From assembly GCA_947493005.1 (NCBI GenBank), contig CANLOY010000009.1:1-64000 (forward strand): a stretch of 64,000 nucleotides of DNA. Direction: 5' to 3'. This DNA comes from an uncultured Roseivirga sp. GTDB lineage: Bacteria; Bacteroidota; Bacteroidia; Cytophagales; Cyclobacteriaceae. Of this stretch, positions 1 to 64,000 are shown piece by piece. Within the stretch, counting starts at the first letter, position 1. Each line of letters opens with the position of its first letter. The notes under the pieces were generated by a model that searched no databases, was not told where the DNA came from, and saw nothing but the letters and a program-made list of their open reading frames with translations. The position numbers and the translations under genes are program-made.

Positions 1-1265
1 TTAGCAGTGATGGTTACTGCCCCACCAGTACCGATTACACGAGTAATGTTTTTAGTCACTACCGTAGGAGCGATGTTGTCTTCAATGGTTACAATGAACT
101 CCTGAGTACATGTATTTCCTTCTTCATCAGTTGAAGTCATCGTAATAACATTCTCCCCTAAATCACCACAAGTAAAATCTTTTTTGTCAACAGTAATTGT
201 CACATCTCCTACGGGTAAGTCAGGTCTGCCATCACAATAATTGCCTTCTCCATCTGTATAGCTAACTACTTTAAATGGCCCATAAGTATTACCGATAATC
301 TGTTCTGAGCATGACGTATGAATTTCATAAGATGAGCCACTATCAACCTGAAGAGAAGTTTTAGGGCCAAGTCGCCCTTTGAAATCAAAACCATTAATAG
401 TCAATTCATCTCCACTATTAACTCCTGTAAATGTCTCTATGATATTCCCATCTTGGTCATAAGCGTTAATGGTGGCGTTAGAGTTTCCAGTGTATGTAAC
501 AGAGAAATTCTGCATTTTCCCTTCACATAAACAGTCATCAACATTTTCAGGACTACAGCTTTTCATGTCAAGGTTAAAATCACCTTGATGATAGTTAACT
601 CCATCCCATGAATAGTTGAACCAACCAGAGAGACCATAATTTCCATTTTTATTATTGGCAGCAATTCCCAGTTGGAACCCTAGCGAATAATTGGAAGGTT
701 TGTGCTCTATATTTAATGTTTTTCCTGCATTATCAGCAAGACCTATGAGTTGGCTGGTTTTGTTAGGGTCTTCAATGAAGTAAGCCCAGTTTAAGTAATT
801 ATTTCCGGCAAGGCCTGCTTCATCTTTGTATGTTCTACCCAATGCACTCCATTGACTCCAATTCATTTTGCCGGATAGATACAAAGTTACCTGCCATTTG
901 TCTAAAGGATTTGAAGTATTATATAAAACTCCAGTAAGTGTTGCAGTGCCATCACTTAATTGATTGAACTCAGCGGTTCCATTATCAAATAGGAAGTCGG
1001 TAGAACTACCGGGAAAAGTATTATTACTTAACCAAAGTGCATGACCATCCCCTTCAGCAAAAGTAGGTGAGCAAGGGGGAGATGTTGGGAAACAATCTTC
1101 TAAACTAGATCTATCTAGCGTTGCTTGTCCATTTTCATCTAAAGAAAGGGTTTGGTTATTGGTTTGTGCAAAGAGCACAGAAGAACTGTAGGCTAAAAAA
1201 ACAGCCAAGGTGGTGAGTAATCTCAGGGAGGCAAGTGGTCTCTTTAAGAGCACATGCGTGTTCAT
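1..1265 (-). CDS. Large secreted surface protein, N-terminal part (3' end outside window)
   Basis: Open frame starting at ATG 1265 and running off the left edge, so only about 421 residues are visible. It opens with a signal peptide ending near LFAQ, as in proteins exported by Sec and often by the type IX system. The middle contains a globular stretch with paired cysteines, then a segment resembling DUF7467 (reads like SVTYTGNSNATINAYDQDG), then a HYR/SprB-like repeat (CTQEFIVTIEDNIAPTVV followed by VIGTGGAVTITA). This repeat type occurs in very long adhesin-like proteins with a C-terminal sorting domain; the sorting domain is not visible here. The function as adhesin or cell-surface filament is inferred. 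The start is supported by the immediately following signal peptide and by a promoter-like box 136 nt upstream. Confidence 0.8.
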   Translation of the reverse strand, partial: MNTHVLLKRPLASLRLLTTLAVFLAYSSSVLFAQTNNQTLSLDENGQATLDRSSLEDCFPTSPPCSPTFAEGDGHALWLSNNTFPGSSTDFLFDNGTAEFNQLSDGTATLTGVLYNTSNPLDKWQVTLYLSGKMNWSQWSALGRTYKDEAGLAGNNYLNWAYFIEDPNKTSQLIGLADNAGKTLNIEHKPSNYSLGFQLGIAANNKNGNYGLSGWFNYSWDGVNYHQGDFNLDMKSCSPENVDDCLCEGKMQNFSVTYTGNSNATINAYDQDGNIIETFTGVNSGDELTINGFDFKGRLGPKTSLQVDSGSSYEIHTSCSEQIIGNTYGPFKVVSYTDGEGNYCDGRPDLPVGDVTITVDKKDFTCGDLGENVITMTSTDEEGNTCTQEFIVTIEDNIAPTVVTKNITRVIGTGGAVTITA

Positions 1266-1400
1266 ACTAATAGTGTTTTGGTCAAAGACGCTAAGTCAAT
1301 TAATCACCTGTCGGCTGACTTTGGTCAGCATATACCACCACACTATTCAATACAACACACACATACTTTAGCCAAACTTTGGTTTAGCCGATAGGTTTTG

Positions 1401-1440
1401 CAAATATACACAAATTTGTATTTCAAATACAGATTTGTGT
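1401..1440 (-). promoter_or_regulatory. Promoter box with overlapping 33-bp palindromic operator candidate
   Basis: Read on the minus strand, TATATTTG (1408-1401) matches the Bacteroidota -7 consensus TAnnTTTG. Directly upstream and sharing one base lies a dyad at 1408-1440: arm ACACAAATCTGTATTT, one central base, arm AAATACAAATTTGTGT, with a single mismatch between 16-nt arms. A site covering the -10 to -40 region would suit a repressor or activator of the surface-protein gene. It lacks a following T-run and has no loop, so it is a poor terminator for rmuC. Confidence 0.55.
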
Positions 1441-1500
1441 GTTTATTTGAATAACGAACTTGTTGAGAATCAGTATTGTCGGATTGTTATATAGCAGTGG

Positions 1501-2817
1501 TTAGTCATCATTAGACCTATCCAATAGCCTGGTATTAATTTGCTTACTGGCCTTTGCACCTAGTTTTTTCAAGTTTTCTGCCTTTCTGACAAGATTACCA
1601 CTACCTTCAGAAAGCTTTTTCATTGATTCTTGGTAGACCTTCTGAGTGACTCCTAAGTGTTTTCCTACCGAAATGAGGTCTTCTGTAAAACCCTGGAATT
1701 TGTCATAGAGAGCACCTCCTTGTCGTGCTATTTCAATTGCATTTTTGTTTTGGTACTCCTGTTTCCAAATTGAGGAGATGGTTCGTAAGGTGGCAATCAG
1801 GGTTGTTGGACTTACTATAACAATGTTTTTTGAATAGGCTTCATTGAAGAGTTCAGGGTCTTGCTGAACGGCCAAAGTGAATGCAGGTTCTATAGGTATA
1901 AAAAGCAATACAAAGTCTAAACCTTCTAAGCCATATAAGTTTTGATAGTTTTTGTCACTAAGTCCTTTTACATGGGCTTTGATGGAATTGATATGAAGTT
2001 TTAATTGAGATGACTGTTCTTTGTCTTCCTCTTCATTGACAAATCGCTCATAAGCGGTCAAGGATACTTTTGAATCTATTATGATATGTTTATTGTCAGG
2101 TAGTCTTACAACTACATCAGGTTGGTATCTTTTTCCATCATCACCGACTTCTGAAACCTGTGTCTCGTATTCACGATCTTTTTCGAGTCCTGATTTCTCA
2201 AGAATTCTCTCCAGAATCACTTCACCCCAATTCCCTTGTGCTTTTGAGTCACCTTTCAGCGCTTTGGTTAGATTCTCGGCCTCTTTGGTAATCTGTTTAT
2301 TCAGATCGCTTAAGTGTTTGATTTGTTCAACTAAAGAAGCATTTCTTTCAGCACCTTCCTTGTTGGTATCTTCTACCTTCTTCTGAAACTCTCCTATTTT
2401 CTCTTTAAGAGGGGTGAGTAAGTCATGAATGTTAGTTTTGTTTTGTTCAGTGAACTTTTTGCTCTTTTCTTCAAAAATCTCATTGGCAAGGTTCTTAAAC
2501 TCATGAGCGAACTTCTGATTCAAGTTTTCTAACTCTTGTTTTTGTTCCTCTAACCTAGACTGTAAACTTTTATGCTCTGTTTGAACCTGAGTAAGTTGAT
2601 TGCTCAGAGACATGGTTTTTTCACGCTCTTTGTTGAGCTCTGGTTTTATTTCGGAAAGTTCTTGGGAGACCATTGAGTGCCTTTCTTCTGCTAATTGCAG
2701 TTTGTTCAGTAATTCAGGCTCTCTGGAATCGTTTTTTTGACTGTATTTACTTTTGGACATAAACCAAGCGGCCAGTCCTCCTAAAATTGCACCTGCGATT
2801 AACCAAATGATTTCCAT
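1501..2817 (-). CDS. rmuC: DNA recombination protein RmuC
   Basis: 438 aa, the usual family length. An N-terminal transmembrane helix (residues 3-20) is followed by a long coiled coil (about 35-200) and then the RmuC nuclease-like domain: QGNWGEVILERILEKSGL, YQPDVVVRLPDNKHIIIDSKV (the acidic/Lys PD-(D/E)XK-like core), then IPIEPAF. RmuC limits inverted-repeat-associated rearrangements and has been linked to anti-phage and mobile-element control. The gene is monocistronic; ATG at 2817 lies a few bases after a clean promoter box. Confidence 0.93.
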   Translation of the reverse strand: MEIIWLIAGAILGGLAAWFMSKSKYSQKNDSREPELLNKLQLAEERHSMVSQELSEIKPELNKEREKTMSLSNQLTQVQTEHKSLQSRLEEQKQELENLNQKFAHEFKNLANEIFEEKSKKFTEQNKTNIHDLLTPLKEKIGEFQKKVEDTNKEGAERNASLVEQIKHLSDLNKQITKEAENLTKALKGDSKAQGNWGEVILERILEKSGLEKDREYETQVSEVGDDGKRYQPDVVVRLPDNKHIIIDSKVSLTAYERFVNEEEDKEQSSQLKLHINSIKAHVKGLSDKNYQNLYGLEGLDFVLLFIPIEPAFTLAVQQDPELFNEAYSKNIVIVSPTTLIATLRTISSIWKQEYQNKNAIEIARQGGALYDKFQGFTEDLISVGKHLGVTQKVYQESMKKLSEGSGNLVRKAENLKKLGAKASKQINTRLLDRSNDD

Positions 2818-2835
2818 ATTTACTCAGTATTTCTA

Positions 2836-2843
2836 CAAATATA
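2836..2843 (-). promoter_or_regulatory. Bacteroidota -7 box upstream of rmuC
   Basis: Minus-strand TATATTTG, matching TAnnTTTG, 19 nt upstream of the rmuC ATG. No convincing -33 TTG is seen at the usual spacing. Confidence 0.4.
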
Positions 2844-2887
2844 TCTGAAAGAGATACACCTGACTGAGTTAAAGGATTTATTATATA

Positions 2888-3496
2888 TTAGGCTAACATT
2901 TTTGAATCACTGTATAGTACCTCATCTTGCTCTGCTCCAATGTTTTTGCTGAATAAATATTGTGTTAATAAATTTTCCAATGTACAATCCAGTTCTAAGA
3001 AATCGTCTAGTAGACACCAAGGTTTAACGGTAAGCTCTATAGATTTATTCTTGATTTTAGAAACCTGAATCTTAGGAGTAGGTGTACTAAGTATTCTATT
3101 GTTCTGTATCAGAAAGGTGAGAATCTCTTCTTTAACTTTTGACATGTTACTTTTATAGGAGATTTCAACAATGAGTTCCAGACTGATAATGTTCTTGCTT
3201 GATAAGTTGTGAAGATGTTTTTTATAGAACTCAATATTTTCAATGGTGAATTCGGCACCATTAACGCTTTTTAGAGTAGTTTTTTGAGCCCCTCTTTTAA
3301 TCACTGAGCCCAGTTGTCCGTCAATTTCAATAAAATCTCCCTTATTAAATGGCTTAAAAACTTTTAGCATTAACCCACTTCCTAAATTGCTTAATGGTCT
3401 GAAGAGGTTTTTTTGCATTCTATTACCTGACGAACTCATAATAGGATCAATTTGTTTGTATGCACTTTTGCAATTCACATACCAATACTCTGTCAA
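2888..3496 (-). CDS. MscS-like cytoplasmic domain protein lacking membrane helices
   Basis: 202 aa. Residues about 38-85 (GSGLMLKVFKPFNKGDFIEI, then TLKSVNGAEFTIEN) match the end of TM3 and the beta domain of MscS-family mechanosensitive channels, followed by a plausible alpha/beta C-terminal domain. The three transmembrane helices that form the pore in true MscS proteins are absent, and no hydrophobic stretch precedes the domain. The listed frame begins at a TTG; the first ATG is at 3439 (residue 20), just before the MscS match. It could be a decayed channel gene or a soluble partner; nothing next to it suggests a role. Confidence 0.6.
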   Translation of the reverse strand: MTEYWYVNCKSAYKQIDPIMSSSGNRMQKNLFRPLSNLGSGLMLKVFKPFNKGDFIEIDGQLGSVIKRGAQKTTLKSVNGAEFTIENIEFYKKHLHNLSSKNIISLELIVEISYKSNMSKVKEEILTFLIQNNRILSTPTPKIQVSKIKNKSIELTVKPWCLLDDFLELDCTLENLLTQYLFSKNIGAEQDEVLYSDSKMLA

Positions 3497-3603
3497 ACTA
3501 AATAACCCTACTTTAGTAGTGAAATAGCACTTTTTTCTTTTGAGCTCATGATGTGTCCTTTCCCAATGTGGGAAGAGGTAATCTGAAATTGGAATCTTTT
3601 ATT

Positions 3604-5982
3604 CTAGTGAACAGCCACTTTATCAAGAATTATTAAACCTTTCTTTGACTGATCAAAAATGAATTCCATTGAAACAATGGCATTTGAATTAAAGTCCAGG
3701 AACTTTTCTTTTAGCTTAGAAAGGTCAATAAAGAATGTGTTATATACCGCTTCAGACGTTTTGTTGCTTTGTAATTCTGTATTCTTGAAAACATCTACAG
3801 ATAACTGGCGCTGAAGATAGCTGTAGTCGCTCAGTTTAGTTCGAGCAATAACCCCATTTTCATCTTCGAATTGAATCGTAAAGTCAATGGGTTCAGGAGC
3901 CTTTTTCTTATCACCATTATCTTCTGAATCAGAACTTTCCTTGCTTTCTTCTTTATTGTTTTCCGACTCTTCATTTTGATCGTTTTGACTATTGTTATTT
4001 TCCTCGTTCTCCTCATTCTTATTTTTGTTATCCCGTTCCTTGTCAGGGTAGGTACTGCCTTTGGCTTCGGACAGCTCGAAAGTAAAATTAGGAGTTAGTG
4101 ATGCATTTATCTTTTCGTTAAATACAACCTGATACCTGGCTGTATCAGCGTTGTAGGCCAGGCTATCCCAGCCCAGGTAGGCTGCCCTGGTGGCTTTATT
4201 ACCCCATTTCATACCTACCAGTTTTTCTTTCCAAACAGTGAGGTTTGAGGTATTGATTTTACCTTTTGAAGAGGTTGTAGTTAAGTCGAGATCTTCTTCA
4301 AAATCAGCTAATACATTCCAATCAGAGGTTTGATATTGATTTAAATAGATTGTTTCGGGAAGCCATTTGCTACCAGTTCTATAATCTTTGAATAGGTTTT
4401 TGTACTCACTTTTTCCTTGCAGAGTGGCTTGTAGAAAAGCACTGATATAAACTCTGCCGATAGTAAGTTGATCTTCCATGGGGATAAGCGCATCGACATT
4501 TAGTAATGAACCAAATGGAAAACCTGAATCCCTATTTCCCCAAGTAGTATTAAACTGCCCATGGTTGGCTCCGTAAACATAAACTGCGGATTTGAAGTAA
4601 TCTGAAGAGTCATTGAATTCAACCCTTTCATATTGCCTGAGGCCAGCAAAAGACTGTACGTCTCCATCATTGGCTCCATGAATCACCAGATAGTTAACAT
4701 TTTCTAAAGGGGTACCAACGTTGGCTGGTTTGTACTGACCATCTACTGGTGCAATAGCCACTACGGATTTGATGTTGAAACCGAAATCGAATTCTTGTTT
4801 GGCATTATCCGGGTAGAAGGGGAGCTTGTTAAAGAAACCTGCTATTGCTGCTGCTTCTCCACCTCTGGAATGCCCCATGACCGCAAGATTGTCCATATCT
4901 ACTTTTTGATAAAAAGGGCCTCCTTGTTTTTCATTCCATTTTCTCCAATATCTCAGATGTTCCAGTAATAACCACCCTCTTGCATCATTCTCTTTATTAA
5001 GACCATCGCTAATGAAATCAGTCCAGCCACTATTAATAAAGTTCTCATCTACACTGACCATGATCATGCCTTGACTCGCCAGTAATTCGCCAAGGTATTC
5101 ATACCCAGGATCGGAGTAGTTAAACATGCTATGATTGCCATGAACAATTAGCGCTAATGGGAAAGGGCCTTCTCCTTTTGGGTACCAAACACGACCATTT
5201 ATTGGTAGGGCCTCGTCATCAAAGCCCCAATACCAAGTTCTTAGTTTGCCCGAAATACCTTCCCAATTGTCCAAGAGTCTGGATCCGTCAATGGAGTCTG
5301 TAATTATTGTGGCATCATTGCCGAATTCTGGTCTATGTTCATCCTTACCACTTCCATAGGTGAGGTATTCTACTTCGTATGTGCCCGGTTCAGCAGGGTT
5401 GGGAAGTTGAATATGTTGTGGTTTATATTCAGATTTCTTTGCCGCATTGATGTGCTCTGTTTCTGGTTTGAAACCAGTGTCGGCCAACCATATTAATCCC
5501 CATACTAAACCAGAAACGCCAATCAGTATTCCTGCAACTGATGTTATTTTTTGTATAAGTGTGTTATCACTTCGGGTGTTCTTAAATAGCGTATAAATTC
5601 CTGCTCCGGATGCTCCTGAAAAAACAATGACAAATACCGGGAACTTCCAACTCAAGTCTCCCATGCCAAATACAAAAGGCATCAAAAAAAAGGTGCCAGG
5701 AATAATCAAGAAGAGGCCTTTGTGTAGCTTTTTGACAATAAGCCTTCCTAGTATAGCTGCTAAGCCCAAAAGGAGAGCAATTATGAGTCCTAGTAAAATC
5801 ATGGCTGCTCCAAAGTAGGTGCCGGGAGCAGTAACAAACATGATGGCAGACGCTACTAACCAAATAATAAGGGTGGTTGTGGCAATTGCTTTAGTAGCTC
5901 CCTTCCAGGCAACAGGTCCTGGCTTAAATTTTACAAGGAAGTTTGTAATTGATTTCCAGATTCTTTTAAAAAAATTGACCAT
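3604..5982 (-). CDS. Membrane-anchored alpha/beta hydrolase
   Basis: 792 aa. About five transmembrane helices occupy residues 25-170. The following domain is an alpha/beta hydrolase: oxyanion region FPLALIVHGNHS, nucleophile elbow GHSRGG (Ser near residue 370), acid in HGANDGD (about 437) and catalytic His in GANHGQF (about 472). A beta-rich C-terminal part is interrupted by a roughly 50-residue Asn/Glu/Lys low-complexity linker, then a predicted carbohydrate-binding or jelly-roll-like end. The fold is similar to chlorophyllase/PET-hydrolase-like proteins; substrate is unknown. It stands alone, with 140 bp of non-coding sequence upstream. Confidence 0.8.
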   Translation of the reverse strand: MVNFFKRIWKSITNFLVKFKPGPVAWKGATKAIATTTLIIWLVASAIMFVTAPGTYFGAAMILLGLIIALLLGLAAILGRLIVKKLHKGLFLIIPGTFFLMPFVFGMGDLSWKFPVFVIVFSGASGAGIYTLFKNTRSDNTLIQKITSVAGILIGVSGLVWGLIWLADTGFKPETEHINAAKKSEYKPQHIQLPNPAEPGTYEVEYLTYGSGKDEHRPEFGNDATIITDSIDGSRLLDNWEGISGKLRTWYWGFDDEALPINGRVWYPKGEGPFPLALIVHGNHSMFNYSDPGYEYLGELLASQGMIMVSVDENFINSGWTDFISDGLNKENDARGWLLLEHLRYWRKWNEKQGGPFYQKVDMDNLAVMGHSRGGEAAAIAGFFNKLPFYPDNAKQEFDFGFNIKSVVAIAPVDGQYKPANVGTPLENVNYLVIHGANDGDVQSFAGLRQYERVEFNDSSDYFKSAVYVYGANHGQFNTTWGNRDSGFPFGSLLNVDALIPMEDQLTIGRVYISAFLQATLQGKSEYKNLFKDYRTGSKWLPETIYLNQYQTSDWNVLADFEEDLDLTTTSSKGKINTSNLTVWKEKLVGMKWGNKATRAAYLGWDSLAYNADTARYQVVFNEKINASLTPNFTFELSEAKGSTYPDKERDNKNKNEENEENNNSQNDQNEESENNKEESKESSDSEDNGDKKKAPEPIDFTIQFEDENGVIARTKLSDYSYLQRQLSVDVFKNTELQSNKTSEAVYNTFFIDLSKLKEKFLDFNSNAIVSMEFIFDQSKKGLIILDKVAVH

Positions 5983-6124
5983 AACAGGCTGAGGATGATT
6001 TGATTTGCCTTAAGGTAATCAATTAAGGACTTGATTCAAACGTGAATATGTTGAGTGTCACCAATGGTCGGAGGGGGGGCTAATGCTCTGTTGATTATTC
6101 TTGTGTATTTTTATCAGTACCCAA

Positions 6125-6538
6125 TTAAACAGTGGCAATACACTTCAATTCTATGGCTATTGGGGTAGGAAGTGAGTCGATTTCAACGGTAGTTCTACAA
6201 GGTTGATTGTCCTTAAAGAACTCTGCGTAAACACGGTTGTAGGTGGCAAAGTCGTCTTTCATATTAGTGAGAAATACTGTGACATCGACAAGCTTGTCCC
6301 AACTGCTTCCGGAAGCTTCCAGAATTAGTTTTACATTGTTAAAAACCGACCTGCACTGCGTTTCAATGTCATAGTCTAGAATGTTGTTATCCACATCTAG
6401 GGTAACTCCGGGAATTACTTTAGTTCCACGTTCTCTGGGCCCCACTCCTGATAAGAAGAGCAGGTTTCCTACTTTTCGTGCATGTGGATAAAGGCCTACC
6501 GGTTCTGGCGCTTTATCTGAATTAATTTTTTCGTTCAT
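6125..6538 (-). CDS. RidA-family protein, 2-aminomuconate deaminase-like
   Basis: 137 aa from ATG 6538. RidA/YjgF fold: YPHARKVGNLLFLSGVG, then DIETQCRSVFNNVKLILEASGSSWDKLVDVTVFLTNM and the C-terminal PCRTTVEIDSLPTPIAIELKCIA. RidA enzymes deaminate reactive enamines or imines. The opening KAPEPVGLYPHARKVG and the GPRERGTKVIPGV insert resemble the subgroup annotated as 2-aminomuconate deaminase in tryptophan/kynurenine breakdown; no other kynurenine gene is nearby, so the substrate is uncertain. A longer TTG-started frame (to 6562) would overlap the previous gene, so the ATG 8 nt after its stop is preferred. Last gene of the pepP-GNAT-unknown-ridA operon. Confidence 0.85.
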   Translation of the reverse strand: MNEKINSDKAPEPVGLYPHARKVGNLLFLSGVGPRERGTKVIPGVTLDVDNNILDYDIETQCRSVFNNVKLILEASGSSWDKLVDVTVFLTNMKDDFATYNRVYAEFFKDNQPCRTTVEIDSLPTPIAIELKCIATV

Positions 6539-6546
6539 GATATCGT

Positions 6547-6828
6547 TTATTGAGGTACCCAAATACGGTCAGCTTTTACTTTTTCAAGTCTTGATGGGAT
6601 TGTAATTTGATTACCTGATTTGCAATAAAAGATAAAGCCTTTATAAGAAGTACTGTACTTATATCCACGATTTAAAAATCCTTTATCTCCTTTTTCTATT
6701 ACGATACCATCATCCATCCTGGAAATCAGGCTGCTAAATTCATTAGGTGCTATTTTTACAATAGCTCCGGATGCTTTTATTGCCTCTTGTATTGCTGCCT
6801 GTGCAGCAGCAGCTCCTGATCCACTCAT
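6547..6828 (-). CDS. Small conserved-looking protein of unknown function
   Basis: 93 aa. An Ala-rich helix (residues 3-22) followed by a compact mixed segment with MDDGIVIEKGDKGFLNRGYKYSTSYKG, ending with DRIWVP. No family recognised. It starts 1 nt after the stop of the GNAT gene and ends 8 nt before ridA, so it is co-transcribed and probably a real gene. Confidence 0.65.
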   Translation of the reverse strand: MSGSGAAAAQAAIQEAIKASGAIVKIAPNEFSSLISRMDDGIVIEKGDKGFLNRGYKYSTSYKGFIFYCKSGNQITIPSRLEKVKADRIWVPQ

Positions 6829-6829
6829 A

Positions 6830-7267
6830 CTATAGGTTTTTTATCATTTCAATTCTGTAATTCTCCAATTCATCTTTGGGCTTGACATTGTACATCTCAA
6901 AACCATTTTTAATAGCAAAAATGATCATGGATTTGTGCCTGTTCAATGTTTTGAATTTAATAGACTCATATCCTTTTTCTCTTGCCCATTTCTCCTGTGT
7001 TACAGCTAGCTTTCGGGCTATTCCTATTTGCCTGAATTCAGGTTTTACACCACCCAGCCAGCTATAGAAAGAACCATCGTTAAACTTATCATACCCAAGT
7101 TTACATCCTACTACCTCTTGGTTTACTTTAGCGAGTAATATCAAGTGTGCCCTCTTCTTGATTCTGTCAGCGTAATAACTATCTTCAAAAAGCCGATCAA
7201 ACTCAGGGAGTTTTTTAAGCACATTAAGTGATTCTCTCAATGTGCCTTCAACTATTTGGATGTCCAT
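6830..7267 (-). CDS. GNAT-family N-acetyltransferase
   Basis: 145 aa. The GNAT acetyl-CoA site is seen as VKPEFRQIGIARKLAVTQEKWAREKGY (Q/R-x-x-G-x-A type loop), followed by the strand IKFKTLNRHKSMIIFAIKNGFE typical of motif B. Substrate unknown. It lies 2 nt downstream of the aminopeptidase stop, within the same operon. Confidence 0.85.
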   Translation of the reverse strand: MDIQIVEGTLRESLNVLKKLPEFDRLFEDSYYADRIKKRAHLILLAKVNQEVVGCKLGYDKFNDGSFYSWLGGVKPEFRQIGIARKLAVTQEKWAREKGYESIKFKTLNRHKSMIIFAIKNGFEMYNVKPKDELENYRIEMIKNL

Positions 7268-7269
7268 TT

Positions 7270-8559
7270 CTAGGAGTTCATCAAGTCTTCAATTTCTTCT
7301 GCTTCAATAGGAATGTCTCCCATTAGATTTAGGTGGCCATCATTGGTAATCACCACATCATCTTCCAGTCTGATACCAATTCCTTCATCAGGAATATAAA
7401 TACCTGGCTCAACTGTAAACACCATGCCAGGTTTAAAGTCGGTATATATACTGGCTACATCATGGACATCAAGTCCAAGGTGGTGAGATGTACCATGCAT
7501 GAAATACTTTTTGTAAGCAGGCCAATTTGGGTCTTCATTGTTCACGTCTGTCTTGTCCAACAAACCAAGATCAAGTAGTTCTTTGGTCATCAGGTTGCCT
7601 ACTTCTTTGTGATAATCAGGAATACTGTTGCCAGGTGTTAACATAGCGGTTGCACCATTTTTAACTCTTAAAACAGCATTGTAGACATCCTTTTGTCTTT
7701 GCGTAAACCGACCATTTACAGGAATAGTACGAGTCATGTCAGCATTATAGTTAGCATACTCAGCTCCTACATCCATCAACAAAAGATCGCCATCTTTTAG
7801 CTGGTTTTTGTTTTCTATATAATGAAGGACACAGGCATTTCCACCACCTCCGATTATAGGTGTGTATGCAAAACCTTTGGATCTGTTTCTTACAAACTCA
7901 TGAAGATACTCCGCTTCTACTTCGTATTCCCAAACACCAGGTTTTACATAGTTGAGAATTCTTCTGAAACCCTGATTAGTAATGTCACAGGCCTTTTGCA
8001 AAAGTTCAATCTCTCGATTTTCTTTAACAGTTCTTAAGTCATAGGCAATAGGAGCGAGCCTTTCAAAGTTATAATTGCCGTATTTTTCTCTGCACCATTT
8101 GTTAAAACGATCAGTTCGTGTTTCTACCTCTGAAGCGTTTCTTATGTGCTCGTTATTATATAGGTAAATGTTTTCTGTTTCGGCCAGAATGGTGTTGAAA
8201 GTGCCCTCAAACTTATCATTCCACATCACCGTAGGTACCCCGGAAGTTTCTGTCGCTTCTTCTTTAGTGTATTTATGTCCTTCCCAAATAGCTATGAGTT
8301 CACTCGTCTCTCTTAAGAAAAGAACCTCCCTCATTTTAGGGTCTGGGAAATCCGGAGCAATCACCAATACAGACTCTTCCTGATCAATTCCTGAGAAGTA
8401 CAGCATATTGCTGTTTTGCCTAAAGACCATTGTGCCATCTGCATTGGTTGGCATAATATCATTGGAGCAAATTACTACTACTGAATTGGGCTTTAGCTGG
8501 CCCTTTAATTTCTCTCTGTTTTTTATAAAAAGTTCTTTCCCTATGTGCTCGTATCTCAT
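7270..8559 (-). CDS. pepP: Xaa-Pro aminopeptidase (aminopeptidase P, M24B)
   Basis: 429 aa. An N-terminal creatinase-like domain (to about residue 165) precedes the pita-bread catalytic domain. The dinuclear metal ligands are visible: two Asp in LLMDVGAEYANYNADMTRT (about 261 and 272), His in GTSHHLGLDVHD (about 360), Glu in FTVEPGIYI (about 388) and Glu in IGIRLEDDVVIT (about 403). The enzyme removes N-terminal residues ahead of proline. It heads a four-gene operon with gaps of 2, 1 and 8 nt. Confidence 0.93.
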   Translation of the reverse strand: MRYEHIGKELFIKNREKLKGQLKPNSVVVICSNDIMPTNADGTMVFRQNSNMLYFSGIDQEESVLVIAPDFPDPKMREVLFLRETSELIAIWEGHKYTKEEATETSGVPTVMWNDKFEGTFNTILAETENIYLYNNEHIRNASEVETRTDRFNKWCREKYGNYNFERLAPIAYDLRTVKENREIELLQKACDITNQGFRRILNYVKPGVWEYEVEAEYLHEFVRNRSKGFAYTPIIGGGGNACVLHYIENKNQLKDGDLLLMDVGAEYANYNADMTRTIPVNGRFTQRQKDVYNAVLRVKNGATAMLTPGNSIPDYHKEVGNLMTKELLDLGLLDKTDVNNEDPNWPAYKKYFMHGTSHHLGLDVHDVASIYTDFKPGMVFTVEPGIYIPDEGIGIRLEDDVVITNDGHLNLMGDIPIEAEEIEDLMNS

Positions 8560-8631
8560 ATTCTTTTAGTCTTCAGGTAATGAGGCTAAATAAGCATGAA
8601 ATGATGAGAAAAAGAAGGACTCTCTGAACTG

Positions 8632-9639
8632 TCAGTCCAAAACAGCGTTAAGTTGTTCTTTGGTAATATTAAGGCCACACTTGAAATGCCCTTTAGGACA
8701 GCTTTTTTTGCCATGAAGGCCACAAGGGCGGCAGTCAAGTTTTTCCTCAATTTGAACAACATGATTATTATTGGCTAGTGGACCAAAGCCAAACTCTGGT
8801 ACAGTAGAGCAATAGATGGCACAGGTCTTTGCATCTACAGCTGAAGCGAGGTGCATAGGAGCACTATCATTAACGTAATTCATTTCGGCATCCTTCATTA
8901 ATGCTGCCGATTGCAATAGGCTCAATTCTCCACATAAGTTCTGAGCAGTACTTCTTCCAGATTTCTTAATTATTTCTTCACAAAGTTCATGATCAGATGG
9001 AGCTCCCAAAAGGAAGATGTTTCCATTGAATGGAACAGCTTCTATAAATTCTATCCACTTTTCTTTTGGAAACTGCTTGGTAAACCAAACCGATGCCGGA
9101 GCCAAGCATAAATAAGGCTTGGATTGCCATTTTTTTACAATATCAAAATCTTTTTGACTTGGATAGAGCTTGGGGTTTTTATGTCGGTCATCAGTCAAGT
9201 CTCTTATTAAATCGTGGTTTCTCTCCACCTCATGAACGCCTTCCTCTATTCTATGGGGTATCTTCCTATGGAAAGTCCATGATAGTGGATTTTTATCAAA
9301 ACCAATTTTCATGGAAGCACCAGACATGGCAGTGATCATTCCAGAGTTGGCAAAGCGCTGAATATTAACAACCAGGTCGTAATTGGTAGATCGTACTTTG
9401 CCAATCAGTTTAGCCAGGTTTCTGTACTTTCCACCCTTTTTGTCCCAAACAATTGTCTCTCTTACAAAGGGGTGTTCGTTCATTAAACCCTCGTTGCCTT
9501 TTCTAACCAGAAAATCGAGTTGGGCATTGGGGTAAGTGGAGTGTAGTTTTTCGAGCAACCCAGTGGCAAGAATAACGTCTCCAATAAAGGCAGTTTGAAT
9601 AACAAGTATTTGACGAAAAGTCATTTTTGAAGAATTCAT
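8632..9639 (-). CDS. Glycosyltransferase family 9 (heptosyltransferase-like)
   Basis: 335 aa. The opening ILVIQTAFIGDVILATGLLEKLHSTYP and the C-terminal half with YVNDSAPMHLASAVDAKTCAIYCST match the GT9 family (ADP-heptose:LPS heptosyltransferases, WaaC/WaaF/RfaF). A Cys-rich tail (CRPCGLHGKKSCPKGHFKC) is common in these proteins. Probable role is adding a sugar to the lipopolysaccharide core on the cytoplasmic face of the inner membrane. ATG 9639 is used; a second ATG lies 15 nt downstream. Confidence 0.88.
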   Translation of the reverse strand: MNSSKMTFRQILVIQTAFIGDVILATGLLEKLHSTYPNAQLDFLVRKGNEGLMNEHPFVRETIVWDKKGGKYRNLAKLIGKVRSTNYDLVVNIQRFANSGMITAMSGASMKIGFDKNPLSWTFHRKIPHRIEEGVHEVERNHDLIRDLTDDRHKNPKLYPSQKDFDIVKKWQSKPYLCLAPASVWFTKQFPKEKWIEFIEAVPFNGNIFLLGAPSDHELCEEIIKKSGRSTAQNLCGELSLLQSAALMKDAEMNYVNDSAPMHLASAVDAKTCAIYCSTVPEFGFGPLANNNHVVQIEEKLDCRPCGLHGKKSCPKGHFKCGLNITKEQLNAVLD

Positions 9640-9700
9640 TCAAATATAAAGGAATTGATTTTTCTAAAAGTGTGTTAACATCATTAGATCGATAACTTAA

Positions 9701-10750
9701 ATGCAAGAGGCAACCATATTAATACCGGACATTAGCGGATATACCAATTTTCTGACAAAAACTGATTTGAGCCATAGTACTCATATTATTAATGAGTTAC
9801 TTCAGGTTGTGGCAGATTCAATTCAGCCAAAATTCACTCTGGCAGAGATTGAAGGAGACGCTCTTTTGACTTATGCAAAAGGGAAAGTTGACCCTAAAGA
9901 AATTGAAGAAATCTGTAGCGAAGCATTCAAGAACTTCCATTACTTTCTGAAAGTAGTTCAACGCGACAGTGTTTGCCGCTGTGGGGCATGTAATCATGCC
10001 GCTGATCTCACACTTAAGTTTATTGTGCACTACGGAATGTTCGAGGAAGTAAAAATTGCTCAGTTTACAAAGCTATCTGGCCCCGATATGATTATTGCCC
10101 ATAGGTTAATGAAGAACTCAGTGCCTTCTAAAGAATATATGTTAGTGACTGATTCCTATGAAATTGATCGGGAAAACTCGCTGTTTAAGTGGGAAAATTT
10201 GAAAGATGGTTATGAATTGATCGGTGATGTCAATTATCAATATGCTCCAATGAGTCATTTGAAGGCAGAGGTAGAAGAGCCTGAAAAAAGCGAAGATTAC
10301 AGCAAACTTTTTGGATTGGCAAGAGTGGTTGAAGTAGAAGTTAATGCCCCAATAAGAACGGTTCATTCAATTCTTACTGACAATACAGAGAAAAAGAACT
10401 TTGTAGATGGGTTAATTAGTATGCAGGCCGACTCTACAATTAACAGAGTAGGGAGTACTCATATTTGTGAATTTGATGGAGATTCGTTTGATATCAAAAC
10501 CCTACAGGATGTGGGGGAGAATGATGAAGTAGTTTATATTGAAAAAGCGCATTCTCTTAAAAGTGGTATGACCATGTTAACCTATTTCGAGCTGAAGAAA
10601 ACAAAGACCAATGGAACCGTTATTTCTTTCCGAGCACTTACTGGAGATAAAGAGCCTATTCCTTCTGAATACTCCGACATAGTGTATAATCAGACCAAAC
10701 ATACGCTTCTGAATCTCAAAAACTACATAGAAAACAGAAGAGTGGCCTGA
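9701..10750 (+). CDS. DUF2652 cyclase-like domain fused to an SRPBCC domain
   Basis: 349 aa. Residues 1-190 match DUF2652, which has the look of a class III nucleotide-cyclase fold: ILIPDISGYTNF at the start and FTLAEIEGDALLTYAK, with the two acidic residues where cyclases bind metal. A CRCGACNHAADL cysteine segment is present. From about residue 205 (RVVEVEVNAPIRTVHSILTD) the protein has an SRPBCC/polyketide-cyclase-like ligand-binding domain. No proven activity is known to me. Divergent from the GT9 gene with about 60 bp between them. Confidence 0.8.
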   Translation: MQEATILIPDISGYTNFLTKTDLSHSTHIINELLQVVADSIQPKFTLAEIEGDALLTYAKGKVDPKEIEEICSEAFKNFHYFLKVVQRDSVCRCGACNHAADLTLKFIVHYGMFEEVKIAQFTKLSGPDMIIAHRLMKNSVPSKEYMLVTDSYEIDRENSLFKWENLKDGYELIGDVNYQYAPMSHLKAEVEEPEKSEDYSKLFGLARVVEVEVNAPIRTVHSILTDNTEKKNFVDGLISMQADSTINRVGSTHICEFDGDSFDIKTLQDVGENDEVVYIEKAHSLKSGMTMLTYFELKKTKTNGTVISFRALTGDKEPIPSEYSDIVYNQTKHTLLNLKNYIENRRVA

Positions 10751-10789
10751 CAAAGCTGAGAGAGTATATCTAATTGCCTTATAAATCAG

Positions 10790-10797
10790 TATCTTTG
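10790..10797 (+). promoter_or_regulatory. Bacteroidota -7 box upstream of the M16 peptidase operon
   Basis: TATCTTTG matches TAnnTTTG and is followed by GCCGCACTG, about 21 nt before the ATG at 10819. A -33 TTG at the standard spacing is not clear. Confidence 0.45.
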
Positions 10798-10818
10798 CCG
10801 CACTGAGGAAGATCGGAG

Positions 10819-12054
10819 ATGGTTGATTACAATCTGTTTACATTGCCAAATGGCATTAGAATAGTTCATAAAGAAGTTCCCAATACCAAAATTGTTCATT
10901 GTGGGTTTGTGCTGGATATTGGTAGCAGAGATGAACGGGAAGATCAGTTAGGGATTGCGCACTTCTGGGAACATATGGCCTTTAAAGGTACAAAAAAGCG
11001 CAAAGCTTTTCATATCCTCAATCGACTCGATTCTGTTGGTGGTGAACTCAATGCATATACTACAAAGGAGAAAATATGCTTTTATGCTTCTGCATTGGAG
11101 AAGCATATGGAAAGCGCTTTCGAATTACTTCAGGATATAACCTTCGATTCTATTTTTCCAGAGAAACAGATTGAAAATGAACGTGGTGTTATTCTGGAGG
11201 AAATGTCACTTTATCACGATAGCCCTGAAGACGCTATTCAGGACGAATTCGATAATGTTGTATTCAAAGATCATCCACTTGGCAAAAATATATTAGGAAC
11301 ACCCTCAAGTGTAAAATCCTTCAGAAGGAAAGACTTTCAAGACTTTCTAAAAATAAATATGAATACTGAAAAGGTAGTATTCTCCTGTATTGGTAATGTG
11401 CCATTGAATAAAGTAAAACGATTGGCCGAGAAGTATTTTGGTTCAATTCCTCATATGAAGGCGGAAAGACAAAGACTGACTTTCAATGGATATACACCAT
11501 CTTCAGAGATCATCCATAGAAATATAACGCAGGCACATTGCGCTATTGGTACAACTGCATTTTCTCTTAGCGATCAGAAGAGGTTGCCTTTTTTCATGTT
11601 AATGAATATTCTAGGTGGTCCCGGAATGAATTCAAGACTTAATCTGGCACTTCGAGAAAAATATGGTTTTGTTTATAACATCGAGGCTTCATATCACCCG
11701 TTTTCAGATACTGGATTGTTTGCTATATTTTATGGGACAGAGTTGAGTCAGGTGGAAAGAAGTAAAAAGCTTATTGCTAAAGAACTTAAGCTTTTGAGAG
11801 AAAAGCCTTTAGGTACACTTCAATTGCATAAAGGAAAAGAGCAACTTATTGGGCAATTGGCTATGGCCGAAGAAAACAATGCCAGTTTAATGTTGATGAT
11901 GGGTAAGAGTATTCTCGATTTGGATAGAGTGGATAGTCTGGAAAATATTTTCAAGCGAATAAGATCAATTACAAGTAGTCAACTTCAGGAAATATCTAAC
12001 GAAGTACTGACTAATGATAGACTGAGTTACCTGACCTTTTTACCAAAGAAATAA
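10819..12054 (+). CDS. M16-family zinc peptidase (processing-peptidase type)
   Basis: 411 aa. The inverted zinc motif HFWEH is at about residues 48-52 (HFWEHMAFKG), and the third ligand is in ENERGVILEEM near residue 125. The C-terminal half is the paired M16_C domain (HCAIGTTAF, LGGPGMNSRLNLALREKYGFVYNI). No signal peptide is visible, so a cytoplasmic location is likely. Its TAA overlaps the next ATG by one base (TAATG), indicating translational coupling. Confidence 0.9.
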   Translation: MVDYNLFTLPNGIRIVHKEVPNTKIVHCGFVLDIGSRDEREDQLGIAHFWEHMAFKGTKKRKAFHILNRLDSVGGELNAYTTKEKICFYASALEKHMESAFELLQDITFDSIFPEKQIENERGVILEEMSLYHDSPEDAIQDEFDNVVFKDHPLGKNILGTPSSVKSFRRKDFQDFLKINMNTEKVVFSCIGNVPLNKVKRLAEKYFGSIPHMKAERQRLTFNGYTPSSEIIHRNITQAHCAIGTTAFSLSDQKRLPFFMLMNILGGPGMNSRLNLALREKYGFVYNIEASYHPFSDTGLFAIFYGTELSQVERSKKLIAKELKLLREKPLGTLQLHKGKEQLIGQLAMAEENNASLMLMMGKSILDLDRVDSLENIFKRIRSITSSQLQEISNEVLTNDRLSYLTFLPKK

Positions 12055-12695
12055 TGGATTTTATTCCTGCTGATATTCAGAAATATGTAGAAGAGCATTC
12101 TGACAATGAATCTGAATTGTTAGAAGCATTAAGCAGAGAAACACATACCAAGGTAATGATGCCAAGGATGCTTTCAGGGCATTTGCAGGGAAGGGTACTT
12201 TCTATGCTTGCACATATGATTAAACCAAAGTGCATTCTCGAAATAGGAACTTATACTGGATATTCGGCCATTTGCATGGCAGAAGGTCTTGCTGAAGGAG
12301 GAAAGCTGATTACGCTGGACATCAATGAAGAACTAGAGTCAATGGTAAGGTCTTACTTTGAAAAAGCCGGAGTTACCAATCAGATTGATTTTCGGATAGG
12401 TAATGCAATGGAGCTGATTCCAGAGCTTGAGGAAAATCTGGACTTGGTCTTTATAGATGCGGACAAGAAAAATTACACTAATTACTATAACTTAGTGTTT
12501 GATAAAGTCAGGTCAGGGGGCTTCATTATTGCCGATAATGTACTCTGGAGTGGCAAAGTGGTAAAAACAGAAAAGAAAATAGACAAAGACACACAAGCAA
12601 TTCTTGATTTTAACCGTTTGGTTCAAGAAGATAGTCGGGTTGAAAACGTATTGTTTCCAATTAGAGACGGCTTGTTGGTTATAAGAAAAAAATAG
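12054..12695 (+). CDS. SAM-dependent O-methyltransferase (CCoAMT-like)
   Basis: 213 aa. SAM-binding glycine motif CILEIGTYTGYSAICMAEGL, acidic end of strand 2 (LITLDINEE), and the metal/active-site segment DLVFIDADKKNYTNYYN followed by GGFIIADNVLWSGKV, all typical of O-methyltransferase family 3. Acts on an unknown catechol-like or other small acceptor. It overlaps both neighbours by one base. Confidence 0.9.
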   Translation: MDFIPADIQKYVEEHSDNESELLEALSRETHTKVMMPRMLSGHLQGRVLSMLAHMIKPKCILEIGTYTGYSAICMAEGLAEGGKLITLDINEELESMVRSYFEKAGVTNQIDFRIGNAMELIPELEENLDLVFIDADKKNYTNYYNLVFDKVRSGGFIIADNVLWSGKVVKTEKKIDKDTQAILDFNRLVQEDSRVENVLFPIRDGLLVIRKK

Positions 12696-14590
12696 TGAGG
12701 CGTACCCTTGTGTCAATCATCATTCTAATGATGGCTTCGTTAAGCTCATTAGCGCAAGCCCCAATGATTGTCCCTTCTGAAATTTACGTTGCCGGGGTAA
12801 AACTCAAAATCAACAAGGAAGCCAAAAAAGAAATTCAGGAGACTCTGGATTTACTTACCCGCAGTCAATATCACTTTCAGTTAAAGGCAGATCGTTCCAA
12901 CCTGTACATGCACTTTGTAGAGCGGGTTTTAAAGGAAGAAGGTATTCCCGAAGATTTCAAGTATCTGGCTATTCAGGAAGGAGAATTTATATCCGATGCA
13001 GTTTCTTCCTCCAATGCCGTAGGTTTTTGGCAATTCAAAAAGGCTTCAGCACAAGAACTTGGAGTTCGTGTAGACAATATGGTAGATGAGCGAAAGCACA
13101 TTATTGCTTCTACCGTTGGTGCTACCAAATATCTAAAACGTTCAAACTTTGTCTTTGACAACTGGGTATTGGCCATGCAGTCTTATTTACAAGGACTAAC
13201 CGGAACACAGCGAACCGTACCCGATAAATGGTATGGAGCCAAGTCCATGAATATTACCGGAAAGTCACATTGGTATATTAAGAAGTTTATTGCACATAAG
13301 TTGGCCTTTCAGGATTTTGTAGGTGACGGTAGAAAGAATCCTGATGTTCAACTGGCAGATTATGAAGGAAAGGGTAAAACCCTAAGGCAGGTGAGTCAGG
13401 AGATAAAGGTTGGGTATGACGAACTAAAGAGATTCAATAAATGGCTCAACCAATCCAGAATACCCAATGACAAATCTTATAAGGTTATTTATCCATTAAA
13501 GGGAAATAGAAAGCCGATCGCTCAGAAAGAAGAAAAGAAAAAGAATACGTCTAATACAACCACAAAAACTAATAAGAACAAGCCTAAGAGTAACATACCC
13601 ACTAAGGGAAAAAGAAAGCCAGCAACCAGAAGGAACCCATCCGGATTCAGACCCTTGGAAGGCAATGTAGGAAGCTACCCTCAGATTACAGGGAATATAG
13701 GAAATGCTTATGAAGCTGATCAAATTCGAATGAATGGAATACCTGCAATTCGAGCGAAGGCAAATGAGAATCTTCAGACCCTTTCAAGAAGAACAGGGGT
13801 TAGTATCAAGAAACTTAAAAAGTTCAATGACATTGGTCCAAAAGGAAATGTTCGGGCAAATAAGTATTACTACCTAAAGAATAAGAAAAGCAAAGGTAAG
13901 GTACATTATCATGTGGTGCAGTCTGGCGAAACACTTTGGTCCATTGCACAGGACTATGGTATTCGTTTGAAGAAACTTCTTCATAAAAACAGGATGCGCA
14001 AGAATGAAGAACTGAAAATAGGTAGAGTCTTATGGTTGCGTTTTATTAGGCCTGCAAGAATGCCTGTAGAGTATAGCAATGTAAAAGTAGAGAGAACAGA
14101 GGTTCCTGCAGAAGACAGGTTGATTAATGAAGTTTCTTTGGCTAATACACTTACTGAGAAAGTTGAAAAACCAAAAACCAAAGAAGTTCCAAAAAGAGAT
14201 GAGACAGAGGTTTTTGTGACGCCTAAACCTAGAAAAGAACTTGTTGCTTCAGATTCGGATACTATAATTATACATAAGGTAAAACCGAAGGAAACATTTT
14301 TTGCCATATCGCGAATTTATGGCATTGACATTGATAACATTCTGGAGTGGAATAACCTGAATATACAGGATGGGCTGGAGATAGGTCAGGAAGTCAAACT
14401 CTTAATACCCAAAAACAACATAGATTCAATAGGAAGAACAGAAGTTGTTCATATTGTTAAGGTTGGAGAAACCATGTGGGCAATATCGCGAATCTATGAG
14501 GTAACAGTTGAAGAGATAAAAAAATGGAATAATAAAGACACCAATGCACTTTCTCCTGGCGAGAAACTAAAGATTTTGAAACGAAATTGA
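12695..14590 (+). CDS. LysM lytic transglycosylase (MltD-like)
   Basis: 631 aa, GTG start that overlaps the upstream TAG by one base and leads straight into a signal peptide (ending SSLAQA). An SLT domain covers about residues 60-185; the catalytic Glu is in YLAIQEGEFISDAVSSSNAVGFWQF (Gly replaces the usual Ser after Glu). A basic low-complexity linker (about 265-320) follows, then four LysM-like modules, two of them clear (YHVVQSGETLWSIAQDYGI and VVHIVKVGETMWAISRIYEV). It would cleave peptidoglycan in the periplasm while held by LysM modules. Confidence 0.9.
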   Translation: MRRTLVSIIILMMASLSSLAQAPMIVPSEIYVAGVKLKINKEAKKEIQETLDLLTRSQYHFQLKADRSNLYMHFVERVLKEEGIPEDFKYLAIQEGEFISDAVSSSNAVGFWQFKKASAQELGVRVDNMVDERKHIIASTVGATKYLKRSNFVFDNWVLAMQSYLQGLTGTQRTVPDKWYGAKSMNITGKSHWYIKKFIAHKLAFQDFVGDGRKNPDVQLADYEGKGKTLRQVSQEIKVGYDELKRFNKWLNQSRIPNDKSYKVIYPLKGNRKPIAQKEEKKKNTSNTTTKTNKNKPKSNIPTKGKRKPATRRNPSGFRPLEGNVGSYPQITGNIGNAYEADQIRMNGIPAIRAKANENLQTLSRRTGVSIKKLKKFNDIGPKGNVRANKYYYLKNKKSKGKVHYHVVQSGETLWSIAQDYGIRLKKLLHKNRMRKNEELKIGRVLWLRFIRPARMPVEYSNVKVERTEVPAEDRLINEVSLANTLTEKVEKPKTKEVPKRDETEVFVTPKPRKELVASDSDTIIIHKVKPKETFFAISRIYGIDIDNILEWNNLNIQDGLEIGQEVKLLIPKNNIDSIGRTEVVHIVKVGETMWAISRIYEVTVEEIKKWNNKDTNALSPGEKLKILKRN

Positions 14591-14631
14591 TAGAATACTT
14601 TTAAAGTATAAATTTGCAATACCATTCAGGC

Positions 14632-15567
14632 ATGAAGCTACGCGTATTTCTAATTTCTTTATTGACATTATTTGTCTTTAATTCTTCTTGGGCTTTTCAA
14701 GAAAAATCTGCTGCAAAAGACTCTGCTAAAGTGGTTCCGGATAGTTTAATCTATTGGAAGAATGGTGGACGATTTAATCTTAATGTTCAGCAAGTTGGCT
14801 TGACCAACTGGGCTGCAGGGGGTGAGTCTTCTGTTGCCATAGGTGCTGCTGTTGAGGGTTTTGTCAATTATGAGAAAGGCGAAACCGTTTGGGAGAACAA
14901 AGCGAAGATTGGTTACGGTATAATCAGAAATGGTGATTCAAAAAACCGCTTTGAAAAAACCGATGACCAGGTAGCCTTTACTTCAAAGTATAGCCAGAAG
15001 TTTAGCGAAAAGGTACTTATGACTTCTGCACTCAATTTTAAAACCCAGATGGATGAAGGGGTTAAGATTGAAAAAATACCTAATAGCACTGACACGAGGA
15101 GGCGACTGATTTCCGACTTTATGGCGCCAGGCTACTTACAGGCTTCTTTGGGATTGACCTACCGAGATGAAAAAGGTTTTTCCAGTACACTCTCACCCTT
15201 TACCGGACGATTCACTTTTGTACTTAATGATACCTTATCAAAGCAGGGAGCTTTTGGTGTTGATCCGGGTGAGCCAGTTCGGTCAGAGGCAGGTATAAGC
15301 TTGACAGGAGGGATTAAGAAGGATATTATGGAAAACGTGAAGCTTCAAACTAACTTTAACTTGTTTTCCAACTATGAGAAATTTCCAAATACTGTAGTCA
15401 ATATAGAAGCTGGTCTTAACCTTAAAGTCAATAATTTCATACAATCTAATATCAGTTCCCAGCTGATTTATGATGATGATGTAGTCGTAACTCGCTCTGA
15501 CGGTAGTCGAGGTCGTGATGTACAAGTCAAGAATGTGATTAACGTTGGTTTTACACTCGGTTTTTAG
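14632..15567 (+). CDS. DUF3078 outer-membrane beta-barrel protein
   Basis: 311 aa from ATG 14632; a TTG at 14614 is in frame but precedes the signal peptide unnaturally. The signal peptide ends near SSWA. The mature protein has the DUF3078 signature (WKNGGRFNLNVQQVGLTNWAAGGESSVAIGA) followed by alternating amphipathic strands and ends in Phe (NVGFTLGF), as expected of an outer-membrane barrel. It is the last gene of the operon that starts with the M16 peptidase. Confidence 0.88.
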   Translation: MKLRVFLISLLTLFVFNSSWAFQEKSAAKDSAKVVPDSLIYWKNGGRFNLNVQQVGLTNWAAGGESSVAIGAAVEGFVNYEKGETVWENKAKIGYGIIRNGDSKNRFEKTDDQVAFTSKYSQKFSEKVLMTSALNFKTQMDEGVKIEKIPNSTDTRRRLISDFMAPGYLQASLGLTYRDEKGFSSTLSPFTGRFTFVLNDTLSKQGAFGVDPGEPVRSEAGISLTGGIKKDIMENVKLQTNFNLFSNYEKFPNTVVNIEAGLNLKVNNFIQSNISSQLIYDDDVVVTRSDGSRGRDVQVKNVINVGFTLGF

Positions 15568-15639
15568 TTACTGCGTTACAGGTTGCAAGTTTCAAGAGAT
15601 TAAAACTTAAAGTTCCAATAAGCTTTCTTAGTAAGTCAC

Positions 15640-16880
15640 ATCAAGTATAGTGAGAGGGCTATAGATTTCTCTCTGCAGTCGAAATGACTGAGGGTAAAGT
15701 AGGCTATAAGTTTCTGGTTACAAATGAGATGACTTTTCCATGCTGAGTTTATCGAAGCATCTTTGTCAACACTAAGTTCCCTCGGCAAACTTGAGATGGG
15801 AAAAGAGGTGGCATTATTCTGGACCTAGCGAAGGAATCTTCTTCTGCTACAAATGACAGACTTTTTTTCTAGGAGTGATAACTCGTAATTAGCAAGTCAC
15901 CTCGAATAGAATGAGAGGTCTAAGGTGTTTATTGTAAAGCGTTTTAGATTTCTCCTTGCAGTCGAAAGGACTTCCTAATGAGGATTTGTTGATGCCAAAC
16001 CAAATAAGTAAGTCTTTACGAACAGCGTGAAGCAATCTCCATTTTTTAACTCAAGGTTTCCAAAAGAAGAAAGAGCCTTTTACGAAGCATCTTTGTCAGT
16101 ACTAGGTTCCCTAAACAAGCTCGGGATAGAATGGAGAGGGTGTTACTGGTGGCGTTGAGTTATGAGTTTCGAGTCGCTAGCCTCAAGTGGCTAAGGTCAA
16201 AGTTTAAAGGCAAACTTCTTTAGCACTTCACCTCGAGTATAGCGAGAGGTCTATAGATTTCTCCCGCTGGTCGAAATGACTGAGGGTAAAGTAGACTATA
16301 AGTTTCAGGTTACAAATGAGATGACTTTTCCATGCTGAGTTTATCGAAGCATCTTTGTCAATACTAGGTTCCCTCGGCAAACTTGAGATGGGAAAAGAGG
16401 TGGCATTATTCTGGACCTAGTGAAGGAATCTTCTTCTGCTACAAATGACAGACTTTTTTTCTAGGAGTGATAACTCGTAATTAGCAAGTCACCTCGAATA
16501 GAATGAGAGGTCTAAGGTGTTTATTGTAAAGCGTTTTAGATTTCTCCTTGCAGTCGAAAGGACTTCCTAATGAGGATTTGTTGATGCCAAACCAAATAAG
16601 TACGCCTTTGCGAACAGCGTGAAGCAATCTCCATTCTTTAACTCAAGGTTTCCAAAAGAAGAAAGAGCCTTTTACGAAGCATCTTTTTCAATACTAGGTT
16701 CCCTCGACAAGCCCAGGATAGAAAAGAGAGGGGGTACTGGTAGCGTTGAGTTATGAGTTTCGAGTCGCTAGCCTCAAGTGGCTAAGGTCAAAGTTTAAAG
16801 GTAAACTTCTTTAGCACGTCACCTCGAGTATAGCGAGAGGTCTATGGATTTCTCCCGCTGGTCGAAATGACTACAGAAAG
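15640..16880. repeat. 592-bp tandem duplication of non-coding repeat elements
   Basis: The 1.39 kb between the DUF3078 gene and dnaX has no credible gene. Unit 1 (about 15661-16252) and unit 2 (16253-16843) are nearly identical; a third copy begins at 16844 and stops after about 30 bases, giving periods of 592 and 591. Each unit contains smaller motifs that recur within it in degenerate form: an element reading CACCTCGAGTATAGCGAGAG followed by TTTCTCCCGCTGGTCGAAA, and another reading GAAGCATCTTTGTC followed by TAGGTTCCCT. These look like dispersed Bacteroidota intergenic repeats caught in a larger duplication. Confidence 0.85.
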
Positions 16881-16960
16881 GTATATGAATATCGGGTTCT
16901 AACTATTAGTTACAATGTAAGGTGTCCTCCTTGGGAAGGTGTCCGAAGGACGGAGGGGGA

Positions 16961-17644
16961 CTAAAACTCAGGATCTAACCCAAGTTTATCTTGTAGATCT
17001 TTTAATGCTGGATACTTGCTTTTCAGGAACTCGAATTTTTCTCTGTCGGTATAGAGCATCTTTTCCTTTGCTACTTCAACCACTTTTGACTGTAAGGCGA
17101 TATGATCATTCTTAAGGGTATTTCTTAAGTGTTGTAGCAAATCACCTCTGAACTTTTCAAAACCAGAGACCAAGGCCTCATTGGGAATAGTAACAGTTAC
17201 TTTGTTCCCCTCAAGTTGATAAGGGTTTTTAAGCACTTCCTGATCCAGACTCTGGAAATTGCCGCTGTTCAGAAACTGTTGCCAGGCAGTATCCATCTCC
17301 TCAGCAGTAAAAGGAGTATTTCTCAAGTCTGCTTTATTCTCTTCCTGCTCCTCTTCAACAACTTTAGGCTTATTGATTTCCGCTTTTAATGAACTTAAAT
17401 CCGTAGGGATGTTCATCGTTTTTCCGGCAGGCTTTCTAATAGAAGGCTTACTCAACGATGCAGAAGCAGTGGTCCTTGGTACATCTTGTGTTGCTGGCGG
17501 TATTGGATTTTGCTCAAGATCAGTAGCAGGGGTATCTGCAATGGGCTCATCTTTTGCAGATGGTGGTGGTGGGGCTTGTTCCGTTGCTTTTGGTGCTGGA
17601 GCAGTAGGTTTCTCCTCTGGCTTAAGCTCCGCTAAAGTTTTTTT
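16961..17644 (-). CDS. dnaX: DnaX C-terminal (tau-like) extension, reached by a frameshift
   Basis: This frame has no natural start; it is open from the A-run near 17641 down to the stop at 16961. It encodes a Pro/Ala/Glu-rich linker (KTLAELKPEEKPTAPAPK, then further proline tracts) followed by a folded C-terminal domain (FTAEEMDTAWQQFLNSG to KDLQDKLGLDPEF) as found at the end of Bacteroidota DnaX. It lies in the -1 frame relative to the upstream ATPase part, so one extra A in the mRNA or a -1 ribosomal slip joins the two into a protein of about 595 aa. Confidence 0.8.
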   Translation of the reverse strand, partial: KKTLAELKPEEKPTAPAPKATEQAPPPPSAKDEPIADTPATDLEQNPIPPATQDVPRTTASASLSKPSIRKPAGKTMNIPTDLSSLKAEINKPKVVEEEQEENKADLRNTPFTAEEMDTAWQQFLNSGNFQSLDQEVLKNPYQLEGNKVTVTIPNEALVSGFEKFRGDLLQHLRNTLKNDHIALQSKVVEVAKEKMLYTDREKFEFLKSKYPALKDLQDKLGLDPEF

Positions 17645-18747
17645 TTTGATGGATCACCATTGGTGCCCACTTGAGCCAATGAAATGGCTGAGTTGAGGTG
17701 CGCCATTTTAATCAGCGCCAACTCAACATGCAGACGCTGATTCTTACTGGATTTGTAGTTAATATCGCACTGACTGGCAATGTTCAAAGCAGTCAACAGA
17801 AACGAAAGCGGTATTTTATTGGCCTGTTCAGCATAGCGAGCCTTTATGGCATCTGATACCTGAAGCAACTGAATTGTGGCATTGTCTTTACAAACCATCA
17901 GGTCTCGCAAGTGGCTAGCCATACCCACAATAAAATTATGACCATCAAACCCTTTCTTCAGAATCTCATCGAAGATGAGTAATGTATTGGTGCTGTTTTC
18001 TTCGAAAATGGCTTCTGTCATTCTGAAATAGTAATCATAATCCAGAATGTGCAAATTGTCTATGGTGTCTTTGTAAGTAACCTTCTGTCCTTTGGAGAAG
18101 GTCACAATCAGATCAAAAAGAGATAAAGCATCTCGCATGGCACCATCTGCCTTTTGAGAAATCAAATTCAAAGCTTCTTCTTCAACCTCGATGCTTTCCT
18201 TATCCGCGATCATTTTTAATTGCTCGCTGATATTGTTGATTTCAATTCGGTTGAAATCGAAAATCTGACAGCGTGAAAGGATAGTAGGAATTACTTTATG
18301 CTTTTCCGTAGTAGCCAGTATAAAAATGGCGTACGAAGGAGGTTCTTCCAGTGTCTTCAAAAAGGCATTGAAAGCCTGGTTCGAAAGCATGTGAACCTCA
18401 TCTATGATATATACCTTAAACTTTCCTTGTTGAGGAGGGTACCTTACCTGTTCAATCAGGTTACGGATATCGTCAACAGAGTTATTAGAAGCGGCATCAA
18501 GTTCATAGATATTGAAAGTGTCATTACCCATTAAAGGGTTTTCAATGGTCTGTTCGTTAATCAGTCTTGCTACAATACGCGCACAGGTGGTTTTACCAAC
18601 TCCTCTTGGTCCGCAGAACAAAAGTGCCTGAGCCAATTGGTTGTTGTCGATGGCATTTTTCAGCGTAGTGGTGATGTGTTCCTGACCTACTACTTCCTCA
18701 AATCCAACTGGTCTGTATTTCCTAGCCGAGACAACGAAGTTTTCCAT
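17632..18747 (-). CDS. dnaX: DNA polymerase III subunit gamma/tau, ATPase part (short form)
   Basis: 371 aa in the zero frame: clamp-loader AAA+ domain with Walker A GPRGVGKTT, Walker B IDEVHML, sensor 1 LATTEKHKV, SRC arginine-finger motif (ILSRCQIF) and the collar domain. It ends with GDPSKKKL and TAG right after a run of ten A, where the long form continues in another frame. The four-Cys zinc module usual in DnaX is largely absent (only CGPRGVGKTTCAR remains). Short product resembles E. coli gamma, long product tau. Divergent from ssrA. Confidence 0.93.
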   Translation of the reverse strand: MENFVVSARKYRPVGFEEVVGQEHITTTLKNAIDNNQLAQALLFCGPRGVGKTTCARIVARLINEQTIENPLMGNDTFNIYELDAASNNSVDDIRNLIEQVRYPPQQGKFKVYIIDEVHMLSNQAFNAFLKTLEEPPSYAIFILATTEKHKVIPTILSRCQIFDFNRIEINNISEQLKMIADKESIEVEEEALNLISQKADGAMRDALSLFDLIVTFSKGQKVTYKDTIDNLHILDYDYYFRMTEAIFEENSTNTLLIFDEILKKGFDGHNFIVGMASHLRDLMVCKDNATIQLLQVSDAIKARYAEQANKIPLSFLLTALNIASQCDINYKSSKNQRLHVELALIKMAHLNSAISLAQVGTNGDPSKKKL

Positions 18748-18904
18748 TGCCGCAAGATATAAATCTTAGCCAAGATGTTGAACGTTCTTTGTTCAAAGTT
18801 TTGTGAAGTGCGCTGCTGAATTAAAAAAGCGGCTATCTTTACCACCCGTTTTGGCAGAAGGCCATAACTACAAATCATATCTTATCGTTTTAAGATATAT
18901 GCAT

Positions 18905-19269
18905 GGGGCCGACTGGAATTGACAGTAGGTGAAATGCAAGTGTAAGCATGTCGGGAGTTGTTCGTATTTCCCGTAAATAAAACGATCAACCTTTTTAAAT
19001 GGCGAAAGACAATACGCCCTTGCTGCCTAATCAGATTTAGATAGCAATGTGTCTCGCTGGCCCCCTGTTCTGCCGGGCTGGCAACCGAGGCATCAACCGC
19101 GGAACTGGCTGCTGCGGAGTTGTGACGTAGCAGTAAGATTAATCGCATCTAAGGTTTAGTTTAGGTCTGTTGCCGACCTTGCTCAACTCGAAAACTAATT
19201 GGCAAATAAACATGTAGAAGGCACTTAGTGTTCCTTATCTGGACGAGGGTTCGATCCCCTCCGGCTCCA
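18905..19269 (+). ncRNA. ssrA: Transfer-messenger RNA (tmRNA)
   Basis: The 5' end GGGGCCGACTGGAATTGACA pairs with the 3' end CGGCTCC plus discriminator A; the T-arm GAGGGTTCGATCCCCTC is directly upstream of that. The tag-coding part at 19001-19030 reads GERQYALAA and TAA, ending in the usual LAA degron, and pseudoknot-forming GC-rich stretches follow. The CCA end is not encoded (sequence continues CTTT). About 365 nt, normal length. It rescues stalled ribosomes with SmpB. Confidence 0.96.
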
Positions 19270-19274
19270 CTTTC

Positions 19275-19312
19275 ACTCGCCATAGCTCATCAGAGCGAAG
19301 GCGAGTTTTTTT
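19275..19312 (+). terminator. Rho-independent terminator of ssrA
   Basis: Stem ACTCGCC / GGCGAGT with an 18-nt loop, followed by seven T, starting 6 nt after the mature tmRNA end. A degenerate 24-nt copy of its distal half (3 mismatches) recurs at 19389-19412. Confidence 0.85.
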
Positions 19313-19513
19313 ATACCTGTCATAGTCTGACATGTTTATATTTTCTACATGCGAGTTTCAGCGGAGGCCTCCATTTTCTTTTTAGCTCAGCTCAACAGAA
19401 CGAAGGTGAGTTATCTATCCACGGGTTTCTTTGGAACCTCTCCACTTTTCATAACCAACTTTTACTTATGACGTAATTCTTTTATCTTCCTGAAATACAC
19501 ACAGTACACAATT

Positions 19514-19756
19514 ATGCATACAGTTTATATTCTTAAATGTGCAGATGACTCCCATTATGTAGGATGCACAGGGAATTTGGAAAATAGACTAATCAGACAC
19601 AATAGAAAAGAAGTTCACTATACCAAATCAAGATTACCTGTTGAAGTAGTTTTGAGTATTAATTTCCCTGATAGATATAAAGCTTTTGCTTTCGAAAGGT
19701 ACCTGAAGTCTGGAAGCGGTAGAGCCTTTATGTATAAGAGGTTTGTTTCGAGGTAA
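19514..19756 (+). CDS. GIY-YIG domain protein (small, UvrC-N-like)
   Basis: 80 aa. HTVYILKCADDSHYVGCTGNLENRLIRHN is a GIY-YIG core with VYI and YVG as the name-giving motifs and Arg on the following helix; FAFERYLKSGSG carries the conserved Glu. Such single-domain proteins are common in Bacteroidota; their biological role is unclear. It is the first gene downstream of ssrA and precedes the large STAND gene. Confidence 0.85.
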   Translation: MHTVYILKCADDSHYVGCTGNLENRLIRHNRKEVHYTKSRLPVEVVLSINFPDRYKAFAFERYLKSGSGRAFMYKRFVSR

Positions 19757-19836
19757 GTTATCATGATTATTCAAACTATGGTTTTTAGATAGTGGAATTC
19801 CATTTTAGTTTTTGTATACAATCAAAGAAGTAGAAT

Positions 19837-22125
19837 ATGAATCGATTGTCAATCATCAAAAATCAATTAAAACTAATTAGTGGAGAAGATTTTCAAGAGT
19901 TGTGTGATTGCTTTTTGAGTTTGAGACATAGGGGGTACAAAGCCTTTACTAGAAGTGGTGCTCACGACACGAAACAGAAGACTACTCGTGGTACTCCAGA
20001 TTCCTTTTTCTTAATGCCAAATGGACTTTACCTTTTCGTTGAGTCTACTACTAAGGAGCATAAAGGAAATGAGCTGATAAAGAAGTTACAAAACGATATT
20101 TCTGAATGTTTGAATGAAGGAAAAACTAAAATTCGTAGGAATAAAATACAGGAGATAATTCTTTGCTATAACTCCAACCTGAAGGCTCATGAAATTGAGG
20201 ATGTGAACAAAGAAGCTATAGAGGTTTTAGGAAGACCGCCAAGGCACTATGGCTTAAGTGATTTAGCAAATGAGATTTTCCTACATCATAAGAATTTAGT
20301 CCATGACTATTTGGGGCTTTCGATTGATACTGGTCAAGTGGTTTCGCTTGAAAGTTTTATAGAGGAATATGACAATGGGAAGCAAAAGCTGGCTACTCCA
20401 TTGGGCGGCACTTTCCTTCACCGAGCACAAGAGTTGGAATCTTTAAAGACTCAATTAAGCGCGCAAGATATTGTTATTATTTCGGGCCCGGCTGGTGTTG
20501 GGAAGTCAAAACTGGCGTTAGAAGCAATTCGACATTTCCTTGAAAATTATCTGGACTATAATGCTTTTGCCATTTCTCCAAAAGGCACAGATTTGATAGG
20601 CGATTTGGGGACTTATTTTGGGGGAGATGAGAGTAGTATTTTGTTAGTTGATGATGTGAATCGGGTTGATAAGTTTCAGCAAATTCTTGGATTTTACCGT
20701 TCAATGAAACCTGGTCAACTGAAGTTGGTCCTTACCGTACGTGATTATGCATTGGAGAATGTTAGGGCTTGGATGGCTGCTTATACCTCTTCTATCATAG
20801 AGATTAAGGGGTTTGAGGATAAGGAAATAAGCGAGATAATTGAACAGGAACCGTTTGAGGTGCGCAACGGTGATTATCAATATAAGATCAATAGAATTGC
20901 AAAGGGGAATGCAAGATTGGCCGTGATGATGGCAATGTTAGCAAAAGAAGCTAATTCACTTGATTCTCTAAATAATGTTGCTGATTTGTTTGAACAGTAC
21001 TTCGAGACATTTGTTAGTGATGAAGATTCATTTAAGGATGTTCGAGTACTCAAAACTTTGGGGATACTTTCATTCTTCTACACATTACCATACAAAGACG
21101 GGATAGAACTTAACTCAATAACTGAAGCTTTCAATATTTCAGGGGATGAGTTAAGAGAAGCTTATGACAGGCTTCATCAACTGGATTTGATCCAATTGAA
21201 ATATGAACATGCCAAAATTGGTGAGCAGAACCTTTCTACTTATTTCTTTTATAAAGTGTTTCTGAAAGACCAATTGCTCTCATTTGAGAAGCTTTTTCTG
21301 AGTTTTTTTGATAAGCAAGAACATCGGTTTCGTGATACCGTTATTCCCGCATATCAGAACCTCGATCCAGAATCAGTTAGAAATAGCATTAAACCGACTT
21401 TGCTTAAATATTTAGCAAGGGTGTCAGATTATGAAGACAAGACCTTCAAGTTTCTGAATTTTTCTTGGGAGTTTTTACCTGACGAAACAATAACTTATCT
21501 GGAATCAAGAATTGATTCATTTCCTAAGCTGGAAATAGTAGATTGTAATACCAAGTATGAAACGAATGACTTTTCAAATAAGCAAGAAAAGCATTTAAAA
21601 CTCCTATCAAAGTTCTTTAAAGACATATCTACATCCGGAGATGCTTTAGACCTCTCTTTTGAATTTGTGCAGCGGTTCCCGGAACATTTGGCAGAGTTTG
21701 TTTATAACATAGATCATAAATACAATTTCATTCGAACTGACTACCAGAATCATTTTGTGAGACAGCAGGAACTGGTAGAATATTTAGTTGAGGAAATTGG
21801 AAAAGGAATATTGTTCGTCAGAGCCTTTTTCGCTATTTCTGGTAAGTTGTTGGAGCGGTTTCGATGGGAATATGAGAAGGTTTCAGAGGGTGAGGAAGAT
21901 GACTCAAATATTGCAGTTGCGAAGCAAATTAGGGGGCAAATTCTGAGGACACTTTGTTCTCAATATGATTCATATCCGGAGGAATCATTGAATTTAATGC
22001 TGGATTTTTCAACCGGATATAGCAAGGAAAACAAGGATACTTTTACTTTCGACCTTGATTTTCTAATTCCTTTTGTTGATTCGAAATTGGTTGGCGATAA
22101 TTTCCGTCACTGCTACTATGTGTAG
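19837..22125 (+). CDS. STAND NTPase with PD-(D/E)XK-like N-terminus, N-terminal part (Avs-like defence candidate)
   Basis: 762 aa before an in-frame TAG. Residues 1-130 resemble a Mrr/PD-(D/E)XK nuclease: E17 in GEDFQEL, D55 in RGTPDSFF, E69 in YLFVESTTK. A P-loop STAND ATPase follows (Walker A ISGPAGVGKS near 215-224, Walker B SSILLVDDVNR near 267-277, sensor-type LTVRDYA), reminiscent of the nSTAND3 group, then a helical region. This architecture is that of Avs-type anti-phage sensors, which pair an N-terminal nuclease with NTPase and a C-terminal sensor. The rest of the protein continues in the same frame after the stop. Located just behind ssrA. Confidence 0.8.
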   Translation: MNRLSIIKNQLKLISGEDFQELCDCFLSLRHRGYKAFTRSGAHDTKQKTTRGTPDSFFLMPNGLYLFVESTTKEHKGNELIKKLQNDISECLNEGKTKIRRNKIQEIILCYNSNLKAHEIEDVNKEAIEVLGRPPRHYGLSDLANEIFLHHKNLVHDYLGLSIDTGQVVSLESFIEEYDNGKQKLATPLGGTFLHRAQELESLKTQLSAQDIVIISGPAGVGKSKLALEAIRHFLENYLDYNAFAISPKGTDLIGDLGTYFGGDESSILLVDDVNRVDKFQQILGFYRSMKPGQLKLVLTVRDYALENVRAWMAAYTSSIIEIKGFEDKEISEIIEQEPFEVRNGDYQYKINRIAKGNARLAVMMAMLAKEANSLDSLNNVADLFEQYFETFVSDEDSFKDVRVLKTLGILSFFYTLPYKDGIELNSITEAFNISGDELREAYDRLHQLDLIQLKYEHAKIGEQNLSTYFFYKVFLKDQLLSFEKLFLSFFDKQEHRFRDTVIPAYQNLDPESVRNSIKPTLLKYLARVSDYEDKTFKFLNFSWEFLPDETITYLESRIDSFPKLEIVDCNTKYETNDFSNKQEKHLKLLSKFFKDISTSGDALDLSFEFVQRFPEHLAEFVYNIDHKYNFIRTDYQNHFVRQQELVEYLVEEIGKGILFVRAFFAISGKLLERFRWEYEKVSEGEEDDSNIAVAKQIRGQILRTLCSQYDSYPEESLNLMLDFSTGYSKENKDTFTFDLDFLIPFVDSKLVGDNFRHCYYV

Positions 22126-22128
22126 GAA

Positions 22129-23547
22129 ATGATTCGCTCCGCCAAACGAGAGGGAGTAAAGCACTCAGAATTTGAGAGGTTGAAAAAGGCTTTTGAACAT
22201 GAGGTGTACTCTGATTTTGAAGTACTAAATCGCGAAAGAAGGAGAGGAAAGGAAAGCCATGATTTTAAGGATTACAAAGAGTTTGAAAGGTTAAAAGATG
22301 CCGACCTAGCTAAGAGGTTTACGTTTTCTTCCACAGATCAAATCGAGGCTTTTATTTCCAATTATAGAGAAATTCGAAGCTGGGATAAAATCAGCATTTA
22401 TTCTCAAAGTGATTGTTTTCATACGATAATAAAGAGTAATCTTTCCATTGATATAGAAACGGGTTTTGAGGTGTTTCTAGGCCTTGCCAAGTTGAGTGAT
22501 TCTATGAGCCAAATACCTTTTTTGTTTAAAACCATTGAATTGATAACAGCAACTCCTGGTTTGGTTGAAAGGTTTTGGAAGGCAATTGGCGAGAGGGGCT
22601 TGCACGAAAGTTGGCGATTGGATTTACTTACGAGCCTAAAGCCGATTGTAATTGAAGAAAAGCATTTACAGAGACTTTATACAATGGCTGAGACCTTGAA
22701 TAATGATTATTATCTGAATTTAGAACGATGTAGACATTTCGAAAAAATTGATTCTGAGGTAATTGTGAAACTGCTTGAAATTGTAACTAGGAGAAATGAA
22801 GAAGGAAATTTAAAGACTAGATTAAACTATGACTTCTTTAATGGTGAAATTATCACAGAGGCAAATTTGCAATTGTTCAAGAAAGCCTATTTACAACAGA
22901 GCTCTATTCATGATCTTTTTGATTATCAGGGTCGGGGCTTGCTGACTATCCTGAGTTTCGATGTAAAATTCGTACTTGACTTTTTGAAAATGCTATTTGA
23001 TGGCAATAAGAGAGAAAGGGCTCGTGATCATAAAGAATTATCAATAATCTGGGGGCTACCGAATGCGGAAGATATTTTGGATAAGGCCATTGAATTCATG
23101 GCTGAAATGCGATATAACTGGAGGTTTAGTAAACATTTTGCGAATGCATTTTTTCAAAGACTTACAAGTAGTGAAAAGGCTGATGCCTATTTAATCAATT
23201 TGATTGCAAAACATAGTGACAAACCAAAAATTATGAATATCGCTTTTGATGTCATTAATCATTCCAGAAAGGGGTTATTCGTTCAAGCATTCAAAACCTA
23301 CATTAAAATCAATCAAGATTTGGAATCATTCAAGGACATTGAATGGTCACAAGGTCAAGTGCTTTTCTCTGGAGGAACAATTGTGGGAGATGTAAGAGCG
23401 GGTGAATGGAGTCGATTATTAGGAATGGTTGAAGGTGTAAAATTAGGCTCAAAAACACGTTCTATAAGAGGTTATATCAAAAGGAGAAGAGATAGTGAGC
23501 TTAGATTTGCTGAAGATGAAAGGAAGAGACAGTTTTTTGGTTTCTAG
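22129..23547 (+). CDS. STAND NTPase, C-terminal helical part separated by one in-frame stop
   Basis: 472 aa, beginning at ATG 22129, in exactly the same frame as the upstream part: TAG, one Glu codon, then ATG. Helical throughout, without recognised motifs, ending in a basic tail (KRRRDSELRFAEDERKRQFF); compatible with the sensor/TPR-like region of STAND proteins. Reading through the TAG gives one protein of about 1,236 aa. TAG differs from CAG (Gln) by one transition, so a recent nonsense mutation is a simple explanation; a two-subunit split with re-initiation or readthrough are alternatives. Confidence 0.65.
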   Translation: MIRSAKREGVKHSEFERLKKAFEHEVYSDFEVLNRERRRGKESHDFKDYKEFERLKDADLAKRFTFSSTDQIEAFISNYREIRSWDKISIYSQSDCFHTIIKSNLSIDIETGFEVFLGLAKLSDSMSQIPFLFKTIELITATPGLVERFWKAIGERGLHESWRLDLLTSLKPIVIEEKHLQRLYTMAETLNNDYYLNLERCRHFEKIDSEVIVKLLEIVTRRNEEGNLKTRLNYDFFNGEIITEANLQLFKKAYLQQSSIHDLFDYQGRGLLTILSFDVKFVLDFLKMLFDGNKRERARDHKELSIIWGLPNAEDILDKAIEFMAEMRYNWRFSKHFANAFFQRLTSSEKADAYLINLIAKHSDKPKIMNIAFDVINHSRKGLFVQAFKTYIKINQDLESFKDIEWSQGQVLFSGGTIVGDVRAGEWSRLLGMVEGVKLGSKTRSIRGYIKRRRDSELRFAEDERKRQFFGF

Positions 23548-23611
23548 CCTTCCCCTGAACTTTATTTAAGTATAGTCATCACACTTGTATTCAAATCAAA
23601 CTGTGGAAACA

Positions 23612-23641
23612 CCGTCATTCCTGCGCAGGCAGGAATCTTGC
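23612..23641 (+). repeat. Palindromic intergenic repeat, left copy
   Basis: 30-nt element whose core is the hairpin ATTCCTGC-GCAG-GCAGGAAT (23617-23636). It is the inverted partner of 23990-24019 on the other side of the GIY-YIG gene. Confidence 0.85.
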
Positions 23642-23670
23642 TGCTTTACTACCACGATAAACACAAAGGA

Positions 23671-23973
23671 ATGATTGCCAAAGGAGGTTATGTGTATATT
23701 GTTTCAAATCCTAAACGAACAGTTTTGTACACTGGTGTAACCTCCAATCTTTATAGCAGAGCTACAGATCATAAAAACGGAAGAGGAGGTACTTTCTCAT
23801 CTAAATACGTGTGTACAGATTTAATTTATTTCGAGTTTATCGATGATATAGAATCCGCCATTTTAAGAGAAAAGCAAATTAAAAAATGGAAACGTGCTTG
23901 GAAAGAGCGTTTGATTAATGAGTTTAATCCATCATGGAGAGATTTGTATAATGAAATTGAGAATTACCAATAG
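23671..23973 (+). CDS. GIY-YIG nuclease-family protein bracketed by inverted repeats
   Basis: 100 aa from ATG 23671 (a TTG at 23638 is in frame but lies inside the repeat). GGYVYIVSNPKRTVLYTGVTSNLYSRATDHK is the GIY-YIG core (YVYI, YTGV, Arg on the helix), and ILREKQIKKWKRAWKERLI supplies the conserved Glu and a basic helix; the end INEFNPSWRDLY is typical of this group. Such genes are commonly found beside short palindromic repeats in this phylum. The repeats on both sides are inverted relative to each other, suggesting the gene and its borders moved as a unit. Confidence 0.87.
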   Translation: MIAKGGYVYIVSNPKRTVLYTGVTSNLYSRATDHKNGRGGTFSSKYVCTDLIYFEFIDDIESAILREKQIKKWKRAWKERLINEFNPSWRDLYNEIENYQ

Positions 23974-23989
23974 GCTAGGCTGTTCGGAT

Positions 23990-24019
23990 GCAAGATCCCT
24001 GCCTGCGCAGGGATGACGG
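23990..24019 (-). repeat. Palindromic intergenic repeat, right copy
   Basis: Read on the minus strand it matches the left copy with core ATCCCTGC-GCAG-GCAGGGAT. The two differences from the left copy fall on opposite sides of the stem and keep the pairing (T:A replaced by C:G). Confidence 0.85.
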
Positions 24020-24083
24020 TTATCGCTAGGGTTTGTGAGAGTGTTGGTGATTGCTTTTTGTAGAGCCTAACTCTTTGTTGTTT

Positions 24084-24629
24084 CTAAAGAGCAGCTTCCA
24101 ACGCCTTCTTGCACTTCTCAAACAACTCCTGATTGCCTTTAGTCATCAACTTGAGAATATCCCCTTTTTCGGATAAGTAGACTTTAGCAAAACCCTTATC
24201 ATGTTGAGTAATGGATTCGGAGTTATTGATTAGGTCGGCATACTTTACGGTTTGGGCGATATAGCTAATCTTACCGAGACGCTCGGCTTCTTTTTGTTTA
24301 CGGGCCTTTCTGTTGAGCTTCGGAAAAGCTTCATGAGTGAACTGGTCGGTTAAGTCAATCACTCCATCAACGATGAAAACGGTTTCTGTTTCGCTATAAC
24401 CACACTTGAGTAGCTGCTGTTTCAAGTCATCTTCAGTACAATCCGTGTCTTCTATTAAATCGTGACAGAGGGCTATTTCAATTCCAGAAGGCTCGTATTC
24501 AGAGACAATTTCAGCAACAGCATACACATGATGCCAATACGGTTCGTGCGTGTATTTCCGTACCTGATCTTTATGACAGTGTTTGACAAAGTCAAGTAGT
24601 TCGTTCTGTCTTACATTCAATTGCATCAT
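24084..24629 (-). CDS. HD-domain phosphohydrolase (small SpoT/MESH1-like)
   Basis: 181 aa. The HD metal site is seen as H in YWHHVYAVAEIV, HD in IALCHDLIEDT (HDxxED motif typical of the RelA/SpoT hydrolase family), and a final Asp in VKYADLINNSESI. A ppGpp- or nucleotide-hydrolysing role is possible but unproven. The start codon overlaps the TGA of the helicase gene (TGATG), so the two are co-translated. Confidence 0.75.
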   Translation of the reverse strand: MMQLNVRQNELLDFVKHCHKDQVRKYTHEPYWHHVYAVAEIVSEYEPSGIEIALCHDLIEDTDCTEDDLKQQLLKCGYSETETVFIVDGVIDLTDQFTHEAFPKLNRKARKQKEAERLGKISYIAQTVKYADLINNSESITQHDKGFAKVYLSEKGDILKLMTKGNQELFEKCKKALEAAL

Positions 24630-26833
24630 CAGTCTTTAATTTTCTGCTTAAACTTAAAATAAGTCATGGCCATTCTTACTTCACCCCAGGAATATTCATC
24701 TCCCAGTTTGGCTTTAATCTCTCCTGAACTTTGTGTATCAGGTGTGATAAGGCTAAGCATATTATCTAGTTTCTGTTTGTCTACCAGATCATATGCATCG
24801 ATTTCACCTGTAGCAATGTATTGGCAAAGATGTCCTTGAATAGTACCTGGAACCAAAGCTCTTTCGGTGGCGATTTCCTCAATGGTTTTACCCTCTTTAT
24901 AAAGAGCAAAGGAAATTTCGGAGGTAGGTGTTTTATCCCTCTTTTTGACTGTTTTAGCCTCAGATTTTCTGTTTTTTCTGAAATCACTGTTTTCTAAATC
25001 CTGCTTAGTGAGCTCTTTATTTTCACTAGTGAATTGCAGTAGCATATTGGTTTTATTGATTACCTGAATCTTATTGTAAATCAATTGTTCTAACTCTTTA
25101 AGTTCTTTTCGATAGGTCTTGAGTTTGGTTTTACTTTCCAGATTGGTATCATGGTTTTTGATGTCCTTAGAAGCTTTCTCCAAAATAGGAGAGAAGTATG
25201 CTGTAGCTTTTTTTACCCTTTCAATCAAAGTGGGTAAGTAATCAGGTTCTGTAGCTATTATTTTTTGAATCTGTTTGATAAAGTTGTCTCCGAAATTTCG
25301 GATAGGTTCAACCTCTGATATAAGTCCTTTTGTCCAGGGTAAGTGCTTTTGTTTGAGAGATCGGTTTTCCTGCTTATCGAAACTTAACTCATGCGCTTTA
25401 AGTGCCCCTGTCAACTCAAAGAAATTGAAGGCACTGATGGTAAGCTTAGCAAGATAGTTTTTACGGTCATTGGCAAGCGATTCCGAAAGTTGATCTTTGG
25501 AAGCCTTTGTTTTAGCGAAAGCTTTCATAGACTCACTTAGGTCAAAACCAGATTCAGGAATACGCGAAGAAAGTACCAGACCATCCATAGAAGTTAGTCG
25601 GGATAAGGCTACATATACCTGACCCTGAGCGAAGGCATCAGTCAAGTCCAAAATGGCTTTTTCAAAAGTTAGTCCTTGACTTTTATGAACTGTGACTGCC
25701 CAGGCCAATTTAAGTGGGTACTGTTCAAAACTACCTAGTACCTTTTCGTCAATTTCATTGGTTTCTTTATTGAGAGTATATCGCTTATTCTCCCATGTGT
25801 AATAGGAAACTTCTACCTCTTCACCATCTTCGAATTCAACGCGAATACTTTCAGGGTTCAAAGAAGATATTTGCCCGATTTTTCCATTGAAAAAGCGCCC
25901 TTCACCAGAAGGGTCATTTTTAATAAACATGACTTGAGCACCCTTCTTGAGTTTCATCTCCAAAGAGGTGGCATAGAGATTCTCGGGGTACTCACCTTCA
26001 ATTTTGGCTTTGTAGGAAAGTGTTTCTGTGGTAAGCTCTGCTAATCTTTGCGCATTAATCTCATCCGCCTTTCTGTTATGTGTGGTCAGGTGTATATAAC
26101 CTTTGCCTGAAAGTTGTTGGTAATCTTCCCGGTGCAATTTGTTCAGCAAAGCAATGTCTTGGGAGGTCTGTTGGTTTTCTCTGAATCTATTGAGTAACCC
26201 AATAAATTGCTCATCACTTTGACGGTAAACCTTGTCTAACTCAACATTGATAGGAGGATTGTTTTTCAGTGCATGCGCTTCAAAGAAGTAGCTGCTCTTA
26301 TAATACGCGGACAATACACTCCATTCATTGTCTTTAACTACTGGGGGAAGTTGTAACAAATCACCTATAAAGAGCACTTGCAGCCCTCCGAAAGGTTCTT
26401 GTTTTCTTCTTCTTAGAAAACGCAAAGTATGATCAATACAGTCTAGTAAATCAGCCCGGAGCATACTGACCTCATCTATGATCAATAATTCAATTTCATT
26501 AATCAAGTTGCGTTTGGATGCATTGAATCTCACATTAGAAAATAGATTGAATAATGTGGTAAACTGAGCATTGACATTTGGTGGCTGAATGCGCTCTGGG
26601 ATAAATGCACCAAAAGGTAGCTGTAGTAGGGAATGAAGTGTAACTCCTTCAGCATTAATAGCCGCAATCCCCGTTGGTGCCGCAACAACAGTTTTCTTGT
26701 GAGTATGAGTTACAATATATTTAAGAAAGGTAGTTTTACCCGTTCCAGCCTTACCCGTCAGGAAAATATGACGATCGGTGGTGTTGATATAATCAGCAGT
26801 GATTTTAGCAAGTTCGCTGAGTGCAAAAGACAT
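24629..26833 (-). CDS. Pif1/RecD-like superfamily 1 DNA helicase
   Basis: About 734 aa from ATG 26833. Walker A FLTGKAGTGKTTFL, motif Ia APTGIAAINAEGVTLHS, Walker B LLIIDEVSMLRADLLD, motif III GGLQVLFIGDLLQLPPV, then motif V/VI region KLAWAVTVHKSQGLTFEKAILDL and YVALSRLTSMDGLVLSS. The C-terminal third is Lys/Glu-rich and ends with a helix-turn-helix-like module (SFALYKEGKTIEEIATERAL) often found in Bacteroidota Pif1 homologues. A longer TTG-started frame to 27241 would run through the divergent promoter and the opposite gene and is rejected. Confidence 0.88.
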   Translation of the reverse strand: MSFALSELAKITADYINTTDRHIFLTGKAGTGKTTFLKYIVTHTHKKTVVAAPTGIAAINAEGVTLHSLLQLPFGAFIPERIQPPNVNAQFTTLFNLFSNVRFNASKRNLINEIELLIIDEVSMLRADLLDCIDHTLRFLRRRKQEPFGGLQVLFIGDLLQLPPVVKDNEWSVLSAYYKSSYFFEAHALKNNPPINVELDKVYRQSDEQFIGLLNRFRENQQTSQDIALLNKLHREDYQQLSGKGYIHLTTHNRKADEINAQRLAELTTETLSYKAKIEGEYPENLYATSLEMKLKKGAQVMFIKNDPSGEGRFFNGKIGQISSLNPESIRVEFEDGEEVEVSYYTWENKRYTLNKETNEIDEKVLGSFEQYPLKLAWAVTVHKSQGLTFEKAILDLTDAFAQGQVYVALSRLTSMDGLVLSSRIPESGFDLSESMKAFAKTKASKDQLSESLANDRKNYLAKLTISAFNFFELTGALKAHELSFDKQENRSLKQKHLPWTKGLISEVEPIRNFGDNFIKQIQKIIATEPDYLPTLIERVKKATAYFSPILEKASKDIKNHDTNLESKTKLKTYRKELKELEQLIYNKIQVINKTNMLLQFTSENKELTKQDLENSDFRKNRKSEAKTVKKRDKTPTSEISFALYKEGKTIEEIATERALVPGTIQGHLCQYIATGEIDAYDLVDKQKLDNMLSLITPDTQSSGEIKAKLGDEYSWGEVRMAMTYFKFKQKIKD

Positions 26834-26902
26834 AATAGCATGTTGTACTTCAAAGATGTGCTTTTCGAGTGAATAATTACAACAAGTAAACACTAACGAC
26901 CA

Positions 26903-26910
26903 TATCTTTG
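26903..26910 (+). promoter_or_regulatory. Bacteroidota -7 box upstream of the small Cys-containing gene
   Basis: TATCTTTG, matching TAnnTTTG, 20 nt upstream of ATG 26930. A -33 TTG at 19 nt is absent. Confidence 0.4.
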
Positions 26911-26929
26911 TGTAAAGAATGCTTTGAAG

Positions 26930-27178
26930 ATGGCTTGCCCAACTCATAAATATGAATACTACAACAGAGATCTGGCCGAAACAGCTTTGATTGATCAGCA
27001 TATCTACAAAGGATTCAAACCTCATGAAGGTCCTCAGAATGTTTATGAATGTCAGTTTTGTGGGGCCTGGCATTTGACCAGTAAATCGCCTGAACGAAAT
27101 GAGAAGCTTCAGGAAATCATAGACTCTGGAGAAATGAAAAGAAAGCAAGAAGCCAGTAGATGGGAAAGAGGCTTTTGA
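26930..27178 (+). CDS. Small protein with a zinc-finger-like CxxC...H segment
   Basis: 82 aa. The central YECQFCGAWHLTS resembles a treble-clef or zinc-ribbon half-site also seen in many small phage-like and Bacteroidota proteins; a Lys/Glu-rich helix follows. Start chosen at ATG 26930, not the TTG two codons earlier. Divergent from the helicase with its own promoter box. Function unknown. Confidence 0.7.
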   Translation: MACPTHKYEYYNRDLAETALIDQHIYKGFKPHEGPQNVYECQFCGAWHLTSKSPERNEKLQEIIDSGEMKRKQEASRWERGF

Positions 27179-27255
27179 AATACTAACTAATAAGGGTAGG
27201 CTTGGTTTTTTCTCTCTTTGTACCTTAGATTTACATAACACACATTTTATCAGAT

Positions 27256-28266
27256 ATGGAACACCTAAAAGATGAGGTTGGTAATACTGACCTTGAAAAC
27301 AAGTCTTTAAAAGGGTCTCTAGTAATGCAATGCAATGTAATGCTGGATTACGCCCTAAAAACAGGTAAAACAGTGGAGGGCTATCAAGTGGCTCCTTTGG
27401 AAAAGCCTATTGAAGAACTACACTCAAAAGAACTCTTATCAGTTTTTAACTACCTTTCTGTTTTAGTGAAACCCGCCATTCCGGGAACACTGATGCTTTT
27501 TGAAAAGAACCGTCAAAGCAATTCGAAATTCAAAGCAGTAGGCCCCTTACCAATTGTAAGGGCTTTTATGCTGGTCACTATTATCTCCTTATTGGCATTG
27601 ATAGGAACCAGCTTGTCGCCTCGTGTGAACAATGAAACCATGATGTTAAGTATGCTGCAGGGGTCAGGTTGGCCTCAGGTGGAAAGGCTGGCGTTTCTAC
27701 TTGCAGCAGCAGGTGTCGGAGGTTCTTTTTATGCACTTTTTAAGATGAGTGGCTATATCAAAGAAGGTACCTTCGATATGAAATACGCAGCAACGTATTG
27801 GTCTCGTTTTGTGTTGGGGCTTGTATCTGGAGTACTGTTGTCAGAACTCTTTGTGGTGTTTATTGAGGATATTCCAGTAACTGCCAATACGCCAACGGAT
27901 AGTGATGCTGAACCTTTGACATCGGCCCCTTATTTGATCAAACCCATTCTGGCCATTCTGGGAGGTTTTTCGGCAAATCTGGTTTACCGTATTTTAAATC
28001 GTTTGATTGATGCAGTAGAATCTTTATTCAAAGGCAGCACAGATGAACAACTGTCCCATAAACAGACTGAGTCGGCCTTGGCTAATTTAGCTACTGAGAA
28101 CAGACTAAGGACGGAATCAGCAAGTAATCTATTAGCACTAAAACAACAGTTGATGGAGCACGATGTGCCTCAGAGTATTTTGGAAGAGGTTGATAAAACC
28201 ATAACAAGGGCTATGCCTGCGGGCTCTTCAATAGTTCCGGCTCACGCCAATAGTGAGAATAAGTAA
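27256..28266 (+). CDS. Uncharacterised inner-membrane protein
   Basis: 336 aa, no family recognised. An N-terminal cytoplasmic segment of about 95 residues is followed by four hydrophobic segments (about 103-122, 143-163, 185-207 and 228-250), then a charged helix-rich tail (about 255-330). The segment VERLAFLLAAAGVGGSFYALFKMSGYIKEGTFDMKYAATYW lies between TM2 and TM3. It is convergent with the LytTR regulator gene, 7 nt apart. Confidence 0.7.
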   Translation: MEHLKDEVGNTDLENKSLKGSLVMQCNVMLDYALKTGKTVEGYQVAPLEKPIEELHSKELLSVFNYLSVLVKPAIPGTLMLFEKNRQSNSKFKAVGPLPIVRAFMLVTIISLLALIGTSLSPRVNNETMMLSMLQGSGWPQVERLAFLLAAAGVGGSFYALFKMSGYIKEGTFDMKYAATYWSRFVLGLVSGVLLSELFVVFIEDIPVTANTPTDSDAEPLTSAPYLIKPILAILGGFSANLVYRILNRLIDAVESLFKGSTDEQLSHKQTESALANLATENRLRTESASNLLALKQQLMEHDVPQSILEEVDKTITRAMPAGSSIVPAHANSENK

Positions 28267-28273
28267 GAAACTG

Positions 28274-29026
28274 CTACATGCCAGCCCATACTTTGAAATT
28301 GAGTACTCTTTCTCTACTGACTATTACATCTTCAGGAGTTGGAGGAGATAGAGTTAGTAGAAGTCGGCTGTTGAAATATGAATGAATTTCTTCAATTGCT
28401 TTTAGTTGGACTATATACTGACGGTTAACTCTGAAAAATACCTTTGGATCCAACTCTTCTAACAGTTGGTCAAGTGTATAATCTATGGGTAAGTTATGAT
28501 GGTCTGTATGGAGGTAGCTAAGCCCATCTTTATAACAGAAATACCCAACTTCGTTTGTAAGTATGCTTTTAAACTGATGTCCAACCTTGACCAGAAACCG
28601 CTCGCGATAAGTAGGCATAAATTGCTGACTCAGCGCCTTGATCTTATCTTGATAGTTGGTTTCTTCTATCTGATAGATTTGTTCATATTTTGCAACTGCA
28701 GCTTGAAGCTCTTTCTTGTCAATTGGCTTAAGCAAATAGTCAATACTGTTAAACTTGAAAGCGTCAAGTGCATACTGCTCATATGCGGTTGTAAAAATGA
28801 TATGTGGATAGTTTTTTAACTTTTTTACAATTTCAAACCCTGTTCCGTCATTTAACTGAATGTCGAGAAAGATAATATCAGGATTTTCATTCTTGTCAAA
28901 CCAAGCAAGGGCCTCTCCAACAGACCCAAGTATGCCGAGAACTTGAGCCCCAGGCGAAACTTCCTGAATCAGTTTGGCTAGTCTTTTGGCAGTAAAAGCT
29001 TCGTCTTCAATAATTACAACTTTCAT
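28274..29026 (-). CDS. LytTR-family response regulator
   Basis: 250 aa. A receiver domain (acidic pair in VVIIEDEAF, phosphoacceptor Asp in IIFLDIQLNDGTG, Thr in IFTTAYEQYA, Lys in YLLKPIDK) is joined to a LytTR DNA-binding domain (about 145-245: RFLVKVGHQFKSI, FFRVNRQYIVQLKAI). The ATG overlaps the kinase stop (ATGA), so kinase and regulator are translated together. Confidence 0.92.
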   Translation of the reverse strand: MKVVIIEDEAFTAKRLAKLIQEVSPGAQVLGILGSVGEALAWFDKNENPDIIFLDIQLNDGTGFEIVKKLKNYPHIIFTTAYEQYALDAFKFNSIDYLLKPIDKKELQAAVAKYEQIYQIEETNYQDKIKALSQQFMPTYRERFLVKVGHQFKSILTNEVGYFCYKDGLSYLHTDHHNLPIDYTLDQLLEELDPKVFFRVNRQYIVQLKAIEEIHSYFNSRLLLTLSPPTPEDVIVSRERVLNFKVWAGM

Positions 29027-30066
29027 GCTTGTGGTAACGGACTTTTTTGAATTAGTGGTAAACCAACTGTAAATGAGTTTTCTTCTGTGCTGACCAAAAC
29101 TGGCCTTGAAAGTAGCATTTCATACCTGTTACTGATATTCTCAAGACCAATTTTGGTCGGTTTATCAATGATCAATCTCTTTTCAAGATTGTTTTTGACT
29201 ACAATGTACTCCTGCCCTTTGTTGAATATCTCGATCCTCAATGGATTCTCTTTTGAAAAATAATTATGCTTCAATGCGTTTTCTATCAGCATTTGCATAG
29301 AAAGAATAGGTATCTGATAATCTTCGATGTCTATTTCCAGATTAATATCTACCCTGATACTATCACTATGTCTGGTCTTCAGTAAAAAAATATAATGCTC
29401 CAGATAGGTGAGCTCTTTTGAGAGTGGTACCAGTTGAGAGTTGTTGTCCAGTACATACCTGTAAATTTTGGAGAGCTTCGATACAAACTCAATGGCGAGT
29501 TTAGGGTCTTCTTCAATTATTGAAGATAGTACACTGAAACTATTGAATAGGAAATGTGGCTTAATCTGGTCTTTTAAGCTTTCGAATTTGGACTGGGCTA
29601 ATTCCTTTTGTAGCAGTGCTTTTTCCTGTTCAGACTTTTTACTGTACTCAAAGTAAATCATAAAGGTTTTGGCCATAATGATTAACCAGGATAAAACAAT
29701 GGCTTGAGCTGTTGTGGCAACGAATCCAGGACCCCATTCCTCAGGGCAACAATGAATGTTCGGAATAAGTATCTCTACATGTATATATGAGGCGCCAATG
29801 GCAATAGGTGCGGTAATTAGGCAGTTTCCCCAATAGAATTTAAACAGTGTTTTATGTGAGGTAAGTCTTTCTCTATAATGATTGATAAGATGTTTTGAAG
29901 TATAATCAATGATTTCAAATACAATGAGCACAACCAATACGGTGAAGCCCATAGAGATGAATGTGGCCGTTTCCCATTCAGTAAGGCTATTAGAAGTGAT
30001 TTTAAAGAAAAAGAATACGAACAAACTTATGCCTAACCTGAGTCCGTATATCTTGCTTTTTGACAT
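29023..30066 (-). CDS. LytS/YehU-type sensor histidine kinase
   Basis: 347 aa. Four transmembrane helices (within residues 8-150), then a short coiled coil and the His_kinase domain with phosphoacceptor in IKPHFLFNSFSVLSSII, and an ATP-binding part (MLIENALKHN as N-box, IGLENISNRYEMLL as G-box). Partner of the overlapping LytTR regulator; the input signal is not evident. Confidence 0.9.
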   Translation of the reverse strand: MSKSKIYGLRLGISLFVFFFFKITSNSLTEWETATFISMGFTVLVVLIVFEIIDYTSKHLINHYRERLTSHKTLFKFYWGNCLITAPIAIGASYIHVEILIPNIHCCPEEWGPGFVATTAQAIVLSWLIIMAKTFMIYFEYSKKSEQEKALLQKELAQSKFESLKDQIKPHFLFNSFSVLSSIIEEDPKLAIEFVSKLSKIYRYVLDNNSQLVPLSKELTYLEHYIFLLKTRHSDSIRVDINLEIDIEDYQIPILSMQMLIENALKHNYFSKENPLRIEIFNKGQEYIVVKNNLEKRLIIDKPTKIGLENISNRYEMLLSRPVLVSTEENSFTVGLPLIQKSPLPQA

Positions 30067-30078
30067 GCTGTAATATAC

Positions 30079-30108
30079 AAAAAGCCCGGAAGCCTAAGCG
30101 ACCGAGCT
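30079..30108 (-). terminator. Probable terminator between the small secreted protein gene and the kinase
   Basis: On the minus strand AGCTCGG and CCGGGCT pair (one G-T wobble) around a 12-nt loop, followed by five T. It would end transcription of the 30128-30529 gene just before the kinase ATG. Confidence 0.5.
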
Positions 30109-30127
30109 CTTATATGATGAATTTGAA

Positions 30128-30529
30128 TTAATTAGAATTTGAATTAATCACCTTGATCATGACGGTTGTGCTTTTTACTGCATTTCTGCCAACTCCAGGT
30201 ACTTTCAGCACATACATGTGATCTCCGGTAGGAGCATCATTGTCAACCTTTATTTTAACATTATAAGTTATTGGGTCTTCCGATTTTGAATCGAAAGAGA
30301 AGTTTACCCCTTTTTTTCCTTTGGCATTAGGTTCTCCCAGTTTCAACTTATATTTTTTTGATTTTACCACCCACATCTCAATATCCATTTCCTCACCCTG
30401 TTTAATGGTCAGGGAATATTCTTTAAGTCTGATCGCATTTCCTTTTTTAGGTTTTGATAGGTTTTGAGCTTGAACAGTGCTGATCCCCGCAAAGGCCAAT
30501 ATGAGGAGTGAAAGAATTAGTTTTTTCAT
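30128..30529 (-). CDS. Small secreted protein of unknown function
   Basis: 133 aa with a signal peptide (ending TVQAQ) and a single Ig-like all-beta domain (YSLTIKQGEEMDIEMWVVKSKKYKLKLG to YVLKVPGVGRNAVKSTTVMIKVI). Lys-rich. No family recognised. It lies upstream of, and in line with, the two-component genes, but a terminator-like hairpin separates them. Confidence 0.7.
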   Translation of the reverse strand: MKKLILSLLILAFAGISTVQAQNLSKPKKGNAIRLKEYSLTIKQGEEMDIEMWVVKSKKYKLKLGEPNAKGKKGVNFSFDSKSEDPITYNVKIKVDNDAPTGDHMYVLKVPGVGRNAVKSTTVMIKVINSNSN

Positions 30530-30674
30530 GATTGATGGTTTTAACTAATAAACACTCATATGGAGTGCAGGGAAGTTATTTGTGGTCAGGCTGTTATTCG
30601 GTTATCTTGAGTTGTAAGATTGACAAGTTGAACTGTATCGAAAAAAAGAGAAGACTCAGGAACTTATTAGAATC

Positions 30675-30698
30675 ATTTCAATGTTTCAACATTGAAAT
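30675..30698. promoter_or_regulatory. 24-bp perfect dyad upstream of the NTF2-like gene
   Basis: ATTTCAATGTT-TC-AACATTGAAAT: 11-nt arms without mismatch and a 2-nt centre, ending 15 nt before the ATG. Its position between promoter and start is that of a repressor operator. The sequence type resembles MarR-like sites, which is an inference. Confidence 0.6.
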
Positions 30699-30713
30699 TT
30701 AAAAAACAAAACC

Positions 30714-31073
30714 ATGTCACAACATTTAAATATTGAAGAAAATCTGAAAGACCTATTGTCATTACTTGCTGATGGAAAATTCATAGAAGCTCAGGAAAAA
30801 TACCTGGCCAATGATGTATCTCTAACTGAGGGAAATGATACCCCGAAAACAGGCAAGGAAAACGTTATTGCTCAAGAAAAGGAAGTTCTTTCGGGAGTGG
30901 GAGAGTTTATTAGGTATGAAGTTTTTAATACGGCAGTAAACGGCAACGTGAGTTTTTATGAGGGAGTGATGGAGTATGTTCAGAAAGATGGAGTTCATGT
31001 AAAAGTGGAGCAAACTGTTGTTGATAAGTGGGAGGATGGAAAGATAGTTTCAGAACGATTCTATCATGCATAA
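30714..31073 (+). CDS. NTF2/SnoaL-like protein
   Basis: 119 aa, a single SnoaL-like alpha+beta cone: helix LKDLLSLLADGKFIEAQEKYLANDVSLTEG, then strands ending VDKWEDGKIVSERFYH. Such proteins bind small hydrophobic ligands or catalyse simple isomerisations; the substrate is unknown. Preceded by a perfect dyad and followed by a terminator, hence probably a regulated single-gene unit. Confidence 0.83.
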   Translation: MSQHLNIEENLKDLLSLLADGKFIEAQEKYLANDVSLTEGNDTPKTGKENVIAQEKEVLSGVGEFIRYEVFNTAVNGNVSFYEGVMEYVQKDGVHVKVEQTVVDKWEDGKIVSERFYHA

Positions 31074-31098
31074 CCAGGTGTTGATTGAGGGAGGAAGA

Positions 31099-31126
31099 GG
31101 TCGCTTTGTTAGAAGCGATCTTTTTT
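31099..31126 (+). terminator. Terminator of the NTF2-like gene
   Basis: Stem GGTCGCTT / AAGCGATC (one G-T wobble), loop TGTTAG, then six T, 25 nt after the stop codon. Confidence 0.8.
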
Positions 31127-31191
31127 GTTTTATACAGAACCAATAGTGCCTTGTTTTCCGTTACTTATTTAATTTCGCGCCAAAGCTGAAT

Positions 31192-32058
31192 ATGCTCTTA
31201 ATACGACTTTTTTCCTTATTTCCATTTTGGCTGTTATACCCGGTTGCGGAGGCAACTGCCTTTTTTGGGTATCATGTTTTGAGGTATCGCAGAGAGGTGG
31301 TTTTTGAGAACCTTTCAATTTCATTTCCTGAAAAGTCTGACAGGGAGATAAAACGCATAGCAAAGCGTTTTTATCGCCAGTTTTCACAAGTATTTGTAGA
31401 ATCTATAAAGGCTTATAGATTCTCTAAGGAAGACTGGGTACACCGAGTTCCTTTAAAGAACCCAGAAGCGCTTCAAAACTACTTGGCAAAAGATATTCCG
31501 GTACTGTTAATGTCTGGTCATACTGCCAATTGGGAGTGGCCTGCATTTTCCATTGGACAACAGATAGGTTATCCAATGGAGTTTCTATACAAGCCTGTAA
31601 AGAATGAGGGTTTCGATAAAATTATGCTGACACTGCGTACTAAGCATGGGGGGATGGCAGTTCCAAAAGATGCTGCGATGCGTGAGATTATTAAGCGAAG
31701 AAAGAAACCCAGATTAATTGGTATCATAGGTGATCAATTGCCTTCTATCGGGACAGAGAAATTATGGTTTAATTTTTTGAATAGAGAGACTGCTTTTTAC
31801 AAAGGAGCAGAGCGTATTGCTACATTGACTAACTATGCGGTTTTCTACGTCAATACAAGACGTACTGGTTTGGGCAGGTATGAGATTACCTTTAAACCTA
31901 TATCTGCGCCCCCGTACGTGAAGGGGCAAACCGGAATTATCGAGGAATATGCGAATTTACTTCAGGGCACTATCCACCGAAACCCATCGGACTATCTATG
32001 GTCTCATCGAAGGTGGAAATACACCAAAGCAGAGGAGACTGAAAAACTGTCAAAGTAG
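31192..32058 (+). CDS. Lipid A biosynthesis (lauroyl/myristoyl-type) acyltransferase
   Basis: 288 aa, LpxL/HtrB family. N-terminal membrane anchor (LIRLFSLFPFWLLYPVAEATAFFGYHVL), the RREVVFENLSISFPEKS segment, catalytic HxxxxE motif in LMSGHTANWEW, and the C-terminal NPSDYLWSHRRWK. It adds a secondary acyl chain to lipid A at the inner membrane. Convergent with the FtsX-type permease, 11 nt apart. Confidence 0.9.
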   Translation: MLLIRLFSLFPFWLLYPVAEATAFFGYHVLRYRREVVFENLSISFPEKSDREIKRIAKRFYRQFSQVFVESIKAYRFSKEDWVHRVPLKNPEALQNYLAKDIPVLLMSGHTANWEWPAFSIGQQIGYPMEFLYKPVKNEGFDKIMLTLRTKHGGMAVPKDAAMREIIKRRKKPRLIGIIGDQLPSIGTEKLWFNFLNRETAFYKGAERIATLTNYAVFYVNTRRTGLGRYEITFKPISAPPYVKGQTGIIEEYANLLQGTIHRNPSDYLWSHRRWKYTKAEETEKLSK

Positions 32059-32069
32059 CTAACTAAGCT

Positions 32070-34559
32070 CTATTCATCCCGCAATACATCTACGGGATTT
32101 CTGTTTGCAGCCTTAAGAGATTGAAAGCCAATTGTTAACCAGGAGATTAAGACGGCACTGGTACCCGCTAAAACAAATACCCATAATTCAATTGATGTTT
32201 TGTATGCAAAGTTGGATAGCCAATCTTTTACCAGAAAATAAGCTAACGGACTTGCCAGCAAAATTGAAATTATAATAAGAATGGTAAACTCAGAGGTGAA
32301 AGTGTACACTAGTTTACTTACAGAAGCCCCTAGCACTTTCCTTACCCCTAATTCTTTTTTGCGTTGCTCTGCTGAAAATGCTGCTAAGCCAAAAAGACCT
32401 AAAGAGGCAATTGCGACAGCCATAAGGGTAAAGATTCGCAGTACACTACCCATCCTTTCTTCGTCTCGGAAAGTCTTTTCGAATTCCTGATCAAGAAATG
32501 AATATTCGAAAATAAGGCCTTCATTTATTGCTTTCATTTCGGTTTCAAGATTACTAAGAAGCTCAGCCATTTCACCATTGTTTCTAATGGCCTCAGGATT
32601 GATTTTAATCGAAAGTGTACGTAGCCCATCGTCATAAACAATTTGGTTTTCGTTCTTTTCGTGCATGAATAATAAGGGAGCAATTTCAGACCTGAGACTA
32701 TTAAAATTAAAGTCCTCAACAACACCAATTATTCTGAACTTTACTTCTTCATTCCATGGAAATACAATGTGTCTGCCAATTAATTCCGGATCGTTGATAT
32801 CCCAACCTAAAACCTTTACAGCAGAAGCATTAATAATAGCATTGTTTACATCTGCTGGTCTTGAAGAGTCAAAATTTCGACCAAGAAGAAAGTTTGGATT
32901 GATAAGCTTTAAATAACCGTCATCGACCAGTAATCTATTCAAAGAGACGATTTCATTATCAGGCCCATGCGCTTTGTACTTATCTTCATTGTAAATGTTT
33001 GGAGGCGTTAAATCGCTAACACCAACTTTTAAAACCTCAGGATAACTCTCTACTATTGATTTTAGAGTTTGTGACTCACTTCCTAACACTTCTACATGAT
33101 GAATTTGCAGAAAATTTTCTTTGTCGAAACCAAGCTCAAAATTGGAAGCATAGTTGATTTGTTTCTGGACAAAGAAAGTACCAAGAATTAAAGCTACTGA
33201 TATGGTAAACTGAAAAACCACAAGGGCATTTCTTACCTTCTTTCCTTTGAAACCAGATACCAGGCTCCCTTTGAGCACTTTAATAGGCTCAAAAGATGAG
33301 AGGTAAAAGGCTGGGTAACTGCCAGCTAAAACTCCTAATGTTAAAACGAAGCCAATGATGATTAGCAGAAATGTAGGGTTTGTTAGTTGTGTAGTTAGAC
33401 TAAGGTCCTTGTTTGCTATAAGGTTAAATGCTTCAAGAGAAATTTCCGACACCACAATAGCCAGAATTGTACTCACAAAAACGAATAGAATCGATTCAAA
33501 CAAGAACTGATGGACAAGCTGATTTTTACCAGACCCAAGTACTTTTCTAATCCCAACTTCTTTACCTCTGTTAGAAGACCTGGCTGTAGATAAATTCATG
33601 AAGTTTATGCTGCACAATAGAAGCATAAGTAAACCTACTGCTCCAAATATTTGAACGTTTTGGATATCCCCTCTTGGTCCCAAACGATTAACCTGAGGTG
33701 TGTTTAAGTATACTTCACTAAGTGGTTGCATGGTTAGCTTCCACTCTTTTTCACCAATGAACTCCTCATAGGATTGTTCAAAAACTCTTTGCATTGTGGT
33801 GGTAGACCATTTAGGAGGAAGCTTTTGAAGTTTTGCGTCAAGTGCTTCCATGTCAACTCCTGGACGTACTTTTCCATATGTCACATAAGTTGTCCATATC
33901 CATGTCCATTCACGGTTTTTTATGTACGGAAAAGTATACATGGTAGCTAGAATGTCAAACTGAATGTGTGAATGCTTCGGAATGTTTTTGATTACTCCCG
34001 TAACTAATAGCGGACCCTTATTATCGCCCTCACTTATATTTATCGTTTTACCTACTGGATGATCATTTCCAAAGTACCTTTTGGCTGTCTCTTCAGTTAT
34101 GATAACATTACCAGGTGATGTGAATGATTCTTGGGGGCTCCCTAATAGAAATTCAAAAGAAAATATGCTGAAGAAATTGGTGTCAGCCAGAAAGAATTTT
34201 CTTTCCTTAAAAGATTTTAAATCTCCTCTTTCGGGCTTATATGAAAAGAAGCGCTCTCCTGGAGCATGCACTCTGGTGACTTCTTCAAACTCGGGTAAAT
34301 CTTCGCGCATGGCGATGGCTACATTGGGTCCTGTTGAACTAAAACCTTCGGACCAATCTTGCCATATCATTGGTTGGTTGATTCTGTAGATCAACTCCTT
34401 GTTTTCGTAATGTTGATCATATTTCAATTCATCTTGAATGTATAAACCAATGAGTAAGCAAGCAGTAATACCTACTACTAACCCAAGTATGTTGAGGATG
34501 GTGAACTGCTTATGTCTGATAGCATTTCGCCAAGCGATCGTGAACATATTGAAAAGCAT
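32070..34559 (-). CDS. FtsX/MacB-type ABC transporter permease
   Basis: About 829 aa from ATG 34559 (MLFNMFTIAWRNAIRHKQF), the typical start of this Bacteroidota family. Two MacB-type periplasmic core domains alternate with two FtsX membrane domains: TM1 near residues 20-40, then three helices in each FtsX part (RSSNRGKEVGIRKVLGSGKNQLVHQF; EQRKKELGVRKVLGASVSKLV). An upstream ATG at 34625 lies inside a terminator hairpin and is not favoured. No ATPase gene adjoins it. Probably a mechanotransmission-type exporter. Confidence 0.87.
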   Translation of the reverse strand: MLFNMFTIAWRNAIRHKQFTILNILGLVVGITACLLIGLYIQDELKYDQHYENKELIYRINQPMIWQDWSEGFSSTGPNVAIAMREDLPEFEEVTRVHAPGERFFSYKPERGDLKSFKERKFFLADTNFFSIFSFEFLLGSPQESFTSPGNVIITEETAKRYFGNDHPVGKTINISEGDNKGPLLVTGVIKNIPKHSHIQFDILATMYTFPYIKNREWTWIWTTYVTYGKVRPGVDMEALDAKLQKLPPKWSTTTMQRVFEQSYEEFIGEKEWKLTMQPLSEVYLNTPQVNRLGPRGDIQNVQIFGAVGLLMLLLCSINFMNLSTARSSNRGKEVGIRKVLGSGKNQLVHQFLFESILFVFVSTILAIVVSEISLEAFNLIANKDLSLTTQLTNPTFLLIIIGFVLTLGVLAGSYPAFYLSSFEPIKVLKGSLVSGFKGKKVRNALVVFQFTISVALILGTFFVQKQINYASNFELGFDKENFLQIHHVEVLGSESQTLKSIVESYPEVLKVGVSDLTPPNIYNEDKYKAHGPDNEIVSLNRLLVDDGYLKLINPNFLLGRNFDSSRPADVNNAIINASAVKVLGWDINDPELIGRHIVFPWNEEVKFRIIGVVEDFNFNSLRSEIAPLLFMHEKNENQIVYDDGLRTLSIKINPEAIRNNGEMAELLSNLETEMKAINEGLIFEYSFLDQEFEKTFRDEERMGSVLRIFTLMAVAIASLGLFGLAAFSAEQRKKELGVRKVLGASVSKLVYTFTSEFTILIIISILLASPLAYFLVKDWLSNFAYKTSIELWVFVLAGTSAVLISWLTIGFQSLKAANRNPVDVLRDE

Positions 34560-34615
34560 AGATTTCAATTTAGAGATTTTTGTAGACAGCCTTAGCCAAA
34601 TAAGGTGCCAAATGA

Positions 34616-34648
34616 AAAACCTCATCTAAATACTTTAGGTGAGGTTTT
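34616..34648 (-). terminator. Terminator of the TlpA-like gene
   Basis: 15-bp stem AAAACCTCACCTAAA / TTTAGATGAGGTTTT (minus-strand reading, one wobble) with a 3-nt loop, followed by T-rich sequence; about 60 nt downstream of the thioredoxin-like gene. It covers the farther ATG of the permease frame. Confidence 0.8.
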
Positions 34649-34708
34649 GAGAATCGTTTTTATGCAGACTCTGTCCTTGTAAGAACACTTGTGTCCGTGA
34701 GCGGTCGG

Positions 34709-35674
34709 CTACTTCATGTTGGCTTTCAGAGCTTTACCTAAATGTTCTATTTTTGATCCGAACCATGAGTCTAAAACTTTTCCTTCCGGAGATATCAGAA
34801 AATAATATGGAGTTCCTTTAATATTGAATACTTCGAAAACATCAGCTTTGTTTTCTCCATCCCAGAGCACTGGCCAATCCAGGCTTATATTTCTTTCTCT
34901 GGCTATTTTGTTCCAGGTTTCGATGGAATTGTCTTCGTTATAGGTCAATACCCGCAGTTCTTTATATTTTTTACTTTCTTCAATCATATCAGGATATCCA
35001 TGCCAACAAGGAGCACATGCTGTAGCTGAGAACTCTAAAAGCAAGTATTTACCCCTATAGTCTTCGGTGCTAAAAGAGTGGCCATTCTGGTCATTGGCAG
35101 TGAAGTCAAAGATTTGTTCTCCGACTTTCATCTTTGTAATATCTACTGTGTTTAAATAGGCTTCAAGTTGTGGTAGAAGATTCTTTCTGTCGGTTGAATT
35201 AAAGAGAGTTTTGAGTTCTTCTGTATCAAAAGATTTAGACTGAAATTCTTTGTTAAGAACATATAAAGCACCTTCGTTATTCTTGTGCTTAAGGAAGTTA
35301 TGTTTAAATGAGTTTTTATCTTTTGCATATCTTACTCTAAGATATGCCTCATGACTTTTAGAACCTTTGACTTGAATGCTCTCCGAAAAGTTATCTTTGG
35401 TTATGGTAACTTCGCCTTTTCCTGGTTCGATCCAAAACCCTGCATACTGACCGTTGTTTTTGATAATCATTCCGTACATGGGTTTTTCAATTTTCATTGT
35501 TTCCTCAAAAATGATTTCCCCATCTTTTACCCCTTCCAAGACTTTGAAATTGAGAGCAACGGTTAATTCATGCTTGTTTTCGAAACCCTTCTGGTTGATT
35601 ACTACTTTGGTATTTTTTTGTGCATGTAAATACAGGCAGAACAGAAAAAATATACCTGTTAAAAGTGTTTTCAT
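34709..35674 (-). CDS. TlpA-like thiol-disulfide oxidoreductase with DUF4369
   Basis: 321 aa. Signal peptide (ending LHAQ), an N-terminal DUF4369-like beta domain (IEKPMYGMIIKNNGQYAGFWIEPGKGEVTI), and a C-terminal thioredoxin domain with active site CAPC in FSATACAPCWHGYPDM and cis-Pro in FNIKGTPYYFLISPEG. Periplasmic redox role; the partner is unknown. Monocistronic between two terminators. Confidence 0.88.
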   Translation of the reverse strand: MKTLLTGIFFLFCLYLHAQKNTKVVINQKGFENKHELTVALNFKVLEGVKDGEIIFEETMKIEKPMYGMIIKNNGQYAGFWIEPGKGEVTITKDNFSESIQVKGSKSHEAYLRVRYAKDKNSFKHNFLKHKNNEGALYVLNKEFQSKSFDTEELKTLFNSTDRKNLLPQLEAYLNTVDITKMKVGEQIFDFTANDQNGHSFSTEDYRGKYLLLEFSATACAPCWHGYPDMIEESKKYKELRVLTYNEDNSIETWNKIARERNISLDWPVLWDGENKADVFEVFNIKGTPYYFLISPEGKVLDSWFGSKIEHLGKALKANMK

Positions 35675-35734
35675 AAAAAAAGTGTTTTAGTACTTATTGA
35701 TGATGAACACTCGATGTATTTTGTTTGAAACAGC

Positions 35735-35770
35735 ACAAAAAAATCCATGTCCTCGATAAAGACATGGATT
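35735..35770 (-). terminator. Terminator of htpG
   Basis: Minus-strand hairpin AAATCCATGTC / GACATGGATTT, loop of 9 nt, followed by seven T; 22 nt after the htpG stop. Confidence 0.9.
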
Positions 35771-35792
35771 TCTAATGGTTAATATTTGAATG

Positions 35793-37685
35793 CTACTTTG
35801 CCAGCAGTTCTGTACTTCTTTTAATAAAATCTGTTAGGTCTTTGCCCTCCAACAGCCCTTGGGATAAAAGTGCCAAATCAAAAGCTTGCTTGGCTACTTT
35901 CTCTTTAGTTTTATCTGTTTTGGCTTTTATGATTTTATCGGCCAATGCATGGTTCCCGTTTACAGAAACATCATAACTGTCAGGCATTGCACCAAACATG
36001 TTGAATCCACCACCTCCGGTAGCTTGCATATCCTTCATCCTTCTCATGAACTCAGGCATTGTTACAGTCACAGGTGCGTCTGTTGGAGATAGAGGCTCAA
36101 TAGATACTTTGTAGCCAGGGTTGTTGATTGACTTTTCAAATACACCTTTTAGTGCTTCTTTGTCATCATCAGAAAGGATAAGTTCTCTTTTCTCATCTTT
36201 ATCAATCAGCTTATCAATGTTATCAGCATCTACACGTTTGATTTGCGTGTTTTCCAGCTTGGTTTCCATATGGTTGATAAAGTGGCTATCAATCACAGTA
36301 TCAAAAACCAATACATCGTAGCCTTTATCTATTGCTGTACTGATAAAACTGTCTTGTTTTGCCGGGTCAGAAGCATAAAGCCAAACTTTGTTTTTGTCTT
36401 TATCCGTTTGGTTAGCTTCAATGTGCTTCGCGTACTCATCTAATGTGAAGCATTTGCCCTCTGTATTTTTAACCAATGCAAAGTCTTTTGCTTTATCGTA
36501 GAACTTCTCTTCAGAGATCATTCCATATTTTACGAACAGGCCGATATCGTCCCATTTGTTTTCGTAAGATTCTCTTTCTTTTTTGAATAAGTCTCCAAGC
36601 TTATCTGCTACTTTTTTGGTGATGTAAGAATTGATTTTTTTAACATTTCCATCTGACTGTAAGTAACTTCTTGAAACGTTCAATGGTATGTCTGGAGAAT
36701 CAATAATACCGTGCAACAACATTAAGAATTCAGGTACTACATCTTTTACCTCATCAGTAATAAATACCTGACGTGAGTAAAGCTGGATTTTGTTCTTCTG
36801 CATCTCAAAATCATTCTTGATTTTTGGGAAATACAGAATACCAGTTAATTCAAATGGGAAGTCTACGTTTAAGTGAATCCAGAAAAGGGGATCCTCAGAG
36901 AAAGGATAGAGTTCTTTATAGAATTTCAGATAATCTTCGTCTGTTAAGTCCGAAGGAGATTTGGTCCAGATAGGACTAGTATTGTTGATGATATTGTCAA
37001 CCTTAACAGTTTTCCATTTCTTCTTACCTTCTTCATCTTCACCATCTTCTACCGACTCATCCTTCTGACCAAACATCACCTCAATTGGTAAGAACTTGGC
37101 ATATTTATCCAGAATGTTCTGAATTCTGCTGTCTTCAAGGAATTCTTCGGAATCTTCATTAACATGCAATGTAATGGTGGTTCCGCGAGTCTTTCTTTTA
37201 CCTGCTTTTATTTCAAATTCAGTACTTCCATCACAAATCCATTTAGCTGGCTCAGCACCTTCTTGATATGACAAACTGTCGATTTCAACTTTACCAGCTA
37301 CCATAAAGGCGGAGTAAAAGCCTAAACCGAACTTACCAATGATTTCCTTTGCATCTCCGGCATCTTTGAACTTCTCAACAAACTCTGTTGCGCCTGAGAA
37401 AGCAATCTGGTTGATGTATTTTTTAATTTCCTCAGCCGTCATCCCAATACCATTATCGCTGATGGTAATAGTTTTCTTCTTTTTATCGACAGCTACTTCA
37501 ACTCTCGTTTCTCCCAAATTACCAGTGTATTCACCCAAGGAAGCCAGTCTTTTGACCTTCTGAGTGGCATCTACTGCATTGGAAACCAACTCTCTCAAAA
37601 AGATTTCATGATCTGAGTAAAGAAACTTCTTAATGATTGGAAAGATGTTCTCGGTGTGTATCGAGATTGTACCTTTTTCTTGCAT
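35793..37685 (-). CDS. htpG: Chaperone HtpG (Hsp90 family)
   Basis: 630 aa. GHKL ATP-binding domain with FLRELVSNAVDA, TISDNGIGM and GKFGLGFYSAFMVA; middle domain with catalytic-loop Arg in PDIPLNVSRSYLQSD; C-terminal dimerisation domain. An acidic insert (DESVEDGEDEEGKKKWKTV) after about residue 215 resembles the charged linker of Bacteroidota HtpG. Cytoplasmic folding chaperone. Confidence 0.96.
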   Translation of the reverse strand: MQEKGTISIHTENIFPIIKKFLYSDHEIFLRELVSNAVDATQKVKRLASLGEYTGNLGETRVEVAVDKKKKTITISDNGIGMTAEEIKKYINQIAFSGATEFVEKFKDAGDAKEIIGKFGLGFYSAFMVAGKVEIDSLSYQEGAEPAKWICDGSTEFEIKAGKRKTRGTTITLHVNEDSEEFLEDSRIQNILDKYAKFLPIEVMFGQKDESVEDGEDEEGKKKWKTVKVDNIINNTSPIWTKSPSDLTDEDYLKFYKELYPFSEDPLFWIHLNVDFPFELTGILYFPKIKNDFEMQKNKIQLYSRQVFITDEVKDVVPEFLMLLHGIIDSPDIPLNVSRSYLQSDGNVKKINSYITKKVADKLGDLFKKERESYENKWDDIGLFVKYGMISEEKFYDKAKDFALVKNTEGKCFTLDEYAKHIEANQTDKDKNKVWLYASDPAKQDSFISTAIDKGYDVLVFDTVIDSHFINHMETKLENTQIKRVDADNIDKLIDKDEKRELILSDDDKEALKGVFEKSINNPGYKVSIEPLSPTDAPVTVTMPEFMRRMKDMQATGGGGFNMFGAMPDSYDVSVNGNHALADKIIKAKTDKTKEKVAKQAFDLALLSQGLLEGKDLTDFIKRSTELLAK

Positions 37686-37759
37686 AGCTATTTTGTCAGT
37701 TAATTAATCTGATGGGGCAATATCAAACGCTATACCAAGAGAAAGAAGGTGACAGGATG

Positions 37760-40700
37760 TCATTTTTTACTCACAAACCAATAGGCCAAAGGCACAAAGT
37801 AGAGTGCAGTAAATGTGCCAATGGTAAGCCCACCAATTACGGAGAATACCAGTGGCCTTTGAAGGTCGGCACCAATACCTGATGAGAATACCACTGGTAG
37901 CAGTGCGAGAATGGTGGTAATGGAAGTCATCAGGATAGGTTTAAGTCTGATCTCTCCTGTCTTAGCAATTGCCTGAGCAATTTGAGATTTTCCTAACTCC
38001 TGTTTCAGTCTGTTAATGGTATCAATTTTAAGAATTGCATCGTTTACCATAATGCCTAGCATGACAATGATTCCTATAGCTGACATTACATTTAAAGTTC
38101 CTCCAGCCAGTTTGAGGACTAGTAAAGCACCGAGAATACCAAGGGGTAAGGTCAGGATTACTATTATGGGTTGAACTAAAGATTCAAATTGTGCCGCAAG
38201 GATAAAGTAGAGTAAAGCCACAGATATGATAAGGATAAATATCAACTGTTTCAGGCTTTCCTGATCTTCAAAATAGGTGCCACTAAAATCTACGGTTAGT
38301 CCATGTTTGACGGCAACCTTGGGTAGATTTTCCATCAACTGAGCAATATCCTGATCACTTAATGTTTCCCATACTAATGATTGATAGGTGCTGGTTCTGT
38401 CTGCGGTGATGTTCTTTTCAGTTTTTGTAAAATTGAACTTCACAAAATTTGAGAGTGGATACTCTTGTTGCCCTTTTCCTGTTACAGAAATGCTGGCGAT
38501 TTGTTGTTGAAGGTCTCCTTTCGAGCGTTGGATTTTGATTGGGATTACCTCTCCAAAGCGTCTGATTTCCGTAACAAGAAAACCATCCAAGGCTTTTGAC
38601 AAGGCTGTCTTGAAAGCAGATTCAGAAATACCGTAAGAAGCAAGCGCTTCATTGTCAATCGAGGCTTCCATAGACTCTTCGAATAAAAAGCCTTTTCCGC
38701 TTTTAGCTTGCTGACTAGTAAACTCAGAAATGTCTTTTTGTAGTGATGCTAGTCCATTCTCATTCATGGGCTCATTCTGTCCCAGGTTTTTCCACTTGGC
38801 CACAAAGTAGCTATCGCTATTTTTGAAAATTTGATCAAATGCATTGGGAGCATCCTCAATACTCAAAGAAGCATTGGGATGTCTTTGGCTGAAGTAACCT
38901 GCAATCCATTGCTCTGAATTAACCTTCTCACTTGCTGATTTAAATTTCAGATAGAGTTGAGCATTTTCTACTCTTCCGCCTTCAACGGCCAATAGAAACT
39001 GACTGATACCAATATCGGATTCCGTAATCGGCTCTCCTTCCAAATCGTTCAGTAGGGTGGTAACTCGTTCCTTGTTTGCCGCAGCATCAATAGGTTCATT
39101 CCAATTGATGGTTACCAGACTCTCTGTTTTTTCTATTTCTGGTAGACCACTTTTTTCAAAGTCTGTTATCACAAAGTAAGCGAGAGGAATCAAGCCTAGC
39201 AGTAGAATAAAGCTGATGATTTTAAAACGCCAGATTACATTATATATACCTTTATAAATTTTCAGGATTAACTTAAAGAGCAAGCTGTCTTCTTTAATTC
39301 TCTTTTTCGATTTCTGAAAAAATATACGGTAGAGTAGTGGTAGCAGTATAAAGGCTACCATTAATGAAGTACCTAAGATTATGGCTACTGATACTGCCTG
39401 GTCATAAAAGAGTGCTCCAGATAGACCGTTGAGAAAGATTAATGGGATAAAAACAGCCAGTGTAGTGAGCACTGAACTAATTAAAGGAGCCATTACTTCA
39501 TTAACTCCTTTAATACAGGCTTCAAAAATGTCTAACCCTTCTTTTCGTTTGCGTGTGATATTGTCGATAACAATGATGGCATTGTCAATTAACATTCCAA
39601 GTCCTAGTGCCAAACCACTCAAAGAGATGATGTTGATAGAAAGCCCGACAACTCTGAAAAGTAAAAAACTAATGATCAGAGAAACGGGTAATGTAATTCC
39701 CATAATAATGGGCATTCTGAAATTGCCCATGAATAGGAAAAGTACGGCAAAGGCAAAAAATCCACCGTAGATCAAGCTTGTGGTAAGATTATCGATACCA
39801 GCATTAAGTAGAGTAGATTGGTCCTGAGTTAACTCGAACTCAACTTCTGGGTAGTCGACTTTGAAAGTTTCTATGGCCTCATACACCAATGGTATAAGCT
39901 CAGTCATTTTTGCACTGTTCTGCTTATGCACCGTAATCACAAGTCCTTCCTGCTGTCCGAATAAATGGTAACTCAAGACCTTTTCCGTTTCAAAACCGAC
40001 ATCTGCAATTTGCTGAAGGCTGATAACCTCTCCGTTAGCTGTTATCATAGGGAGCTTTTTTATCTCATCAAGGTTATCGAGCCTGTTGGTCATTTTGACA
40101 AAGTATCTGTACTGACCGTCCTTAATGGAAAGCTGTCCTAGCTCTCGATTGGCGCTATTTAAAACAGCTTCAATCTGAGACTCATGGATTTTCAATGCTT
40201 CTAATTGAGCCTTGTTTGGTTTTATGGCAATGAACTGCTCTCTGTGCCCATTAATGTCAACAATGGAAACACCGGCTATCTGTTCTATTCGTTTTTTTAG
40301 CACACGTTCGGCTAGTTGAGATAATTGAATAAAATCAGTTTCGTTCTTGGGGAGTACCTGAACTCTTATAATTGGAATGTCGGAAGTATTGATTCGTATT
40401 ATCCTTGGGCGATCCATGTCGCGAGGCAAAGATTCTTGTAATCGATCCACTTTTTCGTTGATTTCGATATAGGCCAAATCCATCCTTGTACCATAATCGA
40501 ATTGCAGCTTGATAAGTCCAGTTTCACTTCCGGCTATACTTTCTATGGATTTAAGGTTGTTCAGCGAGTTGAGTTCACTCCTGATAGACCGTAGAATGTC
40601 ATTTTCAATTATCCGAGCAGGATTGTTGGGGTAGTCTACCTTAACTACTATTGAAGGAACCTCAATGTCTGGCAGTAAAGAAACCGGAAGTTGCCTGATG

Positions 40701-40777
40701 GCCAGAACACTAAAAAATAGTATGCCTAAAAAAGAAAGAAAGACAGCAATTGGTCTTCTGATCAGGAATCTTACCAT
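37760..40777 (-). CDS. RND efflux permease (inner-membrane pump)
   Basis: 1,005 aa with the RND layout: TM1 (FLSFLGILFFSVLAIRQLPVSLLPDIEVP), periplasmic domain, six helices, second periplasmic domain, six more helices. The proton-relay segment in TM4 reads LGLGMLIDNAIIVIDNI. Transport direction and substrate are not evident. It starts 5 nt after the stop of the adaptor gene and belongs to its operon. Sits divergently to a second RND gene. Confidence 0.92.
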   Translation of the reverse strand: MVRFLIRRPIAVFLSFLGILFFSVLAIRQLPVSLLPDIEVPSIVVKVDYPNNPARIIENDILRSIRSELNSLNNLKSIESIAGSETGLIKLQFDYGTRMDLAYIEINEKVDRLQESLPRDMDRPRIIRINTSDIPIIRVQVLPKNETDFIQLSQLAERVLKKRIEQIAGVSIVDINGHREQFIAIKPNKAQLEALKIHESQIEAVLNSANRELGQLSIKDGQYRYFVKMTNRLDNLDEIKKLPMITANGEVISLQQIADVGFETEKVLSYHLFGQQEGLVITVHKQNSAKMTELIPLVYEAIETFKVDYPEVEFELTQDQSTLLNAGIDNLTTSLIYGGFFAFAVLFLFMGNFRMPIIMGITLPVSLIISFLLFRVVGLSINIISLSGLALGLGMLIDNAIIVIDNITRKRKEGLDIFEACIKGVNEVMAPLISSVLTTLAVFIPLIFLNGLSGALFYDQAVSVAIILGTSLMVAFILLPLLYRIFFQKSKKRIKEDSLLFKLILKIYKGIYNVIWRFKIISFILLLGLIPLAYFVITDFEKSGLPEIEKTESLVTINWNEPIDAAANKERVTTLLNDLEGEPITESDIGISQFLLAVEGGRVENAQLYLKFKSASEKVNSEQWIAGYFSQRHPNASLSIEDAPNAFDQIFKNSDSYFVAKWKNLGQNEPMNENGLASLQKDISEFTSQQAKSGKGFLFEESMEASIDNEALASYGISESAFKTALSKALDGFLVTEIRRFGEVIPIKIQRSKGDLQQQIASISVTGKGQQEYPLSNFVKFNFTKTEKNITADRTSTYQSLVWETLSDQDIAQLMENLPKVAVKHGLTVDFSGTYFEDQESLKQLIFILIISVALLYFILAAQFESLVQPIIVILTLPLGILGALLVLKLAGGTLNVMSAIGIIVMLGIMVNDAILKIDTINRLKQELGKSQIAQAIAKTGEIRLKPILMTSITTILALLPVVFSSGIGADLQRPLVFSVIGGLTIGTFTALYFVPLAYWFVSKK

Positions 40778-40782
40778 GGGGT

Positions 40783-41841
40783 TTAGTTGTTGCCTCCTAG
40801 GTTGGTGGAAAGTGTTACTTGTGCATCGTGTGCAAGCTGTAAGTTCTCAGAAGTGATTACCTGATCTCCATCATTAATTCCACTTAAAATTTCCAGATCA
40901 ACACCATTGTCCAGCCCAACTTCTACATACTTCCATTTTGCCAAACCATTTTCATAGGTGAAAACGACTGCTCTGCCACTCTTAATTACTAATGCCTCTC
41001 TAGGAACAATAATGTTCTTGGCTTGGGGTACCCTGATCACAGCATTGGCATTCATTCCAGGTAAAAGACCGTTGGTTTCCTTTAATTTAATTTTGAGTTC
41101 AACCATGCCATTGTCGTCAACCTTTGGATTGATTTCACTCAGGAAAGCTTCAAACACCATATCCTTAAAAGCCAATGGGTAGATGTCAGTTCTTAAACCG
41201 ATTTTCATGTGTTTGAAATCAGACTCCAGTATTTTTCCTGTAAGCGCAAGGTTCTTTGCGTCATATACTACACAAAGCTCTGAGCCAGATGATACTATGT
41301 TTCCTTGTTTTTCTTCAAGTTCTGCTATTATACCCGTGATTGGAGACCTGATTATGGTATTCTGAAGATTCATGTTGGCTTCCCTTAGGTTGATTCGAGC
41401 ATCTTTCAGTCCCGAGTTCAACTCAAGTGTATTCAACACTACTTTATTGATGTTTCCGGCACGACCTAAGGAATCGTTTCTGAAGTTGGTGTATGCTTTT
41501 TCATACGCCACTTTAGCTTTTTCCACTGCAAAAGTTTGCTTCTCATTTTCGAGCTGACCAATGATTTGTCCTTTCTTGACAAGGTCTCCATTTTTGATGG
41601 ATAACCTTTTCAGATATCCATTAGCCTGAAAAGTTACTTTCAGTTCATTTTCAGATGTAATTGTTCCCGAAGAACTGATTAGAAACTCGAAAGGTCGGTG
41701 TGTGGCTATTGCTGTTGTTACCGTAGTAGGCTTTACTTCTTTACGTAGGGACTGTAAATCTGGCTCTTCAAACTCAGTTTTTTGAGTTTTACAACCTGAG
41801 ATATACAAAACAACAAGCAGTAGCAATATTTTTTTAAACAT
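40783..41841 (-). CDS. RND efflux adaptor lipoprotein (membrane fusion protein)
   Basis: 352 aa. Lipoprotein signal with lipobox ISGC. The HlyD-type core follows: barrel-sandwich halves (VTFQANGYLKRLSIKNGDLVKKGQIIGQLE and IRSPITGIIAELEEKQGNIV) separated by an alpha hairpin, then beta-barrel and membrane-proximal domain (VPREALVIKSGRAVVFTYENG). Links the RND permease downstream to an outer-membrane TolC-type channel, which is not encoded in this window. Confidence 0.92.
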   Translation of the reverse strand: MFKKILLLLVVLYISGCKTQKTEFEEPDLQSLRKEVKPTTVTTAIATHRPFEFLISSSGTITSENELKVTFQANGYLKRLSIKNGDLVKKGQIIGQLENEKQTFAVEKAKVAYEKAYTNFRNDSLGRAGNINKVVLNTLELNSGLKDARINLREANMNLQNTIIRSPITGIIAELEEKQGNIVSSGSELCVVYDAKNLALTGKILESDFKHMKIGLRTDIYPLAFKDMVFEAFLSEINPKVDDNGMVELKIKLKETNGLLPGMNANAVIRVPQAKNIIVPREALVIKSGRAVVFTYENGLAKWKYVEVGLDNGVDLEILSGINDGDQVITSENLQLAHDAQVTLSTNLGGNN

Positions 41842-41903
41842 ATCGGTTAAAAATAGTGCTAATCAAATGAATTATAAAAACAATTTTTCCGTAAAATTAC
41901 CCA

Positions 41904-44900
41904 ATGTCATTTATTAACAGGCCCTTTAGAGTATTTATTGCCTTTATTGTCTTCGCAATTATCGGAGTGGCGTTAATTCCTCGGTTGAGCATTAACTTTA
42001 CACCTACTCATACCAAGCCTGCTATAACCATTTCATATGGCCTCCCTAACTCTTCGCCAGATATTGTTGAACGATTGGCTACCAGTCCATTGGAGAATGC
42101 CCTTTCGCAAGTAGAAGGTGTTAATAAACTTAGTAGCGTATCTGGTTATGACAATGGTAGTATTGAGTTAGCTTTTGATAAAGGGGAAGATATTGATTTC
42201 AGAAAGTTTGAGGTAAATACTATTATCAGGAATATCTACAAGAAGCTTCCCGAAAACATGTCTTACCCAAGAGTAGAACAACGAGGAGGCGAAAATCAAA
42301 AACAGAATGAGACAGCCATTCTTTATTACTCTATTAATGGTCCATACGCTTCTTATAAGCTTCAGCAAGATGTGGATGAGTATGTTAAAAAACCATTATC
42401 GCAGATAAATGAAATTAAGAGTGTCCAGATTTCTGGCGGAAACGAACTTCAGATTACCGTTGATTTTGACGTACCTACTTTGGTGAGATATAACCTTTCC
42501 AAGTCACAAATAACTCAGGCATTGAGCAGCATGAATAATGCGGTTTACGCTGGTATGACAAAAACGTCAAGCGGACAGCAGTACTTTTTAAAAACTACCG
42601 AGCAAGTACCTGAGCTTTCCTTGTTAGAGCAAACGGAGGTTGCAAATATTGATGGGAAATCGATTTTGTTAAAAGATGTAGCAAGAGTTTATCTGGAAGA
42701 AAGAAAGCCTACAAGCTATAGGCGAATTAATGGTAAGAATGCCGTTTACTTGGGGGTTTATGCCAGACCTGGCGTGAACAAAATTGTTTTGGCCAAAGAG
42801 GTGAAAGAGTCTATTAATCAATTATCAGAAAATCTTCCTGAAGGGATTGAAATTATTCTGGAAAATGATGATACCGAATATTTATCTGAAGAGATGGACA
42901 AGATTTATACCCGCACAGGATTGTCTGTTCTTGTGCTGGTACTATTTATTTTTCTGATCAACAGAAATCCTAAGTACTTGCTTACCCTGTTTCTTGGTAT
43001 CATAGTTAACCTTTGTATTACGGTAATTGTTGTTTATGCATTAAAGGTTGAGTTGCATATTTATTCTATTGCAGGGGTAACCATTTCTTTCGGGCTAATA
43101 GTAGACAATGCCATTGTGATGTTAGATCATATGCATAGAAAGAAAAATGCCAGAATCTTTTTGGCGCTACTTGCTGCTTCGCTAACCACTATTATGGCGC
43201 TTCTGCTGGTGTTATTATTACCAGAGAACGAAAGAGAAAATCTTAGTGATTTCTCAATTGTGGTAGCGATCAATCTTGGAGTTTCACTTTTAGTGGCACT
43301 GTTCTTTACTCCTTCTTTGTATACACTACTTTTTAAGGAACGAATATCAAGCAAAAAGTCATTTGGCATCAAGGCCCTTAGGAGAAAAGTCAGGTGGTTT
43401 CAACGGTATACAAAGTCAGTTGGGTTTGTTGTTAGGTTTAGAAAGACATTTATCGTTTTAGTGATACTTGGCTTTGGACTACCTGTGTTTCGTCTTCCAG
43501 TACAATGGAAAGGTCAGGAATGGTACAACAAAACTATTGGAAGTGATAAGTATCAGGATGAAATTCGCCCTGTAACAGATAAACTGCTGGGTGGAGCATT
43601 GAGAAAGTTTGTCAATGAGGTTTATTCTGGGTTTTCATATGGTACACCTGAACAAACCAAGTTAACAGTAAGAGCTTCTTTACCTTTTGGGACTACACTT
43701 GAAGACGCCAATTTTGTGATCTCTAAAGTGGAAGAGTACTTATCGGGTATTCAGGGGGTTGATAAATTTATAACTGATGTAAGGAAAGGTAGTGCCACTA
43801 CGCAAATCACATTTAAGCCTGAGTATGAAAACTCTGCATTGCCATATCAGCTAAAGGCCAGGCTCCAGGCCAGATCAATAGATTTGACCGGTGTAGCATG
43901 GTCAGTAAGTGGGGTAGGGCAAGCCTTCAGCGCTGGAGGTGAAAGGAACGAAACTCCAACCATGCGGATAAGAATGAAAGGCTACAATTTTGATGAACTT
44001 GAAGACCAGGCGAAGATTTTGGCAACCAAGCTGAAAGAACACATTCGTGTAAATGATGTGAACACAAATGCCCAAATCGGATGGGGAAGAGAAAGAACAA
44101 GTGAGTACATACTGGATTTTGATATTGATCGCCTGGCAGTTGCTGGGATTAACCGGGGAGATGTAGTGAGTATGTTGGAGGACTTAACAGAACCTAAAGG
44201 GCCTTCTTTATCAGCAAATTTTAACGATTCAAAGTTGCCTGTTTTTGTTAAAGCGAGTAATGCTGAGAACTTTTCAAAATATGATTTAACGGAGCAGGCA
44301 TTGCCTCTTGATACAGGTAGGTTTATAAAGATTCAGGATTATTCATCACTTACTTTTGAGCAAACAGCAAATGAGATTCATAAGGAGGATAGGCAGTATA
44401 TCAGAGTTTTATCCTACGATTATAATGGTGGAGCCAAATTTGCGCAAAAGCATAGAGATGCTAAGATTGAAGAAATGAATGAAGAAATTCCCGTTGGCTA
44501 TCTGGTTGAATCCAGCGGGTACTACATGAGTTTTGGGAGGGAAAAGAGGCAGTATGGTTTGTTAGGTGTTTTAATTGTTGGAATCTTTTTTATCTGTGCC
44601 ATACTGTTCGAAAATTTAAAGCAACCTTTCTACATCATTGTTACAATTCCGATCTCATTTATAGGCCTTTTTTTAATCTTTAGTCTGTTTGATTTTCCTT
44701 TCGACAATGGGGGATATGCTGCTTTTATCCTTCTGGGAGGGCTAGTAGTAAATGCGTCCATTTTTATAGTGAACGACCTGAACAACAGGAAGCTTATGCA
44801 TTATAACAGATCGGTGCTTAAGTCAGTTATCGGAAAAGCTCAACCAATTTTATTGACTATACTTTCAACCTGTTTTGGTCTGATTCCCTTTTTACTGGAA

Positions 44901-45062
44901 GGAGAAAATGAAGTGTTCTGGTTTGCACTAGCTATTGGCACAATAGGAGGCTTGGTATTTTCTGTTGTGGCAGTGTTTGTTTGCTTGCCTGTATTTCTTA
45001 CTAAGAAAGGCAGAAGAATAAATAAGGTCATGCCAATTGACGCAGTTCCTTTAGTAGAGTAA
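41904..45062 (+). CDS. Second RND efflux permease, divergent
   Basis: 1,052 aa, RND architecture: TM1 VFIAFIVFAIIGVALIPRLSINF, porter domain, TM4 relay ISFGLIVDNAIVMLDHMHRKK, second porter domain, and C-terminal helices (LGGLVVNASIFIVNDLNNRK). Clearly distinct in sequence from the other permease. It has no adaptor of its own and is read away from the adaptor-permease operon across a 62-bp gap, so it may use the same adaptor. Its last 35 bp overlap the convergent GT2 gene. Confidence 0.9.
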   Translation: MSFINRPFRVFIAFIVFAIIGVALIPRLSINFTPTHTKPAITISYGLPNSSPDIVERLATSPLENALSQVEGVNKLSSVSGYDNGSIELAFDKGEDIDFRKFEVNTIIRNIYKKLPENMSYPRVEQRGGENQKQNETAILYYSINGPYASYKLQQDVDEYVKKPLSQINEIKSVQISGGNELQITVDFDVPTLVRYNLSKSQITQALSSMNNAVYAGMTKTSSGQQYFLKTTEQVPELSLLEQTEVANIDGKSILLKDVARVYLEERKPTSYRRINGKNAVYLGVYARPGVNKIVLAKEVKESINQLSENLPEGIEIILENDDTEYLSEEMDKIYTRTGLSVLVLVLFIFLINRNPKYLLTLFLGIIVNLCITVIVVYALKVELHIYSIAGVTISFGLIVDNAIVMLDHMHRKKNARIFLALLAASLTTIMALLLVLLLPENERENLSDFSIVVAINLGVSLLVALFFTPSLYTLLFKERISSKKSFGIKALRRKVRWFQRYTKSVGFVVRFRKTFIVLVILGFGLPVFRLPVQWKGQEWYNKTIGSDKYQDEIRPVTDKLLGGALRKFVNEVYSGFSYGTPEQTKLTVRASLPFGTTLEDANFVISKVEEYLSGIQGVDKFITDVRKGSATTQITFKPEYENSALPYQLKARLQARSIDLTGVAWSVSGVGQAFSAGGERNETPTMRIRMKGYNFDELEDQAKILATKLKEHIRVNDVNTNAQIGWGRERTSEYILDFDIDRLAVAGINRGDVVSMLEDLTEPKGPSLSANFNDSKLPVFVKASNAENFSKYDLTEQALPLDTGRFIKIQDYSSLTFEQTANEIHKEDRQYIRVLSYDYNGGAKFAQKHRDAKIEEMNEEIPVGYLVESSGYYMSFGREKRQYGLLGVLIVGIFFICAILFENLKQPFYIIVTIPISFIGLFLIFSLFDFPFDNGGYAAFILLGGLVVNASIFIVNDLNNRKLMHYNRSVLKSVIGKAQPILLTILSTCFGLIPFLLEGENEVFWFALAIGTIGGLVFSVVAVFVCLPVFLTKKGRRINKVMPIDAVPLVE

Positions 45063-46263
45063 CCAGGTTATTTGAGTTACTATTTGTGATTGTTTTTATG
45101 GCTTGCTCTATGGGAATGTTGGGTAAAAATTGATCTCTCACAAAGTGAACAAACTTCATACAAATAAAACCATCGAACCAAATGAAGAACTGCTTTTTGA
45201 ATTGATTCAAGGTTTTACAATTAGACTTAATCAATTCAATTTTTGAAGAGTACTCATGAGCTCTGATAAACGCTTTTGGAATTTCCGGAAGGTTATCAAT
45301 TACAAGATCAGTTTCTTTTTGGTAAAATTCGCTCACCGAACCTATCAGTATTTTGAGTTCTTCGAAAACTCTGGGGTTGTAAGTTAAATACGCTAAAATA
45401 TCTTGATCTAACCAATCTTGTTGTGCTTTTCCAGTGCCAAAGGGTACACGGTCCGAAGTACGGCATGAAGGATAGACAATGCCTTTATTCACCTCCACAA
45501 ACTTTTCATGAGGAATTATTTTGTGAAGGAAGTAAAAGTCTTCGCCAGCCTTTCTCTTATTCATACCCCCATGCTTGGCGTATACCGATGCTCTTACGAG
45601 CATGCAAGACCCAACGGTTTGAATGGCATAAGGGAACCCTGCTTGCTTTAAACCTTCTACATAGTACCTTAAAAAGAGCTCGTAATTAACAATTCCGGTA
45701 CTTAAGCTCGCATTAGTTTCCTTTTCAAAAGGGTGCTTATAATGCATTTCACCAAGCCCTGCATTGGACTGAATGAACTGACTATCGATAGCACTAAAGT
45801 AGTTTTTGGAAACGGTACAGTCTGCGTCTAGGCAAACTATTGCGCCATCCTTATTGATAGAATGAAATCGTCTTAGGGCTTCATCCATTCCAATTTTTCG
45901 AGCTAAACCAACACCTGCTGTTTTCCTGGGCATTTCTAAAGCTTCAATCAAGTGGAATACAAGATTGTTACTTTCAGGTCCTTTGTTCCAATTGTAAAAG
46001 CTCTTTGTGGTTTGAGTGTTCTGCTTTCTTACTTCTGGGTTTTCATTTTCTGCCTTGTCATTCACTACTATGATTACCTCAACCTTATAATTTAAAGGTG
46101 TGCAAGCTTTAATAGATTCCAGTGTGTCGATCAGGTTAGGTTCATTATGACATGGGATAACCACGATCATTTGGCAACTTGAATCAATAGGGCTTTTGAT
46201 TAAAGTCTCAGGAGTAGCAAATCGCTTGAAATAGTTTTCTATATATCTTTGTGGAATTGGCAC
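45028..46263 (-). CDS. Glycosyltransferase family 2
   Basis: 411 aa. GT-A fold start MIVVIPCHNEPNLIDTLESI, nucleotide-sugar metal motif in IVCLDADCTVSKNYF, and an acceptor/ED-type motif in GMNKRKAGEDFYFLHKII. No transmembrane helices. Acceptor and sugar unknown. Convergent overlap of 35 bp with the second RND gene. Confidence 0.85.
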   Translation of the reverse strand: MPIPQRYIENYFKRFATPETLIKSPIDSSCQMIVVIPCHNEPNLIDTLESIKACTPLNYKVEVIIVVNDKAENENPEVRKQNTQTTKSFYNWNKGPESNNLVFHLIEALEMPRKTAGVGLARKIGMDEALRRFHSINKDGAIVCLDADCTVSKNYFSAIDSQFIQSNAGLGEMHYKHPFEKETNASLSTGIVNYELFLRYYVEGLKQAGFPYAIQTVGSCMLVRASVYAKHGGMNKRKAGEDFYFLHKIIPHEKFVEVNKGIVYPSCRTSDRVPFGTGKAQQDWLDQDILAYLTYNPRVFEELKILIGSVSEFYQKETDLVIDNLPEIPKAFIRAHEYSSKIELIKSNCKTLNQFKKQFFIWFDGFICMKFVHFVRDQFLPNIPIEQAIKTITNSNSNNLVTLLKELRQLA

Positions 46264-46310
46264 AGGACAAACCTAAGCATGCCATTACCTATTATCCTAA
46301 TCACTGATCA

Positions 46311-46898
46311 ATGAAATATTCTGTTGAAGTACTTACTTCCTCGCCACAAGCATGGATAGATGCTGTCATGTCTGATTTTCAATCTTTTCTTCAGGATCAT
46401 GCAGACTGCGAGCGCAAAGCATCAGCGATGGCCATGAGCCTGATTGCTAAGTACCCTGACAGAGACTTTATTATTCCAGATTTAATTGACACTGCTCTTG
46501 AAGAGTTAGAGCATTTTCAGCAGGTCTATGAGGTGATGAAGCAGAAAAATGTACCATTGCCTTCAAAGATGGAACCTGATCTTTATATCCATCAATTAAT
46601 GGATGAAGCAAAAGGAGGTTCTCAAGACTCCCGTTTCCTTATTCGTTTATTGCTCGGTTCGGTGATAGAATGCAGGGGATGTGAACGTTTCAAACTAGTT
46701 GCCGAAAATATTGAGGACCCAATATTGAAGAAGTTCTACAAAGAACTTTGGATATCCGAAGCAAAACATGGAAACATTTACGTAAAACTGGCACTTCATT
46801 ATTTTGATGAAGACCTGGTTTACAATAAACTGGAAGACCTGATGCAGAAGGAGGCTAAGATACTTGCAGGCCTTAAAATAAGACCTGCTTTACATTAA
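46311..46898 (+). CDS. miaE: tRNA-(ms2io6A)-hydroxylase (MiaE-like)
   Basis: 195 aa helical bundle of the ferritin-like di-iron family. Ligand motifs: Glu in DHADCERKASAMAM, ExxH in DTALEELEHFQQV, Glu in SVIECRGCERF, and ExxH in ISEAKHGNIYV. Hydroxylates the modified adenosine at position 37 of certain tRNAs. Divergent from the GT2 gene, convergent (5 nt) with the DUF4293 gene. Confidence 0.92.
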   Translation: MKYSVEVLTSSPQAWIDAVMSDFQSFLQDHADCERKASAMAMSLIAKYPDRDFIIPDLIDTALEELEHFQQVYEVMKQKNVPLPSKMEPDLYIHQLMDEAKGGSQDSRFLIRLLLGSVIECRGCERFKLVAENIEDPILKKFYKELWISEAKHGNIYVKLALHYFDEDLVYNKLEDLMQKEAKILAGLKIRPALH

Positions 46899-46903
46899 TT
46901 AGG

Positions 46904-47404
46904 TTACCTGATTCTGTCAACAGACTTTACCAGTTTCTCATCTTTCCTGATAAACCTGTTAGAAAGTATGTTCAGAATCATGGCTACGGCAGGTAAAAAG
47001 AAGCCCATTTGAATGCTGCCTTGCCCTTCTGGGTTCACTAAGTTTTCATACTGATAGATTTTGTAATAACTCACCCCTAATGTAGCCGCCATTAAAAGGG
47101 CATTTAATGCACCAAGCTTCATTTGATTCAAACGATTCTTGAATTGGAAAACAGAAACCAAGGCTACTATTGCAGCAGCGATAGCCAACGCAGCAATATA
47201 CCAGGTGGAGTCACTTCTGATTACCGTGTCATCCGATTGATCCTGTACAGTGCCTGCTGTATCAATCACTTCCATTTTAAAGGCAGTCAATGTCGCTACT
47301 TTGCTCTCGTCTGCACTTACTTCTCCCCAGATGTAGTAGGCAAGAATAGTACCCATACAAACAGCAACACCAAATAATAGAATGGTTTGAATACGTTGAA
47401 TCAT
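46904..47404 (-). CDS. DUF4293 membrane protein
   Basis: 166 aa. Begins MIQRIQTILLFGVAVCMGTIL as in DUF4293, with four transmembrane helices (about 7-27, 68-88, 98-115, 130-150) and a short charged tail. Function unknown. Confidence 0.85.
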   Translation of the reverse strand: MIQRIQTILLFGVAVCMGTILAYYIWGEVSADESKVATLTAFKMEVIDTAGTVQDQSDDTVIRSDSTWYIAALAIAAAIVALVSVFQFKNRLNQMKLGALNALLMAATLGVSYYKIYQYENLVNPEGQGSIQMGFFLPAVAMILNILSNRFIRKDEKLVKSVDRIR

Positions 47405-47423
47405 TGTTTTTCTCTTTGGCTGG

Positions 47424-47431
47424 CAAATTTA
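47424..47431 (-). promoter_or_regulatory. Bacteroidota -7 box upstream of the DUF4293 gene
   Basis: Minus-strand TAAATTTG matches TAnnTTTG, 19 nt upstream of the ATG at 47404. Confidence 0.4.
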
Positions 47432-47533
47432 AGGGTTCGGAATTTATAATCACCTTTTGTTGTTGACTTTTCAATGCTTACGCAAAATTGAGTTACTTCG
47501 TACTTCGTAAATTCAGCACCCTAAATTATAGAG

Positions 47534-48733
47534 ATGGAATCTGCATATATAGTTGATATCGTTAGAACCCCGATTGGCAAGTTTGGAGGAAGTTTGGCTT
47601 CGGTAAGACCAGATGATCTTGCTGCACATGTTATTAAATCACTAATGGAAAGGAATTTACCTTTTGACCCTAAAGTATTAGAGGATGTGATTTTCGGAGC
47701 TGCTAATCAGGCAGGTGAAGATAACAGAGATGTGGCCAGGATGGCGTTATTGCTTGCTGGGCTTCCAATAGAAGTAGGAGGAGTAACAGTGAACAGACTT
47801 TGTGCATCAGGGTTGCAGTCCATTATGGATGCCAGTAGGGGACTTATGCTTGGTGAGGGACAAGCATACATAGCTGGAGGAACTGAAAGTATGACAAGAG
47901 CACCTTTTGTTATGGCTAAAGCGGAAACGGCATTTGGAAGAGCTACTAGTATGTACGATACCACAATAGGCTGGCGCTTTCCTAACCCAAAATTATCCGC
48001 TATACATCATCCTTATGGAATGGGAGAAACTGCCGAAAATGTTGCTGAAAGATGGAGTGTGAGTAGAGAGGCTCAAGATGAATTTGCACATAATACCCAG
48101 CTAAAATATAAAGCCGCCCATGAGGCGGGTAAGTTTTTGAATGAAATTGCGCCAATTGACATTCCTCAACGTAAGGGTGATCCAATATGCTTTGATACTG
48201 ATGAACACCCAAGGCTTTCGTCCGTTGAGAAACTATCCTCTTTAAAACCTGCGTTTAAGAATAATGGTAGTGTAACAGCCGGTAACTCTTCTGGTATTAA
48301 TGATGGAGCCGCGGCATGTTTAATAGTTAATGAACAAACGCTAAAAGACTTTAATCTCACTCCAATGGCAAGGGTAAAGTCAATGGCCATTGCAGGAGTA
48401 TCTCCTGAGATAATGGGGGTCGGTCCAATTCCAGCTTCGCAAAAGGCTTTGAAACGAGCCGGATTAAAATCGAGTGATTTGGATTTGATAGAATTGAATG
48501 AGGCATTTGCAGCTCAGGCCATTCCATGTATGAATGAGCTTGAACTGGACCCTGATAAGGTAAATGTAAATGGAGGTTCGATTGCGATTGGACACCCGTT
48601 GGGTGCAAGCGGAACAAGAATTTCTGCTACACTGCTTCATGAAATGCAGAAAAGGCCAGAAGCTAAATACGGTTTAGCTACCATGTGTATTGGGGTTGGT
48701 CAGGGTGCTGCAATTATTTATGAGAAATGTTGA
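47534..48733 (+). CDS. Thiolase (acetyl-CoA/3-oxoadipyl-CoA acyltransferase family)
   Basis: 399 aa. Acyl-accepting Cys in VNRLCASGLQSI, His in GGSIAIGHPLGASG and second Cys in MCIGVGQGAA. The opening VDIVRTPIGKFGGSLASVRPDDLAAHVI resembles the PaaJ/PcaF (3-oxoadipyl-CoA thiolase) branch, though no aromatic-degradation genes are close by. First gene of a run that continues with truA. Confidence 0.9.
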   Translation: MESAYIVDIVRTPIGKFGGSLASVRPDDLAAHVIKSLMERNLPFDPKVLEDVIFGAANQAGEDNRDVARMALLLAGLPIEVGGVTVNRLCASGLQSIMDASRGLMLGEGQAYIAGGTESMTRAPFVMAKAETAFGRATSMYDTTIGWRFPNPKLSAIHHPYGMGETAENVAERWSVSREAQDEFAHNTQLKYKAAHEAGKFLNEIAPIDIPQRKGDPICFDTDEHPRLSSVEKLSSLKPAFKNNGSVTAGNSSGINDGAAACLIVNEQTLKDFNLTPMARVKSMAIAGVSPEIMGVGPIPASQKALKRAGLKSSDLDLIELNEAFAAQAIPCMNELELDPDKVNVNGGSIAIGHPLGASGTRISATLLHEMQKRPEAKYGLATMCIGVGQGAAIIYEKC

Positions 48734-48746
48734 TTTTTTGTAACTC

Positions 48747-49493
48747 GTGACTCGTTACTTCCTCGATATAAGCTATAAAGGCACCAACTACCACGGTTGG
48801 CAGATACAGCACAATGCCCATACAGTTCAGGCCGAGATACTGGATTGCTTGAGTAAGGTATTGAGACAGCCCTTGGAAATAATGGGGAGTGGAAGAACAG
48901 ATACGGGAGTCCATGCCAAACAACAGATTGCGCATTTCGAACTAGAGTCGGAAGTCAATTGCGATGATCTGGTGTACAAACTAAATAGTATTTTACCAGA
49001 GGATATTGCCATCAATAATTGCAAAAAAGTACGTGAAAATGCTCATGCAAGGTTTGATGCAACCGAAAGAGCCTACCATTATTTTATCAATCAACACAAG
49101 TCCCCGTTTTATGAAGGGAAGAGTTATTACTATAAAGAAAAGCTTGATGTTGAGCTAATGAATATGGCAGCCTCGAAATTACTTGGAGAACTGGACTTTG
49201 AAAGTTTCAGCAAAGTGAAAACAGAGGTTAACAACTTTATTTGTACAATTACTACTGCTAAATGGTTTTTACAAAACGATCAGCTCGTTTTTCACGTTAG
49301 GGCAAACAGGTTTTTGCGTGGTATGGTCAGGGCTTTGGTTGGTACACTAATAGATGTGGGGCGTAACAGACTCACGATTGAAGAATTTGTTAGTATAATT
49401 GAAGCGAAAAACAGAAAGGCTGCAGGTAGGGCAGTACCCCCGCAAGGTTTGTTTTTGACAGAGGTTAATTACCCTCAAGAAATATATCTCTAG
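48747..49493 (+). CDS. truA: tRNA pseudouridine(38-40) synthase TruA
   Basis: 248 aa, GTG start 13 nt after the thiolase stop. Family start TRYFLDISYKGTNYHGWQIQ, catalytic Asp in GSGRTDTGVHAKQQ, and FLRGMVRALVGTLIDVGRNR near the end. Isomerises uridines in the anticodon stem-loop. Confidence 0.95.
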   Translation: MTRYFLDISYKGTNYHGWQIQHNAHTVQAEILDCLSKVLRQPLEIMGSGRTDTGVHAKQQIAHFELESEVNCDDLVYKLNSILPEDIAINNCKKVRENAHARFDATERAYHYFINQHKSPFYEGKSYYYKEKLDVELMNMAASKLLGELDFESFSKVKTEVNNFICTITTAKWFLQNDQLVFHVRANRFLRGMVRALVGTLIDVGRNRLTIEEFVSIIEAKNRKAAGRAVPPQGLFLTEVNYPQEIYL

Positions 49494-49494
49494 A

Positions 49495-51273
49495 TTGAAA
49501 GAAGAGAAAGAAAAAGTAAAAAAGGGGAACCTGGTCGATTTCCAGGTGCTGAAAAGGTTGTTTGCTTATGCGAAACCCTATAAGAAGCAATTCTATCTGC
49601 TGATTTCCCTGACAGTTCTAATGGCTGTTTTAGCTCCCGTGAGACCTGAAATTGTTAGAAGGGCAATTGATAACTATGTGCCGTCTGGAGATTATGATGG
49701 GCTGGTCTTTATGATCTCGATTTTAATTGGGCATCTTATTATTTATGCAATAGTACAGTATTCACATACTTATTTATCAGGCTGGGTAGGTCAGGTGATC
49801 ATTAAAGATATACGGGTAAAGCTATACAGGCACCTGCTGAAATTAAGGCTTAAGTTTTTCGATAATACACCTATTGGTAGGTTGGTTACCAGAAATGTAT
49901 CAGATATTGAAACGCTTTCCAATGTATTTAGTGAAGGTTTAGCCGCTCTAATAGGAGATTTGCTTCAGCTGTTGGTTATCATGATAGTAATGTTCTCAAC
50001 CGACTGGAGGTTGACTTTAATTAGTCTATCTACACTGCCCTTATTGATTTTCAGCACATACATATTTAAAGAAAAAATTAAGATCACGTTCAATGAGGTT
50101 AGGAATGCGGTATCCAACCTGAATTCCTTTGTTCAGGAGCATGTTACCGGAATGAATATAGTTCAGATATTCAATGCTGAAGAGCGTGAGATGAACAAGT
50201 TCAAAGAAATAAACAAAGAGCATAGAAAAGCTCATATCCGTTCGGTGCTCTACTACTCAATTTACTTTCCTGTTGCAGAAATTATTCAGGCCATTGCTAT
50301 TGGCATGGCAGTGTGGTATGGGGCACGTGGAATTCTCATCAATATCAGCACAGGGCCTGGGGTGATCATAGCTTTTATTATGTATATCCAGATGTTCTTC
50401 CGTCCGATCAGGATGATTGCAGATAGGTTTAATACCCTTCAAATGGGGATAGTTAGTTCTTCTCGAATATTTGATTTGCTGGATAGTAAAGACCATGTGC
50501 CTGATGAGGGTAATTACAAACCCAAAGAAGTCAAAGGGCAGGTTTCTTTTGATAAAGTATGGTTTGCTTATAAGGATGAAGACTATGTATTGAAAGATAT
50601 ATCCTTTGAAGTGAAAGAAGGCGAAACAGTTGCTTTGGTAGGGGCTACTGGAGCTGGGAAGTCTTCTGTGATCAACCTACTTTCCAGGTTTTATGAGATT
50701 AATAAAGGTGAAATTAAGATAGACAATCGAAGTGTTAATGAATTCGACCTTGGTGCACTGAGGCAACATATTGGAGTTGTTCAACAAGATGTGTTTCTGT
50801 TTTCTGATACAATCAGGCATAATATTACCCTTGGTAATCCTGATATTCCAGATAGTAAAATGAAGGAGGCGGCTGAACTGGTAGGTGTTAATAAGTTTAT
50901 TGAAAAGTTACCAGGTGGCTATGATTATAATGTAATGGAAAGAGGGTCTACTTTATCAGTTGGTCAACGGCAATTGATTTCTTTTGTGCGTGCTATGGTA
51001 TATGACCCCAAGATAATTGTCCTTGATGAAGCCACTTCTTCTGTCGATACTGAAACCGAAGAGCTTATTCAAAGCGCTATAGAGGTATTGATGAAAGGAA
51101 GGACTGCAGTTGTTATTGCCCATAGATTATCGACTATTCAAGGGGCAGATAAAATTATAGTCTTAGACAAAGGAGAGGTAAAAGAAATAGGCACTCATCA
51201 AGAACTTTTGGAGAATAAAGGTTTTTATGCCAACCTTTACCAAATGCAATACAAAGAAGTAGCGGCATCATGA
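49495..51273 (+). CDS. ABC exporter half-transporter (canonical Walker B)
   Basis: 592 aa. Six-helix ABC membrane domain (about 20-320), then nucleotide-binding domain: Walker A VGATGAGKSSV, Q-loop QQDVFLF, signature LSVGQRQL (non-canonical, LSGGQ expected), Walker B IIVLDEATSSVD, H-switch IAHRLST. Start TTG at 49495, 1 nt after the truA stop; no earlier or close ATG. The altered signature next to an intact catalytic Glu is the pattern of one subunit of a heterodimeric exporter. Confidence 0.9.
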   Translation: MKEEKEKVKKGNLVDFQVLKRLFAYAKPYKKQFYLLISLTVLMAVLAPVRPEIVRRAIDNYVPSGDYDGLVFMISILIGHLIIYAIVQYSHTYLSGWVGQVIIKDIRVKLYRHLLKLRLKFFDNTPIGRLVTRNVSDIETLSNVFSEGLAALIGDLLQLLVIMIVMFSTDWRLTLISLSTLPLLIFSTYIFKEKIKITFNEVRNAVSNLNSFVQEHVTGMNIVQIFNAEEREMNKFKEINKEHRKAHIRSVLYYSIYFPVAEIIQAIAIGMAVWYGARGILINISTGPGVIIAFIMYIQMFFRPIRMIADRFNTLQMGIVSSSRIFDLLDSKDHVPDEGNYKPKEVKGQVSFDKVWFAYKDEDYVLKDISFEVKEGETVALVGATGAGKSSVINLLSRFYEINKGEIKIDNRSVNEFDLGALRQHIGVVQQDVFLFSDTIRHNITLGNPDIPDSKMKEAAELVGVNKFIEKLPGGYDYNVMERGSTLSVGQRQLISFVRAMVYDPKIIVLDEATSSVDTETEELIQSAIEVLMKGRTAVVIAHRLSTIQGADKIIVLDKGEVKEIGTHQELLENKGFYANLYQMQYKEVAAS

Positions 51274-51794
51274 ATAAGAAAGTAATTACCCTGATCGGAC
51301 TAGTGATAATTGTCATTATTACAGCAGCCTATTTCTACCTGGGAGGTTTGAACAAAGTTGCATACACAATTGAAGATGTTACTGATTATAATGTGGTGGG
51401 AACACACTTTAAAGGTAAGTCTGATAGCAAGAAAATGGAAGATGCCTTTTTTAAGGCTAAAGACTATATCGATGACAATACTTTGAATGGTGTATTAACT
51501 ATTATACACTATAATGACTCTACACTTGAAGACGGTGAACAAAAACTTTTTATCGGTATAAAGTTAGAAAGTGGCACAGCCGATTTGCCAGGTGATTACA
51601 CAAGAATAACTATTCCTACGAGAAGAGCCGTTAGGGCAACTATAGAGGCGCATAATGTAGTGATGCCAAGCCCTAAGACTATAGAAAACAATCTTAGAGA
51701 AAAGGCTTTGGAGTCCAGTATCAGCCTTCAAGACTTTACTATTGAGCAATACATCTCCGAGAATCTACTCATTATTGATATGGTGGCAAAATAG
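51270..51794 (+). CDS. Membrane-anchored protein, possibly GyrI/SRPBCC-like
   Basis: 174 aa. One N-terminal transmembrane helix (ITLIGLVIIVIITAAYFYLG), then a soluble alpha/beta domain (DYNVVGTHFKGKSDSKKMEDAF, then PGDYTRITIPTRRAVRATIEAH) with some resemblance to GyrI-like ligand-binding folds; uncertain. The ATG overlaps the ABC gene stop (ATGA), so it is co-translated with the exporter. Confidence 0.65.
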   Translation: MNKKVITLIGLVIIVIITAAYFYLGGLNKVAYTIEDVTDYNVVGTHFKGKSDSKKMEDAFFKAKDYIDDNTLNGVLTIIHYNDSTLEDGEQKLFIGIKLESGTADLPGDYTRITIPTRRAVRATIEAHNVVMPSPKTIENNLREKALESSISLQDFTIEQYISENLLIIDMVAK

Positions 51795-51796
51795 TA

Positions 51797-52057
51797 ATGA
51801 ACTATTTGGAAGTATGTTTAGGACTTGCTGTTATCAGCTATGTGCTTCATGTTCAAATCAAGCTTATAAAGAGTGCGGTGCTTAACAAAGGTCAAAAAGT
51901 CTACAATTCAATTCTATTATGGTTGATTCCTGGGCTTTGGGCTTTTATAGTGAACATAATCATTAAAAGACCAAAGAAAGACATAGTTATCAAGTCCAAT
52001 AGAAAACTACCAGATCAAGGTTTCTATGAAAGTGGAACTGGTGTACTAGGTGACTGA
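51797..52057 (+). CDS. Small membrane protein of unknown function
   Basis: 86 aa with two hydrophobic helices (LEVCLGLAVISYVLHVQIKL weakly, ILLWLIPGLWAFIVNIII clearly) and a polar tail. 2 nt after the preceding gene; last of the thiolase-truA-ABC operon. Convergent with the second ABC half, 9 nt apart. Confidence 0.65.
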   Translation: MNYLEVCLGLAVISYVLHVQIKLIKSAVLNKGQKVYNSILLWLIPGLWAFIVNIIIKRPKKDIVIKSNRKLPDQGFYESGTGVLGD

Positions 52058-52066
52058 TATTGACGC

Positions 52067-53851
52067 TTAAGCTTTTTCTTCTTGTTGAAGCTGTTTTTCA
52101 TATAGCTCTTTGTAAACCCCATTTTGGGCCAGTAGAGACTCATTTGTGCCTTGTTCAATGATTTCCCCGTCATCCAGAACAATGATTTTATCAGCAAGTT
52201 TGGCAGAGGAAACTCGATGAGAAATAATCACTGTAGTTCTTCCTTTCATAATTGAGGCCAGGCTATTCAAAATAGTGTTCTCAGTATTGGTATCTACAGC
52301 CGATAGCGCATCATCCAGAATAAGAATATTAGGGTTTCTAACAATGGCACGGGCAATCGAAGTTCTTTGCTTTTGCCCTCCGGAAAGTGTAATGCCACGT
52401 TCACCGAGCATTGTTTCAAAGCCTTCAGGAAATTCAGATACATTGCTGTACAAGTCAGCGTCTTTAGCTGCTTGAAAAACTCGTTCATCTGATATATGGC
52501 TATTGCCAAAGGCTATGTTGTTTTTTATCGAGTCGGAGAAAAGGAATATGTCTTGAGGAACATAGCCCATTTGACTTCTCAGTTTGGAAATGTTATATCT
52601 CTTTATGTCCCTGTCGTCAATGTTTATGCTGCCCGATGAAGCATCGTATAGTCTCAACATCAGGTTTGCTATAGTACTTTTTCCAGACCCGGTAGTTCCA
52701 ATTATTGCAATAGACTGACCAGCCTTAACCTCAAAAGACACGTTTTTCAACGCATGAATGCCAGAGTCTGGGTATACAAAATCCACGTTTTCGAAAACCA
52801 GATCACCTGAAATATCCTTTTCAAGGTTTTCGATTGACTGTATGTCATTCGTTTCTTTTAAGAATTCATTTATACGCTTTTGAGAAGCAGCTGCTCTTTG
52901 GTTAATACTGGTTATCCAGCCTAGGGCAGTTACTGGCCAGGTAAGCATATTCACGTAAATGACAAACTCTGCAATGTTACCATATGTAATTTCTCCATTG
53001 ATCACCTGAGTTCCACCAATATAGATTGTTAGGATAACGCTAAGTCCTATTAGCGCCATTATCAGGGGAAAGAAAAGTGCATTAACAAAAGTGAGTTGAA
53101 GCGACCTGTGTTTGTACTTTTCACTCTCTCTTTCAAATTTCATAGTAGCATCAGCTTCTCTTACAAATGCCTTTAACACCCTGATGCCTGAGAAAGCTTC
53201 CTGAACATTTGTGGAAAGATCTGAAAGAGATTCTTGAATCTTTTCTGAACGTTTATTGATTATGTTATTAACAAAGTATATGCTTACAGAGAGTATGGGA
53301 AGTGGTAGCAATGCATAAAAAGTAAGTTCGGCATTAACTCTAAGCATCTGGTAAATTACAAGAGGGAATAGCACAAGTAGATTAATCCCATACATTATGC
53401 CAGGCCCTAAATACATCCTTACCCGGCTTACGTCTTCAGAGATTCTATTCATTAAATCTCCAGTGTTGTTTCTTCTGTAGAAGCTTAAAGGGAGGTTTTG
53501 GTATTGCTCGAAAATTTCGTTTTTCAAGTCATACTCAATTTTGCGAGACATTACTATGATTGTCTGCCTGACCAAAAAAAGGAAAAAACCTCTTAGCAAA
53601 GCCATTAGTATCATGACTCCTCCCAGAACAAGAACTCCCATTTCCAACTGGTCAAAGAAACCAACACTTAGCTCTCCTCCTTCAAATAACCGGTAAAGGG
53701 CAAAACTATTCGTAACATAGTCAATTGCATACCTTACAACTCTGGCTGGCCATACTGCAAAATAGTTTGACACCACCAAAAAAATAAAGCCCAGAATGAG
53801 CAAATGTTTGTACTTGAATAGATACTTATTGAGATGCCTGAGTTCTTTCAC
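52067..53851 (-). CDS. ABC exporter half-transporter (degenerate Walker B)
   Basis: 594 aa. Six-helix membrane domain, then Walker A IGTTGSGKST, Q-loop PQDIFLFSD, canonical signature LSGGQKQR, and Walker B ILILDDALSAVD in which Asp replaces the catalytic Glu. That change marks the degenerate site of heterodimeric exporters (MdlA/YheI/TM287 type). The expected partner, with intact Glu but altered signature, is the convergent gene at 49495. Confidence 0.9.
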   Translation of the reverse strand: MKELRHLNKYLFKYKHLLILGFIFLVVSNYFAVWPARVVRYAIDYVTNSFALYRLFEGGELSVGFFDQLEMGVLVLGGVMILMALLRGFFLFLVRQTIIVMSRKIEYDLKNEIFEQYQNLPLSFYRRNNTGDLMNRISEDVSRVRMYLGPGIMYGINLLVLFPLVIYQMLRVNAELTFYALLPLPILSVSIYFVNNIINKRSEKIQESLSDLSTNVQEAFSGIRVLKAFVREADATMKFERESEKYKHRSLQLTFVNALFFPLIMALIGLSVILTIYIGGTQVINGEITYGNIAEFVIYVNMLTWPVTALGWITSINQRAAASQKRINEFLKETNDIQSIENLEKDISGDLVFENVDFVYPDSGIHALKNVSFEVKAGQSIAIIGTTGSGKSTIANLMLRLYDASSGSINIDDRDIKRYNISKLRSQMGYVPQDIFLFSDSIKNNIAFGNSHISDERVFQAAKDADLYSNVSEFPEGFETMLGERGITLSGGQKQRTSIARAIVRNPNILILDDALSAVDTNTENTILNSLASIMKGRTTVIISHRVSSAKLADKIIVLDDGEIIEQGTNESLLAQNGVYKELYEKQLQQEEKA

Positions 53852-53926
53852 GTTATTCTTAACCGAAACAACCCTATAAAGGTTGCTTAGCCTGTTTTAT
53901 TCTTTAGAATATGTCGATTTATTGGT

Positions 53927-53934
53927 TAGTTTTG
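53927..53934 (+). promoter_or_regulatory. Bacteroidota -7 box upstream of leucine dehydrogenase gene
   Basis: TAGTTTTG matches TAnnTTTG; a TTTAG motif lies about 19 nt upstream where TTG is expected. Predicted 5' leader of about 50 nt. Confidence 0.45.
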
Positions 53935-53992
53935 CGGACTGTCAAACTGACTGTTTAGGCAGAGCAGTGGCAAATATAAAGTAAACTGTAAT

Positions 53993-55105
53993 ATGAATGT
54001 AATGGAAGAAGTTGATGTGACCGAAAAAAAAGGTACGCTATCAGTCTTTGAACAAGCTTCAAAGATGGGGCATGAACAGCTAGTATACTGTCATGACGAG
54101 GCAACAGGACTTAAAGCATTAATAGGCATTCACAACACGGTGCTAGGTCCAGCATTGGGAGGAACCCGCTTTTGGAACTATGCCACTGAAGAGGAAGCTG
54201 TAACAGATGTTTTGAGGCTTTCAAGAGGGATGACCTATAAAGCTGCTGTATCTGGATTGAACCTGGGTGGAGGGAAAGCTGTGATTATTGGTGATGTTTC
54301 TAAGCTTAAGAATGAAGCTTTTTTAAGAAGGTTTGGGAAGTTTGTAGATAGCCTTGGAGGAAAGTACATTACAGCTGAAGATATGAACATGAAAACCAGC
54401 GATATGGAATATATCGGTATGGAAACCAATCATGTTACAGGGTTGCCAGTTGAAATGGGGGGAAGTGGAGATCCTTCGCCAGTAACAGCTTACGGTGTTT
54501 ATGTAGGAATGAAAGCTGCTGCTAAAAAAGCTTATGGCAGCGATAGTCTTGAAGGGAAGAAGATTTCAGTTCAAGGAGTTGGACAGGTTGGAATGTATTT
54601 GACTCAACATTTGGCTAAGGAAGGTGCTCAATTGTTTATCACCGATATCAATCAGGAAAGACTTGAAAAGGTTTCTAAAGATTCAGGTGCAACGATTGTT
54701 GGAATGGATGAAATCTATGATGTAGATGTTGATATATATGCACCATGCGCAATGGGTGCTACTGTCAATGATGAAACAATAGGTAGGTTAAAAGCCAGCG
54801 TTATTGCAGGGGCAGCAAATAACCAATTGGCAGATGAAGTTCGTCATGGACGAATGTTGATTGATGCAGGTATCGTTTATGCTCCGGATTTTGTTATCAA
54901 TGCTGGTGGAATTATAAATATTTCCTCAGAATTGGCTGGTGCCTATAACAAGGAGCAAGCCTACTCCTGGACAGAAAAGATTTATGATACAACGCAGAAT
55001 ATTTTCAAACTTGCTGATGAAAAAAGTATTCCAACACAGGATGCTGCAATGAAATTGGCAGAAAAACGTATAGAAGACATAGGAAGAGTAAAACTTTCAA
55101 TGTAA
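53993..55105 (+). CDS. ldh: Leucine/valine/phenylalanine dehydrogenase
   Basis: 370 aa, ELFV dehydrogenase family of the shorter (leucine) type. GPALGGTRFWNYATEEEAVTDVLRLSRGMTYKAAVSGLNLGGGKAVI contains the substrate and catalytic Lys residues; the NAD domain starts ISVQGVGQVGMYLTQHLAKEGA. Reversibly deaminates branched-chain amino acids. Confidence 0.92.
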   Translation: MNVMEEVDVTEKKGTLSVFEQASKMGHEQLVYCHDEATGLKALIGIHNTVLGPALGGTRFWNYATEEEAVTDVLRLSRGMTYKAAVSGLNLGGGKAVIIGDVSKLKNEAFLRRFGKFVDSLGGKYITAEDMNMKTSDMEYIGMETNHVTGLPVEMGGSGDPSPVTAYGVYVGMKAAAKKAYGSDSLEGKKISVQGVGQVGMYLTQHLAKEGAQLFITDINQERLEKVSKDSGATIVGMDEIYDVDVDIYAPCAMGATVNDETIGRLKASVIAGAANNQLADEVRHGRMLIDAGIVYAPDFVINAGGIINISSELAGAYNKEQAYSWTEKIYDTTQNIFKLADEKSIPTQDAAMKLAEKRIEDIGRVKLSM

Positions 55106-55170
55106 TATTAAGTGGGCAGTCTTAAATACTGCTCACTACAAGTTAATTTTAAGTTCTTATATTTTTTGCA

Positions 55171-56349
55171 ATGCTCAACAGGAGATCGTTAAGAGTAAAA
55201 GCCATGCAAACCATGTTTGCTTATGGCCAATGTAAAGAGGCTAATTATAATTTAGGCCTTGAAGAGATTGATGAGGTTTTTCAGCCTGATTTGAATTCAA
55301 TGGAGGCTCCAGATCATGATTTGCTGAAGTCAAATAAAGAGCAGGCAAAAGCAGTTCTTGCTGAAAAGGTTCTAAGTACACCATTACCTGAATCCTTTAC
55401 AGTTTCAAAGGAAGCTCAAGGTGCGGCTAATGCAGCTTTCAAATCATTTCTATCTAATTCCGACAAAGATTTTGACAGGCTGAAGAAAGACATGATTCTT
55501 GACGCAGAGTCTTTAGTAGATTATTTCCTTTGGGTTATTAGCTTGATGATTGCATGGTCTGACTTGAGCAAGTCTGAAGCTGATAAGAAGAAAAAGCTTA
55601 CACCGGAACGAGTGTTAACTGGAGATTATAACCTGTCTCAGAATAAGGTGATCGATTTTTTCAGGAAATCATCAAAGGTTCAGGTGGCTCTTGTTAAGAA
55701 GGATATAGATTGGAGTAATGAAGAAGATTACCTGAAGAGTTGGTACAAAGATATTCTGAAGAAGGATGAAGTTTTCAGTGAATACAGAAGAAAAGCAAAT
55801 CCAAACTTTAAAGATGACAAAGAAGTAATTGATCATTTAATCAAACAGATCATTTTTAAAGAAGAAGTGATACTTTCCTTTTTTGAAGAGAAAGATATTC
55901 ATTGGAAAGAGAATAAAGCAATTATTCGAAGCTTGGTTGCAAGATCAGTAAGGGATATAGAAATAGATTCTGAGCCGAAGAAGTTTGATTTACCTGACTT
56001 TTCTAACAACTGGGAAGAAGATAGGGAGTTCTTTGAAAAAATATTAAATACAACCGTAGAGCACGATAAAGAGTATAGTGATATGATAGCCGCCAAAACA
56101 AAGAATTGGGAGGTGGACAGATTAGCCAATACAGACCAGATAATATTGAAAATGGCAATTTCAGAGATGATGAATTTCCGAAACATCCCTGTTAAGGTGA
56201 CCATTAATGAGTATATTGAGCTCTCAAAAAATTATAGCACACCAAAAAGTAAGCAGTTTGTTAATGGTATTTTGGATGTAATATCTAATGAACTGAAAGA
56301 AAATGGTCAAATGAAGAAGACAGGCAGAGGCCTGATAGATAACAAATAG
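55171..56349 (+). CDS. nusB: Transcription antitermination factor NusB (Bacteroidota long form)
   Basis: 392 aa, much longer than the roughly 140-aa E. coli protein. MLNRRSLRVKAMQTMFAYGQ and the C-terminal 110 residues (WEVDRLANTDQIILKMAISEMMNFRNIPVKVTINEYIELSKNYST) are the NusB fold; an insert of about 200 residues, mostly helical and charged, separates them, as in other Bacteroidota. Part of the rRNA antitermination complex. Heads the operon down to coaE. Confidence 0.92.
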   Translation: MLNRRSLRVKAMQTMFAYGQCKEANYNLGLEEIDEVFQPDLNSMEAPDHDLLKSNKEQAKAVLAEKVLSTPLPESFTVSKEAQGAANAAFKSFLSNSDKDFDRLKKDMILDAESLVDYFLWVISLMIAWSDLSKSEADKKKKLTPERVLTGDYNLSQNKVIDFFRKSSKVQVALVKKDIDWSNEEDYLKSWYKDILKKDEVFSEYRRKANPNFKDDKEVIDHLIKQIIFKEEVILSFFEEKDIHWKENKAIIRSLVARSVRDIEIDSEPKKFDLPDFSNNWEEDREFFEKILNTTVEHDKEYSDMIAAKTKNWEVDRLANTDQIILKMAISEMMNFRNIPVKVTINEYIELSKNYSTPKSKQFVNGILDVISNELKENGQMKKTGRGLIDNK

Positions 56350-56353
56350 ATAT

Positions 56354-56659
56354 ATGAGTAAAGGGTCAAGCAGTTTATTAGCATTTGCAATTGGCGCAGC
56401 TACAGGAGCTATCTTAGGAATTCTATATGCTCCTGATAAAGGTTCTAACACAAGAGATAGACTATCTTACCAGTTAGATAAGTATAAAAAACAGTTGGAA
56501 GACTTATTAGAAGATCTGATCAATGGAAAAGTTGAAATATCCTCTACCGCTAAGGAAGAGGGAGAGAAAGTAGTTTCTGAGGCTCGACTCAAAGCAGAAC
56601 AACTATTGACAGATGTGGACAATCTGATAGGTCAGATTAAATCAGGAGATCAAGAATAA
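56354..56659 (+). CDS. YtxH-domain protein
   Basis: 101 aa. A glycine-rich hydrophobic helix (LLAFAIGAATGAILGILYAPDKGSNTR) typical of YtxH, then an amphipathic coiled coil. Small membrane-associated, possibly envelope stress-linked protein. 4 nt after nusB. Confidence 0.85.
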   Translation: MSKGSSSLLAFAIGAATGAILGILYAPDKGSNTRDRLSYQLDKYKKQLEDLLEDLINGKVEISSTAKEEGEKVVSEARLKAEQLLTDVDNLIGQIKSGDQE

Positions 56660-56670
56660 ACATCTATAAT

Positions 56671-57195
56671 ATGAAAACTAAAATTACATTTCTAGGTGCT
56701 TTGGTATTTACCGTAATGCTTTCGGGTTGTGGAGATGCTGAATTGGAAAAGCGCGTTGCTAATTTAGAACGAAGAATTAATCAATTGGAAAATGGAAACG
56801 TGGTTAGAAATACTGCTACTCCAACTCCAACATCGTCAAATGCAGTAGAATCCAATCTTACAGCAGCTGCTTCTTTCAAATGGGAAAGTACAGTCCATAA
56901 TTTTGGTACTATCAAACAAGGTGAGATTGTAAATTACACATTCAAATTCACCAATAATGGAACTGAGGACCTTCAAATTCAAAGTACCTCCGCCTCATGT
57001 GGATGTACAGTGCCTCAGCATACAAAGCAACCTATTCCACCAGGTGGCCAGGGAGAAATAGTAGTAAGGTTTGACAGCAAAGGTAAATCAGGTCAGCAAA
57101 GCCCTGTGATTACAGTTGTCGCTAATACCAATCCAAAACAAACCAGATTAAGCTTAAGAGGTTTTGTTCAAGTGAACGCAGCGCCTCAACCATAA
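56671..57195 (+). CDS. DUF1573 lipoprotein
   Basis: 174 aa. Lipobox LSGC at about residues 17-20, short coiled coil (AELEKRVANLERRINQLEN), Thr/Pro linker and a DUF1573 domain (VHNFGTIKQGEIVNYTFKFTNNG, SASCGCTVPQ). An Ig/ASPM-like fold; function unknown. 11 nt after the YtxH gene. Confidence 0.9.
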   Translation: MKTKITFLGALVFTVMLSGCGDAELEKRVANLERRINQLENGNVVRNTATPTPTSSNAVESNLTAAASFKWESTVHNFGTIKQGEIVNYTFKFTNNGTEDLQIQSTSASCGCTVPQHTKQPIPPGGQGEIVVRFDSKGKSGQQSPVITVVANTNPKQTRLSLRGFVQVNAAPQP

Positions 57196-57204
57196 GAATT
57201 ATTA

Positions 57205-57519
57205 ATGATAGACTCAGTTATTTTACAAGCACAAGGCGGAGGATCAGGGCTTCAATCCCTTCTTCTCTTCGGGGGAATTGCAATAGTGTTTTATTTCTTT
57301 ATGATTCGCCCTCAACAAAAAAAGCAAAAGGATCAGAAGAAATTTATTAGCGAAATCAAAAAAGGTGATTCCGTTGTTACGATTGGTGGAGTACATGGAA
57401 AAGTGTATGCACTTGATGATGATACGGTTACAATTGAAGTTGATAAAAGCACTAAAATTAAATTTGAAAGATCGGCAATTTCGCTTGAAGCAAGTAAGCG
57501 TGAGGCGGACAAATCCTGA
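57205..57519 (+). CDS. yajC: Sec translocon accessory protein YajC
   Basis: 104 aa. One transmembrane helix (LLLFGGIAIVFYFFMIRPQQKKQKD, including the MIRPQQKK hallmark) and the small beta domain IKKGDSVVTIGGVHGKVYALDDD. Supports SecDF-YajC. Confidence 0.94.
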   Translation: MIDSVILQAQGGGSGLQSLLLFGGIAIVFYFFMIRPQQKKQKDQKKFISEIKKGDSVVTIGGVHGKVYALDDDTVTIEVDKSTKIKFERSAISLEASKREADKS

Positions 57520-57524
57520 TTTGT

Positions 57525-58499
57525 TTGAAAAGTGCTGAAGACATAATTGAAAAATTAAAGAAGTCTTTTCACACGCCTAGTAGAAAAGATGAAAGAATTA
57601 AGGTGGTAGTATTATGCATTGTCATATCTACCACCTTTTGGTTTTTTAGTGCTTTGAATAAAGATGATTATATAAGTCAGGTTAATTACCCTGTAGAAAT
57701 CGTCTTTAATGAAGCTGAATACATTGCAACCTCAAGCCTACCCACTAGAATTCCTATTGAAGTAACTGGAGGGGGGTGGGATCTTATGACTCGCTCTTTT
57801 GGTTTTAATATGCGTCCTCTGCAAATCAGGTTGGCAGAACCAGATCAATCAAATTTTATCCTGACATCATCTCTAAGAGGAGAATTAACGCCCGGGTTGG
57901 ACCCTGTAGTAGTTAATTATATACTAAGGGATTCTTTGGTATATGACATACAGAAACGCGTATCCAGAGGCTTCAAGCTCCAACTCGACCCATCTTCAAT
58001 CAGTCTTGATAATAACTTCAGAATATCATCAGCTATAGCCCTTCAACCAGATAGTGTCGTATGGACAGGCCCTGAAAAGATGATTAATGTTTTAGGAGAT
58101 ATAATTTACGTTAAAGCTGACCTTTCCGATATAGATGAAGATGTAAATAAACAAATTGATATCCCAGAACCACCTGAGTTGTTTGCCAGCAGTAGTGAGT
58201 CTACGCTTTTGAGCTTTGGTGTTGTCAGAATGATTGATGTAGAGGATAATGTGGAGATAGAGCTCATTAACTTCCCAGATAGCTCCTGGATAGCATTTCC
58301 TTCTAATGTTGGGTTGAACTACAGAATAGCAGAAACTCAGTTTGATGTAGCTGATACTGCAAATGTGCGTGTTATAGCGGATTATAATCTTTTAAACCCT
58401 AATGACTCCACTATTCTTCTCAAAACGATTAGTGTTTCAGAATATGTTGAAGAACTTCAGATTTCAACAACCAGTATAAAAGCATTTAAGAATGAGTAA
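57525..58499 (+). CDS. YbbR-like domain protein
   Basis: 324 aa, TTG start 5 nt after yajC. One transmembrane helix (VVVLCIVISTTFWFFSALN), then YbbR-like beta repeats (FLPTRIPIEVTGGGWDL; VVWTGPEKMINVLGDI). In Firmicutes YbbR (CdaR) regulates cyclic-di-AMP synthesis; no cyclase gene is adjacent here. Overlaps coaE by 8 nt. Confidence 0.85.
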   Translation: MKSAEDIIEKLKKSFHTPSRKDERIKVVVLCIVISTTFWFFSALNKDDYISQVNYPVEIVFNEAEYIATSSLPTRIPIEVTGGGWDLMTRSFGFNMRPLQIRLAEPDQSNFILTSSLRGELTPGLDPVVVNYILRDSLVYDIQKRVSRGFKLQLDPSSISLDNNFRISSAIALQPDSVVWTGPEKMINVLGDIIYVKADLSDIDEDVNKQIDIPEPPELFASSSESTLLSFGVVRMIDVEDNVEIELINFPDSSWIAFPSNVGLNYRIAETQFDVADTANVRVIADYNLLNPNDSTILLKTISVSEYVEELQISTTSIKAFKNE

Positions 58500-59100
58500 G
58501 CCTTTACTTATAGGTATAACTGGAGGTATAGGCTCTGGAAAAAGTACGGTTTGCAAGATTTTTAGATCATTAAACGTGCCTGTTTATTACGCTGATGACA
58601 GGGGAAAGAAACTCTTGACAGAAAACGACTCGTTGGTTTCTCAGGTTAAATCTGAATTTGGTCATGAGAGTTATTTGGAGTCTGGTGAATTGAATAGGCA
58701 ATATTTGGCAGAGAAAGTTTTTTCAAACCCTGAAGCGCTTGAAAAGCTTAGTCAGCTTGTTCATCCAGTCGTTGCCAGCGATTTCAAGGAATGGGTTAGT
58801 TTGAATCAATCATCTCCTTACTTATTAAAGGAAGCTGCTTTACTCTTTGAAACTGTGTCGTACAAGCAGTTGGATAGAACTATATGTGTTCTGGCTTCAG
58901 AAAAAGTACGACTACAAAGAGTGCTACTAAGAGATCCTCAAAGAGCTAAATCTCAGGTTGAAAATATAATGAGTCAACAAACGAATGACCAGGAAAGGAA
59001 AGGGTTATCTGATTATTTGATCATTAATGAGTCTGATGAAATGTTGATTCCTCAAGTCATGAAAGTTCATGAAAAGATACTTGAATTAACTGGCAACTGA
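58492..59100 (+). CDS. coaE: Dephospho-CoA kinase
   Basis: 202 aa. P-loop GITGGIGSGKSTVCKIF, CoA-binding segment YYADDRGKKLL and lid region LQRVLLRDPQRAKSQVENIM. Last step of CoA synthesis. Ends the nusB operon; its last bases overlap the convergent small gene by 15 bp. Confidence 0.95.
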   Translation: MSKPLLIGITGGIGSGKSTVCKIFRSLNVPVYYADDRGKKLLTENDSLVSQVKSEFGHESYLESGELNRQYLAEKVFSNPEALEKLSQLVHPVVASDFKEWVSLNQSSPYLLKEAALLFETVSYKQLDRTICVLASEKVRLQRVLLRDPQRAKSQVENIMSQQTNDQERKGLSDYLIINESDEMLIPQVMKVHEKILELTGN

Positions 59101-59343
59101 TTTAATGCTAATCTGATCTTCGTAGAATTTCATACGTGTATGTCCGTAATCAAGTGCTTGAATTTTTTCAATTCTATCTTGTTTGTGATTATAGAATACT
59201 TCGATATACTCCCCTTGATAAAGATATAGGTTCACCTTATATCCATAATACCTAATAGACAACATAAATGTACCATCCAGATAAAGGTGTTTTGTCTGTG
59301 CATCAATTGGTAAACCAAAAAAATCTTCATTGGAATGGGCCAT
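59086..59343 (-). CDS. Small protein of unknown function
   Basis: 85 aa, mostly beta (LYLDGTFMLSIRYYGYKVNLYLYQGEYIEVFY). No family recognised. Convergent overlap with coaE; shares direction with the 125-aa gene 27 nt upstream, so they may form a pair. Confidence 0.6.
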   Translation of the reverse strand: MAHSNEDFFGLPIDAQTKHLYLDGTFMLSIRYYGYKVNLYLYQGEYIEVFYNHKQDRIEKIQALDYGHTRMKFYEDQISIKSVAS

Positions 59344-59370
59344 AAATGAAGATAGGGATTTTAGATAAAA

Positions 59371-59748
59371 CTAATGGTGCAGAGTATGGTAAAAAAGGTT
59401 TTTCGATGCACAGGAAGTCTTATATATGAATATATATCTTCCTTTACCTGCATATTTGTTAAGAGGAGATTTAAAAACAAGTGGAAGTTTATTTAGATCG
59501 CTAACAATACTCATAGCATTTTTAAATGTGCCCACATTCCAATATCTGAAATGTTTACATTCAAAATCATTTCTAACAGTTCCAGTTACCTGAACAATTC
59601 TGGATCCCGTTGAAATTCCAATATTCCATACAAAAGATTGATTGGAACTGTGCATATTAGAATTGATCCAATCTTTAATCTGGTTAGCAAGAACTTTGCT
59701 TTCAGTAGCAAATTCGGGAAGACTTGACAATTTAGAAGTCGTATTCAT
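59371..59748 (-). CDS. Protein of unknown function
   Basis: 125 aa, alpha/beta, with an N-terminal helix (SKVLANQIKDWINSN) and a C-terminal strand-rich half (RIVQVTGTVRNDFECKHFRYWNVG). No signal peptide. Not recognised. Confidence 0.6.
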   Translation of the reverse strand: MNTTSKLSSLPEFATESKVLANQIKDWINSNMHSSNQSFVWNIGISTGSRIVQVTGTVRNDFECKHFRYWNVGTFKNAMSIVSDLNKLPLVFKSPLNKYAGKGRYIFIYKTSCASKNLFYHTLHH

Positions 59749-59928
59749 TAATCTCTTGGGCCAAATGTTCTATAGTTCTCAGGTAAACTATTTATCGAAT
59801 AAAAGACTTAATCATCAGAAAATCAAGTGTATAGAGAGTTATTGAAAGAAGATCCAACGACTTAACTCTATTCTTGCGGTCTGTTTTCATGTTCAGCCTC
59901 AAGCTTTATAACTATAAAAATACCCAAA

Positions 59929-59948
59929 AATGGGTATTGATCTGAGCT
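59929..59948. promoter_or_regulatory. TACCCAA-AA-ATGGGTA dyad (NarL-like 7-2-7 spacing)
   Basis: AATACCCA-AAAA-TGGGTATT is a perfect 8-bp-arm dyad. It contains two TACCCAW heptamers facing each other with a 2-bp gap, the arrangement known for NarL/FixJ-family regulators. It is 80 nt upstream of the 260-aa gene, in a 280-bp region that otherwise shows nothing recognisable. Confidence 0.4.
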
Positions 59949-60028
59949 GTCTAATATCCTAACATGCAAGTGAATTCAGGTGTCTTAGCCGGCAAGTAAA
60001 GTTCGATCTGATTCTAGAAACAAGCTCT

Positions 60029-60811
60029 ATGAGAAAAATCAACTCAAAACAGTTTTTGAGGATTCTAAAAGGTGAAGACCTTGAGTTTAGGATTAACCCA
60101 TATCCATTTGGAGTTGATAGAACGGTATTGGTAGCAGATGTTCATTTACCATACGATTTGAGCTTTGAAAATTGCAGATTTAAAAATGTCATTTTCAAGA
60201 ATTGTCATTTTTCTGGTGACTTTCAAATGGACAACATCTTTGCAAAGAGTTTTCGGTTAGAAAACTGTCAGTTACAAAATGTTTCTGTATCAAATTCAGA
60301 GTTGAACCACTTTACAATTGTAGGGGCTAGAGAATTAAGAGAGTTGATAATCAAGAACTCTGACCTTAATATTATAGAGGTTTCCGAGAATCCTATATAT
60401 GAGACTATTCACTTAGGTTGCGGCAACAATGTTAGAAGCTGTAAACTTCAAAAAAATGGAATAGCAGGTAAGAATTCATTTACTACAAAAGTTTTCATTT
60501 GTCCAGAACGTTTTGATGACATAGAGATGTCCAATTCAACTACCGATCTGCTTCATATTGGTAGTTTTGGTCAGTATGCGCAAATGAAAATAGATAATGT
60601 GAGTGCTGAAGTTGTTTTGATTGAGAATTGTTCAAGCGAACTATCTAAAGTTAGCTTCAATGAAATAAAACCTTTAGACAAAGAGTCAAGTGCATTCCAC
60701 TTGGTTAATACAACTTTTGATCAAGAAGTGTTTACTCACTCAATATTTCAAAACTACAAAACCACTAAAATCCACCATAATAAGGTAGATCTTGCGGATT
60801 TAATGATCTGA
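60029..60811 (+). CDS. Beta-helix-like (pentapeptide-type) protein of unknown function
   Basis: 260 aa without signal peptide. Short strand-turn repeats with hydrophobic spacing (LSFENCRFKNVIFKNCHFSG, then SFRLENCQLQNVSVSNSELNHF) suggest a right-handed parallel beta helix, loosely like pentapeptide-repeat proteins. Cys-rich in the repeats. Not otherwise recognised. An upstream dyad suggests regulation. Confidence 0.6.
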   Translation: MRKINSKQFLRILKGEDLEFRINPYPFGVDRTVLVADVHLPYDLSFENCRFKNVIFKNCHFSGDFQMDNIFAKSFRLENCQLQNVSVSNSELNHFTIVGARELRELIIKNSDLNIIEVSENPIYETIHLGCGNNVRSCKLQKNGIAGKNSFTTKVFICPERFDDIEMSNSTTDLLHIGSFGQYAQMKIDNVSAEVVLIENCSSELSKVSFNEIKPLDKESSAFHLVNTTFDQEVFTHSIFQNYKTTKIHHNKVDLADLMI

Positions 60812-60989
60812 AAATCATAACTATTCAATTGTACTTTCTTAATGGAGAATTTAACCTTGGTAATAGGATGCTAATAGCATTTCCTTAGATCATTCGCATA
60901 TTCTTTTATTGCCGAGAATTTCCTGTAAAGGATTGACTTTCAATTAGGTAAAATCGATATATTGATGCCCTCAATTAAATAAATCGACT

Positions 60990-61184
60990 ATGAAAAAGAC
61001 AATTCTATTATTATTCGCCCTTTCAGTTTTAACTTTTGGTTGTGCAGATAACTCTGAAGATACCATTCCGGATCCAGTAGTTCCAGAAATCAACATTGAT
61101 GAAGGTAAGAGCGAATCTACTCATGATGATGGCGATAAGAAAGTAATTAAGCCAAGAGTGAGAAAATCAGGGTTTAGTTCTTAA
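60990..61184 (+). CDS. Small lipoprotein
   Basis: 64 aa. Signal peptide with lipobox LTFGC, acidic stretch (EDTIPDPVVPEINIDEGKSE), basic C-terminus. Standalone unit closed by a strong terminator. Function unknown. Confidence 0.7.
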   Translation: MKKTILLLFALSVLTFGCADNSEDTIPDPVVPEINIDEGKSESTHDDGDKKVIKPRVRKSGFSS

Positions 61185-61201
61185 TAAATTTAGAGATCAT
61201 A

Positions 61202-61238
61202 AAAAAAGGGTAAAAGTGATATACTTTTGCCCTTTTTT
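61202..61238 (+). terminator. Terminator of the small lipoprotein gene
   Basis: AAAAAAGGGTAAAAGT / ACTTTTGCCCTTTTTT stem with a 5-nt loop and T-run, 18 nt after the stop codon. Symmetrical A- and T-runs make it usable in both directions. Confidence 0.88.
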
Positions 61239-61282
61239 ATTACTTTCGGGTGTATTTAAGTAGAAAAAATCAGGCTTTATAT

Positions 61283-62608
61283 ATGCCTAAAGCAATTTAC
61301 ATACTGATTATTCTTTTTTGCACCCAGCTTTTTGTTGTTGGTCAAAATTCGAAAGTTAATGACCTTTTAGATGAGGCAATCGACTTGGCTTATGATGACC
61401 CTGAAAAGTCTATAGAGCTGACTCAAGATGCATTTAAGATCGCAAGTCGATCAAATGATAAACGCGGAATGGTTTCGTCTAAGAGTATCATGGGCTACAT
61501 TGGAATGGTGACAAATGATTATAAGACATCATACGTCAATTATACTGATGCTCTTGAATATCAGGAAAAGTATGGTATTAAAGACCTGTATGGCGAAGTT
61601 TCCATTCTGAACAATCTGGCTGTGATTAAGGCTAGCTTCGATGACCACGCTGGAGCGGCTTTACTTTATAAGCGTGCCCATGACGTAGCGATTCAATATG
61701 TTAAGGAAAACAGAGAATTGGCTATCGAGGAAGGAGATATTTCCTGGTTGATTGACTTACCATATGAGAGGGCAATTGAACTCAAATATGATGGGCAATA
61801 CATGGAGGCAGGAGATATTCTTGTAGAACTCTGGGAGCAATCGGAGTTTAAGAAGGATACCATCCTGTTAGCAAAAGTCGTGAATCAATTGGGGCATTTG
61901 AAAAAATTGAATGGAGAATACGCTGGTGCTTTAGAGTTTTACGCTATAGCAGCCTTCAATGAAAATGTGGATCCTTCAATAAGAGCTTCAGCACTTCACA
62001 ACTTGGCGTCAACCTATAGAGATCAGGAAGACTACGCGAGGGCAGAAAAGTATTATGCTCAGTCTTATAACCTAAAAGTTGAAAATTCGAGCAGTCGTTC
62101 TCAGTTCATAACTTTACTTGATCAGGGAGAATTGTCATTTGTCTTGGGTAACCTACCTAATGCCATAGAGAAATGGGAAATGGCACTCAATACCTTTGAT
62201 GCGATCAAAAATGACCCTGATTTGTTTATCATACATGATTGGCTTCAAAAGGCTTACTTGAAGACGGATGTGACAAGGTCAGCTTATCATGGAGATTTAT
62301 ATTCTGCAAGCATTAAAGATTGGATGACCATACAAGATGAACAAAGAGATAATACTCCAGCACTTCAGGCTTTTAATGCTGAAATTGATGCTATACTAAC
62401 CACTCGAGCTATACGAGCTGAACGTATAGCACTTTTAAAGAGGTACTGGCCGATTGGGGTAGTAGTTTTGCTTATTATTATGCTCTTTATTTATGTGGTT
62501 CAGGTTAATCTTAACAAAAGGAGAGAGCAAATTATGGAGCGCAATTTAAAGGCAGACAGGGCTTCTGTTGCTGACGAAATCCTTAGTAGAATAAGGAGAG
62601 ATAACTAG
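61283..62608 (+). CDS. TPR-repeat membrane protein
   Basis: 441 aa from ATG 61283 (an in-frame GTG at 61250 lies before the signal peptide). Signal peptide (ILIILFCTQLFVVGQ), then TPR repeats through about residue 350 (ASALHNLASTYRDQEDYARAEKYYAQSYNL), one transmembrane helix (IGVVVLLIIMLFIYVVQV) and a short basic cytoplasmic tail. This is the sensor half of the common Bacteroidota TPR-kinase/LuxR proteins, but no kinase or DNA-binding domain follows. Confidence 0.8.
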   Translation: MPKAIYILIILFCTQLFVVGQNSKVNDLLDEAIDLAYDDPEKSIELTQDAFKIASRSNDKRGMVSSKSIMGYIGMVTNDYKTSYVNYTDALEYQEKYGIKDLYGEVSILNNLAVIKASFDDHAGAALLYKRAHDVAIQYVKENRELAIEEGDISWLIDLPYERAIELKYDGQYMEAGDILVELWEQSEFKKDTILLAKVVNQLGHLKKLNGEYAGALEFYAIAAFNENVDPSIRASALHNLASTYRDQEDYARAEKYYAQSYNLKVENSSSRSQFITLLDQGELSFVLGNLPNAIEKWEMALNTFDAIKNDPDLFIIHDWLQKAYLKTDVTRSAYHGDLYSASIKDWMTIQDEQRDNTPALQAFNAEIDAILTTRAIRAERIALLKRYWPIGVVVLLIIMLFIYVVQVNLNKRREQIMERNLKADRASVADEILSRIRRDN

Positions 62609-62613
62609 CAGGA

Positions 62614-62946
62614 TTAGGTGTCCTTATTTCCCTCTACATACAGTTCGTATAAATCTTGTATTCCTTTTCTTAGTCTATGATTTTCTTCAAGAGCATCTAG
62701 CTCTGTATCACTTAACTCCCTTTTAATAGGTCCTTGATTCAGGATAAACCAATGTATGTTAATCTCCGGGTAAGCACGTAGTATGCATTGTATGGCATCA
62801 TAGCCAGGTTTGGTGTTTTCCTTAATGTAAGCATCTACTGTTGGAGCTTTTAGAAAAACTTTTCTTGCAAAAGCGGCAATGTTGCCGTTTTCAAAGTGCT
62901 CAATAATCCACTTAATTTTTTTTCCCGGGTGTTGGTCAAGGTCCAT
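62614..62946 (-). CDS. CI/XRE-like helix-turn-helix protein
   Basis: 110 aa. KIKWIIEHFENGNIAAFARKVFLKAPTVDAYIKENTKPGYDAIQCILRAYPEINIHWFILNQGPI has the layout of CI-repressor-like HTH domains (helix-turn-helix followed by a YPEINxxWF motif). A short Glu-rich helix ends it. Convergent with the TPR gene, 5 nt apart. Regulated targets unknown. Confidence 0.7.
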   Translation of the reverse strand: MDLDQHPGKKIKWIIEHFENGNIAAFARKVFLKAPTVDAYIKENTKPGYDAIQCILRAYPEINIHWFILNQGPIKRELSDTELDALEENHRLRKGIQDLYELYVEGNKDT

Positions 62947-63017
62947 TACTACGAAGATAAAATAATTTGATAATTCACATTATTCTTAGCACCATAGTCT
63001 TGAAAGTAATGAGCCGA

Positions 63018-63362
63018 CTATTCTTCAGCAACCAATTCTATAAGTGCAATTAACTGATGACTTACCACAGAGTTTACAGTACCCTGTTCTATTTCTCTAG
63101 AGTGTTTTACAATTACACCCCAGCGTTTTGTGTTAGTTGACTTTAGTAATTCCAGAGCCGATTTAACGGCTATAGAATCTGTTTTACGGAGCTCGCTTTC
63201 CATTAACTGGAATACGTACTCTAAGTCTTCAGTATTAAACTTTGCATCAGCTAGCTTATCTAAAACTTCTGCAAGGTTACCATTTGGGTGTTCTGTGTAA
63301 TCGTTTTTGAGCTTGTCAAGTGTGGGGCGTGTGTTTATATCATCGGCTTTTGAGTTCTTCAA
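63018..63362 (-). CDS. Helical protein of unknown function
   Basis: 114 aa, entirely helical and charged (TEDLEYVFQLMESELRKTDSIAVKSALELLKSTNTKRWG), with a region resembling a HEAT-like or regulatory helix bundle. No family recognised. Same direction as the HTH gene, 71 nt upstream of it. Confidence 0.6.
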   Translation of the reverse strand: MKNSKADDINTRPTLDKLKNDYTEHPNGNLAEVLDKLADAKFNTEDLEYVFQLMESELRKTDSIAVKSALELLKSTNTKRWGVIVKHSREIEQGTVNSVVSHQLIALIELVAEE

Positions 63363-63429
63363 TCTTAAAATTCTTTAGCGTCTATCAATTAAATTCCTCT
63401 GATTGGATCATTGTTAAATTAATCAAATG

Positions 63430-63516
63430 AAGGCATAGAATAGCACCTTTAAGGAAAATTCTGTTACTCAGAACAAGGCTGGTTGTTACGCATTCGTGGT
63501 ACTATTCTTATGCCTT
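63430..63516. other. 87-nt inverted-repeat element, possible structured RNA
   Basis: Arms AAGGCATAGAATAGCACC (63430-63447) and GGTACTATTCTTATGCCTT (63498-63516) are complementary apart from one bulged base and one mismatch. Inside is a second small hairpin TTCTG-TTACT-CAGAA (63459-63473). It lies in the 440-bp gap between the last minus-strand gene and the partial lipoprotein. Confidence 0.4.
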
Positions 63517-63566
63517 ACATTCTGATAATTAGGAAACCATTTTAAATTATTGCCTAATTCAAAAAA

Positions 63567-63698
63567 ATGTTTTCTCCATACATGAAAAAGATCGTAGAAA
63601 AAAAGTTGAGAATTACATGGGAGATAAATAGCAGAGGGGCAACAATTACGTCTGAAAAATTAGCTGATACGGGTGGGGTTAGCATTCATTATTATTAA
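63567..63698 (+). CDS. Possible small ORF (43 aa)
   Basis: ATG at 63567, TAA at 63696. It encodes a Lys-rich start (MFSPYMKKIVEKKLRITWE) and ends with TGGVSIHYY. No SD, no recognised family, no clear promoter; its 3' end touches the promoter of the next gene. It may be chance. Confidence 0.2.
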   Translation: MFSPYMKKIVEKKLRITWEINSRGATITSEKLADTGGVSIHYY

Positions 63699-63700
63699 GG

Positions 63701-63730
63701 TTGATAATATTTTTTCAGGCACTAGTTTTG
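63701..63730 (+). promoter_or_regulatory. Bacteroidota promoter of the partial lipoprotein gene
   Basis: TTG (63701-63703), 19 nt spacer, TAGTTTTG (63723-63730): an exact fit to the -33 TTG / -7 TAnnTTTG consensus. Predicted leader of about 65 nt. Confidence 0.6.
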
Positions 63731-63801
63731 GTAAAAGCTCCATAACTTCATTAAAATTGAGCGAATTTTTGAAGTATTTTTTAAACTTAACCTAAATCAA
63801 T

Positions 63802-64000
63802 ATGAGACTTCATCCCTTCTTACTCTTAATAGCCTTATTTGTTTTCCATGGATGTAATGACTCCTCTAACGTTATTGAGGATGAAAAGAAAGCATCGGTT
63901 TTTGAACTTATCAAATACATCGAACCAGATGACCCAGACCCAATACCAGAGCGTGCTTGGGAGGGTGTGCCCACTTCACTGATGGGAAGTATTGGCAGTA
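63802..64000 (+). CDS. Lipoprotein, N-terminal part (3' end outside window)
   Basis: 66 residues visible. Signal peptide with Cys in LFVFHGC, followed by an acidic Pro/Asp stretch (YIEPDDPDPIPERAWEG) and a hydrophilic start of the mature domain. Family not determinable. Driven by the promoter at 63701-63730. Confidence 0.75.
   Translation, partial: MRLHPFLLLIALFVFHGCNDSSNVIEDEKKASVFELIKYIEPDDPDPIPERAWEGVPTSLMGSIGS

Follow-up and report, generated by a model that had tools for sequence, protein, structure and literature searches.

A putative Avs4-like STAND nuclease gene behind ssrA in an uncultured Roseivirga sp., probably recently inactivated by one in-frame stop codon

Known Avs proteins and the predicted protein

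The nuclease of the Avs1-4 proteins is described as cleaving both phage and host DNA once phage terminase, portal or another phage protein has been recognised, and Avs5 (AVAST type 5) is described as carrying a SIR2-like effector at its N-terminus (PMC12931631). Avs4 (AVAST type 4) has 1,534 residues, and its structure is available in the form bound to the portal protein of phage PhiV-1 (PDB 8dgf). The locus reported here lies in a stretch of 64,000 nucleotides of an uncultured Roseivirga sp., referred to as the window. An earlier note, made from its letters and open reading frames, had described an Avs-like STAND nuclease split by one TAG behind ssrA. We consider it very probable that the locus is a single gene for an Avs4-like STAND nuclease of about 1,236 residues, which was recently inactivated by one nonsense change. 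The features of the locus are listed in Table 1.

Table 1. Features of the broken gene and its ssrA-proximal surroundings, in window positions.
Feature	Position	Strand	Basis or remark
ssrA (tmRNA), anchor of the variable slot	18905..19272	+	ARAGORN; Rfam RF00023, 129 bits
Small GIY-YIG protein gene	19514..19756	+	Pfam PF01541, 6.6e-13
First part of the broken Avs4-like gene, 762 aa	19837..22125	+	Nuclease, STAND NTPase, start of the helical solenoid
N-terminal PD-(D/E)XK-like domain, residues ~1-167	19837..20337	+	Alignment, structure model, Avs4 fold match
STAND NTPase module, residues ~190-460	20404..21216	+	Pfam nSTAND3 at 199-334, fold matches
Alpha-helical solenoid, presumed sensor, residues 464-1236	21226..23544	+	Structure model to residue 1195; interrupted by the stop
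In-frame TAG, position 763	22123..22125	+	Within predicted solenoid helix 756-771
Second part of the broken Avs4-like gene, 472 aa	22129..23547	+	Open frame, ATG start, TAG end

The three-part layout proposed in the earlier note, with a PD-(D/E)XK-like N-terminus, a STAND P-loop NTPase and a helical C-terminus, was recovered in full (Table 1). In the family alignment, P54, D55, E69, T72, K83 and D87 of the N-terminal domain are invariant, and the P-loop GPAGVGKS is encoded at 20485-20508. With the TAG read through, the structure model is almost entirely helical from residue 464 onward. By its predicted fold the protein is Avs-like, the best solved structural match being Avs4 both for the whole model and for the N-terminal nuclease alone, with a low whole-chain TM-score of 0.22-0.25 (query-normalised). 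It shares with Avs4 the nuclease fold, the central STAND NTPase and the C-terminal helical repeat; however, it is shorter, with about 1,240 residues, and its gene is interrupted by a TAG, whereas 15 relatives have an intact single open reading frame. In place of the N-terminal SIR2-like effector of Avs5 it has a restriction-nuclease-like fold. Among distinct molecules, human SAMD9 ranks second for the whole model (E 1.1e-8); it is a eukaryotic protein with a distant fold resemblance only (TM-score 0.14-0.15), and Avs5 has likewise been noted as resembling SAMD9 (PMC12931631).

The Avs architecture claimed earlier thus holds by fold but not by curated profiles. The Avs models of PADLOC matched neither of the window frames (E up to 1) nor any of 16 aligned family members (E up to 0.01), and those of NCBIfam matched none of the four proteins scanned (E up to 1), which points to an Avs4-like STAND nuclease family that these profiles miss. 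Searched by sequence against the PDB, the N-terminal domain gave no match up to E 10; against Pfam, the window copy gave none and other members gave scattered weak matches only, and a profile comparison with a neighbouring Mrr-like protein gave no match. No Pfam family reached its cut-off in the second frame. The C-terminal solenoid is presumed from the model to be the sensor. By analogy with the described Avs proteins, the solenoid of the intact protein would bind a phage protein, the nSTAND3 NTPase would then oligomerise, and the N-terminal nuclease would be switched on and degrade DNA, whereby the infection would be aborted.

The interrupted frame and its relatives

Coordinates and translation agree exactly with the two in-phase frames of 762 and 472 aa described in the earlier note. 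The GAA codon at 22126-22128 is the sole codon between the TAG and the ATG of the second frame, and the joined gene comprises 762 codons, the stop, one codon and 472 codons, i.e. 1236 positions in one reading frame; in the frame translation, neither part contains a further stop before its end. The second part is the genuine remainder of a coding sequence. The chance of a 473-codon stop-free frame at the composition of the window is about 4e-18, and both parts align in one frame, two codons apart, to uninterrupted homologues, which together exclude a chance origin of the second frame. A scan for sigma-70-type promoters and terminators gave site numbers about equal to those of shuffled sequences. 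Within the titles and abstract openings of the literature, a scope outside which most subscription literature lies, no description of a nonsense-broken Avs gene was found.

A search of 295 genomes of the same family with the first part matched 20 genomes. The long gene is present in six of them (the window genome G000, G178, G183, G090, G067 and G112), the same-genus genome G257 has a short remnant only, and 13 genomes with short matches only, mostly around the P-loop (E 5.7e-5 to 9e-4), were set aside. The second part matched seven of the 295 genomes, G197 having only a C-terminal fragment with a stop. A genome-contig scan added five relatives (L029-L033; one MAG, the other four from named species or strains) with 56-64% identity in the first part, and a profile search of the phylum found six genomes out of 395 at E values no higher than 1e-20, one of them being G000. 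Two further relatives, L087 and L088, are located on viral contigs, which were searched separately from a phage collection in which tblastn with the first part gave no match. Both parts are matched by 13 Leptospira plasmid records and the first part, partially, by one Aulosira plasmid. The family was seen in named Bacteroidota, further genomes of the window's phylum, Leptospira plasmids and two viral contigs. The count of 20 copies used below leaves out the plasmid records of Leptospira and Aulosira and the 13 weakly matching genomes.

Fifteen of the 20 copies are intact single frames of 1,217-1,255 aa (L029-L032, G178, G183, G090, G067, G112, G331, G361, G342, G352, L087 and L088); the G361 copy (L091) measures 1,220 aa from the first listed start codon, its length being taken from the match start. 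The homologues are thus not always encoded as two genes, and because the relatives carry the gene whole, the window copy is most likely one of a known kind of gene that has newly been broken. At the TAG column, where an uninterrupted residue, Gln, had been expected, no stop occurs in any of the 15 intact relatives: a residue stands there in all of them, Gln in nine, and Arg (2), Glu, Ser, His or Asn (1 each) in the other six. The window copy is one of five damaged copies. L033 (Polaribacter) has two frameshifts, at about residues 272 and 1130, G370 has one near residue 614, and the fragment of G197 and the remnant of G257 are also counted as damaged. Since the damaged copies break at differing places and 15 relatives are intact, a conserved two-gene form was rejected. 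Damage in five of 20 copies accords with a fast turnover of immune genes, the figure standing without control genes of like length. The broken copy is in itself an ordinary kind of event, and the intact relatives are useful test material.

In two relatives of the same family, the STAND gene is immediately preceded by two small genes, of 141 and 250 aa in L095 (9913-11053) and of 140 and 243 aa in L096 (5144-6263). The 250-aa protein of L095 weakly matches a nucleoside 2-deoxyribosyltransferase family (under the cut-off) and a TIR effector model (4.6e-8) and is possibly an accessory effector; no such gene was seen at the window locus. In G352 (L093), the next gene after the intact STAND gene, at 2299-6555, encodes a 1,418-aa protein with no useful Pfam or PADLOC match.

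Readings of the stop codon

The window copy was compared with the intact relatives over residues 1-1195, where the alignment ends, the part after the stop comprising residues 764-1195. Columns were taken as conserved if 12 or more of the 15 remaining sequences agree, each sequence being left out in turn. The window copy departs at 10 of 166 conserved sites before the stop and at 4 of 27 after it, and its four nearest relatives depart at 7-12 of 164-168 sites before the stop column and at 3-6 of 25-28 after it (from 3/26 to 6/28). The terminal-branch ratio of the part after the stop to that before it (C/N) is 1.90 for the window copy and 1.85, 2.13, 1.50 and 1.59 for the four relatives. As far as tested, constraint past the stop looks as it does in intact relatives, with no sign of relaxation. 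A recent lesion would give this picture, as would a read error or a second part that still functions, and the stop is left undated, the tests being coarse at such divergence.

Recent inactivation was the first of the alternatives given in the earlier note, and the 15 single-frame relatives without a stop at this column argue for it. In the window genome, translation would end after residue 762 and yield the nuclease, the NTPase and a solenoid lacking its last 474 of 1,236 positions. As all of these belong to the presumed sensor, sensing is expected to be lost, and the window copy is probably inert.

A sequencing or assembly error, with the gene intact in the living strain, is quite unlikely. 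It would account for a single substitution in an otherwise clean frame and for a constraint after the stop that is indistinguishable from that of intact relatives; however, the site at 22123-22125 is not in a homopolymer, and damage is seen in five of the 20 copies, among them that at the orthologous locus of a same-genus relative, although errors could explain some of the frameshifts too.

We regard as quite unlikely a natural two-piece system, in which termination-reinitiation at the TAG and the following ATG would yield a 472-aa sensor apart from the nuclease-NTPase, the two then assembling. The ATG at 22129 is only three bases past the TAG and could allow translation of the second part, neither part holds a further stop, and constraint is retained. 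The boundary, however, which would be conserved among relatives in a two-gene split STAND system, is found in none of the 15 intact copies, the other damaged copies break elsewhere, and the window copy is cut within a predicted helix. Furthermore, the Met opening the second frame is also present in three of the 15 intact relatives (L029, L031 and L097) and in the damaged L033, so that it may be an old internal residue and need not be a start. The two-subunit version suggested earlier is hence not borne out, and it is very unlikely that this is a natural split Avs whose halves, made separately by termination-reinitiation, assemble only in some conditions and so keep a costly immune protein off.

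A suppressible amber, read through to give the full-length protein, would suit the residue found at the TAG column in every intact relative, but it is extremely improbable, being disfavoured by tRNA content and TAG usage: ARAGORN found no CTA anticodon on the 35 loci holding the tRNA places (at least 37, from 150 of 372 first-look candidates scored, in a genome 98.7% complete), and among the 41 non-overlapping ORFs of the window with 150 aa or more, 18 end in TAG, the two parts of this gene among them, so that efficient suppression would be costly.

The ssrA slot and the history of the gene

The order at the window locus is ssrA, the small GIY-YIG gene and the broken Avs4-like gene. The closeness to ssrA pointed out earlier therefore holds in that the gene lies behind ssrA, but not as direct adjacency, because the GIY-YIG gene lies between them. 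Besides G000, 16 same-genus genomes have a tmRNA over the cut-off (17 of 19 searched), three of the ssrA stretches being short (L065, L069 and L079). A GIY-YIG match follows ssrA in nine of the 16 stretches, in two of these as pieces only, and the sole trace of the STAND gene is the remnant in G257. Among the neighbouring genes, of which a sample was scanned, the slot of G222 holds an IetAS pair (L071 3622-7249; PADLOC 5.7e-293 and 6.8e-144), those of G257 and G171 hold HipA-like genes, and that of G286 holds an AAA ATPase matching 136 PADLOC models (best AriA, 9.5e-20), matches that are probably generic. Other slots contain genes without a defence match. Since its contents differ across the genus, the slot is variable, and it is not purely a defence island of the inherited kind that the earlier note had suggested.

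In G257, the block of ssrA, GIY-YIG gene and gene start (L076 10368-12771) is inverted relative to dnaX. The remnant carries an insertion of 1 nt as well as a stop, breaks off near codon 50, and differs from the window copy at 19 synonymous and 7 other positions among 43 comparable codons, the stop and two break codons being included in the latter. As a possible sign of integration at ssrA, the window was searched for a second copy of the 22-base ssrA 3' end, and none was found when up to 3 mismatches were allowed. In the phylogenetic tree, the window copy groups with L029-L032 (support 100/100), which are three Flavobacteriaceae and one Bacteroidota MAG, and away from the same-family copies. 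Given this placement and the remnant at the same locus, the simplest reading is a horizontal acquisition before the split of G000 and G257, whereby the gene would have entered the genus at the variable slot behind ssrA. The window copy is thus probably an Avs4-like gene that was acquired horizontally and inactivated not long ago.

Several relatives have neighbours connected with phages or defence. The intact copy of the viral contig L087 adjoins portal, major head and terminase genes, and that of L088 is near a tail-fibre gene. L030 (Aquimarina) has IetAS and TmtA as neighbours, the damaged copy of L033 adjoins a type I methyltransferase, and L090 is next to a nuclease-like gene that weakly matches LmuA and Avs2; three of the eight neighbours scanned for such loci gave no PADLOC match. 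These neighbourhoods tie the family to phage conflict as associations, not as proof of defence.

A second GIY-YIG gene (~23662-23973) is located downstream of the broken gene and is flanked by a 31-nt inverted repeat with arms at 23611-23641 and 23990-24020, which are 94% complementary and have a palindromic core. With up to 1 mismatch allowed, the genome has four copies of the core pattern; two of them flank this gene, and a third is situated about 1.3 kb from another GIY-YIG gene. The unit formed by the inverted repeat and the GIY-YIG gene (23611-24020) is possibly a small mobile or REP-like unit.
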